This document shows, in pieces, positions 1-64,000 of a DNA stretch of 64,000 nt (the first letter of the stretch is position 1; each line of letters starts with the position of its first letter). The notes beneath the pieces were generated by a model. It was not told the DNA's origin. It saw only the letters and a program-made list of their open reading frames with translations, and did no database searches. Made by a program: the position numbers and the translations under genes. This DNA is from Hyphomicrobiales bacterium. GTDB lineage: Bacteria; Pseudomonadota; Alphaproteobacteria; Rhizobiales; Xanthobacteraceae. The stretch spans positions 62,001-126,000 of the forward strand of contig JAFKKH010000021.1 of NCBI GenBank assembly GCA_017305665.1. The letters are read 5' to 3'.

Positions 1-426
1 GGCGGTCAGCTCGGTCTTGGCTTTATAATCGTTGATGTCGTAGTCGACGATGACGCGTCGCTCCGGCGCCTGGCCGGGCTGGCCGGTGCGCAGGATGATA
101 CGGACCGTTTCGTTCTTCAGTTCGTTGCGGATGTATTCGACGAGATCGAGGCCCGCGGAGTCGGTCTCCATGATGACGTCGAGCAGCACTGCGGCGATGT
201 CCGGATGCGCGCGCATCAGTTCCTGGCCCTCGGCGGCGGAATACGCCGACAGGATGTCCAGGGTCTGGCCGTTGAGGCTGTAATCGCTGAGCGCGAAGCG
301 CGTGCCCTCGTGCACGGCCTGATCGTCGTCGATCACGGCGACCTTCCATTTGCGTGCCGGCGAGGCTTCCGGCAACTCGGTGCCGGAATCGTCGATCAGG
401 TGGAGGACATCGTCCTGGTCGGCCAT
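1..426 (-). CDS. Response regulator receiver protein, DUF3369-type (partial, C-terminus outside window)
   Basis: This is the N-terminal 142 codons of a response regulator; the gene runs off the left edge. Residues about 25-140 form a receiver domain. The acidic cluster VIDDDQ is near residue 35 and the likely phosphoacceptor Asp lies in the LLDVIMETD segment, followed by the KAK lysine near the truncation. The wording of this receiver (RKWKVAVIDDD, LRTGQPGQAPERRV) matches my memory of regulators that carry DUF3369 and then an HD-type phosphodiesterase domain; those domains lie outside the window, so this is inference. The start codon overlaps the end of the upstream kinase gene by 31 bases, which implies translational coupling and a cognate pair. 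Confidence 0.85.
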   Translation of the reverse strand, partial: MADQDDVLHLIDDSGTELPEASPARKWKVAVIDDDQAVHEGTRFALSDYSLNGQTLDILSAYSAAEGQELMRAHPDIAAVLLDVIMETDSAGLDLVEYIRNELKNETVRIILRTGQPGQAPERRVIVDYDINDYKAKTELTA

Positions 427-2483
427 TGGGTGGTCCTGTTATCTGTTTCACCGCCGTTGGCGCCACCGGCGGCGGCTCGCGGCATGATAATGCGAAAAGT
501 CGTGCCTTGTCCCAGCCGTGACTCGAGCATCATGTGTCCGCCGAGCTGCTGGGTGACGAGATTGTAGACGATATGAAGCCCGAGACCGGTGCCACCCTCG
601 TTGCGGCGTGTGGTAAAGAAAGGGTCGAAGGCCTGCCGCTGGACATCAGGCGTCATGCCGGCGCCATTGTCGGCAAAAATGATCTCGATGTCATCATTGG
701 CGCGTAGTTTCGCCGCGATGGTAATCGTGCCGGATTGGCCGTCGGGAAACGCGTGGTTGGCCGCGTTGAGGAAAAGATTCGTCAGAATCTGCCCGTAGGA
801 GCCGGGATAGCCGTCGATGATCAGGCCTTCGGGCACGTCGACGGAAATGCTGATCGGCGACCGCTTGAGCACCGGGCGCAAACTCGCGACGATCTGGTCG
901 GTGGATTCGCCGAGGTTGAACTGGCGACGTTCGGCGTGAGAACGGTCCACCGCCACCTGTTTGAAGGACTGGATCAATTCGCCCGCGCGATACAGGTTCG
1001 ACACCAATTGCTGGGCCGCGTCGCGGCAGGTCTGCACGAACTGCTCGAGTTGCGACCGCTTCAATGGCGTCGCCGAGCGCAACTCGGCATCGAACATGTC
1101 GGCGCGGCGCGCCAGGCTCGACGCCACCGTCAGGCTGATGCCGATCGGATTGTTGACCTCGTGCGCGACGCCGGCGACCAGGCCGCCAAGCGCGGCGAGC
1201 CGCTCGGCGTCGATCAGGTTTCGCTGCGCCGTGTTCAATTCCACCAGCGCGCTTTCGGCTCTCTCTTTTGAGGCCCGCAATTCGTCCTCGGCATCGCGCT
1301 TGGCGATGGCATTCTTGCGGAAAACCTCCACGGCCCGTGCCATCGCGCCGATCTCGTCCCGCGCGTCGGTGCCGGCGACCTGGCGGTCGTAGTCGCCGGT
1401 CATGATCGCGCGCATGGAGGTCATGATCTGCCGCAGCGGCAGGCGGATGCTGAGCGCGATGATCACGCCGGCGACGATGATGATCGTGAGGAAGATCGCG
1501 GCGATCGACAGCATCTTGCGGGAAATGTCCGCCAGCGTGTGGTCGAAGGTCATTTGCGCGCTCTGCTCGCGCTTTCGCATCTTGATCGACAGGCCGTCGA
1601 TCGCGGCGATGGTCTCCGCCTGGCTGGCGTCGATCGAGTTGCGCAGCAGGTCGGTGCGTTTGGCGAGCAGTTCGGACAGGTTTCCGACGCCATCACGCAG
1701 CGCCGAGGTTCGTGTCTTGAGCTTCTGCAGCGCGTCGCGCTGCAGGTCGTTGTCCGAGAACCCGATCATCACCGGAATGGTTCGCTCGATCGCGTCGGTG
1801 TTCTTGCGGACCTCGTCGGCGCTGGTCGAGGCCGGTGCGAGATAATAGGCGTTGGCCGCCACCAGCATCGCGGTGAAGGCATCGCGGGATTTTCCGAGCG
1901 CCGGCCAGATTCGGGCCTCGCGATGGCCGGTCGCGCCCTCGATGATCGAGTACAGGCCGGCCATGTCCTTGGCCGGCGCGAGGATCTGGTCCTCGTAGGT
2001 CCGGGTGATCGTTGTCTGCAGCGTGCGCAACTCGCCGAAGCCGCTGAGGAAGCGCTCGGTGGCGCGTTCCAGTTCGTCGACCGAGCCCGACAGCATCGGG
2101 TCGGTGGAGGCGCGCGTGCTCAGGGTGCCGAGCACCGCTTCGCGCAGCAACAGGATTTCCGCGAACAGGTCGGGGCTTGGCTGGTTGATGTAGCGATGGA
2201 TCAGGTTCTGCAGCCGGCCGGTCTCGCTTTCGAGAACCGCGAGGATCTTGTCGGAATCGCGAACCTGGCGGACATCGTCCCATGCCGATCCCAGGGTCTT
2301 GGCGCCGCTCCAGATCAGCAGTGCCAGCGCCAGAACCACGGCCGAGTTCAGCGCCGCGATCGAGAGAATGCGCCAGCGGATCGGAATCGCGCGGACCAGC
2401 CCGACGATGCCCGAGCGGCTTTGTGCCGCCAGGCTTTCCTGCTGTTCCGTGCCGTTGTTGGGCTGGGGCTCCGCTACGACCAA
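396..2483 (-). CDS. Membrane sensor histidine kinase with HAMP domain
   Basis: A 695-residue sensor kinase. Membrane segments lie at about 39-59 and 325-347 and enclose a long helical periplasmic sensor region (60-325). A HAMP-like linker follows (350-400), then a coiled coil, then the dimerisation H-box with VAHEVNNP (His near 441). The C-terminal ATPase domain shows the N box (NLFLNAANHAF), G1 (DNGAGM), F box (FDPFFTTR) and G2 (GTGLGLHIV). The only start I find in frame near the expected N-terminus is TTG. The ligand cannot be inferred. Its 3' end overlaps the response regulator start, so the two very probably form one phosphorelay that acts through a DUF3369-type output protein. Confidence 0.9.
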   Translation of the reverse strand: MVVAEPQPNNGTEQQESLAAQSRSGIVGLVRAIPIRWRILSIAALNSAVVLALALLIWSGAKTLGSAWDDVRQVRDSDKILAVLESETGRLQNLIHRYINQPSPDLFAEILLLREAVLGTLSTRASTDPMLSGSVDELERATERFLSGFGELRTLQTTITRTYEDQILAPAKDMAGLYSIIEGATGHREARIWPALGKSRDAFTAMLVAANAYYLAPASTSADEVRKNTDAIERTIPVMIGFSDNDLQRDALQKLKTRTSALRDGVGNLSELLAKRTDLLRNSIDASQAETIAAIDGLSIKMRKREQSAQMTFDHTLADISRKMLSIAAIFLTIIIVAGVIIALSIRLPLRQIMTSMRAIMTGDYDRQVAGTDARDEIGAMARAVEVFRKNAIAKRDAEDELRASKERAESALVELNTAQRNLIDAERLAALGGLVAGVAHEVNNPIGISLTVASSLARRADMFDAELRSATPLKRSQLEQFVQTCRDAAQQLVSNLYRAGELIQSFKQVAVDRSHAERRQFNLGESTDQIVASLRPVLKRSPISISVDVPEGLIIDGYPGSYGQILTNLFLNAANHAFPDGQSGTITIAAKLRANDDIEIIFADNGAGMTPDVQRQAFDPFFTTRRNEGGTGLGLHIVYNLVTQQLGGHMMLESRLGQGTTFRIIMPRAAAGGANGGETDNRTTQWPTRTMSST

Positions 2484-2855
2484 GTTACTCTACCCTGCGG
2501 ACTCGTGCGATCTGGCTTGCCGCCTGCGGTCCGCGCTGCATCTTCACAAACTCCGGCAATCGCGGCTCCGACGGTTTTCGGTCGGCGATTTTAGCACCCG
2601 CGAGCTTCGTCTGTCGACGAGCGCGGCTGCTCAAGCCCGCGACGCAATGGCCCGACCGAACAGCGGTGCTTATTCCCCTTAGAGGGAGTCATCCGTCGGA
2701 AGAAAAGGTTCAATGCAATAAAATCGGCACCGGTTGCCTGGCGGCGGCCTTCTGCCACACCGGGCAGGATTTGCGGTGGCTGCGACATGGTCTATCAGAT
2801 GAGCAAGGCGGCCGGACAAATCCGGCATCGCTGCGGGCGGGGAGGATCGGGCGCG
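2484..2855. other. Intergenic region between divergent genes
   Basis: 372 bases between the divergently transcribed kinase gene and the UgpB-like gene. It must hold both promoters. I see no convincing -35/-10 pair, no terminator and no gene; short frames through it lack codon bias. An in-frame upstream ATG for the solute-binding protein exists at 2787 but has no ribosome binding site. Confidence 0.5.
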
Positions 2856-4181
2856 ATGCGCGCATCGGCATTCAGGCTGGCGCTGCTGTGCTGCGCGGTG
2901 CAGGTCGTTGCGGCGCTGCCGGCTCCGGCGCGCGCTGTCACCGAGATCATGTGGTGGCATGCGATGTCCGGCGAACTCGGCCGCCAGGTCGGGCGGCTCG
3001 CCACCGAGTTCAATGCGTCGCAATCCGACTATCGGATCGTGCCGACCTACAAGGGCAACTACACGGAAACGGTGACGGCTGCGATCTTCGCTTTTCGCTC
3101 GCGCAGTCAGCCGGCGATCGTACAGGTCAACGAAATCGGAACGGCCACCATGATGGCCGCTCAGGGCGCGATCTATCCGGTCTATGAATTGATGCGGGAT
3201 CAGGACGAAGCGTTCTCGCCCGAAGCCTACCTCCCGGCGATCACGGGCTATTACGCCGATGTGGCGGGTAACCTGCTCTCGTTTCCGTTCAACGCGTCTA
3301 CGCCCATCCTTTACTACAACAAGGGTCTGTTTCGCGCCGCCGGTCTCGATCCCGAGACACCGCCGAAGACATGGCCGGAGGTCGGCGAGGCCGCAAAGAA
3401 ATTGCGGGATGCCGGCGTTCCCTGCGGCTTCACCACCGGCTGGCCGTCGTGGGTCAATGTCGAGAGCTTTCTGGCCCTGCACAATCTGCCGCTTGCCACC
3501 CGCGCCAACGGCTTCGGCGGGCTCGATGCCGAGCTCATCTTCAACAACACGCTGATGGTCCGTCACGTCGCACAACTGGCCGAGTGGCAGAAGACCAGGA
3601 TCTTCGACTACAGCGGGCGGGCGACCGCTCCCGAACCGCGTTTCCAGCACGGCGAGTGCGGCATCTTCATGGGGTCCTCCGCGACGCGGGCCGATATCAT
3701 CGCCAATTCAAAATTCGCGGTCGGCTACGGCATGCTGCCGTACTGGCCGGATGTTGCCGGTGCGCCGCAGAACACCATCATCGGCGGCGCTACACTGTGG
3801 GTGCTGCGTGACCGTCCGCGTGAAGAATACAAGGGCGTGGCGAAATTCTTTGCCTTTCTGTCCAAACCGGAGGTGCAGGCAGCCTGGCATCAGAACACCG
3901 GCTATCTGCCGATCACGCGCGCGGCGTTCGATCTCACCCGCGCACAGGGATTTTATGATCGCAATCCGGGAACGGTGATCGCGATCGAGCAGATGACATT
4001 GAAGCCGCCGACCGAGAATTCGAGAGGCCTGCGGCTCGGATCGTTCGTGCTGATCCGCGATGTCATCGAAGACGAACTCGAACAGGCCTTCAGCGGCAAG
4101 AAGAGCGCGCGGGCGGCGATGGATTCGGCGGTGGCGCGCGGCAACAAGCTGTTGCGCCAGTTCGAACGCACCAATCCGTGA
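2856..4181 (+). CDS. ABC transporter solute-binding protein, UgpB-like (glycerol-3-phosphate / sugar family)
   Basis: A periplasmic family-1 extracellular solute-binding protein, 441 residues. I start it at ATG 2856 because GGAGGAT sits 8 bases upstream and the resulting N-terminus (MRASAFRLALLCC, then PAPARA) is a classic Sec signal peptide; an upstream ATG at 2787 lacks both. The mature part begins EIMWWHAMSGELG and carries blocks typical of UgpB (TYKGNYTE, FPFNASTPILYYNK, GGATLWVL, NTGYLPI), so glycerol-3-phosphate or a glycerophosphodiester is the likely ligand by family. No permease or ATPase genes are adjacent on either side, so this is an orphan binding protein here; it may serve a transporter encoded elsewhere. 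Confidence 0.88.
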   Translation: MRASAFRLALLCCAVQVVAALPAPARAVTEIMWWHAMSGELGRQVGRLATEFNASQSDYRIVPTYKGNYTETVTAAIFAFRSRSQPAIVQVNEIGTATMMAAQGAIYPVYELMRDQDEAFSPEAYLPAITGYYADVAGNLLSFPFNASTPILYYNKGLFRAAGLDPETPPKTWPEVGEAAKKLRDAGVPCGFTTGWPSWVNVESFLALHNLPLATRANGFGGLDAELIFNNTLMVRHVAQLAEWQKTRIFDYSGRATAPEPRFQHGECGIFMGSSATRADIIANSKFAVGYGMLPYWPDVAGAPQNTIIGGATLWVLRDRPREEYKGVAKFFAFLSKPEVQAAWHQNTGYLPITRAAFDLTRAQGFYDRNPGTVIAIEQMTLKPPTENSRGLRLGSFVLIRDVIEDELEQAFSGKKSARAAMDSAVARGNKLLRQFERTNP

Positions 4182-4203
4182 AGGGTTCGGCGGCGTAAAT
4201 TTC

Positions 4204-5016
4204 TTAGCGCAACGAGAAGTGCACCGGCACCGTGAAGCTTAAGGATGCCTGCTTCATCTCGGGTGGAAAAGCCGGCAGCGGCTGGGCGCGGCGGATCATG
4301 GTCATGGTCTCGGCATCGAGCGCGGAGTGACCCGAGGAGCGGGCCAGACGGCTCGCCAGCACCCGTCCATTACGGTTCACCGTGAAGGTAAGCATCGCCG
4401 TGCCCTGTTCGCCGGCCGCTTTGGCCGCGGACGGATATTGCTTGAAGCGCTGCAGGTGTGCGGCCAGCCGTTCGCGATAGGCGAGGGCCGCGGCGGCCCC
4501 GGCGGCTGCGCCGGCGCGCGTGGAGGCGAGGGGTGCGCGGCGCTCGGCGCGCGGCGCGGCCGTTGTGCGTGGTGCCGGTGGACGATCCGATGGCTTCTTT
4601 GTTTCAACGTGTTTCGGTTTGACCGGCGCTGGCTTTGGTGGCTCAGGCTTCGGCTCGGTTTTCTGTTCGGGCGGAGCCGCGACCACGGGTTTGTCCTGTG
4701 GCGGTGTCGCGGGAATTTGCTCTTGCACCGTTTCCTGCTTCGGAGGCTCCGGCGGCGGCGAGGGCGCATCGGCCTGCTGCATCGGCGGACCAGGTGCAAC
4801 ATCCATCTGCTGCGGTTCGGGCGAGGCCGAGGAGGGCGCGGGTGGCAGATCGATCAGAACGGCCGGCATCGGCGAGCCCGCCGGCGGCGTGTGGGCGTAC
4901 CATGTGATACCCAGCGCAATCAGCCCGGCATGCAGTAGCACGATGACGCCGGCCGACGTGCTCCAGCGCAGGGCGCCGGCATTATCGGGTGGAGCGTGAA
5001 GGACCCAGGCGTTCAT
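4204..5016 (-). CDS. tonB: TonB family energy transducer
   Basis: A 270-residue TonB protein that transmits ExbB/ExbD proton-motive energy to outer-membrane receptors for iron chelates, heme or cobalamin. It has a short cytoplasmic N-terminus, one membrane anchor at about 23-40, and a long proline-, lysine- and glutamate-rich periplasmic spacer (45-150, with repeats such as PPEPPK and KPEPPKPAP). The C-terminal domain holds the family signature YPSAAKAAGEQGTAML, then the R-S-S-G-H-S-ALD segment. It is the last gene of exbB-exbD-tonB; only 5 bases separate it from exbD. No outer-membrane receptor gene is in the window, so the substrate is unknown. Confidence 0.92.
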   Translation of the reverse strand: MNAWVLHAPPDNAGALRWSTSAGVIVLLHAGLIALGITWYAHTPPAGSPMPAVLIDLPPAPSSASPEPQQMDVAPGPPMQQADAPSPPPEPPKQETVQEQIPATPPQDKPVVAAPPEQKTEPKPEPPKPAPVKPKHVETKKPSDRPPAPRTTAAPRAERRAPLASTRAGAAAGAAAALAYRERLAAHLQRFKQYPSAAKAAGEQGTAMLTFTVNRNGRVLASRLARSSGHSALDAETMTMIRRAQPLPAFPPEMKQASLSFTVPVHFSLR

Positions 5017-5021
5017 GACGG

Positions 5022-5477
5022 CTAGCTGCGACCGTCAAGGCCGACCAGCGCGATCTTGAGATAGCCGGCGTCGCGCAACAGGTTCATCACCGCCATCAGG
5101 TCGCCATAGCTGACGGCCTTGTCGGCGCGCAGGAAGATGCGCTCGTCCTTCTGTCCCTTGGTCGCGGTATCGAGCGCGCCGGTCAGCGCATCGCGCGCGA
5201 CGACATCGTCGCCGATCGCCAGCGTGAGGTCCGGCTTCAACGTGACGAACACCGGCTTGTCCGGCCGCGGCTGCGGCTCGGTCGTGCTGGCGGGTAGGTC
5301 GACGCCGATGTCGACGGTGGCGAGCGGCGCTGCCACCATGAAGATGATGAGCAGCACCAGCATCACGTCGATGAACGGCGTGACGTTGATCTCGTGCGCT
5401 TCGACAAGGTCGTCGTCGCTGCGCCGCGCGCGGCCGCCGGGCGTGGCGCCGAGTGAGCTGCCGAGGCGGGCGCCCAT
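5022..5477 (-). CDS. exbD: Biopolymer transport protein ExbD
   Basis: A 151-residue ExbD, the peptidoglycan-binding stator partner of ExbB. One membrane helix lies at about 35-55 (INVTPFIDVMLVLLIIFMVAA); the Asp in FIDVM is the conserved proton-path residue. The periplasmic domain has the LPAST segment and the late FLRADKAVSYGDLM block seen in ExbD/TolR. It starts 3 bases after the exbB stop and ends just before tonB, so the three are almost certainly cotranscribed. It could be TolR-like, but the adjacent TonB-type protein favours ExbD. Confidence 0.93.
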   Translation of the reverse strand: MGARLGSSLGATPGGRARRSDDDLVEAHEINVTPFIDVMLVLLIIFMVAAPLATVDIGVDLPASTTEPQPRPDKPVFVTLKPDLTLAIGDDVVARDALTGALDTATKGQKDERIFLRADKAVSYGDLMAVMNLLRDAGYLKIALVGLDGRS

Positions 5478-5480
5478 CGC

Positions 5481-6257
5481 CTACTCCGCCGCGTGCGATG
5501 AGCGCAGCGCGGGGCGATCCTGCTCGCGGCTGACCAGAAGCAGCACCTGCGCTGAGGCATCGCCGAGCAGCGCGCGCCAGGCCGCGATGCTGCGCGCCAG
5601 ATGATTGTAGATTACGACCGCCGGGATGGCGGCGACCAACCCCAGCGCGGTGGCGAGCAGCGCCTCGGCAATGCCGGGTGCGACCACCGCGAGGTTTGTC
5701 GTATGCGCCTCGGAAATGCCGATGAAGGCGTTCATGATGCCCCACACCGTGCCGAACAGGCCGACGAACGGCGCGGTGGCGCCGATAGTTGCCAGCACGC
5801 CGGTGCCAACGGCGATCCGTCGCGACATCGCGGCTTCAACGCGCTCGAGGCGCAGCGCGATCCGCTCCTTGAATCCGTCGTCGCGGATGCCGCCCGACAA
5901 TTCCGCCTCGCGCGCGGCGGATTGAATGAGCTGCGCCACCGCATCGTGACCCGTGCTGTTGCGCACGACATCGACCAGCGTAGTGTCGCTTTCGAGCAGC
6001 GCGAGACGTCGCTTCGCAAGTCGTGTCGCGCGCGCGAGTTCGATGGTTTTCGACAGCCAGACCGTCCACGTCACCAGCGATGCGAACGCAAGGCCGATCA
6101 TGACGGCCTTCACCACGATGTCGGCATGCAGGAACATGCCCCATGGCGACAGGTTGCGCGGCAGCAAGGCGTCTACCGTTGCCGCCGCAGCTATCCGGGG
6201 CGTGGCGAGGAGGGCGAGTGCCGCGATCGCCAGACTTCGGCGGATGATAGGGACCAT
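5481..6257 (-). CDS. exbB: TonB-system energizer ExbB
   Basis: A MotA/TolQ/ExbB family proton channel, 258 residues from ATG 6257. I prefer this start over an upstream in-frame one at 6338 because it gives a signal-like N-terminus (MVPIIRRSLAIAALALLATP). The remaining helices are at about 50-72 (VVKAVMIGLAFASLVTWTVWL), 150-172 (ATIGATAPFVGLFGTVWGIM) and 190-215. The FVGLFGTVWGIMNAF block is the family hallmark. It is first in the exbB-exbD-tonB operon and is divergent from the acyl-CoA ligase gene. I saw no convincing Irr or Fur box in the upstream region. Confidence 0.93.
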   Translation of the reverse strand: MVPIIRRSLAIAALALLATPRIAAAATVDALLPRNLSPWGMFLHADIVVKAVMIGLAFASLVTWTVWLSKTIELARATRLAKRRLALLESDTTLVDVVRNSTGHDAVAQLIQSAAREAELSGGIRDDGFKERIALRLERVEAAMSRRIAVGTGVLATIGATAPFVGLFGTVWGIMNAFIGISEAHTTNLAVVAPGIAEALLATALGLVAAIPAVVIYNHLARSIAAWRALLGDASAQVLLLVSREQDRPALRSSHAAE

Positions 6258-6446
6258 GAACGGCCGGTGCTCTCTCGGTATCGGTGGAGGCCTTTGTCCG
6301 GGGCAATTAAGGTGAGTTTGCGGTGGTCCGCAATTCAATATTCGCTCCGGCTGACCCTGCCGCGGGCATTTGCTGCGTCAGACAATCATCTTGCCGTGAA
6401 CGGGCGTTCCCGCGTAGAGCAAACGGAACAAGGGGGAGACCGGGTC

Positions 6447-8309
6447 ATGACATCTGCTGCGGCGAAGTCCGAAGGCGGCGAGCCCGTCCTGTTCATGGCG
6501 CCGCAGGTGAGGGCCGAGCGTTGTGCCGACGGCAGCATTCGCCTGACATCGCCGGTACCCTTGCGGGATTACGCGCGCTGCGCCGGCGACTGGCTCGAGC
6601 ATTGGGCGCGCGAACGGCCGGACCGCATCTTTCTCGGCGATCGTGCCAGCGTTGAGATGCCATGGTCCACGGTGACCTATCGCGAGGCGCTGAAGCAGGT
6701 GCGCGCCATCGGCGGCTGGATCCTGACGCAAGGCATGAGCGCCGCGCGGCCGCTGGTGGTGTTGTCCGACAACAGTGTCGATCATGCGCTGTTCGTGCTT
6801 GCCGCCATGCACGTCGGCGTTCCCGTGGCCGCGGTCTCGCCGGCCTATTCGCGGATGTCCAAGGATTTCGACAAGCTCAGGAGCATGATCGCATTGCTCG
6901 ATCCCGGCGCGATCTATGTATCGAGCGTAAAGCCGTTTGCCGCGGCGCTGGCCGCGATCGCGCCGCTGCATACGGCAATCATCGTCAGCAGCAATGCGGA
7001 CGATACTGGCACGGTGTCATTTCGCGACATCGCTGCCGGGACCGAAACACCGGATGTTGAGAAAGCCTTCGCAGCGATCGGCCCCGATACCATCGCGAAA
7101 TTCCTGTTCACCTCGGGCTCGACCGGCACGCCGAAGGCCGTCATCAACACCCAGCGCATGCTGACGTCGAGCCAGCAGGCCAAGGCACAGACCTGGCAAT
7201 TCCTCGAAGATCCGCGCACCGATCTCGTCATCCTCGACTGGCTGCCCTGGAGCCACACCTTCGGCGCCAATCACAATTTCAATCTCGTGCTGCGCAATGG
7301 CGGCACGCTGTATATCGACAGCGGCAAGCCGGCGCCGGGCCTGTTCGCCACCTCGCTTGCCAATCTTCGCAGCATCATGCCGACGGTCTATTTCAACGTG
7401 CCGCGCGGCTTCGACATGCTGATCGCGGCGCTGCGCGACGATGCCGGGCTCTGCCGCCGCTTCTTCACGGACGTGAAGTTCGCGTTCTATGCCGGCGCGG
7501 CCTTGCCGCAGAATCTCTGGGACGCCCTGGAAACACTGTCGATCAAGACGGTCGGACGAGCGCTGCCGATGGTATCGGCGTGGGGATCGACTGAGACATC
7601 GCCGCTCGCGACCGACTGCCATTTCCAGGCGGCGCGCTCCGGCAACATCGGCGTGCCGATTCCGGGCACCGAATTGAAGCTTGTGCCATCGGGCGACAAG
7701 CTCGAGGTGCGCGTGCGCGGCCCGAACATCACGCCGGGCTACTGGAAATCGCCGGAGCAGACCGCGACGGCCTTCGACGCGGAAGGGTTTTATCTGATCG
7801 GCGACGCCGTGACCTTCGCCGATCCCGGCCGGCCCGAGCTCGGCCTGTTCTTCGATGGCCGGGTCGCCGAGGATTTCAAGCTCAATTCCGGCACCTGGGT
7901 CAGCGTCGGGACACTGCGGGTCAACGGCATCGCCGCGCTGGCGCCGCTGGCGCAGGACATTGTCGTCACCGGCCACGGCGGCGACGAGGTGCGTTTTCTG
8001 GTGTTTCCGAATATTGCGGCCTGCCGCGCACTGGCTGAATTACCCGAGAGTGCCGCGGCATCCGAGGTGATCGGCCACGCCAGGGTTCGCGATGCGATCG
8101 CGCAGGGTCTTGCGAAGCTGAAAGCGAACGGTGGCGGCTCATCGGCCTTTGCGACGCGGGCGCTGTTGCTCGCGGAGCCGGCCTCGGTGGATCACGGCGA
8201 GATCACCGACAAGGGCTACATCAATCAGCGCGCGGTGATCGCGCGCCGCACGGATGCGCTGGCGCTGCTCGATAGCGCGGCATCGCCTGCCTGGATCGGT
8301 GTGCGATGA
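6447..8309 (+). CDS. Feruloyl-CoA synthase-like AMP-forming ligase
   Basis: A 620-residue acyl-adenylate-forming enzyme that probably activates a hydroxycinnamate such as ferulate or p-coumarate to its CoA thioester with ATP. ATG 6447 is preceded by AAGGGGGAGA at good spacing. The phosphate loop reads FTSGSTGTPKAV (about residue 220), followed by WLPWSHTFG, then AWGSTETSPL, GYWKSPEQT, GDAVTFADP and FDGRVAEDFKL. The architecture (PVPLRDY start, C-terminal extension, no typical final PKTxxGK lysine motif, which is replaced by EITDKGYINQ) fits the feruloyl-CoA synthase branch. It lies next to the box cluster but no hydratase/aldolase gene is present, so full ferulate degradation would need genes elsewhere. 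Other aryl-CoA ligases are possible. Confidence 0.82.
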   Translation: MTSAAAKSEGGEPVLFMAPQVRAERCADGSIRLTSPVPLRDYARCAGDWLEHWARERPDRIFLGDRASVEMPWSTVTYREALKQVRAIGGWILTQGMSAARPLVVLSDNSVDHALFVLAAMHVGVPVAAVSPAYSRMSKDFDKLRSMIALLDPGAIYVSSVKPFAAALAAIAPLHTAIIVSSNADDTGTVSFRDIAAGTETPDVEKAFAAIGPDTIAKFLFTSGSTGTPKAVINTQRMLTSSQQAKAQTWQFLEDPRTDLVILDWLPWSHTFGANHNFNLVLRNGGTLYIDSGKPAPGLFATSLANLRSIMPTVYFNVPRGFDMLIAALRDDAGLCRRFFTDVKFAFYAGAALPQNLWDALETLSIKTVGRALPMVSAWGSTETSPLATDCHFQAARSGNIGVPIPGTELKLVPSGDKLEVRVRGPNITPGYWKSPEQTATAFDAEGFYLIGDAVTFADPGRPELGLFFDGRVAEDFKLNSGTWVSVGTLRVNGIAALAPLAQDIVVTGHGGDEVRFLVFPNIAACRALAELPESAAASEVIGHARVRDAIAQGLAKLKANGGGSSAFATRALLLAEPASVDHGEITDKGYINQRAVIARRTDALALLDSAASPAWIGVR

Positions 8310-8318
8310 CCTGATCGG

Positions 8319-9626
8319 TCACTTGGCGACCTTGCTGCTTCCCTGCGTGATGAGCCGGGCGCTGCGCTGATTGCGCGCATGAATCCACAGCCAACTCAGG
8401 GCGACGCTGAGTCGGTTGCGCAGGCCGATCAGGAAATAGATGTGGGCGATGCCCCATATCCACCAGGCGAGGGTGCCGCGCAGCTTGATGCGGCCGAAAT
8501 CGATGACGGCGAGCCGCTTGCCGATCTGCGCCAGGCTGCCGGCATGCACGTAACGGAATGGAGCACTCACGTTATCGATGCCCCGCAAGCGCGCCTTGAT
8601 GATGTCGGCCACGTAGCGTCCCTGTTGCTTGGCCGCGGGAGCAATACCGGGAACGGGATGTCCGTCAGGCCCGGCGACCGTAACGGTGTCGCCGATGGCA
8701 AAAATCTCCGGATGGCCGGGCACGGTCAGATCGGGATTGACCGCCACTCTGCCAGCACGGTCGGCGGATGCGTTGAGCCATTCCGCAGCAGGCGAGGCGC
8801 GTACACCGGCGGCCCAGATCAGGGTCTTGGCATCGAGTCTGGTGCCGCCATACAGGACGCCATCGGCGGTGCATGCGGTGACGGGGTGTCCCAACATGAC
8901 CTCGACGCCGAGACTTTCCAGTGACCGCTGGGCGTAGGCTGAAAGATCGTCCGCAAATCCTGCGAGCACGCGAGACCCGGCTTCGATCAGCACGACCCGT
9001 GCCTGCTGGGTATCGATGTTGCGGAAATCCGCCGGCAGCGTATCGCGCGCCAGTTCCGCAATGGTGCCGGCGAGTTCTACGCCGGTTGGACCTCCACCGA
9101 TGATGACGAAGGTCAGCAACGCTGCCCGCCGCTGTGGATCGGTCTCGCGCTCGGCGCGTTCGAACGCGACCAGGATGCGGCGCCGGAGTGTCGTGGCGTC
9201 CTCGAGCGTTTTAAGGCCCGGTGCGAACGGCTCCCACTCATCATGTCCGAAATAGGCGTGCCGCGCACCGGTGGCCAGAATCAGCGTGTCGTACGGCAGG
9301 ACGTCGCCGTCTTCGAGCAGAACGCGATGTGCGGTTGTGTCGATGCCGGTCACGGTGGCGAACAGGGTCGTGACGTCCGGGCGCGCGCGGAACAGGTGGC
9401 GGATCGGCCAGGCGATTTCCGACGTTGCAAGCGAGGCTGTTGCAACCTGATAGAGCAGCGGTTGGAACAGATGATGGTTGCGGCGATCGACGAGTGTGAT
9501 GCTTACCGGTGCACCTGCGAGGTGGTGCGCCGCTTCAAGTCCGCCAAATCCCCCGCCGACGATCACGACGCGGCAGCGACCCGATATAGCGGTGGACGGT
9601 GATGGGCGAGGCTGCTCCATCGGCAT
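8319..9626 (-). CDS. ndh: Type II NADH dehydrogenase (NDH-2 family FAD oxidoreductase)
   Basis: A 435-residue non-proton-pumping NADH:quinone oxidoreductase family protein. Two dinucleotide folds are visible: FAD-binding VVIVGGGFGGLEAA near residue 20 and NAD-binding VIIGGGPTGVELAG near residue 175. The second FAD motif IFAIGDTV (near 320) is followed by PAAKQQGRYVA, and the hydrophobic C-terminus (LAWWIWGIAHIYFLIG, about 380-400) is the membrane anchor typical of NDH-2. It would oxidise NADH at the inner membrane without energy coupling, useful when aromatic catabolism generates excess reductant. It is convergent with the ligase gene and separated from boxR by 93 bases, so it may be transcribed with boxR or alone. 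Confidence 0.88.
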   Translation of the reverse strand: MPMEQPRPSPSTAISGRCRVVIVGGGFGGLEAAHHLAGAPVSITLVDRRNHHLFQPLLYQVATASLATSEIAWPIRHLFRARPDVTTLFATVTGIDTTAHRVLLEDGDVLPYDTLILATGARHAYFGHDEWEPFAPGLKTLEDATTLRRRILVAFERAERETDPQRRAALLTFVIIGGGPTGVELAGTIAELARDTLPADFRNIDTQQARVVLIEAGSRVLAGFADDLSAYAQRSLESLGVEVMLGHPVTACTADGVLYGGTRLDAKTLIWAAGVRASPAAEWLNASADRAGRVAVNPDLTVPGHPEIFAIGDTVTVAGPDGHPVPGIAPAAKQQGRYVADIIKARLRGIDNVSAPFRYVHAGSLAQIGKRLAVIDFGRIKLRGTLAWWIWGIAHIYFLIGLRNRLSVALSWLWIHARNQRSARLITQGSSKVAK

Positions 9627-9719
9627 GGACGACTATCCTGTCTCCGGCGCGACGAGCTTTTTATCTGCCCGCCGCTCCGAGTGGGATTGTTTCGAGTCCC
9701 ACTTTAAGCCGGGCGACGG

Positions 9720-10625
9720 TCACCCGCGCGCGAAAACTTTCGCCTCCGGCGCGACAACAGGCGCCACCGCGCCGATCAGGCGCGCCGCGGCGGCATCCAC
9801 CGACAGATCCGCGGTATCGACCACCGCCGACGCGCGGGCATAGAGCGGCTCGCGGCTGAGCAGGATGGTGCGCAGTTCGGCCATGGCGGAGCGATCGTCC
9901 GCCATCGGACGCAGGTCGCCCTGCTGGCGGACGCGCGCCATGTGCTCTTCGGGTTTGGCTTTAAGCCAGATGGTATAGAACGACGACAGGATCAGATCGA
10001 ACGTCAGTGGTTCGGAGACGATGCCGCCGCCGGTGGCCAGCACCGTTAGTTCCTTGCGCGCCAGCAGTTGGCCCAGCGCCGCCTGCTCCATGCGGCGAAA
10101 GCCTTCCTGGCCGTACAGTGCGATGATCTCAGCGACCGACAATCCGTTCTGCCGCTCGATCTCCTTGTTCAGTTCGACAAACGACCAGCCGATCTTGTCC
10201 GCGAGCTTTCGGCCGAGCGTGGTCTTGCCGGCGCCGCGCAGACCGATCAGAGCGATGCCTGCGAACGACGCGCCATGGGATGCGGATGCGGCGTTCGCAC
10301 CGTGTCCGGAAAGAATCTCCTTGGCGTGCGCAATCTGCGCCGGCGCGGCCATGCGCAGGAGGTCGCGGATCACAGGCCAATCTGGCGCTGGATCGCCGTC
10401 CGGGATCAAGTCTTCGAGATGCGCGCCCATCGCGTTCGAGACCCGGCGCAGCAGCACGATGGAGACATTGCCCTTGCCGCTTTCGAGTTGTGCGATGTAG
10501 CGCTCGGAAATACCGGATACCTTCGCCAGCACCTTGCGTGACATGCCACGCAAGCCCCGCATGGTGCGGACCCGCTGGCCGAGCTGTTCGAGAAAGGCGC
10601 TTTCGGGATCGGAATGTTCGGCCAT
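9720..10625 (-). CDS. boxR: BoxR/BzdR-type benzoate pathway regulator (HTH fused to shikimate kinase-like domain)
   Basis: A 301-residue two-domain regulator. Residues about 12-70 are an XRE-type helix-turn-helix (RGMSRKVLAKVSGIS, then YIAQLESGKGN). Residues about 125-295 resemble shikimate kinase, with Walker A GLRGAGKTTLGRKLA and the LATGGGIVSEPL block. This fusion defines the BzdR/BoxR family, in which the kinase-like domain is known to bind benzoyl-CoA as inducer rather than to phosphorylate shikimate; the HTH domain represses the pathway promoters. Its position, divergent from benzoate-CoA ligase and 3 kb from boxC, supports the assignment. A true shikimate kinase lies elsewhere in the window (53611-54270). 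The Walker A motif is intact, so residual nucleotide binding is plausible. Confidence 0.9.
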   Translation of the reverse strand: MAEHSDPESAFLEQLGQRVRTMRGLRGMSRKVLAKVSGISERYIAQLESGKGNVSIVLLRRVSNAMGAHLEDLIPDGDPAPDWPVIRDLLRMAAPAQIAHAKEILSGHGANAASASHGASFAGIALIGLRGAGKTTLGRKLADKIGWSFVELNKEIERQNGLSVAEIIALYGQEGFRRMEQAALGQLLARKELTVLATGGGIVSEPLTFDLILSSFYTIWLKAKPEEHMARVRQQGDLRPMADDRSAMAELRTILLSREPLYARASAVVDTADLSVDAAAARLIGAVAPVVAPEAKVFARG

Positions 10626-10680
10626 GACCCGCCGTTCGCTGTCGGTAACCGCAGTTTCTGAAAGATAATGCCGGAGAGGA

Positions 10681-10724
10681 TTGACAGCAAGCGCAGCAGG
10701 TGACTTTATATGAATTATAATTCA
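10681..10724 (+). promoter_or_regulatory. Candidate promoter and palindromic operator of benzoate-CoA ligase gene
   Basis: Between boxR and the ligase gene there is TTGACA at 10681-10686 and TTTATA at 10705-10710 (18-base spacer), followed at 10711-10724 by the perfect 14-base palindrome TGAATTATAATTCA. If the -10 is right, the palindrome covers the transcription start, an arrangement that suits repression by BoxR or another regulator. The two sites near boxC (13705-13761) have a different sequence, so the same protein may not bind both. Assignment is inference from position. Confidence 0.45.
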
Positions 10725-10789
10725 GAAATCGGGAGGGGAGACGCTGTGATCAACAGAAGTTTCGATCGCGTCGCTCGGGGGAGCGGCAC

Positions 10790-12339
<1,550 letters not shown>

Positions 12340-12343
<4 letters not shown>

Positions 12344-13158
12344 CTACGTTGTCCCCCACCGGCGTCCTCTCCATCGACGGCGCCGAACTCGAATATCGCA
12401 TGATCGGGCCGCCGCCCGAGGCCGCGCCGACTCTCGTGATGCTGCATGAAGGCCTCGGCTCGGTCGGACTGTGGGGAGACTTTCCCGGGAAACTGCAGGC
12501 AAGAACCGGCATGGGCGTGTTCGCGTACTCGCGCGCGGGTTATGGCGCGTCGAGCCCGGTACGCCTGCCGCGCCCGATGGACTATATGCATCGGGAAGCG
12601 CTCGATGTGCTGCCGAAAGTTCTCGATGCAATCGGCTTCCGCCGCGGGCTTCTGGTCGGTCATTCCGACGGTGCATCGATCGCGGCGATCTACGCCGGCG
12701 GTATTCAGGATCATCGCGTCAGGGGGCTAGCGCTGATCGCGCCGCATTTCATTACGGAGCCGATGGGACTTGCCGCCATCGCTGCGACCAAAACGGCGTA
12801 TGCGCAGGGTGATCTTCGCGCAAAACTCGCACGCTGGCACAAGAACGTCGACAACGCATTTTACGGCTGGAACGGCGCGTGGCTCGACCCTGCGTTCCGC
12901 GACTGGGATATTTCGGAATATCTCGCCTATGTGCGCGTGCCGGTGGCGATCGTGCAGGGCGAGGACGACCAGTATGGAACCGCTCGCCAGATCGAAATCG
13001 CGCAGGAAGAGTGCTACTGTCCGGTCGATATTTCATTGATTGCCGGTGCTGGCCATTCGCCGCATCGTGAGGCCGCGGAGGCGACGCTTGCGACGATCGC
13101 AGATTTTGCGGATCGGATTTTGCGCGTGCATGAGGGCGTGCCGCATCGCGCGGCCTAG
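12340..13158 (+). CDS. Alpha/beta hydrolase of the benzoate cluster
   Basis: A 272-residue alpha/beta-hydrolase fold protein. I start it at GTG 12340, which overlaps the TGA of the ligase gene; the N-terminus MTTLSPTGVLSIDGAELEYR then aligns with the family, and a purine-rich GAAGGGGA lies upstream. The oxyanion region reads VMLHEGLGSVGLW, the nucleophile elbow GHSDGAS (Ser near 111), the acid QGEDDQYG and the catalytic His in GAGHSPH. Such hydrolases recur in box clusters; a role as a CoA-thioesterase, in removing dead-end thioesters, or in ring-opened lactone hydrolysis is possible, but the substrate is not established from sequence. Confidence 0.8.
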
Positions 13159-13185
13159 ACCGCGCGCGCCCGCGAGGGATGCGTG

Positions 13186-13698
13186 ATGCCGTCCTCGTCC
13201 GCGGTGCATCTGGCGCTGCCGCGCTGGGCCCATGTCCCCGGTGAAACCGCGGAGGCCGATCACGAAACCCTGGCACTTGCGCTCGCGCTGGTGCCCGCGC
13301 GGTTCGAAGGTTTTGTGCCTGCGCGTCATCCGGCGCTGCGTTACGGTCTCGGGCTGAACGACGCCGGATATTTCTGGGAGTCTCACGAAATCCTCGAAGC
13401 GGTGTGGGCGGCGGCGCCGCAGCGCGGCCGCGAGCGCATCCTGTTGCGCGCCTGCATCCAGATCGCCAACGCCAACCTCAAGCTCCGGATGCAGCGCGCC
13501 AGTGCCGCGGGGCGGCTGTTCAGTGAAGCCCTCGCGGAGCTCAACGAACTCAGCGTGCGCAAGGCGACCGCCGGTGGTGCCGGCTTCGCGGACGGCTTTC
13601 CGAGTGCGGCGCTGGCCGCCCAAATCAAGCTGCGGTTGACCCAGGGGCCGCTCACCGAGGCCGATTGGCTCGATATTTCCGTCGCCACCCGCCTATGA
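13186..13698 (+). CDS. DUF309 domain protein in benzoate cluster
   Basis: A 170-residue protein whose centre (LNDAGYFWESHEILEAVW, about 60-77) is the DUF309 signature: a Phe/Tyr, Glu, His and Glu set on a helix that may form a small binding or catalytic site. The helix ILLRACIQIANANLKLRMQ follows. ATG 13186 is preferred over the adjoining GTG 13183 because GAGGG sits 7 bases upstream. It starts 27 bases after the hydrolase gene and so probably belongs to the ligase operon. The biochemical function of DUF309 is unknown to me; a role in the box pathway is suggested only by location. Confidence 0.75.
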   Translation: MPSSSAVHLALPRWAHVPGETAEADHETLALALALVPARFEGFVPARHPALRYGLGLNDAGYFWESHEILEAVWAAAPQRGRERILLRACIQIANANLKLRMQRASAAGRLFSEALAELNELSVRKATAGGAGFADGFPSAALAAQIKLRLTQGPLTEADWLDISVATRL

Positions 13699-13704
13699 AA
13701 CAAA

Positions 13705-13761
13705 ATGCAGATTTTTGTGTTTTCACCCTAGACGCACCTCACAGTATGCATTATTGTGCAT
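13705..13761 (+). promoter_or_regulatory. Candidate operator pair upstream of boxC
   Basis: The inverted repeat ATGCA-N6-TGCAT lies at 13746-13761. A degenerate copy, ATGCA-N6-TGTGT, lies at 13705-13720, 41 bases upstream, close to four helical turns. TGCA half sites are reported for BzdR/BoxR operators, so these are plausible BoxR sites controlling boxCBA. The surrounding stretch is AT-rich relative to the genes. I could not settle on one -35/-10 pair. Confidence 0.5.
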
Positions 13762-13796
13762 GTTAAGAGCGGACCTCAAGACATCAAGGGTGGCAA

Positions 13797-15485
13797 ATGG
13801 CCGGAGAAGATCGCGTCCTGTCGGGCGGCGCCAAGTACATCGATTTCCAGACCGATCCGTCGCGCTACCGGCACTGGAAGCTCGCGGTCGACGGCGATGT
13901 CGCCACCCTGACCATGGACGTGGATGAGAACGGAGGCCTGTTCGAAGGCTATCAGCTCAAGCTGAATTCCTACGATCTCGGCGTAGACATCGAGCTCGCC
14001 GACGCCGTGCAGCGGCTCCGTTTCGAGCATCCCGAGGTCAAGGTCGTGGTGATGCGCTCCGGCAAGAACCGCGTGTTCTGCGCCGGCGCCAACATCCGCA
14101 TGCTGGCCGGCTCGACCCACGCGCACAAAGTCAACTTCTGCAAGTTCACCAATGAGACCCGCAACGGGCTCGAGGATTCCAGCGAGAACTCCGGCCAGAA
14201 GTTCATCTGCGTGGTCAACGGTACCGCGGCCGGCGGCGGCTACGAGCTCGCGCTGGCGACCGATCACATCATCATGGCCGATGACGGCTCGGCTGCCGTG
14301 GCGCTGCCGGAAGTGCCGCTGCTCGCGGTGCTGCCGGGTACCGGCGGGCTGACGCGCGTCGTCGACAAGCGCAAGGTGCGCCGCGACCACGCCGATTATT
14401 TCTGCACCATCGAGGAGGGCATCAAGGGCAAGCGCGCCGTGCAGTGGCGGCTGGTCGACGAGATCGCGCCCAACTCCAAGCTCGAAACCAAAGTGGCCGA
14501 GCGTGCCAAGGCGCTGGCGGCGGCCTCGCCGCGTAACGGCGCCGGCAAGGGCGTCGCGCTGACGCCGCTGAACCGCAAGATCGACGGCGATGCTCTGCGT
14601 TATGACTTCGTCACCGTGGACATCGACCGCGCCGCGCGCATCGCCACCATTTCGATCAAGGCGCCGGAGACTGCGCCGCCGGCCGATATCGACGGCATGA
14701 TCGCGCAAGGCGCGGCGTTCTGGCCGCTGCAGGTCGCGCGTGAGCTTGATGACGCCATCCTGCATCTGCGCATCAACGAACTCGAAACCGCGATGCTGGT
14801 GTTCAAGTCGCATGGCGACCGCGCGCAGGTATTGGCCTACGACGACTTCCTGGAAAACAACAAGGCGCACTGGCTGGTCAACGAGATCAGGCAGTACTGG
14901 AAGCGCGTGCTGAAGCGCGTCGACGTTACCTCGCGCACGCTGGTGACGTTGGTCGAGCCGGGCTCATGCTTTGCCGGCACGCTGGCCGAACTCGTGTTCG
15001 CGGCGGATCGGTCCTACATGCTGGTCGGCCAGAAGCAGGGCGACAATCGTCCGCCGCCGGCGATTGCGCTCAGCGCGATGAACTTCGGCCCCTATCCGAT
15101 GAGCCACGGTCTGACGCGTCTGGAATCGCGTTTCCAGGCCGATCCGTCGCAGATCGACGAGGCCAAGGCCAAGGTCGGCGAAGCGCTCGATGCGGAGGCG
15201 GCGGAAGAGCTGGGCCTCATCACCTTCGCGCTCGACGACATCGACTGGGATGACGAGGTGCGCGTGTTCTTCGAGGAACGCACCAGCTTCTCGCCCGACG
15301 GGCTCACCGGCATGGAAGCCAATCTGCGCTTTGTCGGTCCGGAGACGATGGAATCGAAAATCTTCTCGCGCCTCACGGCCTGGCAGAACTGGATTTTCCA
15401 GCGGCCGAACGCGGTCGGCGAGGAAGGTGCGCTGCGCCGCTACGGCACCGGCGTGAAGGCCCATTACGACATGACGAGAGTGTAG
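13797..15485 (+). CDS. boxC: 2,3-epoxybenzoyl-CoA dihydrolase (benzoyl-CoA-dihydrodiol lyase) BoxC
   Basis: A 562-residue double-crotonase enzyme, the usual BoxC length. It hydrolyses and opens the ring of 2,3-epoxybenzoyl-CoA, releasing formate and 3,4-dehydroadipyl-CoA semialdehyde. The first crotonase-like domain shows the oxyanion segment VFCAGANIRMLAGS (about 95-110) and GTAAGGGYELALATDHI (about 140-158); the second begins near residue 270. Typical BoxC wording includes YRHWKLAVDGDVATLTMDVDE and VEPGSCFAGTLAEL. It is separated from the upstream DUF309 gene by a 98-base region with candidate operators, so boxCBA likely forms its own transcription unit. The cytosolic location is assumed. 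Confidence 0.96.
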   Translation: MAGEDRVLSGGAKYIDFQTDPSRYRHWKLAVDGDVATLTMDVDENGGLFEGYQLKLNSYDLGVDIELADAVQRLRFEHPEVKVVVMRSGKNRVFCAGANIRMLAGSTHAHKVNFCKFTNETRNGLEDSSENSGQKFICVVNGTAAGGGYELALATDHIIMADDGSAAVALPEVPLLAVLPGTGGLTRVVDKRKVRRDHADYFCTIEEGIKGKRAVQWRLVDEIAPNSKLETKVAERAKALAAASPRNGAGKGVALTPLNRKIDGDALRYDFVTVDIDRAARIATISIKAPETAPPADIDGMIAQGAAFWPLQVARELDDAILHLRINELETAMLVFKSHGDRAQVLAYDDFLENNKAHWLVNEIRQYWKRVLKRVDVTSRTLVTLVEPGSCFAGTLAELVFAADRSYMLVGQKQGDNRPPPAIALSAMNFGPYPMSHGLTRLESRFQADPSQIDEAKAKVGEALDAEAAEELGLITFALDDIDWDDEVRVFFEERTSFSPDGLTGMEANLRFVGPETMESKIFSRLTAWQNWIFQRPNAVGEEGALRRYGTGVKAHYDMTRV

Positions 15486-15486
15486 C

Positions 15487-15534
15487 GTCATCCTTCGAGG
15501 CTCGCGCCAAAGGGCGCTCGCACCTCAGGATGAC
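15487..15534. repeat. Palindromic intergenic repeat between boxC and boxB
   Basis: An imperfect inverted repeat: GTCATCCT at the left end pairs with AGGATGAC at the right, with GC-rich arms (GAGGCTCGCGCC / GGCGCTCGCACCTC) and an AAAG loop. I recognise this as a common Bradyrhizobium-group intergenic palindrome. In the transcript it would fold into a hairpin that could protect mRNA or tune the boxC:boxB ratio. Confidence 0.8.
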
Positions 15535-15573
15535 GGCGGTAACAGAGATAAAGACCCAAAAGGGAGCCCAGCC

Positions 15574-17019
15574 ATGAATCTCATGAACGTCGACTACACC
15601 ACCAAGATTCCGAACAATGTGAATCTCGCCGAGGACCGTCAGGTGCTGAAGGCACTGGAAGGCTGGCACCCCGGCTATCTCGACTGGTGGAACGACATGG
15701 GACCGGACGGTTTCCAGGAATCGCTGGTCTACCTGCGCACCGCGATCAGCGTCGACCCCAAGGGTTGGGCCAAGTTCGACTACGTGAAGATGCCGGAATA
15801 TCGCTGGGGCGTGCTGCTCGCGCCACAGGATGAAAATCGTCTGGTCAATTTCGGCCAGCACAAAGGCGAGAAGGCCTGGCAGGAAGTCCCCGGCGAATAC
15901 CGCGCCATGCTGCGCCGCCTCGTGGTGATCCAGGGCGATACCGAGCCTGCCTCGGTCGAGCAGCAGCGCCATCTCGGCAAGACCGCGCCCTCGCTCTACG
16001 ACATGCGTAACCTGTTCCAGGTCAACGTCGAGGAAGGCCGCCACCTCTGGGCGATGGTCTATCTGCTGCAGAAATATTTTGGCCGCGACGGTCGCGAGGA
16101 GGCCGATGATTTGTTGCGCCGCCGCTCGGGTGATGAGGACGCGCCGCGCATGCTCGGCGCCTTCAACGAAGCGACGCCGGACTGGCTGTCGTTCTTCATG
16201 TTCACCTTCTTCACCGATCGCGACGGCAAGATGCAGCTCGAAAGCCTGGCGCAGTCCGGCTTCGATCCGCTGTCGCGCACCACGCGCTTCATGTTGACGG
16301 AAGAAGCGCATCACATGTTCGTCGGCGAGACCGGCGTCGGCCGCGTCCTGCAGCGCACCTGCGATGCGATGAAGGCCGCCGGAATCGAGGATCCGAACGA
16401 GATCGAGAAGATTCGCGCGCTCGGCGTCATCGACCTGCCGACCATTCAGAAGAAGATGAACCTGCACTACTCGCTGTCGCTCGATCTGTTCGGGTCGGAA
16501 GTTTCGACCAACGCGGCGAATTTCTACAATGCCGGCCTCAAGGGTCGCTTCCAGGAGACCAAGATCGAGGACGATCATCGTCTCACCAACGATACCTATC
16601 CGGTCGCGAAGCTGGTCAACGGCAAGATCACGATGGTCGATGAGCCTGCGCTCACCGCGCTCAACATGCGGCTGCGCGACGACTATACGCAGGACTGCGC
16701 CAAGGGTGTCGAACGCTGGAACAAGATCATCGAGAAGACCGGCGTCAACTTCCGCCTCGAACTGCCGCACACCGCGTTCCACCGCGATATCGGCGAGTTC
16801 AAAGACATCCACGCGACGCCGAAGGGGATCATCGTCGGCGATGCCGAGTGGGCGAAGGTCAAGGACGGCTATCTGCCGTCGAAGGCCGACGGCGACTTCA
16901 TCGAGTCGCTGATGCAGCCGGTCAGCGAGCCCGGCAAGTTCGCGGGCTGGATTGCGGCGCCAAAGGTCGGTATCGACAACAAGCCCGGCGACTTCGAATA
17001 TGTCATGATCGCGGCGTAA
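15574..17019 (+). CDS. boxB: Benzoyl-CoA 2,3-epoxidase, oxygenase subunit BoxB
   Basis: A 481-residue class I di-iron monooxygenase that uses O2 and electrons from BoxA to convert benzoyl-CoA to 2,3-epoxybenzoyl-CoA. Iron ligands are visible in two E-x2-H motifs: EEGRHLW (about 152) and EEAHHMF (about 246), with further Glu ligands on the partner helices (IQGDTEPASVEQ; DWLSFFMFTFFTDRDG). Length and N-terminus (TKIPNNVNLAEDRQVLKALEGWHPGYLDWW) match BoxB closely. It sits between boxC and boxA, with palindromic repeats in both gaps. The phenylacetyl-CoA epoxidase PaaA is a distant relative, but the context excludes it. Confidence 0.96.
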   Translation: MNLMNVDYTTKIPNNVNLAEDRQVLKALEGWHPGYLDWWNDMGPDGFQESLVYLRTAISVDPKGWAKFDYVKMPEYRWGVLLAPQDENRLVNFGQHKGEKAWQEVPGEYRAMLRRLVVIQGDTEPASVEQQRHLGKTAPSLYDMRNLFQVNVEEGRHLWAMVYLLQKYFGRDGREEADDLLRRRSGDEDAPRMLGAFNEATPDWLSFFMFTFFTDRDGKMQLESLAQSGFDPLSRTTRFMLTEEAHHMFVGETGVGRVLQRTCDAMKAAGIEDPNEIEKIRALGVIDLPTIQKKMNLHYSLSLDLFGSEVSTNAANFYNAGLKGRFQETKIEDDHRLTNDTYPVAKLVNGKITMVDEPALTALNMRLRDDYTQDCAKGVERWNKIIEKTGVNFRLELPHTAFHRDIGEFKDIHATPKGIIVGDAEWAKVKDGYLPSKADGDFIESLMQPVSEPGKFAGWIAAPKVGIDNKPGDFEYVMIAA

Positions 17020-17030
17020 CGATCGCTGCC

Positions 17031-17153
17031 ACCTCTCCCCGTGTGCGGGAGAGGTCGGATTGCGAAGCAATCCGGGTGAGGGGGCTTCGCCGGGACGTCT
17101 CGTTCGACCTTGCCCCTCACCCCGACCCTCTCTCCGCAGGCGGGGAGAGGGAG
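17031..17153. repeat. Nested palindromic repeat between boxB and boxA
   Basis: A 123-base element with outer arms (CCTCTCCCCG ... CGGGGAGAGGG), a small hairpin CGGATTGC/GCAATCCG, and inner arms GGGTGAGGGG / CCCCTCACCC. It belongs to the same structural family as the elements at 21428-21550 and 41283-41459. It lies inside the boxCBA unit and could attenuate or stabilise the transcript before boxA. Confidence 0.8.
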
Positions 17154-17168
17154 TAGGACGCTCCACCC

Positions 17169-18365
17169 ATGAACGCACCCCTCAAGAAGCAGCACCTGAT
17201 CGATCCCGAGATTTGCATTCGGTGCAACACCTGCGAGGAGACGTGCCCGATCGATGCGGTGACGCACGACAACAACAACTACGTGGTCGACGCCGAAATC
17301 TGCAACTACTGCATGGACTGCATTTCGCCGTGTCCGACCGGCGCGATCGACAACTGGCGCGTGGTGGCAAAGCCCTATTCGCTGGAGGACCAGTATTCCT
17401 GGAGCGACCTGCCGGCGCAGGAAGAACTCGAGACGGGCGACGCCGCCGGCTCGTCCATCGAGGCACTGGAAGATGAAGTCGGCGCGCTGCTCGAGGAAGC
17501 GCGCAAGGGCCTTGGCGGCAAGGCGGTGGCCCCGCACTCCGCGAGCAAGCCGACTGTCAATCTCTACAATCGCGGCAAGCCAGCGAAGGCGACCGTGACC
17601 GGTAACTTCCGTCTCACCCATGCCGACGCGGATTCGGACGTCCGCCACATCATCCTGGATTTCGGCGATCAGCCGTTTTCAGTGCTGGAAGGCCAGAGCA
17701 TCGGCATCGTCGCGCCCGGCACCGACGCAAACGGCAAGCCGCATCTGGTGCGGCTGTATTCGATCGCAAGTTCGCGTGACGGCGAGCGGCCCAACACCAA
17801 CAACCTGGCGCTGACGGTGAAGCGCGAGCCGAACGGCGTATGCTCGAATTATCTCTGCGATCTGCCGCGCGGCGCCACTGTGGAGGTGACCGGTCCGTTC
17901 GGCGCGACCTTCCTGCACCCGAACGATCCGGCGGCGAATGTCATCATGATCTGCACCGGCACCGGCTCGGCGCCGTTCCGCGCCTTCACCGAGCGCCGGC
18001 GCCGCGCCATGCCGGATGCGCCGGGGCGCCTGTTGCTGTTTTTCGGCGCGCGCCGTCCCGAAGAGCTGCCGTATTTCGGGCCGCTTCAGAAGGTGCCGGA
18101 AAAACTGCTCGGCAAGCACTTCTGCTATTCGCGCGTGCCCGGTCAGCCGCGCGTCTATGTGCAGGATCGCATCCGCTCCGAAGCCGCGACCGTGTCGGCG
18201 CTTTTGAAGGACGCCAACACCCACATCTATATCTGCGGGCTCAAGGGCATGGAGACCGGGGTCGACGAGGCCTTCGCCGATGTTTGCCGTGGCGCGTCCA
18301 CCGAATGGACGGCGCTCAAGGCCGCCATGCGCGAGACCGGCCGCTATCACGTCGAGACGTATTGA
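17169..18365 (+). CDS. boxA: Benzoyl-CoA 2,3-epoxidase, reductase subunit BoxA
   Basis: A 398-residue NADPH-dependent flavo-iron-sulfur reductase that feeds electrons to BoxB. The N-terminus holds two [4Fe-4S] motifs: [12 protein letters not shown] (about 15-27) and [12 protein letters not shown] (about 44-56). A linker with acidic stretches follows (80-120), then a ferredoxin-NADP reductase module: FAD-binding [12 protein letters not shown] (about 198) with VCSNYLCDL, and NADP-binding [13 protein letters not shown] (about 262), ending in the aromatic terminus RYHVETY. It is the last gene of boxCBA. The pathway's semialdehyde dehydrogenase gene (boxD) does not follow and is not in the window. 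Confidence 0.96.
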
Positions 18366-18413
18366 TCGTCTCGACCGGTCGTTAGCCGATACGCAGTCAA
18401 AAGGCCGAAAGCT

Positions 18414-19010
18414 CTATTCGCTCTTGGTGTCTTTCGACATCCGCTCGAGACGCTCCTGCATCTCTTTCATCTGGCGGCGCAGGTCGTCGATGTTGTCGCT
18501 GCCGCCGGATGCTTCCGGCGTTTTCTCGGGCTCGGGTGCCGTGGTCCCGCCGCGCGGCGGCACGAACGGCTTGAACATCGAGAAGGTCCGCTCGAACAGC
18601 TCCATGTTGCGACGGACGTGTTCTTCCAGCGGCGCGAACGGCGTGCCGCTGAAGGTGTTGGCCATCTGCTTGCGGAACTTCTCCTGCTCGCGGGTCAGGG
18701 TGTCGATCGACTGCTCGAGATACTTCGGCACCACCATCTGCATGCTGTCGCCGTAGAAGCGAATCAGTTGCCGCAGGAACGTGGTCGGCAGCAGGTTCTG
18801 GCCGGCCTTGTTCTCCTGCTCGAAAATGATCTGCGCCAGCACGGAACGGGTGATGTCGTCACCGGTCTTGGCGTCGAATACCAGGAAATCTTCGCCTTCC
18901 TTAACCATGGCGGCGAGGTCTTCGAGCGTCACATAGGTACTGGTACCGGTATTATAGAGCCGTCGGTTCGCGTATTTCTTGATCGTGGTCGGTGTCTCTG
19001 ATTTCGCCAT
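18414..19010 (-). CDS. phaR: Polyhydroxyalkanoate synthesis repressor PhaR
   Basis: A 198-residue regulator from ATG 19010; the longer frame to 19076 adds residues that PhaR proteins lack. The N-terminal DNA-binding domain reads TIKKYANRRLYNTGTSTYVTLEDLA (about 6-31), the PHB-accumulation domain follows (FDAKTGDDITRSVLAQIIFEQENK), and the C-terminus is a coiled coil (IDDLRRQMKEMQERLERM). PhaR senses PHB granules and represses phasin and its own gene, releasing them when polymer accumulates. It is divergent from phaA across a 332-base region containing a strong palindrome. It is convergent with boxA. Confidence 0.95.
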   Translation of the reverse strand: MAKSETPTTIKKYANRRLYNTGTSTYVTLEDLAAMVKEGEDFLVFDAKTGDDITRSVLAQIIFEQENKAGQNLLPTTFLRQLIRFYGDSMQMVVPKYLEQSIDTLTREQEKFRKQMANTFSGTPFAPLEEHVRRNMELFERTFSMFKPFVPPRGGTTAPEPEKTPEASGGSDNIDDLRRQMKEMQERLERMSKDTKSE

Positions 19011-19153
19011 GGGTCCCCACACGTGCATACCGAGAACAAGGAACCCCGCCGGCGCCACGGTGGGGTTAACGAACAACGCATTGCAGCAAAGTAAGCATTT
19101 TCAGTGGGGTTCGGCTACCGTTTTGTGCGGCACGGTTAATCCGCCGCCGCAAG

Positions 19154-19188
19154 CCATGCTGCAGCCGGCTGCAGCATGGGGTGCAGCA
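19154..19188. promoter_or_regulatory. 26-bp perfect palindrome, candidate PhaR operator
   Basis: In the 332-base gap between phaR and phaA, positions 19154-19179 form a perfect 26-base palindrome with CTGCAG in both arms around CCGG. TGCAGCA occurs at 19170-19176, 19182-19188 and, exactly 100 bases upstream of the latter, at 19082-19088. PhaR proteins are known to bind TGC-rich CTGC-Nx-GCAG sequences, so this is the best operator candidate for phaR autoregulation and phaA control. Here the CTGC and GCAG halves are 8 bases apart, wider than the 3-4 bases I recall for characterised PhaR sites. Confidence 0.6.
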
Positions 19189-19342
19189 AAACGATGGCTG
19201 CGTCTGATTGCGAGGGATGGCACACGCCCTTTTGCCCACTGGCCGATTGACACGTCAGCGGGAGGTTAACAGGATAGCTGTGACAGCGGCTGCGCCACCC
19301 GGCGATCGCCATTCGAAAAACCTCAAGCTTCAGGAGATGTCC

Positions 19343-20521
19343 ATGTCAGACGATGTCGTCATCGTCAGCGCCGCCCGCACCCCGGTCGGCAGCTTCAACG
19401 GCGCATTCGCCACCACGCCCGCCCACGATCTCGGCGCCATTGCCATCAAGGCCGCGCTGGAGCGGGCGGGTGTCGAGCCGGCCCGCGTCTCTGAAGTCAT
19501 CATGGGCCAGATTTTGACCGCGGCGCAGGGTCAGAACCCGGCGCGGCAGGCGTCGATCGCCGCCGGCATCCCGGTCGAAAGTCCGGCCTGGGGCGTCAAC
19601 CAGCTCTGCGGTTCGGGTCTGCGCACCGTCGCGCTCGGCTATCAGGCGATCCTCAACGGTGATTCGGACATCGTGGTCGCCGGCGGGCAGGAATCCATGA
19701 GCATGGCCCCGCACGCCCAGTACCTGCGCGGCGGCGTGAAGATGGGCGGCCTCGAATTGGTCGATACCATGATCAAGGACGGCCTGTGGGACGCCTTCAA
19801 CGGCTACCACATGGGCAACACCGCCGAGAACGTCGCCAAGCAATATCAGATCACCCGCCAGCAGCAGGACGAGTTCGCCACCGATTCGCAGAACAAGGCG
19901 GAAGCCGCGCAGAAGGCTGGCCGGTTCAAGGATGAGATCGTGCCGGTCACGATCAAAAGCCGCAAGGGCGACATCGTGGTCGACAAGGACGAGTATCCGA
20001 AGGCGGGCGTGACCGTCGACTCCATCGCCAAGCTGCGTCCGGCCTTCGAAAAGGAAGGCACGGTCACCGCGGCCAACGCGTCGGGCATCAACGACGGCGC
20101 CGCGGCGGTGGTGCTGATGTCGGCCAAGCAGGCGGCGAAGGAGGGCAGGACCCCGATCGCCCGCATCGTGTCCTGGGCGCATGCCGGCGTCGATCCGAAG
20201 ATCATGGGCACCGGGCCGATCCCGGCCTCGCGCGCCGCGCTGAAGAAGGCCGGCTGGAATATCGGCGACCTCGACCTGATCGAGGCCAACGAGGCCTTCG
20301 CGGCGCAGGCCTGCGCTGTCAACAAGGACCTCGGCTGGGATACCTCGAAGGTCAACGTCAACGGCGGCGCTATCGCCATCGGCCATCCGGTCGGCGCGTC
20401 CGGTGCCCGCGTGCTGGTGACGCTGCTGCATGAGATGCAGAAGCGCGACTCCAAGAAGGGCCTTGCCACGCTGTGCATCGGCGGCGGCATGGGTATCGCG
20501 ATGTGCATCGAGCGCAACTGA
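19343..20521 (+). CDS. phaA: Acetyl-CoA acetyltransferase (beta-ketothiolase) PhaA
   Basis: A 392-residue thiolase that condenses two acetyl-CoA to acetoacetyl-CoA, the first PHB step. ATG 19343 is chosen because CAGGAG ends 6 bases upstream and [18 protein letters not shown] is the standard N-terminus. Motifs: nucleophilic Cys in [14 protein letters not shown] (about 90), NEAFAAQA (about 316), [16 protein letters not shown] (His about 348) and [14 protein letters not shown] (second active Cys about 378). It is followed by a strong terminator, so phaB is transcribed separately despite being the next gene. Proximity to phaR and phaB supports the biosynthetic role over beta-oxidation. Confidence 0.95.
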
Positions 20522-20590
20522 GTGCGACGAAATGGAGTGCGGCGTATGATGAAAATATCATCGCTAAATCCGACGACAGTTTGCTAAGTA

Positions 20591-20619
20591 AAATGCCCGG
20601 CCACGCGCCGGGCATTTTT
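20591..20619 (+). terminator. Rho-independent terminator after phaA
   Basis: A 10-bp perfect stem (AAATGCCCGG at 20591-20600 with CCGGGCATTT at 20608-20617), a 7-base loop CCACGCG, then further T residues. It lies 70 bases after the phaA stop and about 70 bases before phaB, so it splits the two genes into separate transcripts. Confidence 0.88.
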
Positions 20620-20690
20620 ATCTGTGAGGGTTCATTTGTAAGGGTTGTTCAACGACCGGGATAATTCCGGCGAAAGTGAAGGAGGACAGC

Positions 20691-21416
20691 ATGGCACGAG
20701 TGGCATTGGTGACGGGGGGAACGCGAGGCATTGGCGGCGCGATCAGCAAGGCGCTGAAGGCGGCCGGCTACACGGTTGCGGCGAGCTACGCCGGCAACGA
20801 TGCCGCGGCGGAGAAATTCAAGGCCGAGACCGGCATCCCCGTCTATAAGTGGGATGTTGCGTCGTTCGATGCCTGTGCCGCCGGCGTCAAGAAAGTCGAG
20901 GCGGATCTGGGCCCGGTGGACGTGCTGGTGAACAACGCCGGCATCACCAAGGACGGTGCCTTTCACAAGATGACGCCCGAGCAGTGGAATGCCGTCATCA
21001 ACACCAACCTCGGCTCGCTGTTCAATATGACGCGCCAGGTGATCGAAGGGATGCGCGCACGCAAGTTCGGCCGCGTCATCTCGATCTCCTCGATCAACGG
21101 TCAGAAGGGTCAGTTCGGCCAGGTGAATTATTCGGCGGCGAAGGCCGGCGACATCGGCTTCACCAAGGCCTTGGCGCTGGAGAACGCCAAGGGCGGCATC
21201 ACCGTCAACGTGATCTGCCCGGGCTATATCAACACCGAGATGGTGCAGGCGGTGCCAAAGGACGTGCTGGAGAAAAACGTCATTCCGCAGATCCCCGTCA
21301 ATCGCCTCGGCGAGCCAGAGGAGATTGCGCGCGCGGTGGTCTTCCTCGCCGCCGACGACGCCGGCTTCATCACGGGATCGACCCTCACCGTCAATGGCGG
21401 CCAGTATCACGCGTGA
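20691..21416 (+). CDS. phaB: Acetoacetyl-CoA reductase PhaB
   Basis: A 241-residue short-chain dehydrogenase that reduces acetoacetyl-CoA to (R)-3-hydroxybutyryl-CoA with NADPH for PHB synthesis. ATG 20691 has GGAGG 5 bases upstream; a start 15 bases earlier is possible but weaker. The cofactor loop is TGGTRGIGGAISKAL (about 8-22), NNAGITKDGAFHKM follows at about 85, and the catalytic Ser, Tyr and Lys lie in ISSINGQKGQFGQVNYSAAKAG (about 138-159). The sequence ends GSTLTVNGGQYHA. The wording matches PhaB rather than FabG. The polymer synthase phaC is not in the window. Confidence 0.94.
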   Translation: MARVALVTGGTRGIGGAISKALKAAGYTVAASYAGNDAAAEKFKAETGIPVYKWDVASFDACAAGVKKVEADLGPVDVLVNNAGITKDGAFHKMTPEQWNAVINTNLGSLFNMTRQVIEGMRARKFGRVISISSINGQKGQFGQVNYSAAKAGDIGFTKALALENAKGGITVNVICPGYINTEMVQAVPKDVLEKNVIPQIPVNRLGEPEEIARAVVFLAADDAGFITGSTLTVNGGQYHA

Positions 21417-21427
21417 TTTCTTCCTTT

Positions 21428-21550
21428 ACCTCTCCCCGTTTTGACGGGGAGAGGTCGTTCGCGCAGCGAGCGGGTGAGGGGCTCTTGCTCGTTGAACGAC
21501 TTGCTCCGCCCCTCACCCCAACCCTCTCCCCGCAAAGCGGGGCGAGGGAG
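21428..21550. repeat. Nested palindromic intergenic repeat after phaB
   Basis: A 123-base element with the same plan as 17031-17153. Outer hairpins are CCTCTCCCCG-TTTTGA-CGGGGAGAGG on the left and CCCTCTCCCCGC-AAA-GCGGGGCGAGGG on the right, with inner arms GGGTGAGGGGC / GCCCCTCACCCC. It may also end the phaB transcript. Confidence 0.8.
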
Positions 21551-21582
21551 CGCTCAGCACGCGCGGCAGATGATCCCGTTTC

Positions 21583-22461
21583 ATGCATCCGATGACCTCC
21601 CGCACCGCGACGCTTATCGGCCTCACCGCCATCCTGATGTGGTCGCTGCTCGCGGTCATGACGGTTGCGACCGGCCGCATCCCAGCGTTCCAACTGGCCG
21701 CGATGACATTCGCCGTGGGCGGTCTGGTCGGTTGCGCGAGCTGGCTGTTTCGCCCGCAAGGCGCGCGCGCGTTGCGGCAGCCGGCGATTGCCTGGATCGT
21801 CGGCGTCGGCGGGCTGTTCGGCTATCACGCGCTGTATTTCATCGCGCTGCGGCTGGCGCCGCCTGCTGAAGCCGGCTTGCTCAATTATCTCTGGCCGCTG
21901 CTGATCGTGCTGTTCTCGGCGCTGTTGCCCGGCGAGCGACTGGCACCGCATCATTTGATCGGCGCGCTGCTCGGTCTTGTCGGAACGGTGCTGCTGGTCG
22001 CGGGCAACACCTCGATCCAGTTCGAGCATACCCAGATCGCGGGACTTGTCGCCGCGTTCATCGCAGCATTCGTCTGGGCGTCATATTCGGTCATGTCGCG
22101 GCGGCTGGCGGCAGTGCCGACCGACGCGGTCGCGGGCTTTTGCCTGGCCACCGCCGTTCTCGCTGCCATCGTTCATGTCTTCGTCGAGACAACCGTCTGG
22201 CCGGAGACATTGACGCAGTGGCTCGCGGTTCTTGCGCTCGGCCTCGGTCCGGTCGGACTTGCATTCTATGTCTGGGACATCGGCATGAAGCGTGGCGACA
22301 TCCGCGTGCTCGGCGCGGCGGCCTATGCGACGCCCTTGCTGTCGACTGCATTCCTGATCCTGGCGGGTTTTGCAAAGCCGACCGTGGCGCTGGCGATCGC
22401 CGCGGTGCTGATCGCCGGCGGTGGGCTGATCGCCGCGAAGGACATGATCTGGAGGCGCTAG
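21583..22461 (+). CDS. EamA/DMT family exporter, YddG-like
   Basis: A 292-residue inner-membrane transporter of the drug/metabolite superfamily with ten hydrophobic helices in two EamA repeats. The start MHPMTSRTATLIGLTAILMWSLLAVM and the blocks YHALYFIALRLAPPAEAGLLNYLWPL and WASYSVMSRRL resemble the aromatic amino acid exporter YddG, but substrate prediction within this family is weak. A second ATG 9 bases downstream could be the real start. The stop codon shares a CTAG with the stop of the convergent cupin gene. Confidence 0.82.
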   Translation: MHPMTSRTATLIGLTAILMWSLLAVMTVATGRIPAFQLAAMTFAVGGLVGCASWLFRPQGARALRQPAIAWIVGVGGLFGYHALYFIALRLAPPAEAGLLNYLWPLLIVLFSALLPGERLAPHHLIGALLGLVGTVLLVAGNTSIQFEHTQIAGLVAAFIAAFVWASYSVMSRRLAAVPTDAVAGFCLATAVLAAIVHVFVETTVWPETLTQWLAVLALGLGPVGLAFYVWDIGMKRGDIRVLGAAAYATPLLSTAFLILAGFAKPTVALAIAAVLIAGGGLIAAKDMIWRR

Positions 22462-22886
22462 GCTGGCGGCTCCCATCCTTTCGGCGCCAGTTCGAAGCCG
22501 GAAAAATCGAATCCCGGCGCCACGGTGCAGCCGACCAGCGTCCAGTCGCCGCTGCTTTCCGCCGCCTGCCACGCATGCGCGGGCACGATGGCTTGCGGCA
22601 TTTCACCCGCTACGAGATCAGGGCCGAGGCGGATCCGACGCATTGTGCCGTCATGAATCCTGAGCAGCAGCGGACTGCCTGCGTAGTAATGCCAGGTCTC
22701 CACCGCGTCGACGCGATGCCAATGCGAGCGTTCGCCGCCCACCAGCAAAAAGTAGATTGCGGTGGACGCAGCGCGGCCCGTCGCATCGGTGCGGGCATCG
22801 CGAAACGTCTCGCGATAGTGTCCGCCTTCCGGATGCGGTTCGAGGCCGAGCTGTGCGATGATGGCAGCGGCGGTCAGCGCCGTCAC
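22458..22886 (-). CDS. DUF985 cupin domain protein
   Basis: A 142-residue single-domain cupin. The fold is shown by GGHYRETFRD, then IYFLLVGGERSHWHRVDAVETWHYYAGSPLLL (metal-type His/Glu cupin 1), LVAGEMPQAIVPAHAWQAAE, and VGCTVAPGFDFSGFELAPKGWEP, which is the DUF985 (cupin_5) terminus. Members have been linked to small-molecule isomerase or epimerase-like roles, but no substrate can be assigned. It is separated by 9 bases from gloB, read in the same direction, so the two may be cotranscribed. The annotated end overlaps the DMT gene by 4 bases. Confidence 0.85.
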   Translation of the reverse strand: MTALTAAAIIAQLGLEPHPEGGHYRETFRDARTDATGRAASTAIYFLLVGGERSHWHRVDAVETWHYYAGSPLLLRIHDGTMRRIRLGPDLVAGEMPQAIVPAHAWQAAESSGDWTLVGCTVAPGFDFSGFELAPKGWEPPA

Positions 22887-22895
22887 GTCATACCC

Positions 22896-23663
22896 TCATG
22901 ACTTGTTCTTGCGTTCGCGCAGTTCGCCGAACACCTCGGCGCCGCTGGCGCCCTTCATATGGACGCCCGCGGCGACGGCAGGATCGTCGGCGCGCAGGAA
23001 CACGTTGGCCTTCTTCTCCTCACCCATCAAGGTCGGCACCGTCGGCTTGTTCTCGGCGCGCAGCCGCGCGACCTCTTCGGCACGCGCCTTCAGCACGGGA
23101 TTGTTCGGCTCGATGGTGAGGGCGAACTTCACGTTCGAGGCAGTGTATTCGTGGCCGCAATAGAGCCGGAAATCGTCCGGCAGCGCGCGCAATTTCAGCA
23201 GCGAGTCCCACATCATCGGATAGGTGCCCTCGAACACCCGGCCGCAGCCGATCGAGAACAGGGTGTCGGCGGCGAACACCACCTTCTCGTCGTCGAACAC
23301 GTAGCTGACGTGATCCAGCGTGTGGCCCGGCGTTTCGAGAACGCGGCCGAGCAGGCCGCCGACCTTGATGATGTCGCCCTGAGCGACGCGCTGATCGACG
23401 TTGGCGATCTTCGTAGTTTTGTCGTGCGGCGCGACCACCCGGCACTTGTATTTCTGCTTCAGCTCGGCGACGCCGCCGACGTGGTCGCCATGGTGATGGG
23501 TGATGAGGATATCGGTCAGCGTCCAGCCTTCGCGCTCCAGCGCCTTGATGATCGGCGCGGCCTCTGGCGCATCGATCGCGGCGGTCGCTTTGGTCGCGGG
23601 ATCGTGGATCAGGGCGCCGAAATTGTCGGTCAGGCAGGTGAACAGGCGAATGTCGGCGGTCAT
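22896..23663 (-). CDS. gloB: Hydroxyacylglutathione hydrolase (glyoxalase II)
   Basis: A 255-residue metallo-beta-lactamase fold thioesterase that hydrolyses S-lactoylglutathione to lactate and glutathione, the second step of methylglyoxal detoxification. The ATG at 23663 is used; an upstream GTG at 23702 adds a non-conserved tail. Metal ligands are in THHHGDHVGG (about 55-63), the His of GHTLDH (about 112) and Asp of FAADTLF (about 131), with His in YCGHEYT (about 170). The substrate-binding C-terminal domain ends in KANVFLRADDPAV. Glyoxalase I is not in the window. Confidence 0.93.
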   Translation of the reverse strand: MTADIRLFTCLTDNFGALIHDPATKATAAIDAPEAAPIIKALEREGWTLTDILITHHHGDHVGGVAELKQKYKCRVVAPHDKTTKIANVDQRVAQGDIIKVGGLLGRVLETPGHTLDHVSYVFDDEKVVFAADTLFSIGCGRVFEGTYPMMWDSLLKLRALPDDFRLYCGHEYTASNVKFALTIEPNNPVLKARAEEVARLRAENKPTVPTLMGEEKKANVFLRADDPAVAAGVHMKGASGAEVFGELRERKNKS

Positions 23664-23806
23664 GTCGGCTCCGTGATCTCGATCATACGACAACGCTAGC
23701 ACAGCGGTGGAGCTGGATAAAACAGGCCGTTAACGGTGATCCGGGTTTCCGGAAATGGCGGCGGGCAGGGGTGCCGGGCTTCATTGCGGCATGTTAGATT
23801 GCGGCC

Positions 23807-24541
23807 ATGACAATCGACGTCATCGACCTCCGCGATTTCTATTCGCAGCGCCTCGGTATTGTGGCGCGGCGGTTGATCAATCGGGGTATTCAGACCCATT
23901 GGCCGGATGCCGAAGGCCAGCGCGTGCTTGGCCTCGGTTATCCGACGCCCTATCTCGGTCTGTTCCGCGACAACAGCGAGCGCTGTATCGCCTTCATGCC
24001 GGCGGCGCAGGGCGTGTTGAAATGGCCGACGGCGCGGCCCACGCTGGCGACGCTGGTCGACGAGTTTTCGCTACCGCTGCCGGACGCGGCGGTGGATCGC
24101 ATCCTGCTGGTGCATGCGCTGGAAATGTCGGACGATCCTGAAAATCTGCTGCGCGAGGTGTGGCGCGTGCTGGCGCCGTCAGGTCGCATGATGGCGGTCG
24201 TTCCCAATCGCCGCGGCGTCTGGACGCGAAGCGACAAGACGCCGTTCGGTCACGGCCGGCCCTATTCGCGCTCGCAGATCACCGATCTGCTGCGGCAGAC
24301 CTGGTTCACGCCGTCGGCCTGGGGCGAAGCGCTGTTTGTGCCGCCGGTGCGGAGCGGCTGGTTCCTGCGTTCGGCAATGGCGTGGGAACGTGCCGGCGCG
24401 ACGCTGTCGTTGCCGGTCGCCGGCGTACACATCGTGGAGGCGACCAAACAGGTCTATCGCGCAATCCCTGCAAAGCGCGAGCGCACCAGGCTGATCCCGG
24501 CGCTGCGGCCGGTGCTGGTGCCGTCGTCGATGCAACGCTAA
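23807..24541 (+). CDS. SAM-dependent methyltransferase, class I
   Basis: A 244-residue protein with a methyltransferase-11-like core. It differs from textbook members: the glycine-rich SAM loop appears as VLGLGYPTPYLGLF (about 40-53). The acidic and post-loop region reads FSLPLPDAAVDRILLVHALEMSDDPENLLREVWRVLAPSGRMMAVVPNR. It starts 143 bases from the divergent gloB, an arrangement I recall as common in rhizobial genomes. The substrate is unknown; the absence of signal or membrane segments implies a cytosolic enzyme. A shorter N-terminus is unlikely because MTIDVIDLRDFY is typical. Confidence 0.8.
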   Translation: MTIDVIDLRDFYSQRLGIVARRLINRGIQTHWPDAEGQRVLGLGYPTPYLGLFRDNSERCIAFMPAAQGVLKWPTARPTLATLVDEFSLPLPDAAVDRILLVHALEMSDDPENLLREVWRVLAPSGRMMAVVPNRRGVWTRSDKTPFGHGRPYSRSQITDLLRQTWFTPSAWGEALFVPPVRSGWFLRSAMAWERAGATLSLPVAGVHIVEATKQVYRAIPAKRERTRLIPALRPVLVPSSMQR

Positions 24542-24571
24542 ATCGCGATCTTCGATCGCAGGTCAATATTT

Positions 24572-24598
24572 TCACCCTTCCCTGAAGATGAAGGGTGA
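24572..24598. terminator. Stem-loop between convergent genes (weak terminator candidate)
   Basis: A 9-bp perfect stem (TCACCCTTC at 24572-24580, GAAGGGTGA at 24590-24598) with a 9-base loop lies between the convergent methyltransferase and DUF4167 genes. Neither strand has a following T run, so intrinsic termination would be inefficient. Confidence 0.3.
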
Positions 24599-24606
24599 GC
24601 GCGCCG

Positions 24607-25368
24607 TTACTCGTTGCCGGGATTGAAGTCGTCGCTTGGCGCCGACGGTTGCTGCGCCATGTTGTCCGGACGCGGGCCATGCGGACGACGGCGGCGGCGC
24701 GGGAAACGCTCGTTGCGTTCGCCGCCCTGGTGACCGTTCTGATGGCCGTTGCTTTCGAACCCGTTGCCGTTCACCTGCGGCTGCGCGCCGCCGGTGATGA
24801 AGGAAGGCAGGCGGTCGACGCTGCCGTGATCGGCCGGCTGCATGTTCTGCTGCGGCTGATATTGCGGCTGGCGCTGTTCGCGCGGCTGCTGTTGCTCGCG
24901 CTGATAGGGCTGCGCATCGCGCTGCTCGCGCGGCTGGTTCTCGCGCGGCGGAAAGGGTTGCTGCTGCTGCTGTGCCGGAACGAAGCCCGGCTCGGCGCCG
25001 AAGTTCGAATAGTTGTCGCCGTCCTCCTCGCCGGAATCGTCCATGGTATCGTTGTCGATCCGGGGTTGCTGTTGCTGCTGCAACTGCGGCTGGTTCTGGC
25101 GGAATTGCTCCTGTGCCGCGGCGATCAGGCGGAAGTAGTGCTCGGCGTGCTGGTAGTAGTTTTCGGCGGCGACAGGATCGCCGGACGAACGTGCGTCCCG
25201 AGCGAGCTGCACGTATTTCTCGGCGATGTGAGACGCAGTGCCACGGATCTTGATGTCGGGACCGTTCGATTCGAACACCCGCGTCATCGGGTTCTGGCCA
25301 CGCCGGTTATTATTGTTGTTATTGTTATTCCGGTTGCGCATCCGCTTGTTGTTCTGACCGTTTCTCAT
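24607..25368 (-). CDS. DUF4167 domain protein, Asn/Gln-rich
   Basis: A 253-residue protein of biased composition. The N-terminus is a basic, asparagine-rich tract (MRNGQNNKRMRNRN then a run of eight Asn), followed by the conserved DUF4167 domain (SNGPDIKIRGTASHIAEKYVQLARDARSSGDPVAAENYYQHAEHYFRLI, about 35-85), which looks helical and TPR-like. The rest is glutamine- and proline-rich and disordered, ending in basic RRRRRPHGPRP segments. Location downstream of prmC is conserved in rhizobia. RNA or ribosome association is suggested by composition and neighbourhood only. Confidence 0.9.
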   Translation of the reverse strand: MRNGQNNKRMRNRNNNNNNNNRRGQNPMTRVFESNGPDIKIRGTASHIAEKYVQLARDARSSGDPVAAENYYQHAEHYFRLIAAAQEQFRQNQPQLQQQQQPRIDNDTMDDSGEEDGDNYSNFGAEPGFVPAQQQQQPFPPRENQPREQRDAQPYQREQQQPREQRQPQYQPQQNMQPADHGSVDRLPSFITGGAQPQVNGNGFESNGHQNGHQGGERNERFPRRRRRPHGPRPDNMAQQPSAPSDDFNPGNE

Positions 25369-25847
25369 GTCTCGCCTTCAGTTAACAGCCTTGAATATTC
25401 AGCCCTAAGTGTTGCGTTGTCGTGATTGCTGCAGCCGCCGCGCCGCCCGCTATATGCGGCCGAAACGGGCGCACCTTATCTTCATACCGGCTTTGTCGAT
25501 CGTCGCGCTCAGCAAAGACGCGTTCCCCAGTCGCCGGCGGCGCATCGCACCAGCACGGCCAAAATCGTCAGCCTGCCACACCAAACTCAGGTTTTCTCGC
25601 GTGAGTCTTCAAGCGCAATATCAGGCTTTCGTTCGCTTCGCGGTCGCAAGCAGCGCAGCTTTCCCAGCCATCGCGCTTGATAGGACCTGCCTTTTGGAAC
25701 CTTTCACTCGGGCCAGTTCTCGCGCTGAGAACTCTGGTCTTCACCCGCATCCACCCGCGGGGCCAGGAACCCTGGACCGATGTTGTGGCCGGAACGTAGT
25801 CGCTCCGGAGGGATATTCCAAGAGGTTTTTTAAGGTCCAATCGGGCT
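25369..25847. other. 479-base gene-free region between DUF4167 gene and prmC
   Basis: No recognisable gene. A 90-codon frame exists on the minus strand (25568-25840), but its codons (AGA, ATA, CTT, AAA, many A/T third positions) do not follow the GC-rich usage of neighbours. The stretch contains several local inverted repeats, for instance CCGGAGCGACTACGTTCCGG on the minus strand, and GTTCTCAGCGCGAGAAC. A non-coding RNA or a long leader for the DUF4167 gene is possible. Confidence 0.4.
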
Positions 25848-26732
25848 TTACCGGGGCATTTTCCGGCCCATGACGGCGCGGGCGATGCCCGCCAGATCGG
25901 TCCGGGCGGGTCCCATGACGGTTAACCCCGCGTCAGCCACCAGCTGCGCGACGTCGATGTCCTGACCTTGCCCGATTTCCAGTACCAGAAGGCCGCCGGA
26001 CGACAGCTGCCGCGCCGCTTGCGGCGCGATCCTGCGATAGGCATCGAGACCGTCCGGACCGCCGTCCAGCGCCAGATGCGGATCGTGGTCGCGGACCTCA
26101 ACCGCCAGCGCCGCGATCTCGGCGGAACGAATATAGGGCGGGTTGGATACGATGAGGTCGAACGCGCCGGACAGCTCTTCAGCATAGTCGCTGATCATGA
26201 ATTCCGTCCGTGACGCGAGACCAAGGGCGCGCGCATTGGCCCGTGCGGTCTCGAGCGCGGCGGTGCTGAGATCGGTGCCGATGCCGGTCGCGTTCGGCAG
26301 CTCGGTCAGCAGCGCGAGCAGTATAGCGCCGGTGCCGGTGCCGAGATCGGCGATGCGCAGCGTGCTGTCGATCCGGCCATCGGCGCGGAGCGCTTCCAGC
26401 GCGGCCTCGACGATGGTTTCGGTATCCGGACGCGGCACCAGCGTGTCGGTTGAAAGGGTCAGCGGCAGGCCCCAGAATTCCCTGGTGCCGAGAATGCGCG
26501 CGACGGGTTCGCCCGCGATGCGCCGCTGTGCGAAGTCCTCAAGACGGGAAACGTCCTCCGCGGTGAGCTGGCGCGCGCCTTGCGCGATCAGGCCGGTGAG
26601 GTCGAGATGCAGCACGGCACCGGCGAGCAGCCGCGCGTCGAGCGCAGCGTTGTCGATGCCTGCGGCCTCGAAGCGTGCTGCAAGGATCCGACGGGCGATT
26701 TCGATGCTCTGTCCGGCGAATGACTCGGTCAT
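25848..26732 (-). CDS. prmC: Peptide chain release factor N5-glutamine methyltransferase
   Basis: A 294-residue enzyme that methylates the Gln of the GGQ motif in release factors. The start is ATG 26732; a TTG two codons upstream is less likely. The N-terminal helical domain (1-95) is followed by SAM motif I IADLGTGTGAILLALL (about 117-132) and the catalytic NPPY motif in LIVSNPPYIRSAEIAAL (about 188). It ends in the late LVLEIGQGQD block. It lies 46 bases downstream of prfA, its substrate protein, as in most alphaproteobacteria. Confidence 0.95.
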   Translation of the reverse strand: MTESFAGQSIEIARRILAARFEAAGIDNAALDARLLAGAVLHLDLTGLIAQGARQLTAEDVSRLEDFAQRRIAGEPVARILGTREFWGLPLTLSTDTLVPRPDTETIVEAALEALRADGRIDSTLRIADLGTGTGAILLALLTELPNATGIGTDLSTAALETARANARALGLASRTEFMISDYAEELSGAFDLIVSNPPYIRSAEIAALAVEVRDHDPHLALDGGPDGLDAYRRIAPQAARQLSSGGLLVLEIGQGQDIDVAQLVADAGLTVMGPARTDLAGIARAVMGRKMPR

Positions 26733-26778
26733 GTGCAATCTTTCTCCCTCTCTATGAATATAGAGAAGAGAATGTCGT

Positions 26779-27861
26779 CTACGCGCTGCCTTCGGCGGCG
26801 AGCTGCGCCGCCTGATGCTCGGTCGTCAGTGCGTCGATCAGTTCGTTGAGCGCATCGCCCGCGATCACCTGCGGCAGCTTGTAGAGCGTCAGGTTGATGC
26901 GGTGATCGGTGACGCGGCCTTGCGGAAAGTTGTAGGTGCGGATGCGTTCGGAACGGTCGCCGGAGCCGACCTGGTCCTTGCGGTCGGCGGAACGCGCGGC
27001 GTTGATGCGCTGGCGCTCGGCATCGTAGATGCGCGAACGCAGGATGTTCATCGCGGAGGCGCGGTTCTTGTGCTGCGAGCGGCTGTCCTGCATCATCACG
27101 ACGATGCCGGTCGGCAGATGCGTGATCCGGATGGCCGACTCGGTCTTGTTGACATGCTGGCCGCCGGCGCCCTGCGCACGCATGGTCTCGATGCGCAGGT
27201 CCGAATCCTTGATCTCGACGTCCACGTCCTCAACCTCGGGCAGCACCGCCACCGTCGCGGCCGAGGTGTGAATGCGTCCCTGCGTCTCGGTGTCGGGTAC
27301 GCGCTGCACCCGATGCACGCCGGATTCGAACTTCAATTTGGCGTAGGCGCCGCGGCCCTGCACCTCCGCGATGATTTCCTTGTAGCCGCCGACGGTGCCC
27401 TCGCTGGCGGAGATCACCTCGACCTTCCAGCCCTGCAAGCCGGCGAAACGCTCGTACATCCGGAACAGGTCGCCGGCGAACAGCGAGGCCTCGTCGCCGC
27501 CGGTGCCGGCGCGAATTTCGAGCATCACGTTGCGATCGTCCATGGCGTCCTTCGGCAGCAGCGCCACGCGAATCTTCTGCGCCAACTCCTCGCTGCGCGT
27601 TTCCAGCGCCGGACGTTCGGCGGTCGCCATCTCGCGCATTTCCGCATCGGTCGCGGGATCGGCGATCATGGCGTCGATGCCGGCGATCTCTGCCGTGGCG
27701 GCGCGCCAATCCTTCACTGCCTCGACCACGGGATTGAGCTCCGACAGTTCGCGCGTCATCTGCACGTACTTGTCGGCGCTGACCTGGCCGAGCAGTTCGG
27801 CCTCGATCACGGCGTGGCGGGCAAGGAGAATGTCGAGTTTGGCTTCGGGAAGGGTGGACAT
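26779..27861 (-). CDS. prfA: Peptide chain release factor 1
   Basis: A 360-residue RF1, which reads UAA and UAG and triggers peptide release. The catalytic loop is [19 protein letters not shown] (Gln of GGQ near 235). The tripeptide anticodon PxT corresponds to [11 protein letters not shown] (about 188), the version typical of RF1 rather than the SPF of RF2. The terminal [22 protein letters not shown] is standard. There is no programmed frameshift. It is in the run lysC-marC-ptsP-prfA-prmC. Confidence 0.97.
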
Positions 27862-27913
27862 GACTGGAGTTTCCGAGGAGGACGAGAAGGGCGGCGCGCG
27901 GGCGACAGCCTCG

Positions 27914-30181
27914 CTACAACGGCAGCCCCTCGGCCTCGGCGAATTCCTTGAGCTTGTCCCGGATCGAGACGACGCCCGACGGTGAATCCAGCAGCGGCTT
28001 CATCATCGCCTCCGCCTTGCGCGCGTCGAGCTCAAGGATCATGGCCTTGACCGGGCCGTGCGCGGTGGCGGACAGCGACAGCGAGCGGTAGCCGAGCGCG
28101 ATCAGCGCCAGCGCGCCCAGCGGCTGCGAGGCCATTTCGCCGCACAGCGAGGCGCTTCTGTCCGCCGCCTTGGCCTTGGTGACGATATCGCGCAGCGCCC
28201 GCAGGATCGGCGCCGACAGCGTATCGAAACGGTTCGAGACCTTGCCGTTGCCGCGATCGACCGCGAACATGAACTGGAACAGGTCGTTGGACCCGACCGA
28301 GACGAAGTCCACCTTCTTCAGGAGCTCGTCGAGTTGATAGAGCAGCGCCGGAACCTCGACCATGGTGCCGACATCGACGCGCTCGGGCAGTGCGTGACCG
28401 TGCTGACGCAGATAGGTGAGCTCGCGCTCGACGATGGTCTTGGCCTGATCGAATTCGGCGACCTCCGAGATCATCGGGAACATGATGCGCAGCGCGCGCC
28501 CGCCGCCTGCGCGCAGCAGCGCGCGCACCTGACCGCGCAGCAGACCGGGACGGTCGAGGCCGAGCCGGATCGCGCGCCAGCCGAGCGCGGGATTCTCCTC
28601 GACCACGGTCTCCATGTAGGGCAGCGCCTTGTCGCCGCCGATGTCGAGGGTTCGGAACGTCACCGGCTTGTTGCCGGCGGCATCCAGCACCGCGCGATAG
28701 AGCGCGAGCTGTTCGCTCGAGCGCGGCAGGCTTTGACCGACCATGAACTGCAGTTCGGTCCGGAACAGGCCGATGCCCGAGCAGTTGGTATCCTCGATAT
28801 GCGGCAGGTCGATGACGAGGCCGGCGTTGATCATGAGTTCGACCGGCTGGCCGTCCTTGGTGACACACGGCTTGTTGCGCAGCGCGATGTATTGCGCCTG
28901 CCGCCGGGCGCGGAAACGCACGCGCTCGGCGTAGGCCGATTCGATTTCGGCTGACGGCCGCACATAGATCGAGCCGGAGGTGCCGTCGACGATGATGGCG
29001 TCGCCGGGGTCGGCGATGCCCGGCGCATTCGGCACCTCGCCGATGGCGGGAATGCCCAGCGCACGGGCAACGATGGAGACGTGCGAGTTGGCGGTGCCTT
29101 CCTCCAGCACGAGGCCGCGCAGCCGCTTGCGGTCGTAATCGAGCAGGGCGGCGGGGCCCATGGAGCGTGCGAGCAGGATGGCGTTGTCGGGCAGTTGTTC
29201 GCGCGAAGGCGCGTGATCCTGCCCGACCAGTTGCCGCATCAGGCGATGGCCGAGATCCTCGAGGTCGTGCAGGCGGTCACGCAGATACGGGTCGGTCGAG
29301 CGCAGCATGCGCGCACGCGTATCCGACTGCACGCGCTCGACGGCGGCTTCCGCGGTGAGGCCGGTGGCGACCGCCTCGTGCAGCTTGTGCGACCAGCCGT
29401 GATCGTTGGCGAACATGCGGTAGGCTTCCAGCACCTCGCGATGCTCGCCGCCGTCGGCAACGTCGCCGCGCTCCAGCATGCGGTCGAGATCGGCGCGCAG
29501 CTTGACCAGCGCCGCATCGAGCCGCTTGATTTCCCTCGGCAGGTCCTCGGCGATGTAATTCGTGATGACGACGCGCGGCTCATGCAGCACGACATGGCCG
29601 AGCGCGATGCCGTCGGACAGGATGCTTCCGGTCTGGTGAATCGAATGACGCGCGGCGGGTTCGAGACCGGGCTGGGCGAGGGCGGCGAGTTCGCCCGAGG
29701 CGATCATCTCGGCGACCACCATCGCCGTGGTCTGCAGCGCCTCGACCTCTTCCTCGACATAGGTACGCTTGGCGCGGTTCTGCACCACCAGCACGCCGAG
29801 CGTGTTGCCGGCGCGCAGGATCGGCACGCCGAGGAACGAATGATAGATTTCTTCGCCGGTCTCGGGGCGGAACGAGAAGGCCGGGTGGCTGTGCGCGTCC
29901 GACAGGTTGAGCGGCTGCGCTTCGCTGGCGACCAGACCGACCAGACCTTCGTGCGCGTTCAGCACGGTGGCGTGGACGGCGTCGCGGTTGAGACCCTCGG
30001 TGGCGTAGAGTTCCAGGGTATTGTCGATGCGCAGCACGTAGGTCGAGCAGACCTCCGCCACCATGTTGGCGGCGATCAGCACCACGATCTTGTCGAGGCG
30101 CTCCTGTGCGGAGACCTTCTCCGCCATGACTTCGCGGAGCCGTCTCAGCAAGACGCGGGGGCCGCCCGACGCGCTCCGCAT
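27914..30181 (-). CDS. ptsP: Nitrogen PTS enzyme I (EI-Ntr) with GAF domain
   Basis: A 755-residue phosphoenolpyruvate-protein phosphotransferase, first component of the PTS-Ntr chain that links nitrogen and carbon status to potassium, PHB and stress responses. ATG 30181 is used; the frame extends to 30235 without support. An N-terminal GAF domain (about 20-160) senses glutamine in characterised homologues. The phosphohistidine lies in [15 protein letters not shown] (about 355). The PEP-binding barrel shows [39 protein letters not shown] and [18 protein letters not shown], with the active Cys in SLCGEMAS. No HPr or EIIA-Ntr gene is nearby. Confidence 0.95.
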
Positions 30182-30428
30182 GGTTCCGAACCCTCCCATA
30201 CAAGGCCACCATTGAGGCAAGCCTTGGAAAAACAACAGCTTTTCCGCGTCCGAGGCGCAGCGGGCGCGGTTAACGACCGAATCAGATTGTGCGAAACCGT
30301 GGCGCCAGCCGCAACGGCCACGTCATCAGGCCGTATAGCCAATTGACGCCCATTTTGCCAAGCAAAACACCTGCCAAAGGGCGGTTTGAGGCCGGAAGGT
30401 CGGGACCGAACGCGCCGCCGCGCCGGCC

Positions 30429-31091
30429 TCAGGTCACCGCCGTCGTCAGTGAGAGATAGCCGTTCCAGATGATCTGGATGCCGATGCAGAACAGGATGAA
30501 GGCCGACAGCCGCATCACCACATTGGTGCCGCGCTCGCCGAGCAGGGCGACCACGCCGCCAGCGTAGCGGTAGCAGACGTAGATGGTCAGCGCGATGGCG
30601 GCGAGGCCCGCGATGGCGCTGCCGCCCAGCAGCGCAAGCTGGGTCAACCCTTCCGACGAAGGCGGCCGCTGGCTGCCCAGGGTGACTGCGACCGAGATCG
30701 AGCCGGGGCCGACGGTCAGCGGCATGGTGAGCGGATAGAAGGTATCAACCGGTGTGCCCGGCTTGGCGTCGGGTGCGCTTGGGCGATCGTCGGGCTGCTC
30801 GCCGGCGTGCAGCATTTTCCATCCGAACGCCGCCACCACGAGGCCGCCGGCGATGCGTACGATCGGCAGCGTGATGCCGAAGAATTCCAGGAGATGCGAT
30901 CCGATGAACAGCGAGCCGAGCAGCAGCAGGAAGCTGTTGCTGGCGACGCCGCGCGCCAGCATGCCGCGCTGGTCCGCATTGTATTGGGTCAGCCGCAGGA
31001 AGATCGGCGCACTGCCGACCGGATTCACGATCGGGAACAGGCCCGCATAGACTAGCAGGAAGGCGTTGACGGAGGTCGAGATGTCGGTCAT
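30429..31091 (-). CDS. MarC family integral membrane protein
   Basis: A 220-residue protein with six hydrophobic helices. It starts with NAFLLVYAGLFPIVNPVGSAPIFLRLT, the MarC signature, and contains FFGITLPIVRIAGGLVVAAFGWKML and PLTMPLTVGPGSISVAVTLGSQ. MarC proteins were first associated with antibiotic resistance but have no firmly established substrate. It lies between lysC and ptsP, reading the same way, and starts 22 bases after the lysC stop, so it is probably cotranscribed with lysC. The 247-base gap before ptsP suggests ptsP has its own promoter. Confidence 0.88.
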   Translation of the reverse strand: MTDISTSVNAFLLVYAGLFPIVNPVGSAPIFLRLTQYNADQRGMLARGVASNSFLLLLGSLFIGSHLLEFFGITLPIVRIAGGLVVAAFGWKMLHAGEQPDDRPSAPDAKPGTPVDTFYPLTMPLTVGPGSISVAVTLGSQRPPSSEGLTQLALLGGSAIAGLAAIALTIYVCYRYAGGVVALLGERGTNVVMRLSAFILFCIGIQIIWNGYLSLTTAVT

Positions 31092-31113
31092 CGCGATCTC
31101 CGTTCCTTATTCC

Positions 31114-32367
31114 TCAGGCCTGATCCAGTCCGTACAGCGTGTGCAGCGTGCGCACCGCCAGTTCGGTGTAGGCGGTGTCGATCAGCACCGAGAACTTGAT
31201 CTCGGAGGTGGTGATGGCGCGGATGTTGATGCTCTTCTCCGACAGCGCCTTGAACGCCTGCGCCGCGACGCCGGCGTGGCTGCGCATGCCCGAGCCGATC
31301 ACCGAGATCTTCGCAACGTCGGTCGCGCTGTCGAAGCGCGCATAGCCGATCTTGTCCCGGGCCGCGGTGATGGTTTCCTTGGCGCGGGCATGATCGGACG
31401 CCGGCACCGTGAAGGTCAGGTCGGTGGTCTTGCCGTCCTCCGACACGTTCTGCACGATCATGTCGACGTTGATGTTGGCCTCGGCGAGCGGACCGAAGAT
31501 CGACGCGGCGACCCCCGGCTTGTCCTGGATCTGGCGCACCGAGATCTGGGCTTCGTCCTTGGAGAAGGCGATGCCGGTGACGACGTGGCTTTCCATGATC
31601 TCTTCCTCACTGCAAATCAGGGTGCCCGGCGGCGTACCATGGGGGTCGATGTCCTCGGGCTTGTCAAAACTGGAGCGGACGAAAATCGGCATGTTCTGCG
31701 TCATGCCGAGTTCCACCGAGCGGACCTGCAGCACCTTGGCGCCCTGCGACGCCAGTTCGAGCATGTCCTCGAATGCGATCTTGTCGAGCCGGCGCGCTTT
31801 CGGAACCACGCGCGGATCGGTGGTGTAGACGCCGTCGACGTCGGTATAGATATCGCAACGCTCGGCGTGGATTGCAGCGGCAATCGCCACCGCCGACGTA
31901 TCGGAGCCGCCGCGCCCGAGCGTGGTGATGCGGCCGGTCTGCGGGTTGATGCCCTGGAAACCGGCGATGACGGCGACCTCCTTGCGCTCCTTGAAGCGGT
32001 TGATGATCTCGCTGCCGTCGATCTCGAGGATGCGCGCCGAGGCGTGAGCATCCGAGGTTCGAATCGGAATCTGCCAGCCCTGCCAGGAGCGGGCCTGGAT
32101 GCCGAGCGCCTGCAGCGCGATGGCCAGGAGGCCCGAGGTGACCTGCTCGCCGGAGGCGACCACCGCGTCGTATTCGCGGGCATCGTGCATCGGCGACGCG
32201 TCGCTGCACCAGGCCACCAGTTCGTTGGTCTTGCCCGACATCGCGGACACCACCACGGCGACGTCATGACCGGCGTCGACCTCGCGTTTGACGTGCCGCG
32301 CGACGTTGCGAATGCGGTCAAGATTGGCGACGGACGTGCCGCCGAATTTCATCACAAGCCGGCTCAT
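31114..32367 (-). CDS. lysC: Aspartate kinase
   Basis: A 417-residue aspartokinase that phosphorylates aspartate at the entry to lysine, threonine, methionine and diaminopimelate synthesis. The N-terminal kinase domain begins VMKFGGTSVANLDRIRNVA (Lys of KFGGTS is catalytic) and includes TLGRGGSDTSAVAIAAAI and CDIYTDVDGVYTTDPR. Two ACT domains follow (about 265-410), with ISVRQIQDKPGVAASIFGPLAEANINVDMI and ISVIGSGMRSHAGVAAQAF, the allosteric lysine/threonine sites. Length matches the lysine-sensitive monofunctional type. It is first in the minus-strand run that leads to ptsP, prfA and prmC. Confidence 0.97.
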   Translation of the reverse strand: MSRLVMKFGGTSVANLDRIRNVARHVKREVDAGHDVAVVVSAMSGKTNELVAWCSDASPMHDAREYDAVVASGEQVTSGLLAIALQALGIQARSWQGWQIPIRTSDAHASARILEIDGSEIINRFKERKEVAVIAGFQGINPQTGRITTLGRGGSDTSAVAIAAAIHAERCDIYTDVDGVYTTDPRVVPKARRLDKIAFEDMLELASQGAKVLQVRSVELGMTQNMPIFVRSSFDKPEDIDPHGTPPGTLICSEEEIMESHVVTGIAFSKDEAQISVRQIQDKPGVAASIFGPLAEANINVDMIVQNVSEDGKTTDLTFTVPASDHARAKETITAARDKIGYARFDSATDVAKISVIGSGMRSHAGVAAQAFKALSEKSINIRAITTSEIKFSVLIDTAYTELAVRTLHTLYGLDQA

Positions 32368-32509
32368 GGCGGATCGGGCATTCCTTGGAATAAAGCGTGT
32401 AGATACAGCGCGAAAAGCGGGACGCGCGAGCCAAAAGGCGCGTATACATACCGGCGCGGTTGCGAGCAGGCAACCCGGCTTTCGGCCATTTCGCGGATGG
32501 CCGGACGAT

Positions 32510-32591
32510 CCAGTGGAGTTTTGAATTTGACATTCGCTACCCGCCTTGCGGAAGGCTCGTCAGGCGAATGTCAAATTCAAAACTCCACTGG
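32510..32591. repeat. Long perfect hairpin repeat, copy 1
   Basis: Two 28-base arms, 32510-32537 and 32564-32591, are perfect reverse complements (CCAGTGGAGTTTTGAA at the outer end). The 26-base loop holds a nested GCCTT-GCGG-AAGGC stem. The sequence is AT-richer than the flanks. It lies in the 334-base gap between lysC and the PH-domain gene. It resembles a miniature inverted-repeat element; no flanking target duplication was seen. Confidence 0.85.
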
Positions 32592-32605
32592 AAATCCAGT
32601 ATTTA

Positions 32606-32681
32606 CTAGTGGTCCTTTGATTCTAATATTTGCAAGAAATCCTGCTGCAACGGGATGCAAATGTTAGAATCGGACCACTAG
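32606..32681. repeat. Long hairpin repeat, copy 2 (related to copy 1)
   Basis: Arms 32606-32634 and 32656-32681 pair with one mismatch and a 3-base bulge (outer end CTAGTGGTCC, inner end TTTGCA). The loop contains a further ATCCTG/CGGGAT stem. The arm core aligns with copy 1: GATTCTAACATTTGC versus GAATTTGACATTCGC is 11 of 15 identical, and both arms open with AGTGG, so both belong to one repeat family. It ends 20 bases before the PH-domain start codon. Confidence 0.82.
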
Positions 32682-32701
32682 CATGACGCGTGAGAGGTCC
32701 G

Positions 32702-33169
32702 ATGGGGCGCTATATCGACGAGATTCTGCAGCCGGGCGAGAAGGTGCTGTATTCGACCAATGTGCACTGGATCTTCTATCTGCCGGCCATCGCCGCCTGG
32801 ATCGTGGCGCTGGTCTTCCTCGTGGCATCGCGGTTCTTCGTCACCGACACCCCGATGCTGCTGTGCCTGGCGCTCGCGGTCATCGCGGCGCTGGTCGCCC
32901 TGTATTGGATGTTGAAAGCGTGGTTTCACCGCTGGACCACCGAGACCGATGTGACCAATTTGCGTGTCGTACACAAGGAAGGGTTCATCAAGCGCCGGAC
33001 CTTCGAGATGAGCCTCGACAAGGTCGAAAGCGTTGATGTGACCCAGAGCATTCCCGGGCGTATGCTGAACTACGGCGACGTCACGATTCTCGGCGTCGGC
33101 GAGGGCAAGGAAAGGATCAAGACGATCGCTTCGCCCTTGGCGTTCCGCAACCACATCACGGCGCGATAG
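32702..33169 (+). CDS. Membrane-anchored PH domain protein (DUF304/YdbT-type)
   Basis: A 155-residue protein with GRYIDEILQPGEKVLYSTNVHW at the start, two adjacent membrane helices (about 25-47 and 52-72, IFYLPAIAAWIVALVFLVAS and MLLCLALAVIAALVALYWML), and a C-terminal bacterial PH-like domain (TETDVTNLRVVHKEGFIKRRTFEMSLDKVESVDVTQSIPGRMLNYGDVTI). The start is ATG 32702 behind GAGAGG. Function is unknown; such proteins are membrane-associated and sometimes stress related. It is followed after 16 bases by ubiG, so the two may share a transcript. The hairpin repeats occupy its leader. Confidence 0.85.
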   Translation: MGRYIDEILQPGEKVLYSTNVHWIFYLPAIAAWIVALVFLVASRFFVTDTPMLLCLALAVIAALVALYWMLKAWFHRWTTETDVTNLRVVHKEGFIKRRTFEMSLDKVESVDVTQSIPGRMLNYGDVTILGVGEGKERIKTIASPLAFRNHITAR

Positions 33170-33185
33170 GAGCCGCGCGAAAGCC

Positions 33186-33941
33186 ATGACCATGTCGTCC
33201 CACACAACCGGCACTCCGACGGTCGATCCCGCGGAGATCGCAAAGTTTTCGAAGCTGTCGCAGGAGTGGTGGGACCCCAACGGCAAGATGGCGCCGCTGC
33301 ACAAGATCAATCCGTTGCGGCTTGCCTTCATCCGCGACGCCGCCTGCCGCAAGTTCGAGCGCAGTGTACGCAGCCTGAACTGCCTGTCGGGCCTGCGGCT
33401 GCTCGACATCGGCTGCGGCGCCGGCCTGCTGTGCGAGCCGTTCACGCGGCTCGGCGCGCAGGTGATCGGGGTCGATCCGTCCGCGACCAATATCGCAGCG
33501 GCAAAGCTTCATGCCGAGAAGGCGCATCTATCGATCGACTACCGTTGCACGACCGTCGAGGAGATGGACGTCCGCGAGCGCTTCGACATCATTCTCGCAA
33601 TGGAGGTGGTGGAGCACGTCGCCGACATCGGCCTGTTCCTCGACCGCTGCGCCGCGATGCTGAAGCCGGGCGGCCTGATGGTGGTCTCCACCCTCAACCG
33701 CAACTGGAAGAGTTTTGCGCTCGGCATCGTCGCCGCCGAATACGTGCTGCGCTGGCTGCCGCGCGGCACCCATCAGTGGGACAAGTTCGTCACCCCCGAC
33801 GAGTTGGCGCATCATCTCGAGCGCAACAAGCTCGGCATCACCGAGCAGAGCGGCGTGGTCTACAGCCCGTTCGCCGACAAATGGAGCCTCTCGGCCGACA
33901 TGGACGTCAACTACATGGTGGTCGCCGAACCGCTGGGGTGA
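33186..33941 (+). CDS. ubiG: Ubiquinone biosynthesis O-methyltransferase
   Basis: A 251-residue SAM methyltransferase that carries out both O-methylations of the ubiquinone ring. SAM motif I reads LLDIGCGAGLLCEPF (about 75-89) with the acidic end GVDPSATNI. Family wording is clear: KFSKLSQEWWDPNGKMAPLHKINPLRLAFI near the N-terminus, AMEVVEHVADIGLFLDRCAAMLKPGGLMVVSTLNRN, and the C-terminal SADMDVNYMVVAEP. It is peripheral to the inner membrane in characterised members. It supports respiratory metabolism, as expected for an organism with NDH-2 in the same window. Confidence 0.96.
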   Translation: MTMSSHTTGTPTVDPAEIAKFSKLSQEWWDPNGKMAPLHKINPLRLAFIRDAACRKFERSVRSLNCLSGLRLLDIGCGAGLLCEPFTRLGAQVIGVDPSATNIAAAKLHAEKAHLSIDYRCTTVEEMDVRERFDIILAMEVVEHVADIGLFLDRCAAMLKPGGLMVVSTLNRNWKSFALGIVAAEYVLRWLPRGTHQWDKFVTPDELAHHLERNKLGITEQSGVVYSPFADKWSLSADMDVNYMVVAEPLG

Positions 33942-34090
33942 GATGACGGACGGTCACAGGCTCATATCGCGGGTCAAGCCTGCGTATGATGCAGGTCGTT
34001 GCATCCCGGCCATGACGCCAATCCGGTTGACCGCATAGCCTTGCCCCGGCACGGTGCACGGCCTTTCAAATATTTAAAGTCATATCCCCC

Positions 34091-34990
34091 ATGTTCACCG
34101 TCGCCTCGCTCTGGATACCCTTTACGCTGACCGCCGCACTCGGACAGGTGGCGCGCAACGCGATGCAGCGCTCGCTGACCGGGCCGTTGGGAACATGGGG
34201 CGCGACCAACATCCGCTTCCTGTTCGGATTTCCGTTTTCGCTGGTCTTCTTCGCCCTCGTCATCGCCTCCACCGGCGACCATGTGTCCTGGCCGACGATG
34301 GAATTCTGGCCGTGGCTGTTGCTCGGCGCGCTTAGCCAGATTGCGGCCACGGGGCTGATGCTGATGGCCATGAACGATCGCTCGTTCGTGGTGACGACGG
34401 CCTACATCAAAACCGAAGCGATCCAGGCGGCGATTTTCGGGTTCATCTTCCTCGGCGATCATCTGACACTGTGGAAGGTGATTGCGATTGTGATCGCCAC
34501 CGCCGGCGTCGTCATCACCGCATTGCGACCGGGCAGCGCCAAGGGCTTTGCCGATCTGAAGCCGACGGTGATCGGACTGGTGTCCGGCGCCGCCTTCGCT
34601 TTGTCCGCGGTCGGATTTCGCGGCGCGATCCTTGTCGTGCCGGGCGTGTCATTCGTGACGGCGGCCTCCTACACGCTGGTGTTCGGCCTGTTCGTGCAGA
34701 CGCTGATCCTGACTATCCAGATGTGGTTGCGCTCGCCCGAGGCGCTGCGGAAAATCTTCGGGTTATGGAAGCCGTCGATGTTGGCGGGCTTCATGGGCGC
34801 GTTCGCATCGCAATTCTGGTTTCTATCGTTTGCGCTGACCGCGGCCGCCAACGTCCGCACGCTCGCGCTGATCGAGGTGCTGTTTGCACAAGTGATCTCG
34901 TATTACTCGTTCAAGCAGCCGGTCTCGCCGCGCGAAATCGGCGGCATCGTGCTGATCCTGATCGGCGTCGCGCTGCTGGTGGCGGTGTAG
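34091..34990 (+). CDS. EamA/DMT family transporter, full length
   Basis: A 299-residue transporter with ten predicted helices in two EamA repeats (1-140 and 155-299). Conserved EamA features: AALGQVARNAMQ, FGFPFSLVFFALV, YIKTEAIQAAIFGFIFLGDHLTLWKVIAIVIATAGVVI and, in the second repeat, LIEVLFAQVISYYSFKQPVSPREIGGIVLILIGVALLV. Substrate is unknown. It converges on a half-size EamA gene with a palindromic repeat between. Confidence 0.85.
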   Translation: MFTVASLWIPFTLTAALGQVARNAMQRSLTGPLGTWGATNIRFLFGFPFSLVFFALVIASTGDHVSWPTMEFWPWLLLGALSQIAATGLMLMAMNDRSFVVTTAYIKTEAIQAAIFGFIFLGDHLTLWKVIAIVIATAGVVITALRPGSAKGFADLKPTVIGLVSGAAFALSAVGFRGAILVVPGVSFVTAASYTLVFGLFVQTLILTIQMWLRSPEALRKIFGLWKPSMLAGFMGAFASQFWFLSFALTAAANVRTLALIEVLFAQVISYYSFKQPVSPREIGGIVLILIGVALLVAV

Positions 34991-35092
34991 AGCGTTTTCG
35001 AGCGAAGTGGATACCGGTTCGCGTGAAGAAAACGCGTCAAAACAATAACCTAGAGCCCCGTTCCGATTCTATCGGAACGGAAATGGCTCTAG
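34991..35092. repeat. Pair of palindromic intergenic repeats
   Basis: Two hairpins fill the gap between convergent EamA genes. The first has arms GCGTTTTC (34992-34999) and GAAAACGC (35028-35035); this sequence with the internal GAAGTGGATACCGGTTCGCG is a widespread rhizobial repeat in my recollection. The second, 35050-35092, has CTAGAGCC/GGCTCTAG outer arms and a perfect CCGTTCCGAT/ATCGGAACGG inner stem. Both may act as bidirectional terminators. Confidence 0.8.
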
Positions 35093-35533
35093 TCAGCGCT
35101 TGAGCGCAATGACGACGGCGCCGGCCGCGATCAGCGCGATTCCAATCCAGCCGTTCAGTGACGGGCGCTCGCCGAGAAAGACGACGCCGAACAACGCCAC
35201 CAGCACCACGCTCAGCTTGTCGATCGGTGCGACCAGCGTGGCCGGGCCGAGCTTCAGCGCGCGGAAATAGCAGATCCACGATGCGCCGGTGCCGAGGCCC
35301 GACAGCACCAGAAAAACCCAGCTTCGGGCCGGGATTGGACCGGGATGGCTGAATTGTCCCGTCGCCAGCAGGATCAAGCCGAGGCTGACGAGGACAACGA
35401 TGGTGCGGAGGAACGTCGCGAGGTCGGAATTGATGCCCTCGACGCCAACCTTGGCGAAGATGGCGGTCAGCGCGGCAAATGCCGCCGACAGGAGTGCCCA
35501 GAACAGCCAGGACGGAAACGTGTCCGGCGTCAT
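35093..35533 (-). CDS. Half-size EamA family membrane protein
   Basis: A 146-residue protein with one EamA repeat of five helices (LFWALLSAAFAALTAIFAKVGVEGINS, FLRTIVVLVSLGLILLATG, WVFLVLSGLGTGASWICYFRALKLGPATLVAPIDKLSVVLVALFGVVFLGERPSLNGWIGIALIAAGAVVIAL). Half-size members probably dimerise to make a full transporter. The frame is intact at both ends, so it is a genuine short form and not a truncated gene. It is 6 bases after the DUF1178 gene and likely the last gene of the comF-grxC-nitrilase-DUF1178 run. Confidence 0.85.
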   Translation of the reverse strand: MTPDTFPSWLFWALLSAAFAALTAIFAKVGVEGINSDLATFLRTIVVLVSLGLILLATGQFSHPGPIPARSWVFLVLSGLGTGASWICYFRALKLGPATLVAPIDKLSVVLVALFGVVFLGERPSLNGWIGIALIAAGAVVIALKR

Positions 35534-35539
35534 TGCCCG

Positions 35540-35995
35540 CTAATTCCGGTCGTCGGGCAGCACCGGCAGCGGCGCGACCTCGACGCCTTCCTCGATCAGC
35601 GATTTCGCTTCTTCCGCCGACGCTTCGCCGTAGATCGCGCGATGCTCGATGTCGCCGTAGTGCATCTTGCGGGCTTCTTCCGGAAAGCGCTCGCCGACAT
35701 TGTCCGCGTTCTTCACGATATGGTCGCGCAATTCCTTCAGCTTGGTGCGCAACTCGCGCTCCTGCGCCATCATCAGTGAGGTCGACGGCGATGCCGCATC
35801 GGGCGCAGGCGCTGCCGCACCCTTCTTCTTCGTACCGGCGAGCTGCGGAGCCATGATGGCCTTTTCCACTTTCGCCGAGCCGCAGATCGCGCAGGTCACG
35901 AGCTTGCGCTTGAGCTGCGAGTCGTAGGCCGTCGAGCTCTGGAACCAGCTTTCGAACGCGTGGCCGTTGTCGCAGCGCAGGTTGTAGCGGATCAT
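35540..35995 (-). CDS. DUF1178 family zinc-ribbon-like protein
   Basis: A 151-residue protein. The N-terminus MIRYNLRCDNGHAFESWFQSS with CAICGS some 30 residues later is the DUF1178 signature: two Cys and a CxxC that probably bind zinc. A low-complexity linker (AAAPAPDAASPS) is followed by a conserved helical region with ARKMHYGDIEHRAIYGEASAEEAKSLIEEGVEVAPLPVLPDDRN. The start ATG overlaps the stop of the nitrilase gene by 4 bases. Function is unknown; close association with grxC and a nitrilase is typical in alphaproteobacteria. Confidence 0.92.
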   Translation of the reverse strand: MIRYNLRCDNGHAFESWFQSSTAYDSQLKRKLVTCAICGSAKVEKAIMAPQLAGTKKKGAAAPAPDAASPSTSLMMAQERELRTKLKELRDHIVKNADNVGERFPEEARKMHYGDIEHRAIYGEASAEEAKSLIEEGVEVAPLPVLPDDRN

Positions 35996-36867
35996 GCCGA
36001 TCCCCGCACCAGATGCAGGTGTTCGGCGCTTGTCTGGTCGGCGAACGCGAAGCGCCGTCCATGCTGCAGCGAAGGGATAGTCTTGCGTGCCGTTGCCACC
36101 TTGGCGGAATCGATCGTCGCCATCACGATGCCGGGTTCGGTGCCGTTGCCTTCGGCGAGCACCGTGCCCCAGGGATCGACGATCAGCGAATGGCCGAATG
36201 TCTCGCGCTTGTTCTCGTGCAGGCCGGCCTGTGCCGCGGCGAACACGAAGCAGCCGTTCTCGATGGCACGGGCGCGCAAAAGCGTATGCCAGTGCGCTTC
36301 GCCGGTCTTCTTGGTGAAGGCCGAGGGCACCGTAAGGAACGAGGCGCCGGCTTCCGCCAGCGCGCGATACAGCGCCGGAAAGCGCACATCGTAGCAGATC
36401 GTCATGCCGAGTTTGCCCCACGGCAAATCGGCGATCACGGCGGTCTCGCCCGGTTGATAGTTCGCGGACTCGCGATAGCTCTCGCCGTTGCCGAGATCGA
36501 TATCGAACATGTGGATCTTGTCGTAGCGCGCCAGCAGATCGCCGGACGGCCCGATCAGGAACGAGCGGTTGGCCGCCTTCTCGGGTGTCGCCCGCAATGC
36601 CAGCGAGCCGACGTTGAGATGAATCTTCAATTCGCGCGCGAGATCGCGGTAGGCGGCGAGCGAGCGGTCGTCGTCCTCGCTCTGCAAGTGCTCGAACAGC
36701 GCAGTACGGTTGACCTGCATCATGTTGCTGACCTCGGGGGTCTGCACAAAGCTTGCGCCCTGCGCCGCCGCCTCGCGGATCAGCTTTGTCGCCTGGTCGA
36801 GACTTGGTTCCGGCAGCAGGCCGGTCCGCATCTGGATCATCGCCGCGATGAAGGTGGTTTCGCTCAT
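35992..36867 (-). CDS. Carbon-nitrogen hydrolase (Nit1/NitFhit-type nitrilase)
   Basis: A 291-residue nitrilase-superfamily amidase. The catalytic Glu is in FVQTPEVSNMM (about 44), Lys in LLARYDKIHMFDIDL (about 112) and Cys in GMTICYDVRFPALYRALAEAGA (about 155). The sequence is closest to the Nit1 branch that hydrolyses deaminated glutathione, a repair reaction, and the adjacent glutaredoxin gene (4-base overlap) fits that role. Starts ATG 36867. Omega-amidase is an alternative that I judge less likely. Confidence 0.92.
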   Translation of the reverse strand: MSETTFIAAMIQMRTGLLPEPSLDQATKLIREAAAQGASFVQTPEVSNMMQVNRTALFEHLQSEDDDRSLAAYRDLARELKIHLNVGSLALRATPEKAANRSFLIGPSGDLLARYDKIHMFDIDLGNGESYRESANYQPGETAVIADLPWGKLGMTICYDVRFPALYRALAEAGASFLTVPSAFTKKTGEAHWHTLLRARAIENGCFVFAAAQAGLHENKRETFGHSLIVDPWGTVLAEGNGTEPGIVMATIDSAKVATARKTIPSLQHGRRFAFADQTSAEHLHLVRGSA

Positions 36868-37139
36868 GTTGCAGCCTTTTCGCCCGCCAGCAGCGCGTCG
36901 AGCTTCTTCTCGCGGTCGAGTGCGTAGAGTTCGTCGCAGCCGCCGACATGGACGCCGCCGATGAAAATCTGCGGGAAGGTCGAGCCCGGACCGGTACGGT
37001 CGTACATTTCCTTCCGGTAATCGGGATTGACGCCGGAATCGAATTCGGTGAATTCGGCCTTCTTGCGGGTCAGCAGCGACTTGGCGGCGCTGCAATAGCC
37101 GCAGCCGGGGCGTGTGTAGATTTCAACGGCAGCGGTCAT
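36864..37139 (-). CDS. grxC: Glutaredoxin 3
   Basis: A 91-residue glutaredoxin that reduces protein and glutathione disulfides. The active site is RPGCGYCSAAKSLL, where the second residue of the CxxC is Gly and the third is Tyr, rather than the usual CPYC. The cis-Pro is in STFPQIFIGGVHVGGCDELYAL, the glutathione-binding motif. ATG 37139 gives MTAAVEIYTRPGC; a slightly longer frame is not conserved. It overlaps the nitrilase start by 4 bases and follows comF. Confidence 0.93.
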   Translation of the reverse strand: MTAAVEIYTRPGCGYCSAAKSLLTRKKAEFTEFDSGVNPDYRKEMYDRTGPGSTFPQIFIGGVHVGGCDELYALDREKKLDALLAGEKAAT

Positions 37140-37187
37140 GTCGCGCTCGCAGTTTCCCACGGAGAAGTTTCGGGTTCGAAGCCCAAA

Positions 37188-37997
37188 TTATATGGGGGCC
37201 TTCATGGTGTCCACAACCCGGGCGAACACCAGCACGTCGACCTGCGCGGCCTTGGCACGCAGCAAGGCCCGCGCGCAGGCATCGACCGTCGCACCCGACG
37301 TCAGCACATCGTCGATCAAAATGACGCGGCGGCCGTGGATTTCACCGGTCTGGTCGGCGCCCACCTTGAAAGCGCCCTGGACGTTGCGGGCGCGGTCGGT
37401 CCGCGACAATCCAACCTGCTGTTGGGTCGGGCGAACGCGCCGCAGCGCGTCCGCCGCGACGGGAACGCCGGAGTGTCGGGCGATGATGCGGGCGAGGGCG
37501 CCGGACTGGTTGTAGCGGCGGCTCCAGCCGCGCCGCCAATGCAGCGGCACCGGAATCAGCAGGTCGGCTTCTTCAAGCAGATCGCGGCCGGCGCGCACCA
37601 TCCAGCGGCCCATGGTGGGCGCGAGATCGGTGCGGTCCTGATACTTCAGCGCATGCACGAGCACTTTGGCGACCTCGTCGTAACGCACCGCGGCGCGGGC
37701 GCGCTGATAGGCTGGCGGATTGGCGATCGCCTCCATCGACAGCATGTCGGGACCGGGATCGTAGACGAAGGGGATGCCGAGCCGCGGGCAGTAGGGCCGT
37801 TCGATGAACGACAGTCTGGCCCAGCACTCGGAACAGACGCCGTTACCCGCGACCGGTTCGCGGCAGGCCACGCACAGCGTCGGCAGGGCGATGTCCAGCG
37901 CCATTCGCACCGCATGGGAGGCGGCGCCGTGGCAAGTCAGCCATGCGCTGCGCAGGGGATTGGCAATGGAACGTGACGGTGATGCCTCGGCGTCCAT
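37188..37997 (-). CDS. ComF family phosphoribosyltransferase-like protein
   Basis: A 269-residue ComF-type protein. The N-terminal zinc-binding half has CVACREPVAGNGVCSECWARL and an additional Cys in YCPRLG. The C-terminal PRTase-like half contains LLIPVPLHWRR, RRYNQSGALARIIA, RTDRARNVQGAF and the PRPP loop VILIDDVLTSGATVDACARAL. In naturally competent bacteria ComF aids DNA uptake; in non-competent alphaproteobacteria its role is unclear. It is first in an operon with grxC, nitrilase, DUF1178 and the half-size EamA gene. Confidence 0.9.
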   Translation of the reverse strand: MDAEASPSRSIANPLRSAWLTCHGAASHAVRMALDIALPTLCVACREPVAGNGVCSECWARLSFIERPYCPRLGIPFVYDPGPDMLSMEAIANPPAYQRARAAVRYDEVAKVLVHALKYQDRTDLAPTMGRWMVRAGRDLLEEADLLIPVPLHWRRGWSRRYNQSGALARIIARHSGVPVAADALRRVRPTQQQVGLSRTDRARNVQGAFKVGADQTGEIHGRRVILIDDVLTSGATVDACARALLRAKAAQVDVLVFARVVDTMKAPI

Positions 37998-38075
37998 GGG
38001 ACAAGGCTAATCCCGGCGGCGGCAACGCTCAAGCGAGCGATTGCCAGCGGCCGCACGAACGGCGTACCAAGCCGC

Positions 38076-38960
38076 ATGGCTCCGGACCCGTCATCCCCGC
38101 CCGTTCTGTTCGACCGCGCCTTGCTGCGTGCGCGGCAAAGCCGTGCAGCCGGACGGGGGCCCGTGACGTTCCTGCTCGATCGCGTCGCAGAGGACATGGT
38201 CGATCGCGTCGCCGCTGTGCTGCGCGATTTTGGGAGGGCGGCGGATGTGGGCACGCCCGGCGATCAGGTACGCCGCGCGCTGACCCCGCGCCTCGGCGAG
38301 ATCGCGGCGGTCGCGCTTCCTGATGACGAGCGCACGCCGCTGACGCTCGAACCGGCGAGCCTCGGTCTTGCCATCTCCGCGCTGGCCTTGCAGTTTGTGA
38401 ATGATCTGCCCGGCGTGCTGGCGCAAATCCGCCGCGCGCTGAAGCCGGACGGCTTGCTGCTCGCGGCCACCCTCGGCGGTGACACGCTGACCGAACTGCG
38501 GCAATCGTTCGCGGCCGCCGAGGCCGAACTCGAAGGCGGTCTCTCGCCGCGCGTCGCGCCGTTTGCCGATCTGCGCGACCTCGGCGCGCTGCTGCAGCGC
38601 GCGGGTTTCGCGCTGCCGGTGACGGATGTCGATCGCGTGGTGGTGCGCTATGGCGATGCGTTCGGCCTCATGGACGATATCAGGCGCATGGGCGCGACCA
38701 ATGTGCTGACCGAGCGCCGCCGCACGCCGCTACGCCGCGCGACGTTGCTGCGCATGGCGCAAATCTATCGCGAACGTTTTGCCGATCCGGACGGCCGCAT
38801 CCGCGCTACCTTCGATATCGTCTGGCTGTCGGGTTGGGCGCCGCACGAGAGTCAGCAGAAGCCGCTCAAGCCCGGCTCGGCGAAGGCGAGCCTGGAAGCG
38901 GCGGTGAAGGGGCGCGCGCCACCCTCCCCTGGAGGGGGAGGGTCGACGCGAATGAAATGA
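38076..38960 (+). CDS. SAM-dependent methyltransferase, NDUFAF5/BioC-like
   Basis: A 294-residue protein. It begins PPVLFDRALLRARQSRA, matching the alphaproteobacterial relatives of NDUFAF5, which hydroxylates a complex I subunit in mitochondria. The motif I region, VTFLLDRVAEDMVDRVAAVL with VGTPGDQVR, is degenerate and lacks the usual GxGxG. Downstream blocks (SLGLAISALALQFVNDLPGVLAQIRRALKPDGLLLAATLGGDTLTELRQSFAAAEAE) are typical. The last 15 or so codons (APPSPGGGGSTRMK) are read from the palindromic repeat that starts at 38921, so the original terminus may have been shorter or longer. Confidence 0.83.
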   Translation: MAPDPSSPPVLFDRALLRARQSRAAGRGPVTFLLDRVAEDMVDRVAAVLRDFGRAADVGTPGDQVRRALTPRLGEIAAVALPDDERTPLTLEPASLGLAISALALQFVNDLPGVLAQIRRALKPDGLLLAATLGGDTLTELRQSFAAAEAELEGGLSPRVAPFADLRDLGALLQRAGFALPVTDVDRVVVRYGDAFGLMDDIRRMGATNVLTERRRTPLRRATLLRMAQIYRERFADPDGRIRATFDIVWLSGWAPHESQQKPLKPGSAKASLEAAVKGRAPPSPGGGGSTRMK

Positions 38961-39061
38961 GCGGCGGGGTGGGGTGACGTTTCATATTGACGTTTCACCC
39001 CACCCCGGCTCATGCCGCGCTACGCGCAACCTTCGCCAACCCTCCCCCTCCAGGGGAGGGT
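38921..39061. repeat. Nested palindromic repeat, empty form
   Basis: Outer 23-base arms, 38921-38943 and 39039-39061, are perfect reverse complements (ACCCTCCCCTGGAG start). Inner 13-base arms CGGGGTGGGGTGA / TCACCCCACCCCG lie at 38965-38977 and 38995-39007, around a loop with two copies of GACGTTTCA. It overlaps the 3' end of the methyltransferase gene and ends 4 bases before the mutT stop. It has the same plan as 39468-40005, but without a gene inside. Confidence 0.88.
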
Positions 39062-39065
39062 AGAC

Positions 39066-39467
39066 TTACATCAACAGATCGATCAGATGCGGGATCAGCG
39101 GAATGTCCGCTGGCGGCATCGGATAGTCGCGCAGCTTGGTGGCTCGGACCCATGTGAGTGTCTGGCCCTCGCGCGCGATCACGTCGCCGTCCCAGCGCCG
39201 GCAGATGTAGAGCGGCATCAGCAGATGAAAGTCGTCGTAGGCGTGGCTCGCGAAGGTTAGCGGCGCAAGGCAGGCTTCTTTCACCGCGATGCCGAGTTCT
39301 TCGTGCAGTTCGCGGATCAGCGCCTGCTCGGGACGCTCGCCGGGCTCGAATTTGCCGCCGGGAAATTCCCACAGGCCCGCGAGCGTCTTGCCTTCCGGCC
39401 GTTGCGCGATCAGCACGCGGTTGTCAGTGTCGATCAATGCACAGGCGACGACGAGGGTGAGTTTCAT
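39066..39467 (-). CDS. mutT: 8-oxo-dGTP diphosphatase MutT
   Basis: A 133-residue Nudix hydrolase that cleans oxidised dGTP from the nucleotide pool. The Nudix box reads GGKFEPGERPEQALIRELHEELGI (about 38-61), in line with GX5EX7REUXEEXGU. The preceding LIAQRPEGKTLAGLWEFPGGK and the C-terminal WVRATKLRDYPMPPADIPLIPHL match MutT. A palindromic repeat begins at the base after the start codon region (39468) and another ends 4 bases from its stop, so the gene sits between two such elements and its own promoter must lie within or beyond repeat DNA. Confidence 0.92.
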   Translation of the reverse strand: MKLTLVVACALIDTDNRVLIAQRPEGKTLAGLWEFPGGKFEPGERPEQALIRELHEELGIAVKEACLAPLTFASHAYDDFHLLMPLYICRRWDGDVIAREGQTLTWVRATKLRDYPMPPADIPLIPHLIDLLM

Positions 39468-40005
39468 ACTTACCCTCCCCTGGAGGGGGAGGGTCGACCA
39501 AGCCGGGCAACGCTCAGCGTTGTCCGGGGCGGTCGGGGTGGGGTGGAGGCTTTGGGTCTTTCGTGGCGCGAGTGCTTCAAGCGGATAGACCCTGCATCCT
39601 CAAATCCGGCGACTTCTGCGATAGCTTGAAGAATGCCTTCCATATTTGTTGCTACATCCGAATTCCAGAATCTCAGCACGCGATAACCCTCAGCTTCCAA
39701 CCATTGTTGTCTTATTAGATCGTGATGCGCTGTGCCGGTTTCGGAATGGTGGCCTCCATCAATCTCAATCACGAGATGCAGCGCTGGACAGAAGAAATCG
39801 ACGATATAGGACCCGATGGGAGCTTGTCGCCGAAAGTGTGTGCCTATGACCGGAAGAGTTTTGAACGCGCGCCACATCATGCGTTCGTGGGGGGTCGTGT
39901 CTTGTCGAAGTCTTCGTGCTCTTGCGCGACGTATGGTTTGCGTAACCATCACCCCACCCCGGACGGCGTTGCCGTCCGACCCTCCCCCTCCAGGGGAGGG
40001 TAAGT
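39468..40005. repeat. Nested palindromic repeat carrying a DUF559 gene in its loop
   Basis: Outer 29-base perfect arms lie at 39468-39496 and 39977-40005, and inner 11-base arms CGGGGTGGGGT / ACCCCACCCCG at 39534-39544 and 39951-39961. The outer and inner arms match the empty element at 38921-39061. Between the inner arms are 406 bases that are almost wholly the DUF559 coding sequence. Secondary hairpins occur between outer and inner arms on both sides (CAACGCT/AGCGTTG; GGACGGC/GCCGTCC). Confidence 0.85.
39470..39949 (-). CDS. DUF559 endonuclease-like protein inside a palindromic repeat
   Basis: A 159-residue protein of the DUF559 / very-short-patch-repair-like fold. Conserved blocks: LRQDTTPHERMMWRAFK, HFRRQAPIGSYIVDFFCPALHLVIEIDGGHHSE and DLIRQQWLEAEGYRVLRFWNSDVATNMEGIL, with acidic residues suggestive of a PD-(D/E)XK nuclease (Asp in YIVDFF, Glu and Asp in VIEIDGGHH). 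The start ATG 39949 abuts the right inner arm of the repeat and the last residues (RLGRPSPSRGG) are encoded by the left arm. Function is unknown; a link to the repeat is my inference from this placement. Confidence 0.85.
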   Translation of the reverse strand: MVTQTIRRARARRLRQDTTPHERMMWRAFKTLPVIGTHFRRQAPIGSYIVDFFCPALHLVIEIDGGHHSETGTAHHDLIRQQWLEAEGYRVLRFWNSDVATNMEGILQAIAEVAGFEDAGSIRLKHSRHERPKASTPPRPPRTTLSVARLGRPSPSRGG

Positions 40006-40023
40006 CAACCCGACGTGCGATAC

Positions 40024-41265
40024 CTACGACCTGTAGTCGCCGTTGATCGCGACGTATTCCTTGGTGAGGTCGCAGGTCAGCACGCGGTCGCGGCCCTTGC
40101 CGAGGCCGAGCGCGACCTTGATCTGGATGGTCGGGCTCTTCATCGCTGCCGAGACTTCAGCCTCGTCATAGGAGGAATCGCGCGCGCCTCGAGTGGCGAC
40201 GCGAATGCCGTTGAAGGAGATGGAGAGCTTGTCGCGATCGGCGGGTTCGCCGGCCTTGCCGACCGCCATCACCACGCGGCCCCAGTTGGCGTCCTCGCCG
40301 GCGATCGCGGTCTTCACCAGCGGCGAGTTGGCGATCGCCATGGCAATCTTGCGCGCCGACGGCTTTGAGGTCGCGCCCTCGACGATCACTTCGACCAGCT
40401 TGCGGGCGCCTTCGCCGTCACGGGCTACCTGTTCCGCGAGGTTGGCAAGCACGCCATGGAACGCCTTGGCAAAGGCCTTCAGCCGCGGATCGCTCGCGCG
40501 CGAGATTTTTGGTGCGCCGTGCGCGGCGGCGGCGCCGGTCGCAAACGCCAGCAAGGTGTCGGACGTGGAGGTGTCGCTGTCGATGGTGACGGCGTTGAAC
40601 GTGTCCTCGACGCCGCTCTTCAACAGCGCCTGCAGCGCCGACGCCGAAATCGGCGCATCGGTGAACACGAACGACAGCATGGTCGCCATGTCGGGTGCGA
40701 TCATGCCGGCGCCCTTGGCCATGCCGTTGATGGTCACGGTGGCCTTGCCGAGCTTCACTTTTGCGGTGGCGACCTTGGGAAAGGTGTCCGTGGTCATGAT
40801 GGCGCGGGCCGCGTCCATCCAGCGGTCCGGGGTGGCTTCCTTCGCCAGCGCATCGAGCACGCCGTTGAATTTCGTCGCGTCGAGCGGTTCGCCGATCACG
40901 CCGGTGGAAGCGAGATAGATGTCGCTCGCCTTGCAGCCGGCGGCCTTCGCGGCGATGTCGGCGGTCAGCTTGGTCGACTGGCGGCCGGTCTTGCCGGTGA
41001 AGGCGTTGGCATTGCCGGAATTGACGACGAGCGCTCGTGCGCCGCCGCCCTTCAGCCGCGCCCGGCACCATTCGACTGGTGCCGAGGGGCATTTCGATTT
41101 GGTGAACACGCCGGCGACGGCGGTGCCCTTGTCCATCAGCGCCAGCAGCACGTCAGTGCGGCCCTTGTAGCGGATGCCGGCGGCGGCGGTCGCGAGGCGC
41201 ACACCCGCGATCGCGGGCATCTCGGGGACGTTGGTGGGGGCGAGGGGTGAGATGGCTGATGACAT
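40024..41265 (-). CDS. argJ: Bifunctional glutamate N-acetyltransferase / amino-acid acetyltransferase
   Basis: A 413-residue ArgJ that makes N-acetylglutamate and recycles acetyl from N-acetylornithine in arginine synthesis. The self-cleavage site is at the Ala-Thr of [17 protein letters not shown] (about 190-206), with the Thr as nucleophile. Flanking family blocks are [40 protein letters not shown] and [16 protein letters not shown]-like VIVEGATSK. The final [16 protein letters not shown] is canonical. It is 18 bases downstream of the DUF559-bearing repeat but transcribed from the other side, so unaffected. Confidence 0.96.
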
Positions 41266-41282
41266 GTGGCGGGCCTCGGCGT

Positions 41283-41459
41283 TCTTCCCTCTTCCCCGGG
41301 CGCAGCGAGCCTGCGTGGGGTGGGAAAGGGTGCTGAGCGGCGCAGCCGCGAAGCGGATGTGGGGTAAATCGGCGGTATGACCGTGCGATGACCCCTCACC
41401 CGGCGCGAATTCGCTTCGCTCATTCTTTCCCTCCCTCTCTCACAAGGGGAGAGGGAAGG
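41283..41459. repeat. Degenerate nested palindromic repeat between argJ and the parvulin gene
   Basis: Outer arms CTTCCCTCTTCCCC (41283 on) and GGGGAGAGGGAAG (about 41446-41458) pair with one mismatch; interior GC-rich hairpins include GGCGCAGCCGCG and the GAATTCGCTTCGC region. It follows the plan of the other CCTCTCCCC elements but is more diverged. It covers most of the 268-base gap. Confidence 0.65.
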
Positions 41460-41472
41460 AAAGAGCCGGATA

Positions 41473-41508
41473 AAAAATGGGGCGGGATGATTGCCTCATC
41501 CCGCCCCG
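41473..41508 (-). terminator. Rho-independent terminator of the parvulin gene
   Basis: Read on the minus strand, a perfect 12-bp stem (GGGGCGGGATGA at 41480-41491 pairing with TCATCCCGCCCC at 41497-41508), 5-base loop, followed by six T (complement of A at 41473-41478). It lies 25 bases past the stop of the parvulin gene at 41534. Confidence 0.93.
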
Positions 41509-41533
41509 TCGATCTCAAATATCTGACCTGATC

Positions 41534-42460
41534 TTACTTCTTCGGCGGCGCCATCTTGCTGTCGGCGGGCTTGGCCGGGGCGGTCTTGTCGGCGCCGGCA
41601 GGCGCAGCCGCGTCGGCCGGCTTGTCGAGGCGTTCGACCTTGGCTTCCTGCCGCAGCTTGGCGACGTATTCGGCCTGCGCCTTGCGGGCGATGTACTGCT
41701 CGATCTGCGGCTTCACCTGCGCGAACTCGGGCGCCTTGCGGGCACGCTTCTCCTCGACCTTGATGATGTGCCAGCCGAACTGGGTTTTCACGGGGTCGGA
41801 AATCTTGCCGGGCTCCAGTGCGAACGCGACCTTGGAGAATTCCGGCACCATCTGCTCCTTGGTGAAGAAGCCGAGGTCGCCGCCGTCGGATGCGCCAGGG
41901 TCTTTCGACTCCTTCTTGGCGAGTTCGGCGAAGTCGGCACCCTTCTTCAATTCCTCCTCGACCTTCTTGGCCTCTTCCTCGGTCGGCACCAGGATGTGGC
42001 GCGCATGCACCTCCTGCTCGCTGGTGATCTGCTTGGCGGCGTCCTCATACACCTTCTTCATGGCGTCGTCGGTGGTCGCCGCCTTGCCTTCCTCCGCAAG
42101 CAGGTTGTCCATCAGCAGGCGATTGCGCGCGAAGGCGAGCTTCTTCTTGAAGTCGTCGCTGTCCTCGACCTTTTTGTCCTCGGCGGCCTTGGACACCACG
42201 ATCTTCATGTCGATCAGGAACGACAGCACGTTCTCCTGCTTGGTCGCGGGATCCATCTGCGCGAGGCTCGGCCCCAGTTCCTCTTCCGCCAGCGTGACAT
42301 CGCTCTGACGGATCTCCGAGCCATTAACCTTTGCCAGCACGGGATTCGCATCCTCGGCGCGGACCGGCGAACCGGCGAGCAGAGCCATGGCAAGGCAGCC
42401 GCCGAGAGCAGACGCGGCCAGGCGAATGCGCAGTTTCGTTGCAGGCGATGAGGTGGTCAT
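41534..42460 (-). CDS. Exported peptidyl-prolyl isomerase, parvulin type (PpiC/PrsA-like)
   Basis: A 308-residue periplasmic foldase. The signal peptide is about 1-35 (RIRLAASALGGCLAMALLAGSPVRA-ED). A SurA-like helical chaperone region (VLAKVNGSEIRQSDV to about 135) precedes the rotamase domain (EVHARHILVPTEEEAKKVEEELKKGADFAELAKKESKDPGASDGGDLGFFTKEQMVPEFSKVAFALEPGKISDPVKTQFGWHIIKVEEK, about 150-240), which contains the two catalytic His residues and the LGFF block. A charged, Pro/Ala/Lys-rich tail ends the protein. It has its own terminator and is divergent from secA, so export and folding genes lie back to back. Confidence 0.92.
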   Translation of the reverse strand: MTTSSPATKLRIRLAASALGGCLAMALLAGSPVRAEDANPVLAKVNGSEIRQSDVTLAEEELGPSLAQMDPATKQENVLSFLIDMKIVVSKAAEDKKVEDSDDFKKKLAFARNRLLMDNLLAEEGKAATTDDAMKKVYEDAAKQITSEQEVHARHILVPTEEEAKKVEEELKKGADFAELAKKESKDPGASDGGDLGFFTKEQMVPEFSKVAFALEPGKISDPVKTQFGWHIIKVEEKRARKAPEFAQVKPQIEQYIARKAQAEYVAKLRQEAKVERLDKPADAAAPAGADKTAPAKPADSKMAPPKK

Positions 42461-42878
42461 GGAAAGTCCTTAATCTCCAACGGAGGGTTCTGGGGCGGCG
42501 GACACTCGCCCAATCATGCGGACTTGGCAACGCGAAAACTCTGTCAAAATCATGAATTCCCTGAAAGGGACCGGGCCTCGCCGGGTCGCCGATGTCGTCC
42601 GTATCGGCGGCCGGATATGCCGCAAAGCCTGCGGCCCGGCCGGACGTTGACAACCCCTGGGGCGGGCCATATCTCTGCTCGACCGGGCCGACAGCAACGG
42701 CGTGTTTTGGCTGTGCTTTTGCCGTTGAACCCTGGATCGCCGAATCTCAACCCATGGTGCGGACGCCCCGCTTTCGGGACTTTTCATCAGCCCTGATGCG
42801 TCACGATGAGTTGATAGGCGGGACACCAGGCGGTCGCCTCATGGCTGCAACGCCGAACCGCGAAGACAGGAATTTGGT
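42461..42878. other. Intergenic region between the parvulin gene and secA
   Basis: 418 bases holding both divergent promoters. One good sigma-70-like promoter for secA is listed separately (42647-42675), leaving an untranslated leader of nearly 200 bases. I see no arrest-peptide gene like secM: short frames in the leader lack codon bias and a ribosome binding site. Confidence 0.5.
42647..42675 (+). promoter_or_regulatory. Candidate sigma-70 promoter of secA
   Basis: TTGACA at 42647-42652, 17-base spacer, TATCTC at 42670-42675. The -35 is perfect and the -10 is weak but acceptable for an alphaproteobacterial housekeeping promoter. The expected start would be near 42683, some 195 bases before the secA ATG. 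Confidence 0.45.
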
Positions 42879-45740
42879 ATGATCGGCGCGCTTGCCCGCA
42901 AGTTTTTCGGTTCCGCCAACGATCGGCGGGTCAAGGGATACCAATCCCGCGTCAATGCCATCAACGCGCTCGAACCCGAAGTTGCCGCGCTGTCCGACGA
43001 GGCCCTGAAGGCACGCACCGCCGAGTTCAAGCAGCAGCTCGCCGACGGCAAGACCCTCGACGACATTCTGGTTCCCGCTTTCGCCACCGTGCGCGAGGCG
43101 GCCAAGCGCACCCTCGGCCAGCGCCATTTCGACGTGCAGTTGATCGGCGGCATGGTGCTGCACGAGGGCGACATCGCCGAGATGAAGACCGGCGAAGGCA
43201 AGACGCTGGTCGCAACGCTCGCGGTTTATCTCAATGCGCTCGCCGGCGAGGGCGTTCATGTCGTCACCGTCAACGACTACCTCGCCACACGCGACTCCGG
43301 CTGGATGGGCCAGATCTACGGCTTCCTCGGGCTCACCACCGGCGTGATCGTCCACGGCCTCGACGACGCCGAGCGCAAGGCCGCCTACGCCTGCGACATC
43401 ACCTACGGCACCAACAACGAATACGGCTTCGACTATCTGCGCGACAACATGAAGTACCGGCTGGAGGATATGGTTCAGCGCGAGCACTTCTTCGCCATCG
43501 TCGACGAAGTCGACTCGATCCTGATCGACGAGGCGCGCACGCCGCTGATCATTTCCGGCCCGCTCGACGATCGCTCCGAATTCTACAACACCATCGACAC
43601 CTTCATGCCCAGTCTGGAGAAGGTGACCGACTTCGAGGTCGACGAGAAGCAGCGCACGGTGACGCTGACCGAAGCCGGCATGGAGAAGATCGAGACGCTG
43701 CTGCGCGACGCCGGCCAGCTCAAGGGCGACTCGCTGTACGACATCGAGAACGTCTCGGTGGTTCACCACATCAATCAGGCGCTGCGCGCGCATTCGCTGT
43801 TCACGCGCGACAAGGACTACATCGTGCGCGACGGCGAGGTCGTCATCATCGACGAATTCACCGGCCGCATGATGCCGGGCCGCCGCTATTCCGAAGGCCT
43901 GCATCAGGCGCTGGAGGCGAAAGAGCATCAGCCGGTGCAGCCGGAAAACCAGACGCTCGCCTCGATCACGTTCCAGAACTACTTCCGCATGTACAAGAAG
44001 CTCGCGGGCATGACCGGCACCGCGGCGACCGAAGCAGACGAACTGTTCGACATCTACAAGCTCGAGGTCGTGGAGATCCCGACCAACCTGCCGATCGCGC
44101 GCCTCGACGAGGACGACGAGGTCTATCGCACCCAGAACGAGAAGTACGCGGCGATCCTGGCTGAGGTCGAGCGCGCCAACGCGCGGATGCAGCCGGTTCT
44201 GGTCGGCACGGCGTCGATTGAGAAATCGGAAGTGCTCGCCGATTACCTGAAGAACCACGGCTACAAGCAGATCGACTTCGGAAATCCCAAGTCGATGCAG
44301 AAGCTCTACGCCGCGGCCCGCGCCGGCAAGCCGGCAAAGCTGTTCGCGGTGCTGAACGCGCGCTTCCACGAGCAGGAAGCCTACATCGTTGCGGAGGCCG
44401 GCGTGCCCGGCGCGATCACCATCGCGACCAACATGGCCGGCCGCGGCACCGACATCAAGCTCGGCGGCTCGCTCGAGATGCGCGCCGCCATGGAGACCGC
44501 CGAGATCACCGATGAGGCCGAGAAGGCTGCGAAGGTCGCCGAGATCAAGGCCGACATCGAGCGCTTCCGCGAGATGGTGCTGAAAGCCGAGGACGTCATC
44601 GAGGTCGAGCCCGCCAAGGGCTCGAAGTCGGCCAAGACCGTGACGCGGCCCGGCGGGCTCTACATCATCGGCTCCGAACGCCACGAGTCGCGCCGCATCG
44701 ACAACCAGTTGCGCGGCCGTTCCGGCCGTCAGGGCGACCCCGGCCGCTCGAAATTCTTCCTGTCGCTGGAAGACGACCTGATGCGGATCTTCGGCTCCGA
44801 TCGGCTCGACACCATGCTGACCCGTCTCGGCCTCAAGGAAGGCGAGGCGATCATCCATCCCTGGATCAACAAGGCGCTGGAAAAGGCGCAGCAGAAGGTC
44901 GAGGCGCGCAACTTCGACATCCGCAAGAATCTTCTGAAATACGACGACGTGCAGAACGACCAGCGCAAGGTGATCTTCGATCAGCGCGTCGATCTGATGA
45001 AGAACGAGAGCGTCGCGGAAACCGTCGCCGACATGCGCCACGCCTTCGTCGACGACGTCGTCACCAAGCACGTGCCGGAAAACCAGTATGCCGAGCAGTG
45101 GGACGTCGCCGGGCTGAAGGACGAGCTGAAGCGTGTGCTCGACATCGATCTTCCGGTGGATGACTGGGCCAAGGAAGAGGGTATCGCCGACGAGGAGCTG
45201 CTGGCACGGATCGAGCAGCGCGTCGACGAGCACATGGCGGCGAAGGTTGCGCAGTGGGGCCCCGACGTGATGCGTTACGTCGAGAAGACCATCCTGTTGC
45301 AGACCCTCGATCAGCTCTGGCGCGAGCATCTGATCATGCTCGATCACCTGCGCCAGGTGATCGGCCTGCGCGGCTACGGCCAGCGCGATCCGTTGCAGGA
45401 GTACAAGTCCGAGGCGTTCAGCCTGTTCGAGGCGCTGATCGCGCACTTGCGCGAGGCGGTGACGGCGCAACTGATGCGCGTCGAGATCGTGCCGCCCGAG
45501 GAGGAGCAGCCGCTGCTGCCCGCGATGGAAGCCCATCATTTCGATCCGAACACCGGCGAGGATGCGATGGCGTACGCTCAGGGCAACTATGCCCAGGCAT
45601 CGCTGGCGCCGGCGGCGAATGCGGACCGGGCAAGCCGCGATCCCAACAATCCGGCGAGCTGGGGCAAGGTCGGCCGCAACGAGGATTGTCCCTGCGGCTC
45701 CGGCAAGAAGTACAAGCACTGTCACGGCCGCTACGCCTGA
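42879..45740 (+). CDS. secA: Preprotein translocase ATPase SecA
   Basis: A 953-residue SecA, motor of the Sec pathway, shuttling between cytosol and the SecYEG complex. Walker A is in [16 protein letters not shown] (about 100-115), the DEAD-like box in [18 protein letters not shown] (about 205-222), the preprotein cross-linking domain follows, and NBD2 has [18 protein letters not shown] (about 510). The C-terminal SEC-C zinc motif [14 protein letters not shown] is intact (about 938-951) and would bind SecB. Length is normal for rhizobia. The start is the ATG directly after AGGAATTTGGT. Long minus-strand frames across it are shadows of codon bias. Confidence 0.98.
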
Positions 45741-45846
45741 GCCGAGTCCTCTCCACGCACGCGTCCGCGCTCCATGCGCGCGCCTTGCCTATCTTGCGCG
45801 ACAGCCGTTGACCGTCAGGCGCGATGAGCGCGCTTGATGCGCGATC

Positions 45847-46005
45847 TCACGGTTGCCTGTGCCGCTTCATGCAAAGCTGCTTATCGGCCGTCTTGTGCTG
45901 GAATCCGTACTGGATGCAGGCCTTGTCTTCCTCGGGAGTGTATTTCGAAATCTTCAGATAGATGCGGGACGGCTTGCCTTCGCCGTTGTGGAGGTCGCCG
46001 GCCAC
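45847..46005 (-). CDS. Possible small gene or 5'-truncated remnant
   Basis: Minus-strand frame open from 46050 to the TGA at 45847, with one usable start, GTG 46005 (52 residues). Despite its size it reads like protein: LHNGEGKPSRIYLKISKYT, then PEEDKACIQYGFQHKTADKQLCMKRHR, with two Cys and charged alternation. The open stretch upstream of the GTG (SCPATHAVQVAGDL) looks like part of the same protein, cut by a TGA at 46051-46053, which suggests a lost 5' end or a frameshift. I do not recognise a family. It lies in the 428-base gap between secA and the TPR gene. Confidence 0.4.
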   Translation of the reverse strand: MAGDLHNGEGKPSRIYLKISKYTPEEDKACIQYGFQHKTADKQLCMKRHRQP

Positions 46006-46168
46006 CTGGACTGCATGGGTGGCAGGACAGGAACTTCCTATCGATTGCCATCAAAAATATTTGGAAGGACAGGGCGCCGCGCGACTGGCGCAGTCCCGCC
46101 GTTGTGTCCAGACTGGCGTGATACTGATTTTTATTTTCGGCATTCGCCGGACAAGGATTTTGATCGCC

Positions 46169-46981
46169 ATGATTTCCCGCGACCTTCGGCCTCGTGCCGT
46201 CCTAGCGCTGACCGTTCTCGTTTCCGGCCTGGCCTTGACGGCGCCGGCCTTCGCCGACGTCACCGATCTCGACCGCAGGATCTGCGCCGACCGGAACGAG
46301 GATGCGGACAAGAAGATCGCGGCTTGTACGGTGGTGCTGGGTTATCCCTCCGAGCGCGCGCTGCACGCAAACGCCTATCACCAGCGCGGCCTGTCTTTTT
46401 TCCGGAAACAGAAGCTCGATTTTGCGATCGCCGACTACACAGAGGCGATCAAGCTCGATCCGAAATTCGCGTTCGCCTACGGCGCGCGGGCGCTGGCCTA
46501 CAGCCAGAAGGGCGATCACGACCGCGCCTTGCAGGATGCCAGTGAGGGTCTCAGGCTCGATCCAAAGTCTTTCGAGATGCGCATGCTTCGCGGATTTTGC
46601 TACCGGTTGGCGAAATCCTGGGACCTCGCGATCGCCGATTACAGTGAAGCGATCAAGCTGAAGCCGAACGTCTCGTCGCCGTACCTCGGCAGGGCGGACT
46701 CGTATCGCGACAAGGACGACGTCACGGCAGCGCTGGCCGATTACGATGTAGCGATCCGGCTCAGTCCCGGCAACGCGGCCTCCTATCGCCACCGTGCCCA
46801 GATGTTCTTCGATCGGAATGAGACCGACAAGGCGATCGCCGATTTCGATGCTGTCATCCGGATCGATCCAAAGGATGCCGTATCCTATGCGGCGCGATCC
46901 TACCTCCACAAGCAGAAGGGCGACGTCGCGCGCGCGGCAGCGGATCGCGAACAAGCGCGGAAGCTCGGATGGACGAAGTAG
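46169..46981 (+). CDS. Exported TPR-repeat protein
   Basis: A 270-residue protein with a signal peptide (RDLRPRAVLALTVLVSGLALTAPAFA-DV, cleavage near residue 30), then a Cys-containing helical segment (DRRICADRNEDADKKIAACTVVLG, a tetratricopeptide start seen in many rhizobial exported TPR proteins), and about five TPR units, for example AYHQRGLSFFRKQKLDFAIADYTEAIKLDP, AYGARALAYSQKGDHDRALQDASEGLRLDP and SYRHRAQMFFDRNETDKAIADFDAVIRIDP. The start ATG 46169 has AAGGA 12 bases upstream. It would act as a periplasmic protein-interaction scaffold. Partner proteins are unknown; the exported genes that follow are candidates. Confidence 0.85.
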   Translation: MISRDLRPRAVLALTVLVSGLALTAPAFADVTDLDRRICADRNEDADKKIAACTVVLGYPSERALHANAYHQRGLSFFRKQKLDFAIADYTEAIKLDPKFAFAYGARALAYSQKGDHDRALQDASEGLRLDPKSFEMRMLRGFCYRLAKSWDLAIADYSEAIKLKPNVSSPYLGRADSYRDKDDVTAALADYDVAIRLSPGNAASYRHRAQMFFDRNETDKAIADFDAVIRIDPKDAVSYAARSYLHKQKGDVARAAADREQARKLGWTK

Positions 46982-47009
46982 GTGCGGTTGCGGCCGAACG
47001 TGATGGCGC

Positions 47010-47609
47010 TTAGTCGAGCGCGCGAGCTTCCTTTTCGGAGCTGAAAACGCGGCACTGTCCCTTGTCCAGCTGATACTTGTAGTCGGCTATGTTGCCAGGT
47101 GCCTTATCGCCGTTGCTGCGGGTGGCTTCGGAATTCACCTGGTGGACCGTTCGCACATAGTTCACCAGCCGGCACCCGTCCCCACCGGTTTCGAAGCTCA
47201 GGACAGATTCGATTTTCATGATCGAGGTCAGGGATGAGCGCAGATAGAAGTCCTTCGTCGTGCCCGTCCATTTCAGGGTGGTTCGTGCGCCGTCCGTTGA
47301 GCAGCTCATCCGGCCGATGATCGTTTCCTCCATCGTCTCGGTCTTCGAATAATCCTTCTTGAGAGGCGTGCTGCTGTTCGTCGGACATGCGATGCCGATC
47401 CATTCGTGCCCGGCTTTGGTGACGCTGACGACCGTTCGGTCCTGGAAGCACTTCTTGTCTTCGATCTTTGCGCCATCCTTGAACGAGGTAACGCACACGT
47501 TCCGTTCGAGCCTGAGCCACTTCCCTGCCAGGTCCGCGGCTGCCTCCGGGCAACCGGCCGTTGTGCCAAACAGCAATACAAGCGCCGCTAGAGGAAAAGT
47601 CGAACGCAT
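47010..47609 (-). CDS. Exported hypothetical protein, Cys-containing
   Basis: A 199-residue protein of unknown family. The N-terminus (MRSTFPLAALVLLFGTTAGC, then PEAAADLAGKW) is an export signal; TAGC could be a lipobox although Thr at that place is unusual, so either a lipoprotein or a soluble periplasmic protein. The mature part has Cys at NVCVTSF, KKCFQD, IACPTN, RMSCST, DGCRLV and GQCRVF, consistent with disulfides, and a beta-rich pattern (WLRLERN, TTLKWTGTTKDFYLRSSLTSIMKIESVLSF). It is divergent from 47874-49055 across a region with 14-base tandem repeats. Confidence 0.72.
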   Translation of the reverse strand: MRSTFPLAALVLLFGTTAGCPEAAADLAGKWLRLERNVCVTSFKDGAKIEDKKCFQDRTVVSVTKAGHEWIGIACPTNSSTPLKKDYSKTETMEETIIGRMSCSTDGARTTLKWTGTTKDFYLRSSLTSIMKIESVLSFETGGDGCRLVNYVRTVHQVNSEATRSNGDKAPGNIADYKYQLDKGQCRVFSSEKEARALD

Positions 47610-47642
47610 CGGACACCTGTGAATTCGTCAAAGAAAGCCATG

Positions 47643-47698
47643 TCTGCAAAATCGTGTCTGCAAAATCGTGTCTGGAAAATCGTGTTTGTAAAATCATG
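47643..47698. repeat. Four tandem 14-bp repeats in a divergent promoter region
   Basis: Unit TCTGCAAAATCGTG at 47643-47656 and 47657-47670 (identical), 47671-47684 (one change) and 47685-47698 (three changes: TTTGTAAAATCATG). The array sits 33 bases upstream of the 47609 start codon and 175 bases upstream of the 47874 start. The 14-base period is not a multiple of three and is about 1.3 helical turns. Suggests repeated protein binding sites or a recent slippage expansion. Confidence 0.9.
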
Positions 47699-47873
47699 CC
47701 AGAAGGCCAAATCGGGCCGCCCTCGGCAGCCGCAACATATCATTCCCGGTTGGACCGGCAATCGATTCCGATCCGAACAAGGATAATCAGTTCGGCCGTT
47801 CGGCCTGGATTGCATCCCGTCACCGGTCCGATATTCTCAAACAGATTTTTTCATTATTTTTTCGAGTCCTTTC

Positions 47874-49055
47874 ATGCGCAAGTTTATTTTCTCCGCGCTG
47901 TTGCTGTTGGCCGGCGCGAGCATTGCTCATTCGGAAAACCTGAACTTGAAATTCGGGCCGACCTGGTCCTGCAAGATGATCTCCGCTGAACTCGCTCAGC
48001 GATATGAAGCCTGTCGTGTCTGCGAACGGCAGGGCAAGGATTTCGATCCGGATGCGAAAGAGCCGTGCGTCGACAAGGTCAATCCGCTCTCCCTGCGCGG
48101 AAAGGTGCGACGATGGATGGGCATGGCGGACGACGAGAAGCCGGATGCCGCGACAGAGCTCGCCGACCGGCAGGCGCGTCAGCGGCAGATCGACAATGAG
48201 GCGAAGCAGCGCGCGACAGCCGAGCAGGAGCGCAGGCGACGCGAGTCGGATGTCAGCGGCGCGGGTGGTGCAGCCGCGGGCCGCGATCAGGAGGAACTGG
48301 CGAAGCTGAACGGCGAGATGGAAGGCATGGAGCTCGGCCAGAAAAAGGACGCACAGCGCCGCAGCGAGCAGGAACTGGCGGCGCTGAACAGCGAAATGGA
48401 GAGCATGGAGGCGCGTCAGAAAAAGGAGGCCAATCGCCGCAAGTTCGATCAACAGATGAAGGCGGCGGGCAGTCTGTTCAAGTTCGACGAGCCGTCACCG
48501 CCGAAGGAGCCGCTCAAGGCCGAGCGGGCACCGCCGCCGCCTCCGGACGAATTCGGGCCCAACGTCGTCGTCTTCGCGCTCAAGAACACCTGGAAATATA
48601 CCGTCCATCTCAATTTCCACTCCAAAACCCGCGATGCGATCTGGCCCGGCAATAACAAGGCCTACGTGCTGGACGACTCGCGGGTTCACAAGGTGCGCTT
48701 GCGCTGCCAGCCGCGTGAAAAGATCTGTTATGGCGCCTGGTCGGCCGGCAACAGGAATACCTATTGGGGTGTTGGTCCGGACGGCGATCAGGGTTGCGAG
48801 AACTGCTGCGCCGTCTGCGGCGCGACCTCCATCTCCAGTCACGATTTGATCTACGTGCCGGGACGCGACAACGGCGGGGGCGGTGTCGCGAGTTCGAGTG
48901 CGATCAGCGCCGCCGATCTGCTGGGTGCCGCGGTGGGAATTGCCGGCGTGGTGGCAGGCAGCGGAGGCGGGGGCGGCGGCTCCTACAGAGCGCCGTCGGT
49001 CCCGCGCGGCGGCGTTCCCCGCAATCGGGACAGCGGCGTGTCAGGCGGACGTTGA
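47874..49055 (+). CDS. Exported hypothetical protein with coiled coil and Cys-rich C-terminal domain
   Basis: A 393-residue protein. Signal peptide 1-20 (MRKFIFSALLLLAGASIAHS). Residues 25-70 have paired Cys (SCKMISAELAQRYEACRVCERQGKDFD, EPCVDKV). Residues 85-205 are a charged coiled coil with two near-repeats (ELAKLNGEMEGMELGQKKDAQRR and ELAALNSEMESMEARQKKEANRR). Residues 225-325 form a distinct domain: VVVFALKNTWKYTVHLNFHSK, DAIWPGNNKAYVLDD, ICYGAWSAGNRNTYWGVGPD and GCENCCAVCG. The tail is glycine-rich. I do not recognise a named family. It is followed by a second exported Cys protein, with the stop and an alternative start of the next gene overlapping. Confidence 0.75.
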   Translation: MRKFIFSALLLLAGASIAHSENLNLKFGPTWSCKMISAELAQRYEACRVCERQGKDFDPDAKEPCVDKVNPLSLRGKVRRWMGMADDEKPDAATELADRQARQRQIDNEAKQRATAEQERRRRESDVSGAGGAAAGRDQEELAKLNGEMEGMELGQKKDAQRRSEQELAALNSEMESMEARQKKEANRRKFDQQMKAAGSLFKFDEPSPPKEPLKAERAPPPPPDEFGPNVVVFALKNTWKYTVHLNFHSKTRDAIWPGNNKAYVLDDSRVHKVRLRCQPREKICYGAWSAGNRNTYWGVGPDGDQGCENCCAVCGATSISSHDLIYVPGRDNGGGGVASSSAISAADLLGAAVGIAGVVAGSGGGGGGSYRAPSVPRGGVPRNRDSGVSGGR

Positions 49056-49075
49056 TGCGGCGTCGGAGAGTCGGC

Positions 49076-49393
49076 ATGCGGATATGGGCGGTTGCGGTCA
49101 TCGCGACTTTCGGTTCGGGCGCCGCGCACGCCGGCTGTCCGAACGACTATCGCAAGCTCGATGAGCATGCCTGGCAGGCGACGGAGGCTTTCAACGAAGC
49201 GGATGCCTCAAGCCGATGCGGGAAAGCGCGGCAGCTTGTCGATGCCGAGCGGAAACTCTTGCGCTTCGTCGAGGAATATCAGGTCCAGTGCGTGCTGGAT
49301 CAGGAGATCATCGACGTTCAGCAGCGCCGCGTTGCCAAGGCCGATGCCGCGCTGGCTCAGGCGTGCAGCCGTTCGCGTGCGCTTCGCCGCTGA
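49076..49393 (+). CDS. Small exported helical protein with four cysteines
   Basis: A 105-residue protein; start ATG 49076 follows GGAGAG and gives a proper signal peptide (MRIWAVAVIATFGSGAAHA-GC). An alternative ATG at 49055 overlaps the previous stop as TGATG and adds seven residues. The mature 86 residues are helical (KLDEHAWQATEAFNEADASS, RQLVDAERKLLRFVEEYQ) with Cys in GCPND, SRCGKA, VQCVLD and AQACSR, likely two disulfides. No family recognised. Cotranscription with 47874-49055 is likely, so the products may work together in the periplasm. The gene converges on the L,D-transpeptidase gene. Confidence 0.68.
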   Translation: MRIWAVAVIATFGSGAAHAGCPNDYRKLDEHAWQATEAFNEADASSRCGKARQLVDAERKLLRFVEEYQVQCVLDQEIIDVQQRRVAKADAALAQACSRSRALRR

Positions 49394-49426
49394 TCGGCCG
49401 GTGTCAGGCGGGACGCGGGAGCAGCG

Positions 49427-50923
49427 TCAGCGGAATGCCGAGAAGCGGCTGTCGAATGAATTCGACGATACCACCGGTGCCGCGCCGGGAATGGCGGCCG
49501 GCGGCGTCGGCGCGTCGCTGGAGACCGCGGGCTTGAATGGCGGGCGCGCCGCGGTTGCGACCTGCTTTGGCTCGGCCGGTCTTTCAGTCGTTCTTTCGGC
49601 GGTCTTCTCTCTCGCTTTGGGCGGCGTCGCGTGCTTCGCAGCCGCCATGCGATGTGGAGCGTGCCGCGGCGCCACGACCTTCGGCTGTGCCGGAGGGAGC
49701 TTCGCGGAGGCGGTGCTGTCGCTGCCGCCCAGGCCGATCTTGCGGGCGAAGCTGCTGAAGATGTTGTCCGAGTCGGCGTTCGGCGCGGCGGAGGCGAACA
49801 GCGCCGACGACGGCTTGGTCACGGCAACGACCGGTTCGGACGGGGCGGCCGCTACGACCGAACTCGCCGTCGGATCGTGCGGCGGGTTGACGGTGGCGGG
49901 GATGGTGCCGGGTGCGGGCGAATAGGTTGCGAGCCGCTGGCTCGGCTCGACCGGGTCGGACAATCCCGTCTGCCCGTCCGGCAGCTTGGCGGCGAACACA
50001 CGGTTCATGCCGCCGTCGATGCCGGTGTTGAGGCGCGCCACCGGCGTTCCCTTCGTAATCAGCTTCGCGATCGCGGCGTTGTCCCGTTGCTCCTTGTCAT
50101 GCACGGCGCTGGCGATGTCGTCGGGGATCACATAGGCCGGGCACTTCGCCGACGCATTGAACATCAGCGGCTTGGTCGAACCCGGCGGCGGCGCCGGATC
50201 GAACACGTACTTGTGCTCGCAGAACTCGACCTTCGGCTCCTGATGCGTCACCTCGAAATGATCGTTGCCTTCCTTGATCATCTTCCAGAACGGCATGTTC
50301 GGATTATTGCGATGCTTCGCAAAATTCACCGGCGTCATGCGGAACGGATAGGCCTGGAACTGGAACGCGCGCTGGCCGCCGAAGAACGATTCACGGCCGA
50401 GTGCATAGATTTCGGCGATCTGTTCGTCGGTCATGGCGTAGCAACCGCGCGAGGAGCAGTCGCCATGCACCATCAATTCGGAGCCGGTGCGGCCGAGCGA
50501 CTTGTCGAACGCGTTGGGATAGCCGGTGTTGAACGAGAGATAGTAGGCCGACTTCGGATTCATCTGGGCCGGCGAGATGCTGTAGAATCCTTCTGGCGCC
50601 TGACGGTCGCCTTCGCGCACCTTCGGCCCGAGATCGCCGGACCAGCGGCAGATCGGATAGGTCTTCAAGAGCGCGAACTTGCCGGAGCGATCCTGCTTCC
50701 AGACCTCGAGTTCGGCTTCCTGCTTGAACAGACGAATCAGGATCGGCGACTGCAGGTCCATGTCCTTTTCGGTCATGGTGGCGACGAGCTTTGGCGGAAC
50801 GGGCTGATTGGCCTTGGCGTTGCTGGCGAGCGAAACGTCATCGCTGTTGCAACCGGCCAGCAGCGCGCCGGCCGCGAGCACGACCGACGTCATAAGCGCG
50901 CGACCAATCGTGCGCCAGATCAA
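49427..50923 (-). CDS. YafK-type L,D-transpeptidase family lipoprotein with long Pro/Ala-rich tail
   Basis: A 498-residue protein. I start at TTG 50923, which has GGAG 7 bases upstream and yields a good lipoprotein signal (RTIGRALMTSVVLAAGALLAGC-NSD); ATG 50893 and TTG 51025 are alternatives. The YkuD/YafK domain (about 50-245) ends in the catalytic motif MVHGDCSSRGCYAMTD, where His and Cys act in cleaving or forming peptidoglycan cross-links. Members also remove Lpp-like linkages. The C-terminal 200 residues are low-complexity, rich in Pro, Ala and Lys (PAQPKVVAPRHAPHRMAAAKH), perhaps wall-binding or a spacer. Outer-leaflet periplasmic location is inferred from the signal. Confidence 0.85.
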   Translation of the reverse strand: MIWRTIGRALMTSVVLAAGALLAGCNSDDVSLASNAKANQPVPPKLVATMTEKDMDLQSPILIRLFKQEAELEVWKQDRSGKFALLKTYPICRWSGDLGPKVREGDRQAPEGFYSISPAQMNPKSAYYLSFNTGYPNAFDKSLGRTGSELMVHGDCSSRGCYAMTDEQIAEIYALGRESFFGGQRAFQFQAYPFRMTPVNFAKHRNNPNMPFWKMIKEGNDHFEVTHQEPKVEFCEHKYVFDPAPPPGSTKPLMFNASAKCPAYVIPDDIASAVHDKEQRDNAAIAKLITKGTPVARLNTGIDGGMNRVFAAKLPDGQTGLSDPVEPSQRLATYSPAPGTIPATVNPPHDPTASSVVAAAPSEPVVAVTKPSSALFASAAPNADSDNIFSSFARKIGLGGSDSTASAKLPPAQPKVVAPRHAPHRMAAAKHATPPKAREKTAERTTERPAEPKQVATAARPPFKPAVSSDAPTPPAAIPGAAPVVSSNSFDSRFSAFR

Positions 50924-51173
50924 AGCAAAGCTCCGCAGATGATGGGCAAGCCTGCACCCCAAGTCATGGCGTCCGTGCCCCAAGCCATTGAATAAAATAT
51001 TATCCTTAAGCCTGCGCGCTCGCAAGCCGATCGGAGGGTCGCGGCGGCGGCCGCGGCTGTCATGGTGAATAGAGGCTAAACCGTTGTTTTCGGCGGAATA
51101 AAGCCGAATTTTAATTGCCCCGAAAAAGCCCGAATCCGGCGCGCCTAGCGACTGGACTTGGAGGCCCGCTCGG

Positions 51174-52136
51174 CTAGCTCAGCTTGCGGCCGATATCGAG
51201 GAATTTCTGGCGGCGCTGCTTGCGGATGGTGTCGCGGTCGAAATGCCCCAGCTCCTCGAACGCCTCGGCGATAGCGGTGCCGGTGGCTGCGATCACGCTG
51301 GCGGGGTCGCGGTGCGCGCCGCCGGGGGGTTCTTTCAGGATGGTGTCGATGACGCCGAAGCGCAGCAGGTCCTGCGCGGTGATCTTCATGTTGGTGGCGG
51401 CTTCCTGCGCCTTGGTGCCGTCGCGCCATAGGATCGAGGAGGCGGCTTCCGGCGAGATCACGCTGTAGATCGCGTGTTCCAGCATCAGCACCCGATTCGC
51501 GGTGGCGATCGCGATGGCGCCGCCCGAGCCGCCTTCGCCGATGATGACCGCGACATTGGGGACGCCGAGCGTGAGGCAGGCATCGGTCGAGCGCGCGATC
51601 GCCTCGGCCTGGCCGCGCTCCTCTGCGCCGATTCCGGGATAGGCGCCGGCGGTGTCGACCAGCGACAGCACGGGAATGCCGAAACGGTCAGCCATTTCCA
51701 TCAGCCGCACCGCCTTGCGATAGCCTTCGGGGCGCGCCATGCCGAAGTTATGCTTCAGCCGGCTCTCGGTGGAGGCGCCCTTTTCCTGACCGATGACGCA
51801 GATGCTTTCGCCGCGGAACCGGCCGAAGCCGCCGATCAGCGCTTCGTCCTCGCCGAACTTGCGGTCGCCCGACAGCGGCGTGAACTCGGTGATCAGCGCG
51901 TTGACGTAGTCGATGCAATGCGGCCGCTGCGGATGGCGCGCGACCTGGGTCTTCTGCCACGGCGTCAGATTGTCGTAGAGGTCCTTCAGCGCCTGTGCGG
52001 CCTTGTCCTCGATCCCGGCGATTTCGTCGCCGATGTCGCTGCCCGAGGCCGCGAGCGTGCGCAACTCGTCGATCTTCGAATCGAGTTCAGCGACGGGCTT
52101 TTCGAAGTCCAGGTAACTGCGCATGGGGTCCGGCAT
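51174..52136 (-). CDS. accA: Acetyl-CoA carboxylase carboxyltransferase subunit alpha
   Basis: A 320-residue subunit that with AccD transfers CO2 from biotin-BCCP to acetyl-CoA to form malonyl-CoA. It begins MRSYLDFEKPVAELDSKIDELR (from the second Met), with LYDNLTPWQKTQVARHPQRPHCIDYV and, in the crotonase-like core, VDTAGAYPGIGAEERGQAEAIARS, VIIGEGGSGGAIAIA and MLEHAIYSVISPEAASSILWRD. The C-terminal ITAQDLLRFGVIDTILKEPPGGAHRD is standard. AccD lies elsewhere. A gene of fatty acid synthesis, essential in most bacteria. Confidence 0.97.
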   Translation of the reverse strand: MPDPMRSYLDFEKPVAELDSKIDELRTLAASGSDIGDEIAGIEDKAAQALKDLYDNLTPWQKTQVARHPQRPHCIDYVNALITEFTPLSGDRKFGEDEALIGGFGRFRGESICVIGQEKGASTESRLKHNFGMARPEGYRKAVRLMEMADRFGIPVLSLVDTAGAYPGIGAEERGQAEAIARSTDACLTLGVPNVAVIIGEGGSGGAIAIATANRVLMLEHAIYSVISPEAASSILWRDGTKAQEAATNMKITAQDLLRFGVIDTILKEPPGGAHRDPASVIAATGTAIAEAFEELGHFDRDTIRKQRRQKFLDIGRKLS

Positions 52137-52341
52137 TCCGACAATATAGGGAGGAACTCGCCGCGGCGCGAAAGCTATTTCGGCGAGAGCGAAAGAAAGT
52201 CCTTTGATTCAATCGCTTAAGAGGGTGAGGTGAGTGGACGACCGGGTCTGCCAGATCAAGCCTGCATGGATGGCGGGAACGAGAGCAGGCTCTTTCGCGG
52301 CTCATGGCTCCGAAGTCAAGGCGGCGGGCGCTGCTGTGAAT

Positions 52342-53298
52342 TCATGTCTCCGCCAAGGGGTGCAGGTCGCGCACCAGGCTCTTCAGCCGCTCTTCCACCA
52401 CGTGGGTATAGATCTGCGTGGTCGAGATATCGGTGTGGCCAAGCAGTGTCTGCACGATGCGCAGGTCCGCGCCGTTATGCAGCAGGTGGCTTGCGAAGGC
52501 ATGGCGCAGCACGTGAGGCGAAACCAGCCGTGGCGCGAGACCGGCGGCGGCGGCGAGGTCTTTCAGTTCGCGCGCAAAATGCTGGCGCGTCAGGTGGCCG
52601 CTCTCGCCGAACGAGGGGAACAGCCACTTCGGCCGCGCGGCGGCTTTGCCCGGTTCGCGCTGGTCGTCGATCGCGGCAAGATAATCGGCCATCGCCTGCC
52701 GTGACGCATCGTTGAGCGGAACGAGTCTTTCCTTGTTGCCCTTGCCGCGCACCACGATCATGCGCGCGTCGCGCCGCGCCGCCGACAGCGGCAGCGACAC
52801 CAGTTCGGATACGCGCAAGCCCGTGGCGTAGAGCACTTCGAGCAGGCAATAGAGCCGCGCCGCACGCAACCGCTGGGCCGATGACGCGCCGGGCACGGCG
52901 ACGGCCTGCTTCGCCTGCGCAAGCATGCGGTCGACGTCCGATATCGACAGCACTTTCGGCAGGCTGCGGCCGCGCTTCGGGCCGGACAGGATCGCGGCGG
53001 GATCGTCGGTTCTGGTGCGCTCGTTGAGCAGAAAGCGGAACAGATGCCGCATTGCGGACAGCCGGCGCGCGACGCTCGAGGACTTGAAGCCCCTGACGTC
53101 GAGATCGCCGAGATAATCCCGCAGCGTCTGGGTGTCGGCGGTGACGAAGTTTTGCCTGGCGCGCGCGAGGAACGCGGAAAAATCCTCGAGGTCGCGGCGG
53201 TAGGCGTCGAGCGTGTTGTCGCCGGCGCCTTGCTCGGCGGCCAGCATGTCCAGGAACAGGCTGGTCAGATGCGCATCGGAGGCTTTGTTCGATCCCAT
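52342..53298 (-). CDS. xerD: Site-specific tyrosine recombinase XerD
   Basis: A 318-residue tyrosine recombinase that resolves chromosome dimers at dif with XerC. The N-terminal SAM-like domain (about 10-95, MLAAEQGAGDNTLDAYRRDLEDF) is followed by the catalytic domain. Catalytic residues: Arg in TGLRVSEL, Lys in RGKGNKERLVPL, HxxR in SPHVLRHAFASHLL, His/Trp position in LLGHTDISTTQIYTHV with the Tyr nucleophile. Chromosomal context (accA, aroKB) argues for a housekeeping Xer protein and not a phage integrase. No dif site is near. Confidence 0.93.
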   Translation of the reverse strand: MGSNKASDAHLTSLFLDMLAAEQGAGDNTLDAYRRDLEDFSAFLARARQNFVTADTQTLRDYLGDLDVRGFKSSSVARRLSAMRHLFRFLLNERTRTDDPAAILSGPKRGRSLPKVLSISDVDRMLAQAKQAVAVPGASSAQRLRAARLYCLLEVLYATGLRVSELVSLPLSAARRDARMIVVRGKGNKERLVPLNDASRQAMADYLAAIDDQREPGKAAARPKWLFPSFGESGHLTRQHFARELKDLAAAAGLAPRLVSPHVLRHAFASHLLHNGADLRIVQTLLGHTDISTTQIYTHVVEERLKSLVRDLHPLAET

Positions 53299-53314
53299 GC
53301 CGCAAGCGTAGCAG

Positions 53315-53461
53315 CTATTTCTTGAGAAATTTGTCCGGGTGGATGGTCAACGTCATTTCCCGGGGTTTCGGGTCGACGAAATTCGCCAGCGCGAAAATCA
53401 CGCCATAGCCGATCCCGACGATCACCGCGACGGCAGTCAGAAAGCGGAACAGGCTGGGCAT
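53315..53461 (-). CDS. Small membrane protein
   Basis: A 48-residue protein from ATG 53461: one hydrophobic helix (MPSLFRFLTAVAVIVGIGYGVIFALANFV) followed by a short exposed tail DPKPREMTLTIHPDKFLKK. The same tail pattern occurs in small proteins near xerD and aroK in related rhizobia as far as I recall. Function is unknown. It lies just upstream of xerD on the same strand (16 bases), so cotranscription is likely. The longer frame to 53515 is not supported. Confidence 0.72.
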   Translation of the reverse strand: MPSLFRFLTAVAVIVGIGYGVIFALANFVDPKPREMTLTIHPDKFLKK

Positions 53462-53610
53462 TGGCGGTCTCGGGCGCGATATTAACCTTTGAGGCGACGT
53501 TGCGAGTACCAACATGTTCGCGCGGCGGGTGCAAGAGTCTCTGGCAACGCCCTCGACGAGAGTAGTATAGCTGGCGGGAATTAGCTCTCACGTATTCCGA
53601 CAGGTGGTGT

Positions 53611-54270
53611 TTGACGTCCGAGACCGTTTCAGCGGCCAATGCCGGCGCTTCTCCCGAGGCTGCGATCGTCGCGGCGCTGGGCGGGCGTTCGCTGGTGCTC
53701 GTCGGCATGATGGGCGCCGGCAAATCCAGCATCGGGCGGCGGCTCGCGACGCGTCTTGCGATGCCGTTCGTCGACGCGGATACCGAAATCGAACTCGCGG
53801 CCGGCATGTCGATTCCGGAAATCTTCGAAGCGCATGGCGAGCCGCATTTCCGCGACGGTGAGGCGCGCGTGATCGCGCGGCTGCTCGGCGGCGCGCCGAT
53901 CGTGCTCGCAACCGGCGGCGGCGCCGTGCTGCGCGAGGAGACCCGCGCGCGCATCGCCGAGCGGGCGATCTCGATCTGGCTCAAGGCCGATGCCGACGTG
54001 ATCCTGCGCCGGGTGAAGCGCCGCACCGATCGGCCTCTGTTGCATACGCCGGATCCCGCCGCGACAATCGGGCGTCTTATCGCCGAACGCGAGCCCGTCT
54101 ACCAACTGGCCGATATCACGATCGCCTCGCGCGATGTGCCGCATGACAGGATCGTCGACGAATGCATCGATCTGCTGCACCGCAGGCTGTGCCGCGGCGC
54201 GACGGACGAGCCGCAGCGATCTGCCTCCCGCGAGGCAGGATTGAACCAAGGATTTGGAACCTCCCGATGA
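53611..54270 (+). CDS. aroK: Shikimate kinase
   Basis: A 219-residue shikimate kinase, fifth step of the chorismate pathway. Walker A is LVGMMGAGKSSIGRRLA (about 30-46), the shikimate-binding Asp/Arg region is FVDADTEIELAAGMSIPEIFEAHGEPHFRDGE, and the GGGA loop reads LATGGGAVLREE; the LID Arg is in VKRRTDRPLL. The start is TTG with the AGGTGG element 3-8 bases before; no ATG fits. A 20-residue C-terminal extension (RSASREAGLNQGFGTSR) has low similarity to family members. The stop overlaps the aroB start (ATGA), as expected for an aroKB operon. Confidence 0.94.
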   Translation: MTSETVSAANAGASPEAAIVAALGGRSLVLVGMMGAGKSSIGRRLATRLAMPFVDADTEIELAAGMSIPEIFEAHGEPHFRDGEARVIARLLGGAPIVLATGGGAVLREETRARIAERAISIWLKADADVILRRVKRRTDRPLLHTPDPAATIGRLIAEREPVYQLADITIASRDVPHDRIVDECIDLLHRRLCRGATDEPQRSASREAGLNQGFGTSR

Positions 54271-55415
54271 CCGCACCGCTGAAAAGTTCCGGCCCCGTGA
54301 CGGTCGATGTCGCGCTCGGTGAGCGCTCCTATGACATCGTCATCGGCCGCGACATCCTGTCCTCGCTCGGCGCGCGGATCGCCGCGCTGCGTCCCGGCGC
54401 GCGGGTCGCCATCGTGACCGACGAATATGTCGCGACCCACTGGCTGCGCAAGACTGAAGCCTCCCTGATGGATGCAGGCATCGCCACCTCGCGGATCGTC
54501 GTCGACGAGGGCGAGACATCGAAGAGCTATGAGGGCATCGAGTTCGTCTGCGAGGAACTGATCGCGGCGAAGATCGAGCGCAACGATCTCGTTGTCGCGC
54601 TCGGTGGCGGTGTGGTCGGCGATCTCGCCGGCTTCGCCGCGGCCATCGTCCGGCGGGGCCTCGATTTCGTGCAGGTGCCGACCTCGCTGCTGGCGCAGGT
54701 GGATTCCTCGGTCGGCGGCAAGACCGGCATCAATTCGCCGCAGGGCAAGAATCTGGTCGGCGCGTTTCATCAGCCGATTCTGGTGGTCGCGGATACCGCG
54801 GTGCTGGACACGTTGTCGCCGCGCCAGTTCCGCGCCGGCTATGCCGAGGTCGCCAAATACGGCCTGCTTGGCGACGAGGCGTTCTTCGCGTGGCTCGAAA
54901 CCAACCACGCGGAGATCTTCAAGGGCGGCGCGGCACGCGAGCACGCGGTCGCCACCAGTTGCCGCGCCAAGGCGGCGATCGTGGCGCGCGACGAGCGCGA
55001 GACCGGCGAACGCGCGCTGCTCAACCTCGGTCACACCTTCGGCCACGCGCTGGAGACGGCGACCGGATTTTCCGACCGGCTCTATCACGGCGAAGGTGTA
55101 TCGGTCGGCATGGTACTGGCCGCCGAACTCTCGGCGCAGCTCGGCATGATCGCGGAGGCCGACGTGACCCGTATTCAGCGGCACCTTTCGGCGGTCGGCC
55201 TGCCGACGCGGCTGCAGGACATCGCCGGCTTCAAGCAGGAAGGCCTGGCCGATGCCGACGGGCTGATGACGCTGATGGCGCAGGACAAGAAGGTGAAGCG
55301 CGGCCGGCTGACCTTCATTCTGATGAAGGCGATCGGTCAGGCCGTGGTGTCTTCCGACGTCGAGCCGGCCATGGTGCGCGACTTCCTTGCGGGGAAACTC
55401 GCGGCGAAGGTCTGA
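54267..55415 (+). CDS. aroB: 3-dehydroquinate synthase
   Basis: A 382-residue enzyme that cyclises DAHP to 3-dehydroquinate, using NAD and a divalent metal. Motifs: VVALGGGVVGDLAGFAAAIVRRGLDFVQVPTSLLAQVDSSVGGKTGINSPQGKNLVG (about 113-170) and LNLGHTFGHALE, which holds metal-binding His residues (about 250). ATG 54267 overlaps the aroK stop by 4 bases. Upstream frame extension to 54162 is an accident of GC bias. It is followed 30-40 bases later by the CorC-like gene, likely in the same operon. Confidence 0.97.
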   Translation: MTAPLKSSGPVTVDVALGERSYDIVIGRDILSSLGARIAALRPGARVAIVTDEYVATHWLRKTEASLMDAGIATSRIVVDEGETSKSYEGIEFVCEELIAAKIERNDLVVALGGGVVGDLAGFAAAIVRRGLDFVQVPTSLLAQVDSSVGGKTGINSPQGKNLVGAFHQPILVVADTAVLDTLSPRQFRAGYAEVAKYGLLGDEAFFAWLETNHAEIFKGGAAREHAVATSCRAKAAIVARDERETGERALLNLGHTFGHALETATGFSDRLYHGEGVSVGMVLAAELSAQLGMIAEADVTRIQRHLSAVGLPTRLQDIAGFKQEGLADADGLMTLMAQDKKVKRGRLTFILMKAIGQAVVSSDVEPAMVRDFLAGKLAAKV

Positions 55416-55456
55416 ATTAGTTCTGGTTCCGCGACTACATCAAGGTGATTGCCGCC

Positions 55457-56764
55457 ATGGACTGGATTTCGTTTGCCATCGTCGTCGCGCTGCTGCTGGT
55501 CTCCGCGTTCTTCTCCGCGAGCGAGACGGCGCTGACCGGCGCCTCGCGCGCCAGCATGCTGCGGCTTGCGAGCCAGGGCCGCAGTGACGCATTGATCGTC
55601 GCCGGTTTGATGGATCGGCGCGAGCGCATGATCGGCGCGCTGCTGCTCGGCAATAACATCGCGAACATCGGCGCCTCTGCGCTGGCCACCGGGGTCTTCA
55701 CCGCCTGGTTCGGCGACATCGGCGTGCTCTATGCCACCGGCGTGATGACGGTGCTGGTGGTGATCTTCGCGGAGGTGCTGCCGAAGACCGTCGCCATCAA
55801 CGCGCCGGACCGGATGTCGCTGATCGTGGCGCGGCCGATCCAGGTGATCGTGCTTGTGCTGGGACCGCTGCTTGTGGTCGTCGAGGAACTGGTGCGCGGC
55901 CTGACCAAGATTCTCGGCATCAAGATCGGCCACAACCAGCCGATCCTGTCGCCGACCGAGCGGCTGCGCGGCGCGGTCGATCTGATCCATCACGAGGGTG
56001 GCGTCGAGAAGCAGGATCGCGACATGCTCGGCGGCCTACTCGATCTGCGCGAGCTCGAAGTCTCCGACGTGATGGTTCACCGCACCGAAATGGTGACGAT
56101 CAACGCCGACCTGCCGGCGGAGGAACTGGTCCACGAGGTGCTGGCCAGCGAATACACCCGCATTCCGCTGTGGCGCGACAAGCCCGAGAACATCATCGGC
56201 GTGCTGCACGCCAAGGATCTCTTGCGCGCGATCCGCGCCTCCGATGGCGACATGGCGAGCATCGATGCCAGTGCCATCGCGCTGCCGCCGTGGTTCGTGC
56301 CGGAAATGCGCTCGGTCTCCGAGCAGCTCAAGGCGTTCCGCCGCCGCAAGACCCACTTCGCGCTGGTGGTCGACGAATATGGCGAAGTCGAAGGCATGGT
56401 GACGCTGGAAGACATTCTGGAGGAGATCGTCGGCGACATCTCCGACGAGCACGACGTCGTCGTCGCCGGCGTTCGCCAGCAGCCCGACGGCTCGGTGGTG
56501 GTGGACGGTTCGGTGCCGATCCGCGATCTCAATCGCGCCATGGACTGGCATCTGCCCGACGAGGAGGCGACCACGATCGCAGGCCTCGTCATTCACGAGG
56601 CGCGCTCGATCCCCGAGCGCGGCCAGAGTTTTACGTTCCACGGTTTCCGCTTTCGCGTGCTGCGGCGTGAGCGCAACCGCATCACTGCGCTGCGCATCCA
56701 GCCGCTGCCGCGCGAGGCCGACGCGCTGGAGGTCAAGCCGAAGCGAGCCGGGACGGCATTTTAG
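55457..56764 (+). CDS. HlyC/CorC-family (CNNM-like) membrane protein with CBS domains
   Basis: A 435-residue protein. The DUF21 membrane domain has four helices (about 1-150: WISFAIVVALLLVSAFFSASETALTGASRA, ERMIGALLLGNNIANIGASALAT, VMTVLVVIFAEVLPKTVAINA). A CBS pair follows (about 205-330, VSDVMVHRTEMVTI, IPLWRDKPENIIGVLHAKDLL, HFALVVDEYGEVEGMVTLEDILEEIVGDI), and a CorC_HlyC domain ends it (about 345-425). Such proteins are tied to magnesium or cobalt efflux. A GTG at 55445 is the alternative start. It is third in the aroK-aroB run. Confidence 0.9.
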   Translation: MDWISFAIVVALLLVSAFFSASETALTGASRASMLRLASQGRSDALIVAGLMDRRERMIGALLLGNNIANIGASALATGVFTAWFGDIGVLYATGVMTVLVVIFAEVLPKTVAINAPDRMSLIVARPIQVIVLVLGPLLVVVEELVRGLTKILGIKIGHNQPILSPTERLRGAVDLIHHEGGVEKQDRDMLGGLLDLRELEVSDVMVHRTEMVTINADLPAEELVHEVLASEYTRIPLWRDKPENIIGVLHAKDLLRAIRASDGDMASIDASAIALPPWFVPEMRSVSEQLKAFRRRKTHFALVVDEYGEVEGMVTLEDILEEIVGDISDEHDVVVAGVRQQPDGSVVVDGSVPIRDLNRAMDWHLPDEEATTIAGLVIHEARSIPERGQSFTFHGFRFRVLRRERNRITALRIQPLPREADALEVKPKRAGTAF

Positions 56765-56857
56765 GCGCAGAACGCATTTCGATTTTGATGGAAATGTTCC
56801 CTCGCGAAGAGCGCCCTCCCTCTCTCGGCGGAAAGAGGTGAAGAGTCGCTTGTCGCT

Positions 56858-57043
56858 TTACGCCGCCGCCGTCTCGATGCTCTGTGTGCTGGTGCATTTG
56901 ACGCATTCGTAGATGCGCCGCTCGCCGCCTGTTTCCGTCTCCTCGGTGCAGGAATGCCGCATGGCGGTGTGGCAATCGACGCAGCGGGGAGGGTCCAGCT
57001 GACCGGGCGCGTCCGGCAGGGCATTGGTATCGTTGTGTCTCAT
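56858..57043 (-). CDS. Small Cys-rich protein with paired CxxC motifs
   Basis: A 61-residue protein with two CxxC motifs: CVDCHTAMRHSC and CVKCTS, spaced about 27 residues apart, typical of a rubredoxin-like or ribbon zinc site. The N-terminus is polar and Pro-rich, with no signal peptide. It lies 37 bases downstream of the PilZ gene on the same strand, so it may be the third gene of the DUF2336-PilZ unit. No family name can be given; the consistent spacing of the Cys pairs supports a real gene. Confidence 0.7.
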   Translation of the reverse strand: MRHNDTNALPDAPGQLDPPRCVDCHTAMRHSCTEETETGGERRIYECVKCTSTQSIETAAA

Positions 57044-57080
57044 GTCGTTTCGATCCCGCTCGGTTGTTGCAACCGGCTCG

Positions 57081-57392
57081 CTATGATCTGACCAGCGAGC
57101 CGCTCTTCTTCTTGATGTGACCCTTGTCCTCGACGAATTTCACGCCGATCTCGTCGCCGTTGACGCGGACAAGCTCGCAGCGGCGGAACGCGAGGCCGGT
57201 CGACGACAGCAGCAGGAAGAATTCCTTGATGTTCAGTCCCTCGATCGAATCCGGCACCTGAAGCCGCGCGCCGCTCGCCGAGATGTCCAGCATCGTGCAC
57301 GGCCGCTGCCAGGTCCCGTCGATCCCCATCATCAGGACCGAGTAGCCGGTGGCGAACGTGACGCGATCTGCTTTTCGGCCGCCCCAGCTCAT
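57081..57392 (-). CDS. PilZ domain protein
   Basis: A 103-residue single PilZ-like domain. It begins WGGRKADRVTF, then TWQRPCTMLDISASGARLQVPDSIEGL (the D-x-S-x-x-G motif) and FRRCELVRVNGDEIGVKF. The Arg-rich first c-di-GMP motif (RxxxR) is only partly present as GRKADR, so binding of c-di-GMP is uncertain. The gene starts 3 bases after the end of the DUF2336 gene, indicating a common transcript. It may transmit a signal in motility or polysaccharide control. Confidence 0.85.
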   Translation of the reverse strand: MSWGGRKADRVTFATGYSVLMMGIDGTWQRPCTMLDISASGARLQVPDSIEGLNIKEFFLLLSSTGLAFRRCELVRVNGDEIGVKFVEDKGHIKKKSGSLVRS

Positions 57393-57395
57393 GGC

Positions 57396-58529
57396 TCAGA
57401 TGTCCGCCACTGCAACGGCCGTGTCCGGTGCATCGGCTTTTCTGGCCGAGCCGCGCGCGGACCAGAACCGGATCGTGCGTTGTGCCGAGGACAATGAGAG
57501 CGCGTCGAATACCTCCTTGCCCTCGTCGAGTTCCTGCCTGGTCGCGGGACGGCAATTCGGGCGATTGCGCAGGACCATGTTGGTCGTCGACCAGTTCAGC
57601 CGCGCGGCCTTGCAGGCGACGATCAGGCCGTCGGGACGGGGATTTTCGATCAGCGGCTCGATCGCGTCGGTCTTCACCGAGGTCAACAGCGAGAGCGCGG
57701 CGACGATATGGATGTAGTCGCCCTGGATCGCGAAGCGGTTGATGGTCTGGTCGCCTAGTCTTCCTGCCCGGTTCAGGGCAATCACCATGGCTTCGGATTC
57801 GGTGTAGTCGATGGGTACGAGGACGGGCGCGGCGATCTCTTCGATGACGGCCTTGATGGCATCCTCGATTTTCGCCCGCATCTCCGGCGGCGCGACTTTG
57901 AGAAGGCGGATGCGAACGGCCGCGCCGGCCCTGGACAACAATTCGCGCAGCACCTTGAGCGGGATGTCCAGCCGCAGGCCGAGGGTTTCCGCGAGCGCGC
58001 TGTCCTTTTCGGAGCTTTCGACCAGCGTGGCGTAGCCGCCCTCGGAAAAGCGAGCGCCGGCATTTTTCGCCAGTGCATGGGAGACGTTGGAATCGCCGTG
58101 CTTGAGCAGGACGTCGGTCACGCCTTCGCTCACGGTGCTGCGGTTCGAGATCGCCAGCAGGTGCTGCTGTCCGCGCTGACTCGCGATCTCGATCAGGTCG
58201 CCGTCCGACAGCCGGGTGGATTTCGTCAGCACCGGCACCGCGACGGCGGCTTCCTCATGCCAGGCCAATTGCCGGACGACCTCCTTTGGGGCGGCGTTCG
58301 AACCGCAGAGCGTGGTGCTGAGTTGCGTCAGCGCCTGCGCTTCCATCCGCTCCATCAGCCGGACAAGGACGTCGTCGAAGACCCCGATCTGGTTTTCGTT
58401 CAGCCGGTCGGCGTCGGACAGGAACAGGTCCGTGACCTGGCGAAGCATCTGAAGGCGCCGCTCGGGTGAGCCGCCCTTCACCGCGCCTTCCAGTTCCGCG
58501 ATGAGCGCCGTCGAGGTTGCTTTGGACAT
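57396..58529 (-). CDS. DUF2336 domain protein
   Basis: A 377-residue protein with all-helical, HEAT-like repeats (ALIAELEGAVKGGSPERRLQMLRQVTDLFLSDADRLNENQIGVFDDVLVRLMERMEA, then QLAWHEEAAVAVPVLTKSTRLSDGDLIEIASQRGQQHLLAISNRSTVSEGVTDVLLKHGDSNV), the DUF2336 signature of alphaproteobacteria. ATG 58529 gives MSKATSTAL; the frame to 58574 adds a basic tail without support. Function is unknown in general; the direct linkage with a PilZ gene suggests a role in c-di-GMP or motility signalling, a view based on context only. Confidence 0.87.
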   Translation of the reverse strand: MSKATSTALIAELEGAVKGGSPERRLQMLRQVTDLFLSDADRLNENQIGVFDDVLVRLMERMEAQALTQLSTTLCGSNAAPKEVVRQLAWHEEAAVAVPVLTKSTRLSDGDLIEIASQRGQQHLLAISNRSTVSEGVTDVLLKHGDSNVSHALAKNAGARFSEGGYATLVESSEKDSALAETLGLRLDIPLKVLRELLSRAGAAVRIRLLKVAPPEMRAKIEDAIKAVIEEIAAPVLVPIDYTESEAMVIALNRAGRLGDQTINRFAIQGDYIHIVAALSLLTSVKTDAIEPLIENPRPDGLIVACKAARLNWSTTNMVLRNRPNCRPATRQELDEGKEVFDALSLSSAQRTIRFWSARGSARKADAPDTAVAVADI

Positions 58530-58809
58530 GTCGATCCCCAGCAAGTCACATCTGAGCGCGCGTAACGCCGGCAAGCGTTCGCGTTATTCCGTAGAATCTG
58601 CGGTATTTTCGCGCGGGCGGCTTAGACGAGAATTAACATCCGGTAAAAACAGTATCGAAATTCTGCAAGTATTCTAGGAGGATAGGCGCTGCCGGACGTG
58701 CCGGAGCGGCATGATATGCGCTCGGCGAAGGGGTTCGCCGTGGCGCGACTCAGAAGTGTCCGCTAGCCTGCGTACAACCAGAATCGGTTTCGATTCCGAA
58801 TCATATTTT

Positions 58810-59742
58810 ATGATCGAATTATCCTCACCACCCGCTCTGCGGGTCTTTCGTTTCAACGATGTTGACGAATTCCGGCAATCGGTCCGGGCCGTCGACATCC
58901 GGTTCACGCCGCTGGCGCGGCGCATCTCCGCCAGTCAGACCATTCTGAATCTGCCGGGTTGCGACATCAATGTAGTGACTTCTTTTCCCCGCGTGCTGGA
59001 TGCGCAACTCAAGCCGGGGTGTACGGCTGTCGGCTTTTCGATGAGCGACCGCAATCTGCTGCGGATGAACGGGATCGACGCCGGCATGTCCTTTCTGGCG
59101 ATCGGGCGCGGCGGCGGCGGCTATACGGCCGTTGAAAGGATTCCATGCCAGTTCGGTTCGGTGATGTTCACGCCTGAGGTGCTTGAGCGGGGCTGGCCCA
59201 AGCCCGGTCAGGACTTTCTCGTGTTCGAAGTGACGGCGGATGCCCAACAGAAGCTGCGCGGCCTCGTTCTGGAAGTGATGAACTTTGCGGCCACCTCGCC
59301 CGATGAGCTGGCCATGCCCGGTGCCTCGGAAGGCATCAAGGAATCGCTGTTGTCCGCCGTCGACCACGCCTTCGCCAGCCGAGTCAGCGCGACGTCGCTC
59401 GGGTCGTTGCACGCAGCCCGGTTCATGGAGATCGTGCGGAAGGCGGAAGAGATCATTTCGGCCAATCTCAGGAATCCGATCTACAGCGAGGAACTCGCAC
59501 GCGAGGTCGGCGTGTCGGTCCGGACGCTTCACAGCGCGGTCCTGAAACATCGCGGCATCAGCCTGCACCGCTATCTGCGTCTGAAGCGGCTGTGGCTGGT
59601 GCGCCAGCGACTGCGCGAGGGCGATATCAGCGTCAAGGCCTGCGCGCTGGCCCACGGGTTCTGGCATCTCGGCGAATTTTCGAAAAGCTATCGCCGTTAT
59701 TTCGGCGAAGCGCCCTCCGAAACGCTGGAGCGGGCGCGATAG
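58810..59742 (+). CDS. AraC family transcriptional regulator
   Basis: A 310-residue regulator. The N-terminal half (LRVFRFNDVDEFRQSVRAVDIRFTPLARRISASQTILNLPGCDINVVTSFPRVLDAQL) resembles the sensing domain of AraC-type regulators that control catabolic genes. The C-terminal DNA-binding domain has the two helix-turn-helix units (EIISANLRNPIYSEELAREVGVSVRTLHSAVLKHRGISLHRYLRLKRLWLVRQRLREG and SVKACALAHGFWHLGEFSKSYRRYFGEAPSETL). ATG 58810 is chosen; codons before it lack coding character. Inducer and targets are unknown; it is divergent from the DUF2336 gene with a 280-base gap. Confidence 0.85.
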   Translation: MIELSSPPALRVFRFNDVDEFRQSVRAVDIRFTPLARRISASQTILNLPGCDINVVTSFPRVLDAQLKPGCTAVGFSMSDRNLLRMNGIDAGMSFLAIGRGGGGYTAVERIPCQFGSVMFTPEVLERGWPKPGQDFLVFEVTADAQQKLRGLVLEVMNFAATSPDELAMPGASEGIKESLLSAVDHAFASRVSATSLGSLHAARFMEIVRKAEEIISANLRNPIYSEELAREVGVSVRTLHSAVLKHRGISLHRYLRLKRLWLVRQRLREGDISVKACALAHGFWHLGEFSKSYRRYFGEAPSETLERAR

Positions 59743-59763
59743 CCGCAGCCGCTCGCGCGGAAT

Positions 59764-60039
59764 TCAGCGGCCGCCTTCGCCCGGCGTCAGCGTTTTCATC
59801 GCGAGCGCATGAACGCTGCCGGCCAGTTCCGCCGCCAGCAGCGCATTGACCATGCGGTGGCGCTCGATCCGGCTCTTCCCTTCGAAGGCCTGCGACACGA
59901 TATATATCCGGAAATGCGTCTCGCCGCCCGGCCGATGGCCGGCGTGGCCTTCATGAAGATGTGATTCATCCGTCACATCGAGGCTTTCCGGCGCGAAAGC
60001 TTCGCTCAACTTCTTTGTGATGATATCCTTGACGCTCAT
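59764..60039 (-). CDS. BolA family protein
   Basis: A 91-residue BolA-like protein from ATG 60039. The core is VTDESHLHEGHAGHRPGGETHFRIYIVSQAFEGKSRIERHRMVNALLAAEL, with a conserved His pair that coordinates [2Fe-2S] clusters shared with monothiol glutaredoxins, and the C-terminal LAGSVHALAMKTLTPGE. BolA proteins act in iron-sulfur trafficking and stress responses. The neighbouring order, BolA then a J-domain gene divergently, is a rhizobial constant. Confidence 0.93.
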   Translation of the reverse strand: MSVKDIITKKLSEAFAPESLDVTDESHLHEGHAGHRPGGETHFRIYIVSQAFEGKSRIERHRMVNALLAAELAGSVHALAMKTLTPGEGGR

Positions 60040-60149
60040 GGTGAGCGGCTTAACGTTCATTCCCCGCTTTCGTCAATGGTGCGGAAGCTAACTCAAGAAA
60101 TGCGATGTCAAGACTTGAAGCGTCTGGCATTGCGGTGTCAAAGACGGTC

Positions 60150-60797
60150 ATGCCCATCGATTCATCGAAGTTCTTCGACAGCATCCGCATCAAGCCGAAC
60201 AAGGCCGGCGCGAAGCGCGAACGCGTGCGCGAGGAAGTGGTCACCTGCGAATGGCCGGACTGTCAGAACCGGGGATCGCACCGCGCGCCGAAAGGCCGCG
60301 GCAACGAGCGCGAATATTTTCATTTCTGCCTGAACCACGTGCGTGAATACAACCAGTCCTACAATTTCTTCCAGGGCATGAACGCAGACGCGGTTGCGCG
60401 TTTCCAGAAGGATGCGCTGACCGGCCATCGGCCGACCTGGAAGATGGGGGCCAACGGCGCCAAGGGCAAAGGCAAGACCGGCGAGGCCGATCTCGACGCC
60501 GCCGTCGATCCCTTCAGCGTGTTCAGCGAACTCAACGGCCGTGGCCGTTGGCGTGCGGGCGCAGGCGCTAAGTCGCAGGCCAAGCCCGAGACGCGCAAGG
60601 TGTTCAATGCCGAGCGCAAGGCGCTGCAGGTGATGGGGCTCGATACCGACGCCACGCTCGAGACCGTCAAGGCCAAATACAAGCTGCTGGTGAAGCAGCA
60701 TCATCCCGACGCCAACGGCGGCGACCGTTCGACCGAAGACCGCCTGATCGAGATCATCAAGGCGTACAACTATCTCAAGACGGTGGTTCGCGCCTGA
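60150..60797 (+). CDS. DnaJ (J-domain) protein with N-terminal Cys motif
   Basis: A 215-residue protein; start ATG 60150 gives MPIDSSKFFDSIRIKPNKAG, the usual N-terminus, while ATG 60105 adds 15 non-conserved residues. Residues 25-75 include EEVVTCEWPDCQNRGSHRAPKGRGNEREYFHFCLNHVREYNQSYNFFQGM, with three Cys and two His that could bind metal. The C-terminal J-domain (about 150-215) holds ALQVMGLDTDATLETVKAKYKLLVKQHHPDANGGDRSTEDRLIEIIKAYNYL with the HPD tripeptide that stimulates Hsp70. It probably recruits DnaK to a specific client. It lies in the bolA-J-cobS cluster. Confidence 0.9.
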   Translation: MPIDSSKFFDSIRIKPNKAGAKRERVREEVVTCEWPDCQNRGSHRAPKGRGNEREYFHFCLNHVREYNQSYNFFQGMNADAVARFQKDALTGHRPTWKMGANGAKGKGKTGEADLDAAVDPFSVFSELNGRGRWRAGAGAKSQAKPETRKVFNAERKALQVMGLDTDATLETVKAKYKLLVKQHHPDANGGDRSTEDRLIEIIKAYNYLKTVVRA

Positions 60798-60822
60798 GGC
60801 GCTGCTGGTAGAGACGGGCGCC

Positions 60823-61659
60823 ATGGTCGAGATGCGTTCAGCGGTCGACTTCTACGAGCGCCACCCGATCTCGGCGGAGATCATCCTCTCCAGACTCACT
60901 GCCAGCCGGGGACACCTCGACGACCTCGCGCCATCGGAATTGTTCGCACACGATCAGGATCATTACGGCGGGCTGGCCGCCAACGACGCGCTGGCCGAAC
61001 GCGCCGGTATCGGACCGGGCTCCCGTGTCGTCGATTTTTGCGCGGGCCTTGGTGGGCCGGCGCGCTATTTCGCGGATCGCTACGGCGCCGATGTCACCGG
61101 CATCGAATTGACGCCGGCGCGCGTCAAGGGCGCGCAAGAATTGACGCGGCGCGTCGGGTTGCACGACCGCGTACGTGTGATCGGCGGCGATGTGATGCGG
61201 GTTGCATTGCCCGATGCCAGCGCCGATGTCGTCATCAGTCAGGAAGCGCTGCTCCACGTGCCCGACAAGGCGCGGGTTCTGGCTGAAGCCTTTCGAATCC
61301 TGAAACCCGGCGGCCGACTCGCATTCACGGATTGGGTCGCCCACCGCGCGCTCTCCGCCGATGACAGGGCGTTGATGTGGCAGGGCATGGCCGTCACCGA
61401 TCTCTACAGTTTTGCGGCGTATGAGGACCTCATCCGTAACGCGGGCTTCGCAGTCGAGTCGGCCGAGGATCTGACGGCGGATTGGGGTGAGATTCTGCGC
61501 GAGCGGCTCGCGATGTATCGGAAGCTCCGCGCGGAAGCGCAGACGGCGGGCGCGCCGGCCGGCCATGACGCGTTTTATGAAAGCTATGTGCGCTTTGTCG
61601 ATCTGGTGAACGATGCCGCTCTTGGCGGCGGGCGCTTCACCGCCGAAAAACCGGCCTGA
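60823..61659 (+). CDS. SAM-dependent methyltransferase, class I
   Basis: A 278-residue methyltransferase. SAM motif I VVDFCAGLGGPARYFADRYGADVTGIEL (about 67-94) and the post-motif VIGGDVMRVALPDASADVVISQEALLHVPDKARVLAEAFRILKPGGRLAFTDW are clear. The N-terminus (VDFYERHPISAEIILSRLTASRG) and the C-terminal LRERLAMYRKLR suggest a relative of sarcosine/dimethylglycine or sterol-type methyltransferases, yet the substrate is undetermined. It follows the J-domain gene by 26 bases on the same strand and may be cotranscribed. Confidence 0.83.
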   Translation: MVEMRSAVDFYERHPISAEIILSRLTASRGHLDDLAPSELFAHDQDHYGGLAANDALAERAGIGPGSRVVDFCAGLGGPARYFADRYGADVTGIELTPARVKGAQELTRRVGLHDRVRVIGGDVMRVALPDASADVVISQEALLHVPDKARVLAEAFRILKPGGRLAFTDWVAHRALSADDRALMWQGMAVTDLYSFAAYEDLIRNAGFAVESAEDLTADWGEILRERLAMYRKLRAEAQTAGAPAGHDAFYESYVRFVDLVNDAALGGGRFTAEKPA

Positions 61660-61683
61660 TCGTTCATCGCTGTACCACGTGGC

Positions 61684-62340
61684 TTACCTCAGACGCTTCA
61701 CCGGCGCGTTGATGCCGCGCCGGCGGCGAATGCACCAGACCACGAGCCCTGCGATCACACTGGCGACAAGCACGGTCGGCAGCCAGTAGTGACGCACCAG
61801 GGCCGCGGGGTGGGCGAAGCCGCCATAGCGGTGCAGCACCGACACCGCCGCCATTCCCGGCACGATATGCGCCGAGGCCCACATCACGATCGCGACGACG
61901 TTGACGCCATAGAAGCGTTGCGGCGGCATCCCCAACGCGCCCGCGGTCAGCGGCACGAAGGCGCGCACCGGCGCAACGAAGCGGGCGAAGAACACCGCGA
62001 GCGTGCCGTAGCGATTGAAGAAGGCCTCGCTCTGCGCGACCACGCCGGGATAGCGGGCCATCGGCCATGCGCTGAGGATTTCCCGCTGCGAGCGATGACC
62101 GATCCAGAACGCGGTGCCGTCGCCGATGACAGCCCCCGATATCGCGGCCAGCATGACCGGCAGGAATTTCAATTCGCCGTCGCCGATCAGCGCGCTGAGC
62201 GCCAGAATAATCGTCGATCCCGGAATGACCGACCCGAACACCGGGACGGCTTCCAGCAGCGCGGCGAGAAAGACAGTGAGATAGGCGAGGCCGGCATGGG
62301 CGGAGACGATGCCGGTCAGGTGCGCGATGTAGTCAGTCAC
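61684..62340 (-). CDS. DedA family membrane protein
   Basis: A 218-residue SNARE-associated/VTT-type protein. Helices at about 20-40 (YLTVFLAALLEAVPVFGSVIPGSTIILA), 55-75, 135-160 and 185-210. The DedA blocks FGSVIPGSTIILALSALIG, GDGTAFWIGHRSQREIL and ARFVAPVRAFVPLTAGALGMPPQRFYGVNV are present, with the conserved Glu and Arg residues in the re-entrant loops. DedA proteins are implicated in lipid flipping (undecaprenyl phosphate, phospholipids) and in proton-motive force maintenance. It is convergent with the methyltransferase and divergent from cobS. Confidence 0.9.
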   Translation of the reverse strand: MTDYIAHLTGIVSAHAGLAYLTVFLAALLEAVPVFGSVIPGSTIILALSALIGDGELKFLPVMLAAISGAVIGDGTAFWIGHRSQREILSAWPMARYPGVVAQSEAFFNRYGTLAVFFARFVAPVRAFVPLTAGALGMPPQRFYGVNVVAIVMWASAHIVPGMAAVSVLHRYGGFAHPAALVRHYWLPTVLVASVIAGLVVWCIRRRRGINAPVKRLR

Positions 62341-62628
62341 GAAATCCCCGTTTCCGCGTCGTGGCTGACGCTCCGGTCAAATGCCGCTATGGCGGTCCGG
62401 GTTCAATAGCGGGCGCTGCCACAAAAACTTTGCCCGATCGTGCCCTGATTCGCAGGGCAGCCTTTCAAATTCCGCAGCAAGCACCTATCTCAATGATATT
62501 CCAATGGAACTTTGATCGCACGGCGGGCTTCTGCCCGCCACGGCTCTCTGCTAGGTTTCGCGCGAGCCCCTCATCCGTAGCCATGCGCAATTCTGGTTTC
62601 GGGAGTGCCCCGGAACCTCGGAGGATTG

Positions 62629-63627
62629 ATGACGACCGCCGCCACGACCAAGACTGAAGCCCCCACCCGGTTGCCAGACATGAAGGTTTCGGTCCGGCAG
62701 GTGTTCGGGATCGACAGCGATCTCGAGGTTCCTGCCTATTCCGAAGCCGATCCCCATGTGCCCGACGTCGATCCGGATTATCGCTTCGACCGCCCGACCA
62801 CGCTCGCGATCCTCGCCGGTTTTGCCAAGAACCGCCGCGTCATGGTCACCGGCTATCACGGCACCGGTAAATCGACCCACATCGAGCAGGTGGCGGCGCG
62901 GCTGAACTGGCCCTGCGTGCGCGTCAACCTCGACAGCCACATCAGCCGTATCGACCTCGTCGGCAAGGATGCGATCGTGGTCAAGGACGGCAAGCAGATC
63001 ACCGAATTCCGCGACGGCATCCTGCCGTGGGCGTACCAGAACAACGTGGCGCTGTGCTTCGACGAATACGATGCCGGCCGTCCCGACGTGATGTTCGTGA
63101 TCCAGCGCGTGCTGGAATCCTCGGGCCGTCTGACGCTGCTGGACCAGAGCCGGGTCATCAAGCCGCATCCGGCGTTCCGCCTGTTCTCGACCGCCAATAC
63201 CATCGGCCTCGGCGACACCTCGGGCCTCTATCACGGCACCCAGCAGATCAATCAGGCGCAGATGGACCGCTGGAACATCGTCACCACGCTGAATTATCTG
63301 CCGCACGACAACGAGGTCGAGATCGTGGTGGCCAAGGCCAAGCACTATCGCACGCCGGAAGGCCGCGACATCGTCGGCAAGATGGTGCGGCTCGCGGACC
63401 TGACCCGCAATGCCTTCGCCAACGGCGATCTCTCCACGGTGATGAGCCCGCGTACGGTCATCACCTGGGCCGAGAATGCCGAGATCTTCGGCGATATCGG
63501 CTTCGCGTTCCGCGTCACCTTCCTTAACAAGTGCGACGAGCTCGAGCGTCCGCTGGTCGCCGAGTTCTATCAGCGCTGCTTCAACGCCGAGCTGCCGGAG
63601 TCGGCGGTCAACGTGGCGCTGAGCTGA
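62629..63627 (+). CDS. cobS: Cobaltochelatase subunit CobS
   Basis: A 332-residue AAA+ ATPase that with CobT powers CobN-mediated cobalt insertion into hydrogenobyrinic acid a,c-diamide in aerobic cobalamin synthesis. ATG 62629 follows GGAGGA; the frame extends 8 codons further upstream without ribosome site. Motifs: Walker [31 protein letters not shown] (about 85), Walker [24 protein letters not shown], sensor [37 protein letters not shown]5/CobS-type N-terminus ([13 protein letters not shown]) is present. No cobalamin riboswitch was recognised in the 288-base upstream gap. CobT follows after a repeat. Confidence 0.95.
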
Positions 63628-63684
63628 GACTGACTTTCTTCCCTCTCCCCTTGCGGAGACGATTGAAACGAAGTGCTTGCGGTT

Positions 63685-63874
63685 TCCCTCCCCCTTGTGG
63701 GGAGGGTCGCATAGGCGACCTTAGGTCGCCGTACTGAAAAAGGACGCCGATGCTTTGCATCGGCTATTGCGAAGCGGAGGCTGGGGTGGGGGTCATCAAT
63801 CCCAGCCTTCGTTGCTACGGAACCCCCACCCGGCTGGTCCAGGGGCCAGCCACCCTCCCCACAAGGGGGAGGGA
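63685..63874. repeat. Nested palindromic repeat between cobS and cobT
   Basis: Outer 23-base arms 63685-63707 and 63852-63874 are perfect reverse complements (TCCCTCCCCCTTGTGG start). Inner arms GGGTGGGGGT (63784-63793) and ACCCCCACCC (63822-63831) enclose a short loop. Extra hairpins GGCGACC/GGTCGCC and GCCGATGC/GCATCGGC lie between. Same plan as 38921-39061. It separates cobS from cobT, whose genes are adjacent without such DNA in other rhizobia as I recall. Confidence 0.85.
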
Positions 63875-63901
63875 CGAAGAGTCACCGAGGTTCGGGTCGC
63901 G

Positions 63902-64000
63902 ATGAGCACAACACCACCGAGCAACAAATTCCGCACCGGGCCGAAGGAAGCGCCGACCGAGCCGTTCAAGCGCGCGGTGACCTCGTGCCTGCGCGCCATC
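63902..64000 (+). CDS. cobT: Cobaltochelatase subunit CobT (partial, C-terminus outside window)
   Basis: The first 33 codons of cobT: MSTTPPSNKFRTGPKEAPTE, then PFKRAVTSCLRAI, the beginning of the CobT N-terminal region (KRAVxxCLRAIA). The gene runs off the right edge of the window. CobT forms the second ring of the chelatase with CobS. It starts 27 bases after the repeat between the two genes. Confidence 0.85.
   Translation, partial: MSTTPPSNKFRTGPKEAPTEPFKRAVTSCLRAI

Follow-up and report, generated by a model that had tools for sequence, protein, structure and literature searches.

The window, a contiguous stretch of 64,000 nucleotides, contains a gene for a DUF559 nuclease of the PD-(D/E)XK, Vsr-like type (39470..39952, minus strand; domain 39614-39928). 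The site of insertion is bounded on the left by mutT, encoding 8-oxo-dGTP diphosphatase (39066..39467, minus strand), and on the right by argJ (40024..41265, minus strand). Nested inverted arms, numbered here along the plus strand, enclose the gene. The outer arms (39468..39496 and 39977..40005) are 29 nt long and 100% complementary, the right one being a perfect reverse complement of the left, and the inner arms, CGGGGTGGGGTG (39534..39545) and CACCCCACCCCG (39950..39961), are 100% complementary over 12 nt; the original prediction was right in calling both pairs perfect, and erred in giving the inner one as 11 nt. DNA folding resolves each arm into two hairpins and a G-rich block. In the left arm, an internal hairpin (39472-39494, ACCCTCCCC-loop-GGGGAGGGT) is followed by an intervening second stem-loop (39495..39535) and by the inner arm, a further G-rich block that can be likened to the third strand of the BoxC/TM repeat discussed below; in the right arm, the second stem-loop lies at 39960..39978 and the hairpin at 39979-40001. 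The reading frame encodes 160 amino acids from a GTG at 39952 (an alternative ATG lies at 39947-39949). The GTG coincides with the three bases that begin the right inner arm, and translation of the final codons runs through the left outer arm, which holds the stop codon (39470-39472), so that the frame fills the space between the arms as predicted.

On the far side of mutT lies an empty form of the element (38921..39061), with the same arms and no gene. Folded as single-stranded DNA it reaches -60.5 kcal/mol, with a z-score of -11.5 relative to 200 shuffles, which confirms the gene-free palindrome noted earlier at this position. A 22-nt core occurs four times in the window, with matches in 0/100 shuffled windows, and the genome as a whole contains six exact 23-mer copies: the four in the window, one in a second empty element between genes read as rplT and pheS (L010), and one single copy (L009). 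The other stand-alone DUF559 gene of this genome (L001) is also enclosed; its palindrome is a different one, with arms of 37 nt that are 92% complementary. Two further DUF559 matches are contig-end pieces (L003 at the end of C40 and L004 at the end of C44), and seem to be the halves of what would be one SpoU-methylase-DUF559 fusion gene split over two contig ends. To the left of the empty element, a frame at 38076-38960 enters the palindrome, with its C-terminal residues read from the arm; judged by eye, it looks like a methyltransferase.

The window's protein matches the Pfam DUF559 family (PF04480) with an E-value of 3e-34 and 117.5 bits, against a gathering cut-off of 20.6, and an AlphaFold model of the domain has a mean pLDDT of 89. 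The PDB structures nearest to the model are 3hrl (a Neisseria DUF559 protein), 3r3p (the homing endonuclease I-Bth0305I) and 4oq2; PvuRts1I is likewise among the nearest solved structures, with Vsr (1vsr) lower in the list. Foldseek gives E-values of 5e-5 to I-Bth0305I and 5e-3 to Vsr, and hmmsearch gives 1.7e-4 to I-Bth0305I. Columns invariant across 26 alignment rows include E15, D44, E55, D57, H61 and D70, which we take to be the catalytic residues. The protein is under purifying selection, with dN/dS values of 0.07-0.27 in nine of ten DUF559 pairs; the tenth (L269/L287; dN 0.99, dS undefined) was left out. DUF559 is present in 94/100 home-family genomes and is among the commonest domains of unknown function in this family. 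A defence role was considered and rejected, as PADLOC returned weak partial matches only, for two of three proteins. The related YcjD was counted in the PD-(D/E)XK superfamily already in 2005, according to the accessible part of PMC1189080.

We evaluated whether DUF559 genes are generally enclosed by means of an arm score, for which the 300 nt on the left of the DUF559 domain were locally aligned with the reverse-complemented 300 nt on its right; placements shifted within the same loci and scored identically served as control. A threshold of 16 was fixed after viewing the controls of the first set, which comprised the window's own genome, genus and family (60 loci, five of them with too short a flank). 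In this set, 41 of 55 scorable loci reach at least 16, and 0/329 controls do (highest 15.5). Seven of the 14 misses are SpoU-methylase-DUF559 fusions as identified by Pfam, two are partial DUF559 matches (L031, L036), one is a full domain without scoring arms (L015), and four carry the same CCCTCTCCC motif as the enclosed loci below the threshold (L037, L038, L040, L060). A further 60 loci from the family, taken from the next rows of the family list after skipping two that were in the first set and one close to the start of its contig, are enclosed, with one unscorable, in 55/59 cases, with shifted controls at 0/333, and PIN-domain genes, a small control gene family from the same genome sample, are enclosed in none of the 25 scored of 30 loci. 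At the order level, 15 of the 24 scored of 27 loci are enclosed (controls 1/144); at the phylum level this falls to 12/29 among the top matches (controls 2/174), the other 17/29 being without scoring arms. For named loci, spread over several phyla and kept as the best 80 of 567 in a pattern scan, enclosure is found in 61/76 cases (62/77 including one N-run artefact; controls 1/578), and those with arms come from Alpha-, Beta- and Gammaproteobacteria, Desulfobacterales, Syntrophales, Rokubacteria, Methylomirabilota, Chloroflexi, Gastranaerophilales and Binatia. Arms fall below the threshold in 9/24 order-level and 15/76 named loci, for example in Serratia (L267), Legionella shakespearei (L326) and Methylophaga (L313). 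The sets overlap slightly: L093 is also in the order set, L297 and L254 duplicate the DNA of L072 and L048, and L302 is close to L060. Over all sets, 4/1558 shifted placements reach the threshold. In the home family enclosure is nearly universal; it is also common among DUF559 proteins resembling those in alignment A2, whereas fewer than half of the top phylum-wide matches show it; the enrichment of flanking palindromes that was expected of DUF559 genes elsewhere is borne out against these near-zero controls.

Judged by their sequence, the arms are the BoxC repeat, a potential intrastrand triplex that has been known since the 1990s and was rediscovered as the PIT element and TM(ECO). The accessible part of PMC4666352 describes these as renamings of BoxC, counts 23 copies in E. 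coli K-12, some of which (CCCTCGCCCCTCTGGGGAGAGGGTTAGGGTGAGGGG, for example) fit the pattern used here, and reports BoxC as being without association with transposons, phages or plasmids, in contrast to the tie with DUF559 found here. The repeat and the arms share the same three-block motif, in which a pyrimidine block, loop and purine block are followed by a second purine block, and often form inverted pairs; many home-family arms add an extra stem-loop. The common arm form is CCCTCTCCC-loop-GGGAGAGGG-spacer-GGGTGAGGGG, aimed at the gene and mirrored on the opposite side. The window's arms are a variant, with a hairpin CCCTCCCC/GGGGAGGG, an extra stem-loop and then GGGGTGGGGTG. Both the pattern counts and the arms themselves display the hallmark of BoxC/TM, a pyrimidine-purine hairpin with another purine block after it, the triplex being predicted. 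Among 179 loci with arms, a BoxC-type motif is present in 176, and fixed patterns point inward on both sides in 72 and outward on both sides in 4, the remainder being mixed or unmatched. GTAG occurs anywhere in the arms of 25/179 loci, its position at the foot being unscored, and is absent from the window's arms. A search for RNA families returned only miRNA models, far below their gathering scores.

None of the open-licence PubMed Central titles and abstract openings among the matches listed mentions a link between DUF559 and palindromes, and no mobilizer of the BoxC/PIT/TM repeat is named in the accessible parts of open-licence papers there. The main text of PMC4666352 contains none of the terms endonuclease, DUF and ycjD, that of RepRanger (PMC12306157) contains neither "endonuclease" nor "transposase", and the Bradyrhizobium repeat paper (PMC5082802) contains neither "endonuclease" nor "giy".

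The repeat and the gene also co-occur across genomes. In 397 genomes of the window's phylum (Pseudomonadota), we counted matches to the BoxC/TM pattern CCCTCNCCCN{2,14}GGGNGAGGGN{1,31}GGGNGAGGG, with cut-offs of E <= 1e-20 for DUF559 and E <= 0.001 for Y1_Tnp; the reversed pattern, used as control, gave zero in most genomes and a maximum of 26 in one. The pattern is found in 95/116 genomes with DUF559 versus 27/281 without (odds ratio 43, Fisher p 2e-45), and at least ten copies are found in 65/116 versus 13/281. The association holds within families, with a Mantel-Haenszel odds ratio of 32 (16 families, 214 genomes) and a co-occurrence count that 0/20000 permutations reach. In family f112, the two DUF559 genomes hold 416 (G443) and 247 copies and the eight without DUF559 hold none. 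The strict pattern is absent from 21 DUF559 genomes, and 13 genomes without a strong DUF559 match carry at least ten copies, two of them more than 90. Y1_Tnp, the family that holds the RAYTs, is unrelated to BoxC in the same 397 genomes (62/200 versus 60/197, odds ratio 1.03, p 0.91), the link between DUF559 and BoxC persists in genomes both with and without Y1, and a search of the window's genome for Y1_Tnp (PF01797) gives no match at E <= 0.001. A Y1 enzyme or RAYT as the driver was rejected on these counts.

The arms fall into six classes, defined by regular expressions on the sequence after the hairpin; these were set after reading the arms and before the tree was made, and 15/96 loci could not be classified. 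The protein tree was built from the DUF559 domain (108 columns), with the arms sought outside the domain, and leaves 39/78 inner branches open. For 81 family loci, nine class changes are required on the tree, compared with a least possible number of five and with a mean of 50 and a minimum of 43 in 500 shuffles. The 38 loci without shared flanks require six changes, compared with a minimum of 18 in 1000 shuffles. When classes are shuffled within genomes only, 0/1000 shuffles reach the observed number, also in the 15 genomes with more than one class (37 loci; seven changes, compared with a shuffled minimum of 11), which rules out host phylogeny as the cause of the matching. The window's gene (class GGAGGGTCG) groups with its own class and a sister class, and L001 groups with its own class. 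Over the whole set, protein and arm distances correlate weakly (rho 0.12; the highest of 999 permutations gives 0.158), so that the agreement is confined to close relatives and discrete classes and does not extend to overall distance. Arm class belongs to the protein clade, not to the host. The original prediction had left open whether the protein recognizes the palindromes or was captured by them; the matching of classes within single genomes favors recognition, and speaks against chance capture.

Homology limited to the element was found in 30 locus pairs that passed our filter, of which three were aligned. L039 and L189 lie about 35 kb apart on one contig and are 93.6% identical over 455 nt from arm to arm, with unrelated flanks; the left end of the shared stretch passes the hairpin by about 20 nt. 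The same arm-to-arm limits delineate the matches between L263 and L274, from a deltaproteobacterial and a Dadabacteria MAG and hence two phyla, and between L253 and L301, both from gammaproteobacterial MAGs. Many loci share their flanks with those of relatives, indicating that movement is not frequent everywhere. Target-site duplication is not detectable: direct repeats of at least 4 nt near both ends occur in 5.1% of 178 loci, compared with 5.9% of shuffled pairs. By our reading of the translated flanking frames, loaded or empty elements lie between pheS and pheT (L065), between ureC and ureB (L001), near ureC in another genus (L093), and between recF and dnaN (L214).

The mutT-argJ junction was compared over 30 family loci, including that of the window. 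The two genes abut in 12 of them, with gaps of -1 to 1 nt, and two of these bare junctions (L133, L134) belong to the window's own genus. In one genome of another genus the junction is occupied by an empty element whose arms are of the window's class, and the remaining loci hold unrelated palindromes, other DNA or short spacers, two being unreadable. Only the window's locus among the 30 carries a DUF559-like frame, so that the same gene in a relative without the repeats, which would have counted against the original prediction, is not seen here. Judged by reading, other palindromic repeats occupy the junction in L130, L135, L145, L146, L151 and L155, one of which is from the window's genus, and the junction is a general landing place. 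The claim that the window holds a loaded element and its empty counterpart is supported.

We take ycjD, a DUF559 gene, to be present in E. coli K-12. In the one E. coli ycjD locus that was read, an inverted BoxC pair lies downstream of the gene and does not flank it. A sapF-ycjD-fabI query is covered to at least 80% in 3330/5426 E. coli genomes; as a test of loaded and empty states the species was rejected, given that the two genomes opened without the ycjD stretch (of L123, L125 and L126) carry efflux-pump genes, which amounts to a replacement. The accessible part of a paper on the EefABC pump mentions ycjD eight times (PMC12817139).

The closest parallel among known systems is that of the RAYT (TnpA-REP) proteins and their REP/REPIN palindromes. 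In these "REPtrons", as far as described in the accessible parts of PMC8266576, PMC3733652 and PMC3116915, a single nuclease-type gene likewise stands beside co-evolving palindromes, which also occur as many gene-free copies and inverted pairs. The analogy drawn at the outset thus stands, in that an enzyme gene is flanked by, and co-evolves with, its own palindromes and DUF559 occupies the place of the RAYT. The RAYT is an HUH/Y1 enzyme, whereas the protein here has a PD-(D/E)XK fold, which by definition places the element outside the RAYT-REPIN systems; the DUF559 arms, unlike REPIN palindromes, are not as a rule GTAG- or CGTC-tagged. The same part of PMC8266576 states that evidence for mobility of tnpA-REP is lacking; in the elements studied here, by contrast, the gene has moved jointly with its arms. 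The most economical reading would be a REP-like mobile unit with DUF559 as its own Vsr/homing-endonuclease-like nuclease, which works like a RAYT-REPIN system and is not one. A classical DDE insertion sequence or MITE differs by the target-site duplication, which is not detected at the DUF559 loci.

Vsr and the EDxHD homing endonucleases such as I-Bth0305I have the fold in common with DUF559; no description known to us places inverted palindromes at the borders of either Vsr or I-Bth0305I, or links either of them to a genome-wide family of repeats. Fusions of a SpoU-family methylase with DUF559 (PMC1829167, accessible part) contain the same domain, as Pfam confirms in seven loci here, and these seven have arm scores below threshold and lack palindromic arms; the fusion is probably a domesticated form. 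In Caulobacter, the accessible part of PMC12907096 describes VsrA as a DUF559 protein of the PD-(D/E)XK superfamily that is genotoxic and drives the SOS response in a methyltransferase mutant, and relates it to the repair of mismatches at 5mC sites; neither "palindrom" nor "nickase" appears in the main text of that paper.

Based on these observations, we propose, with considerable confidence, that the DUF559 gene and its inverted BoxC/TM palindromes form one mobile unit, whose own nuclease recognizes the arms, cuts, and spreads the repeat. What is new here beyond the original prediction is the identity of the repeat as BoxC/PIT/TM and the breadth of the association. DUF559 is enclosed by BoxC, the two have moved together, and their evolution has run in parallel, a combination suggesting that the enzyme is the agent of the repeat's spread. 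Extrapolating from sequence, the steps may be as follows. DUF559 would recognize an arm of its own class, probably as a hairpin or triplex extruded on single-stranded DNA during replication, and would nick or cut at or near that arm. Host repair would then copy the DNA from arm to arm, with or without the gene, into a new intergenic site without target-site duplication, by a route that may be transposition-like or homing-like; we know of no PD-(D/E)XK nuclease that joins DNA ends unaided. Solitary palindrome pairs and single palindromes would be non-autonomous derivatives of the loaded unit.

An alternative that we regard as possible but rather doubtful is homing, in which the nuclease would cut empty palindromes or bare sites and repair from a loaded copy would insert the gene, so that the gene and not the unit jumps. 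In its favor, I-Bth0305I, a homing endonuclease, is among the closest solved relatives, the same junctions occur in loaded, empty and bare states, no target duplication is seen, and conversion into existing arms would also produce homology that ends at the arms. The bare mutT-argJ junctions in the window's own genus (L133, L134) nevertheless suggest a gain at an arm-less site, conversion into foreign arms would blur a match in which arm class follows the protein and not the host, and homing alone leaves unexplained the hundreds of gene-free copies, such as the 416 pattern matches in G443. It is unlikely that DUF559 instead serves host maintenance, as a repair nuclease akin to Vsr that keeps damage at triplex-forming repeats in check, is retained where these are frequent and does not spread them: purifying selection on the gene, the SpoU methylase fusion in seven relatives and the co-occurrence of repeats and gene would all fit such a role, which however does not require the gene to lie within the repeats, to match their class or to move jointly with them.

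Still less probable is that a RAYT/Y1 or other transposase moves the palindromes and that DUF559 genes became trapped between pairs of them as cargo. For REPs of other families a tie to RAYTs is reported in the accessible parts of PMC3733652 and PMC2817692, but the window's genome has no Y1_Tnp match and Y1 and BoxC are unrelated across the 397 genomes; cargo would moreover be expected to be varied and not class-matched, and the PIN genes are enclosed in 0/25 cases. That the arms are ordinary GC-rich terminator hairpins or common intergenic repeats beside the gene by coincidence has a negligible probability in our estimate: palindromic repeats are indeed frequent at the same junctions in relatives, yet the shifted placements and the PIN genes rule out chance and terminator hairpins, and class matching likewise speaks against them.

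The pairing of nuclease and palindromes has a parallel in a second nuclease family. In the home family, inverted palindromes enclose small solitary GIY-YIG genes at 46/68 loci (20/29 and 26/39; L398-L467), with shifted controls at 0/174 and 0/234. Scored with a fixed motif set, these 46 pairs of arms comprise 25 of CGTC type, 7 of CCTCATCC type and 14 of neither; 0/46 are of BoxC type. CGTC repeats apparently have no dedicated transposase, according to the accessible part of PMC3733652. GIY-YIG genes and these other palindromes constitute a second, parallel nuclease-palindrome pairing.

Both pairings are seen at the dnaN-recF junction of genus g24, by inference Bradyrhizobium, for which we compiled a non-random sample of 70 loci from 98 genomes (30 best BLAST matches and 40 hand-picked from rows listing both flanks). 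The junction holds a DUF559 gene in 29 loci, a small GIY-YIG gene in 15 and no gene in 23; three are unreadable, among them L397, which is part of L343. Arms score above the threshold in 22/29 of the DUF559 loci and below it in 7/29, and are present in 15/15 of the GIY-YIG loci (including L366-L369, L372, L374, L375, L378, L381, L385, L389, L390, L394 and L396), one gene being internally deleted. Gene-free loci carry single or paired palindromes of several families, or are bare. The states read over L328-L397 are the DUF559 element, the GIY-YIG element, gene-free CGTC-type palindromes, GTAGGGTGGG pairs, a single BoxC-type hairpin, and the bare junction.

We give an even chance to the broader proposition that there is a general class of mobile elements in which small solitary nucleases of unrelated folds each spread one palindrome superfamily (DUF559 the BoxC/triplex, GIY-YIG the CGTC and RAYT the GTAG palindromes), the hairpin being cut and the ends joined by host repair without transposase chemistry. 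In the mobile unit proposed here, the repeat and DUF559, each long without an explanation of its own, are explained by each other, and both are directly testable in E. coli K-12. If it is true that a repair-type nuclease alone drives a repeat family, bacterial mini-elements would need no transposase, and the GIY-YIG pairing suggests that this nuclease-driven principle may be general.
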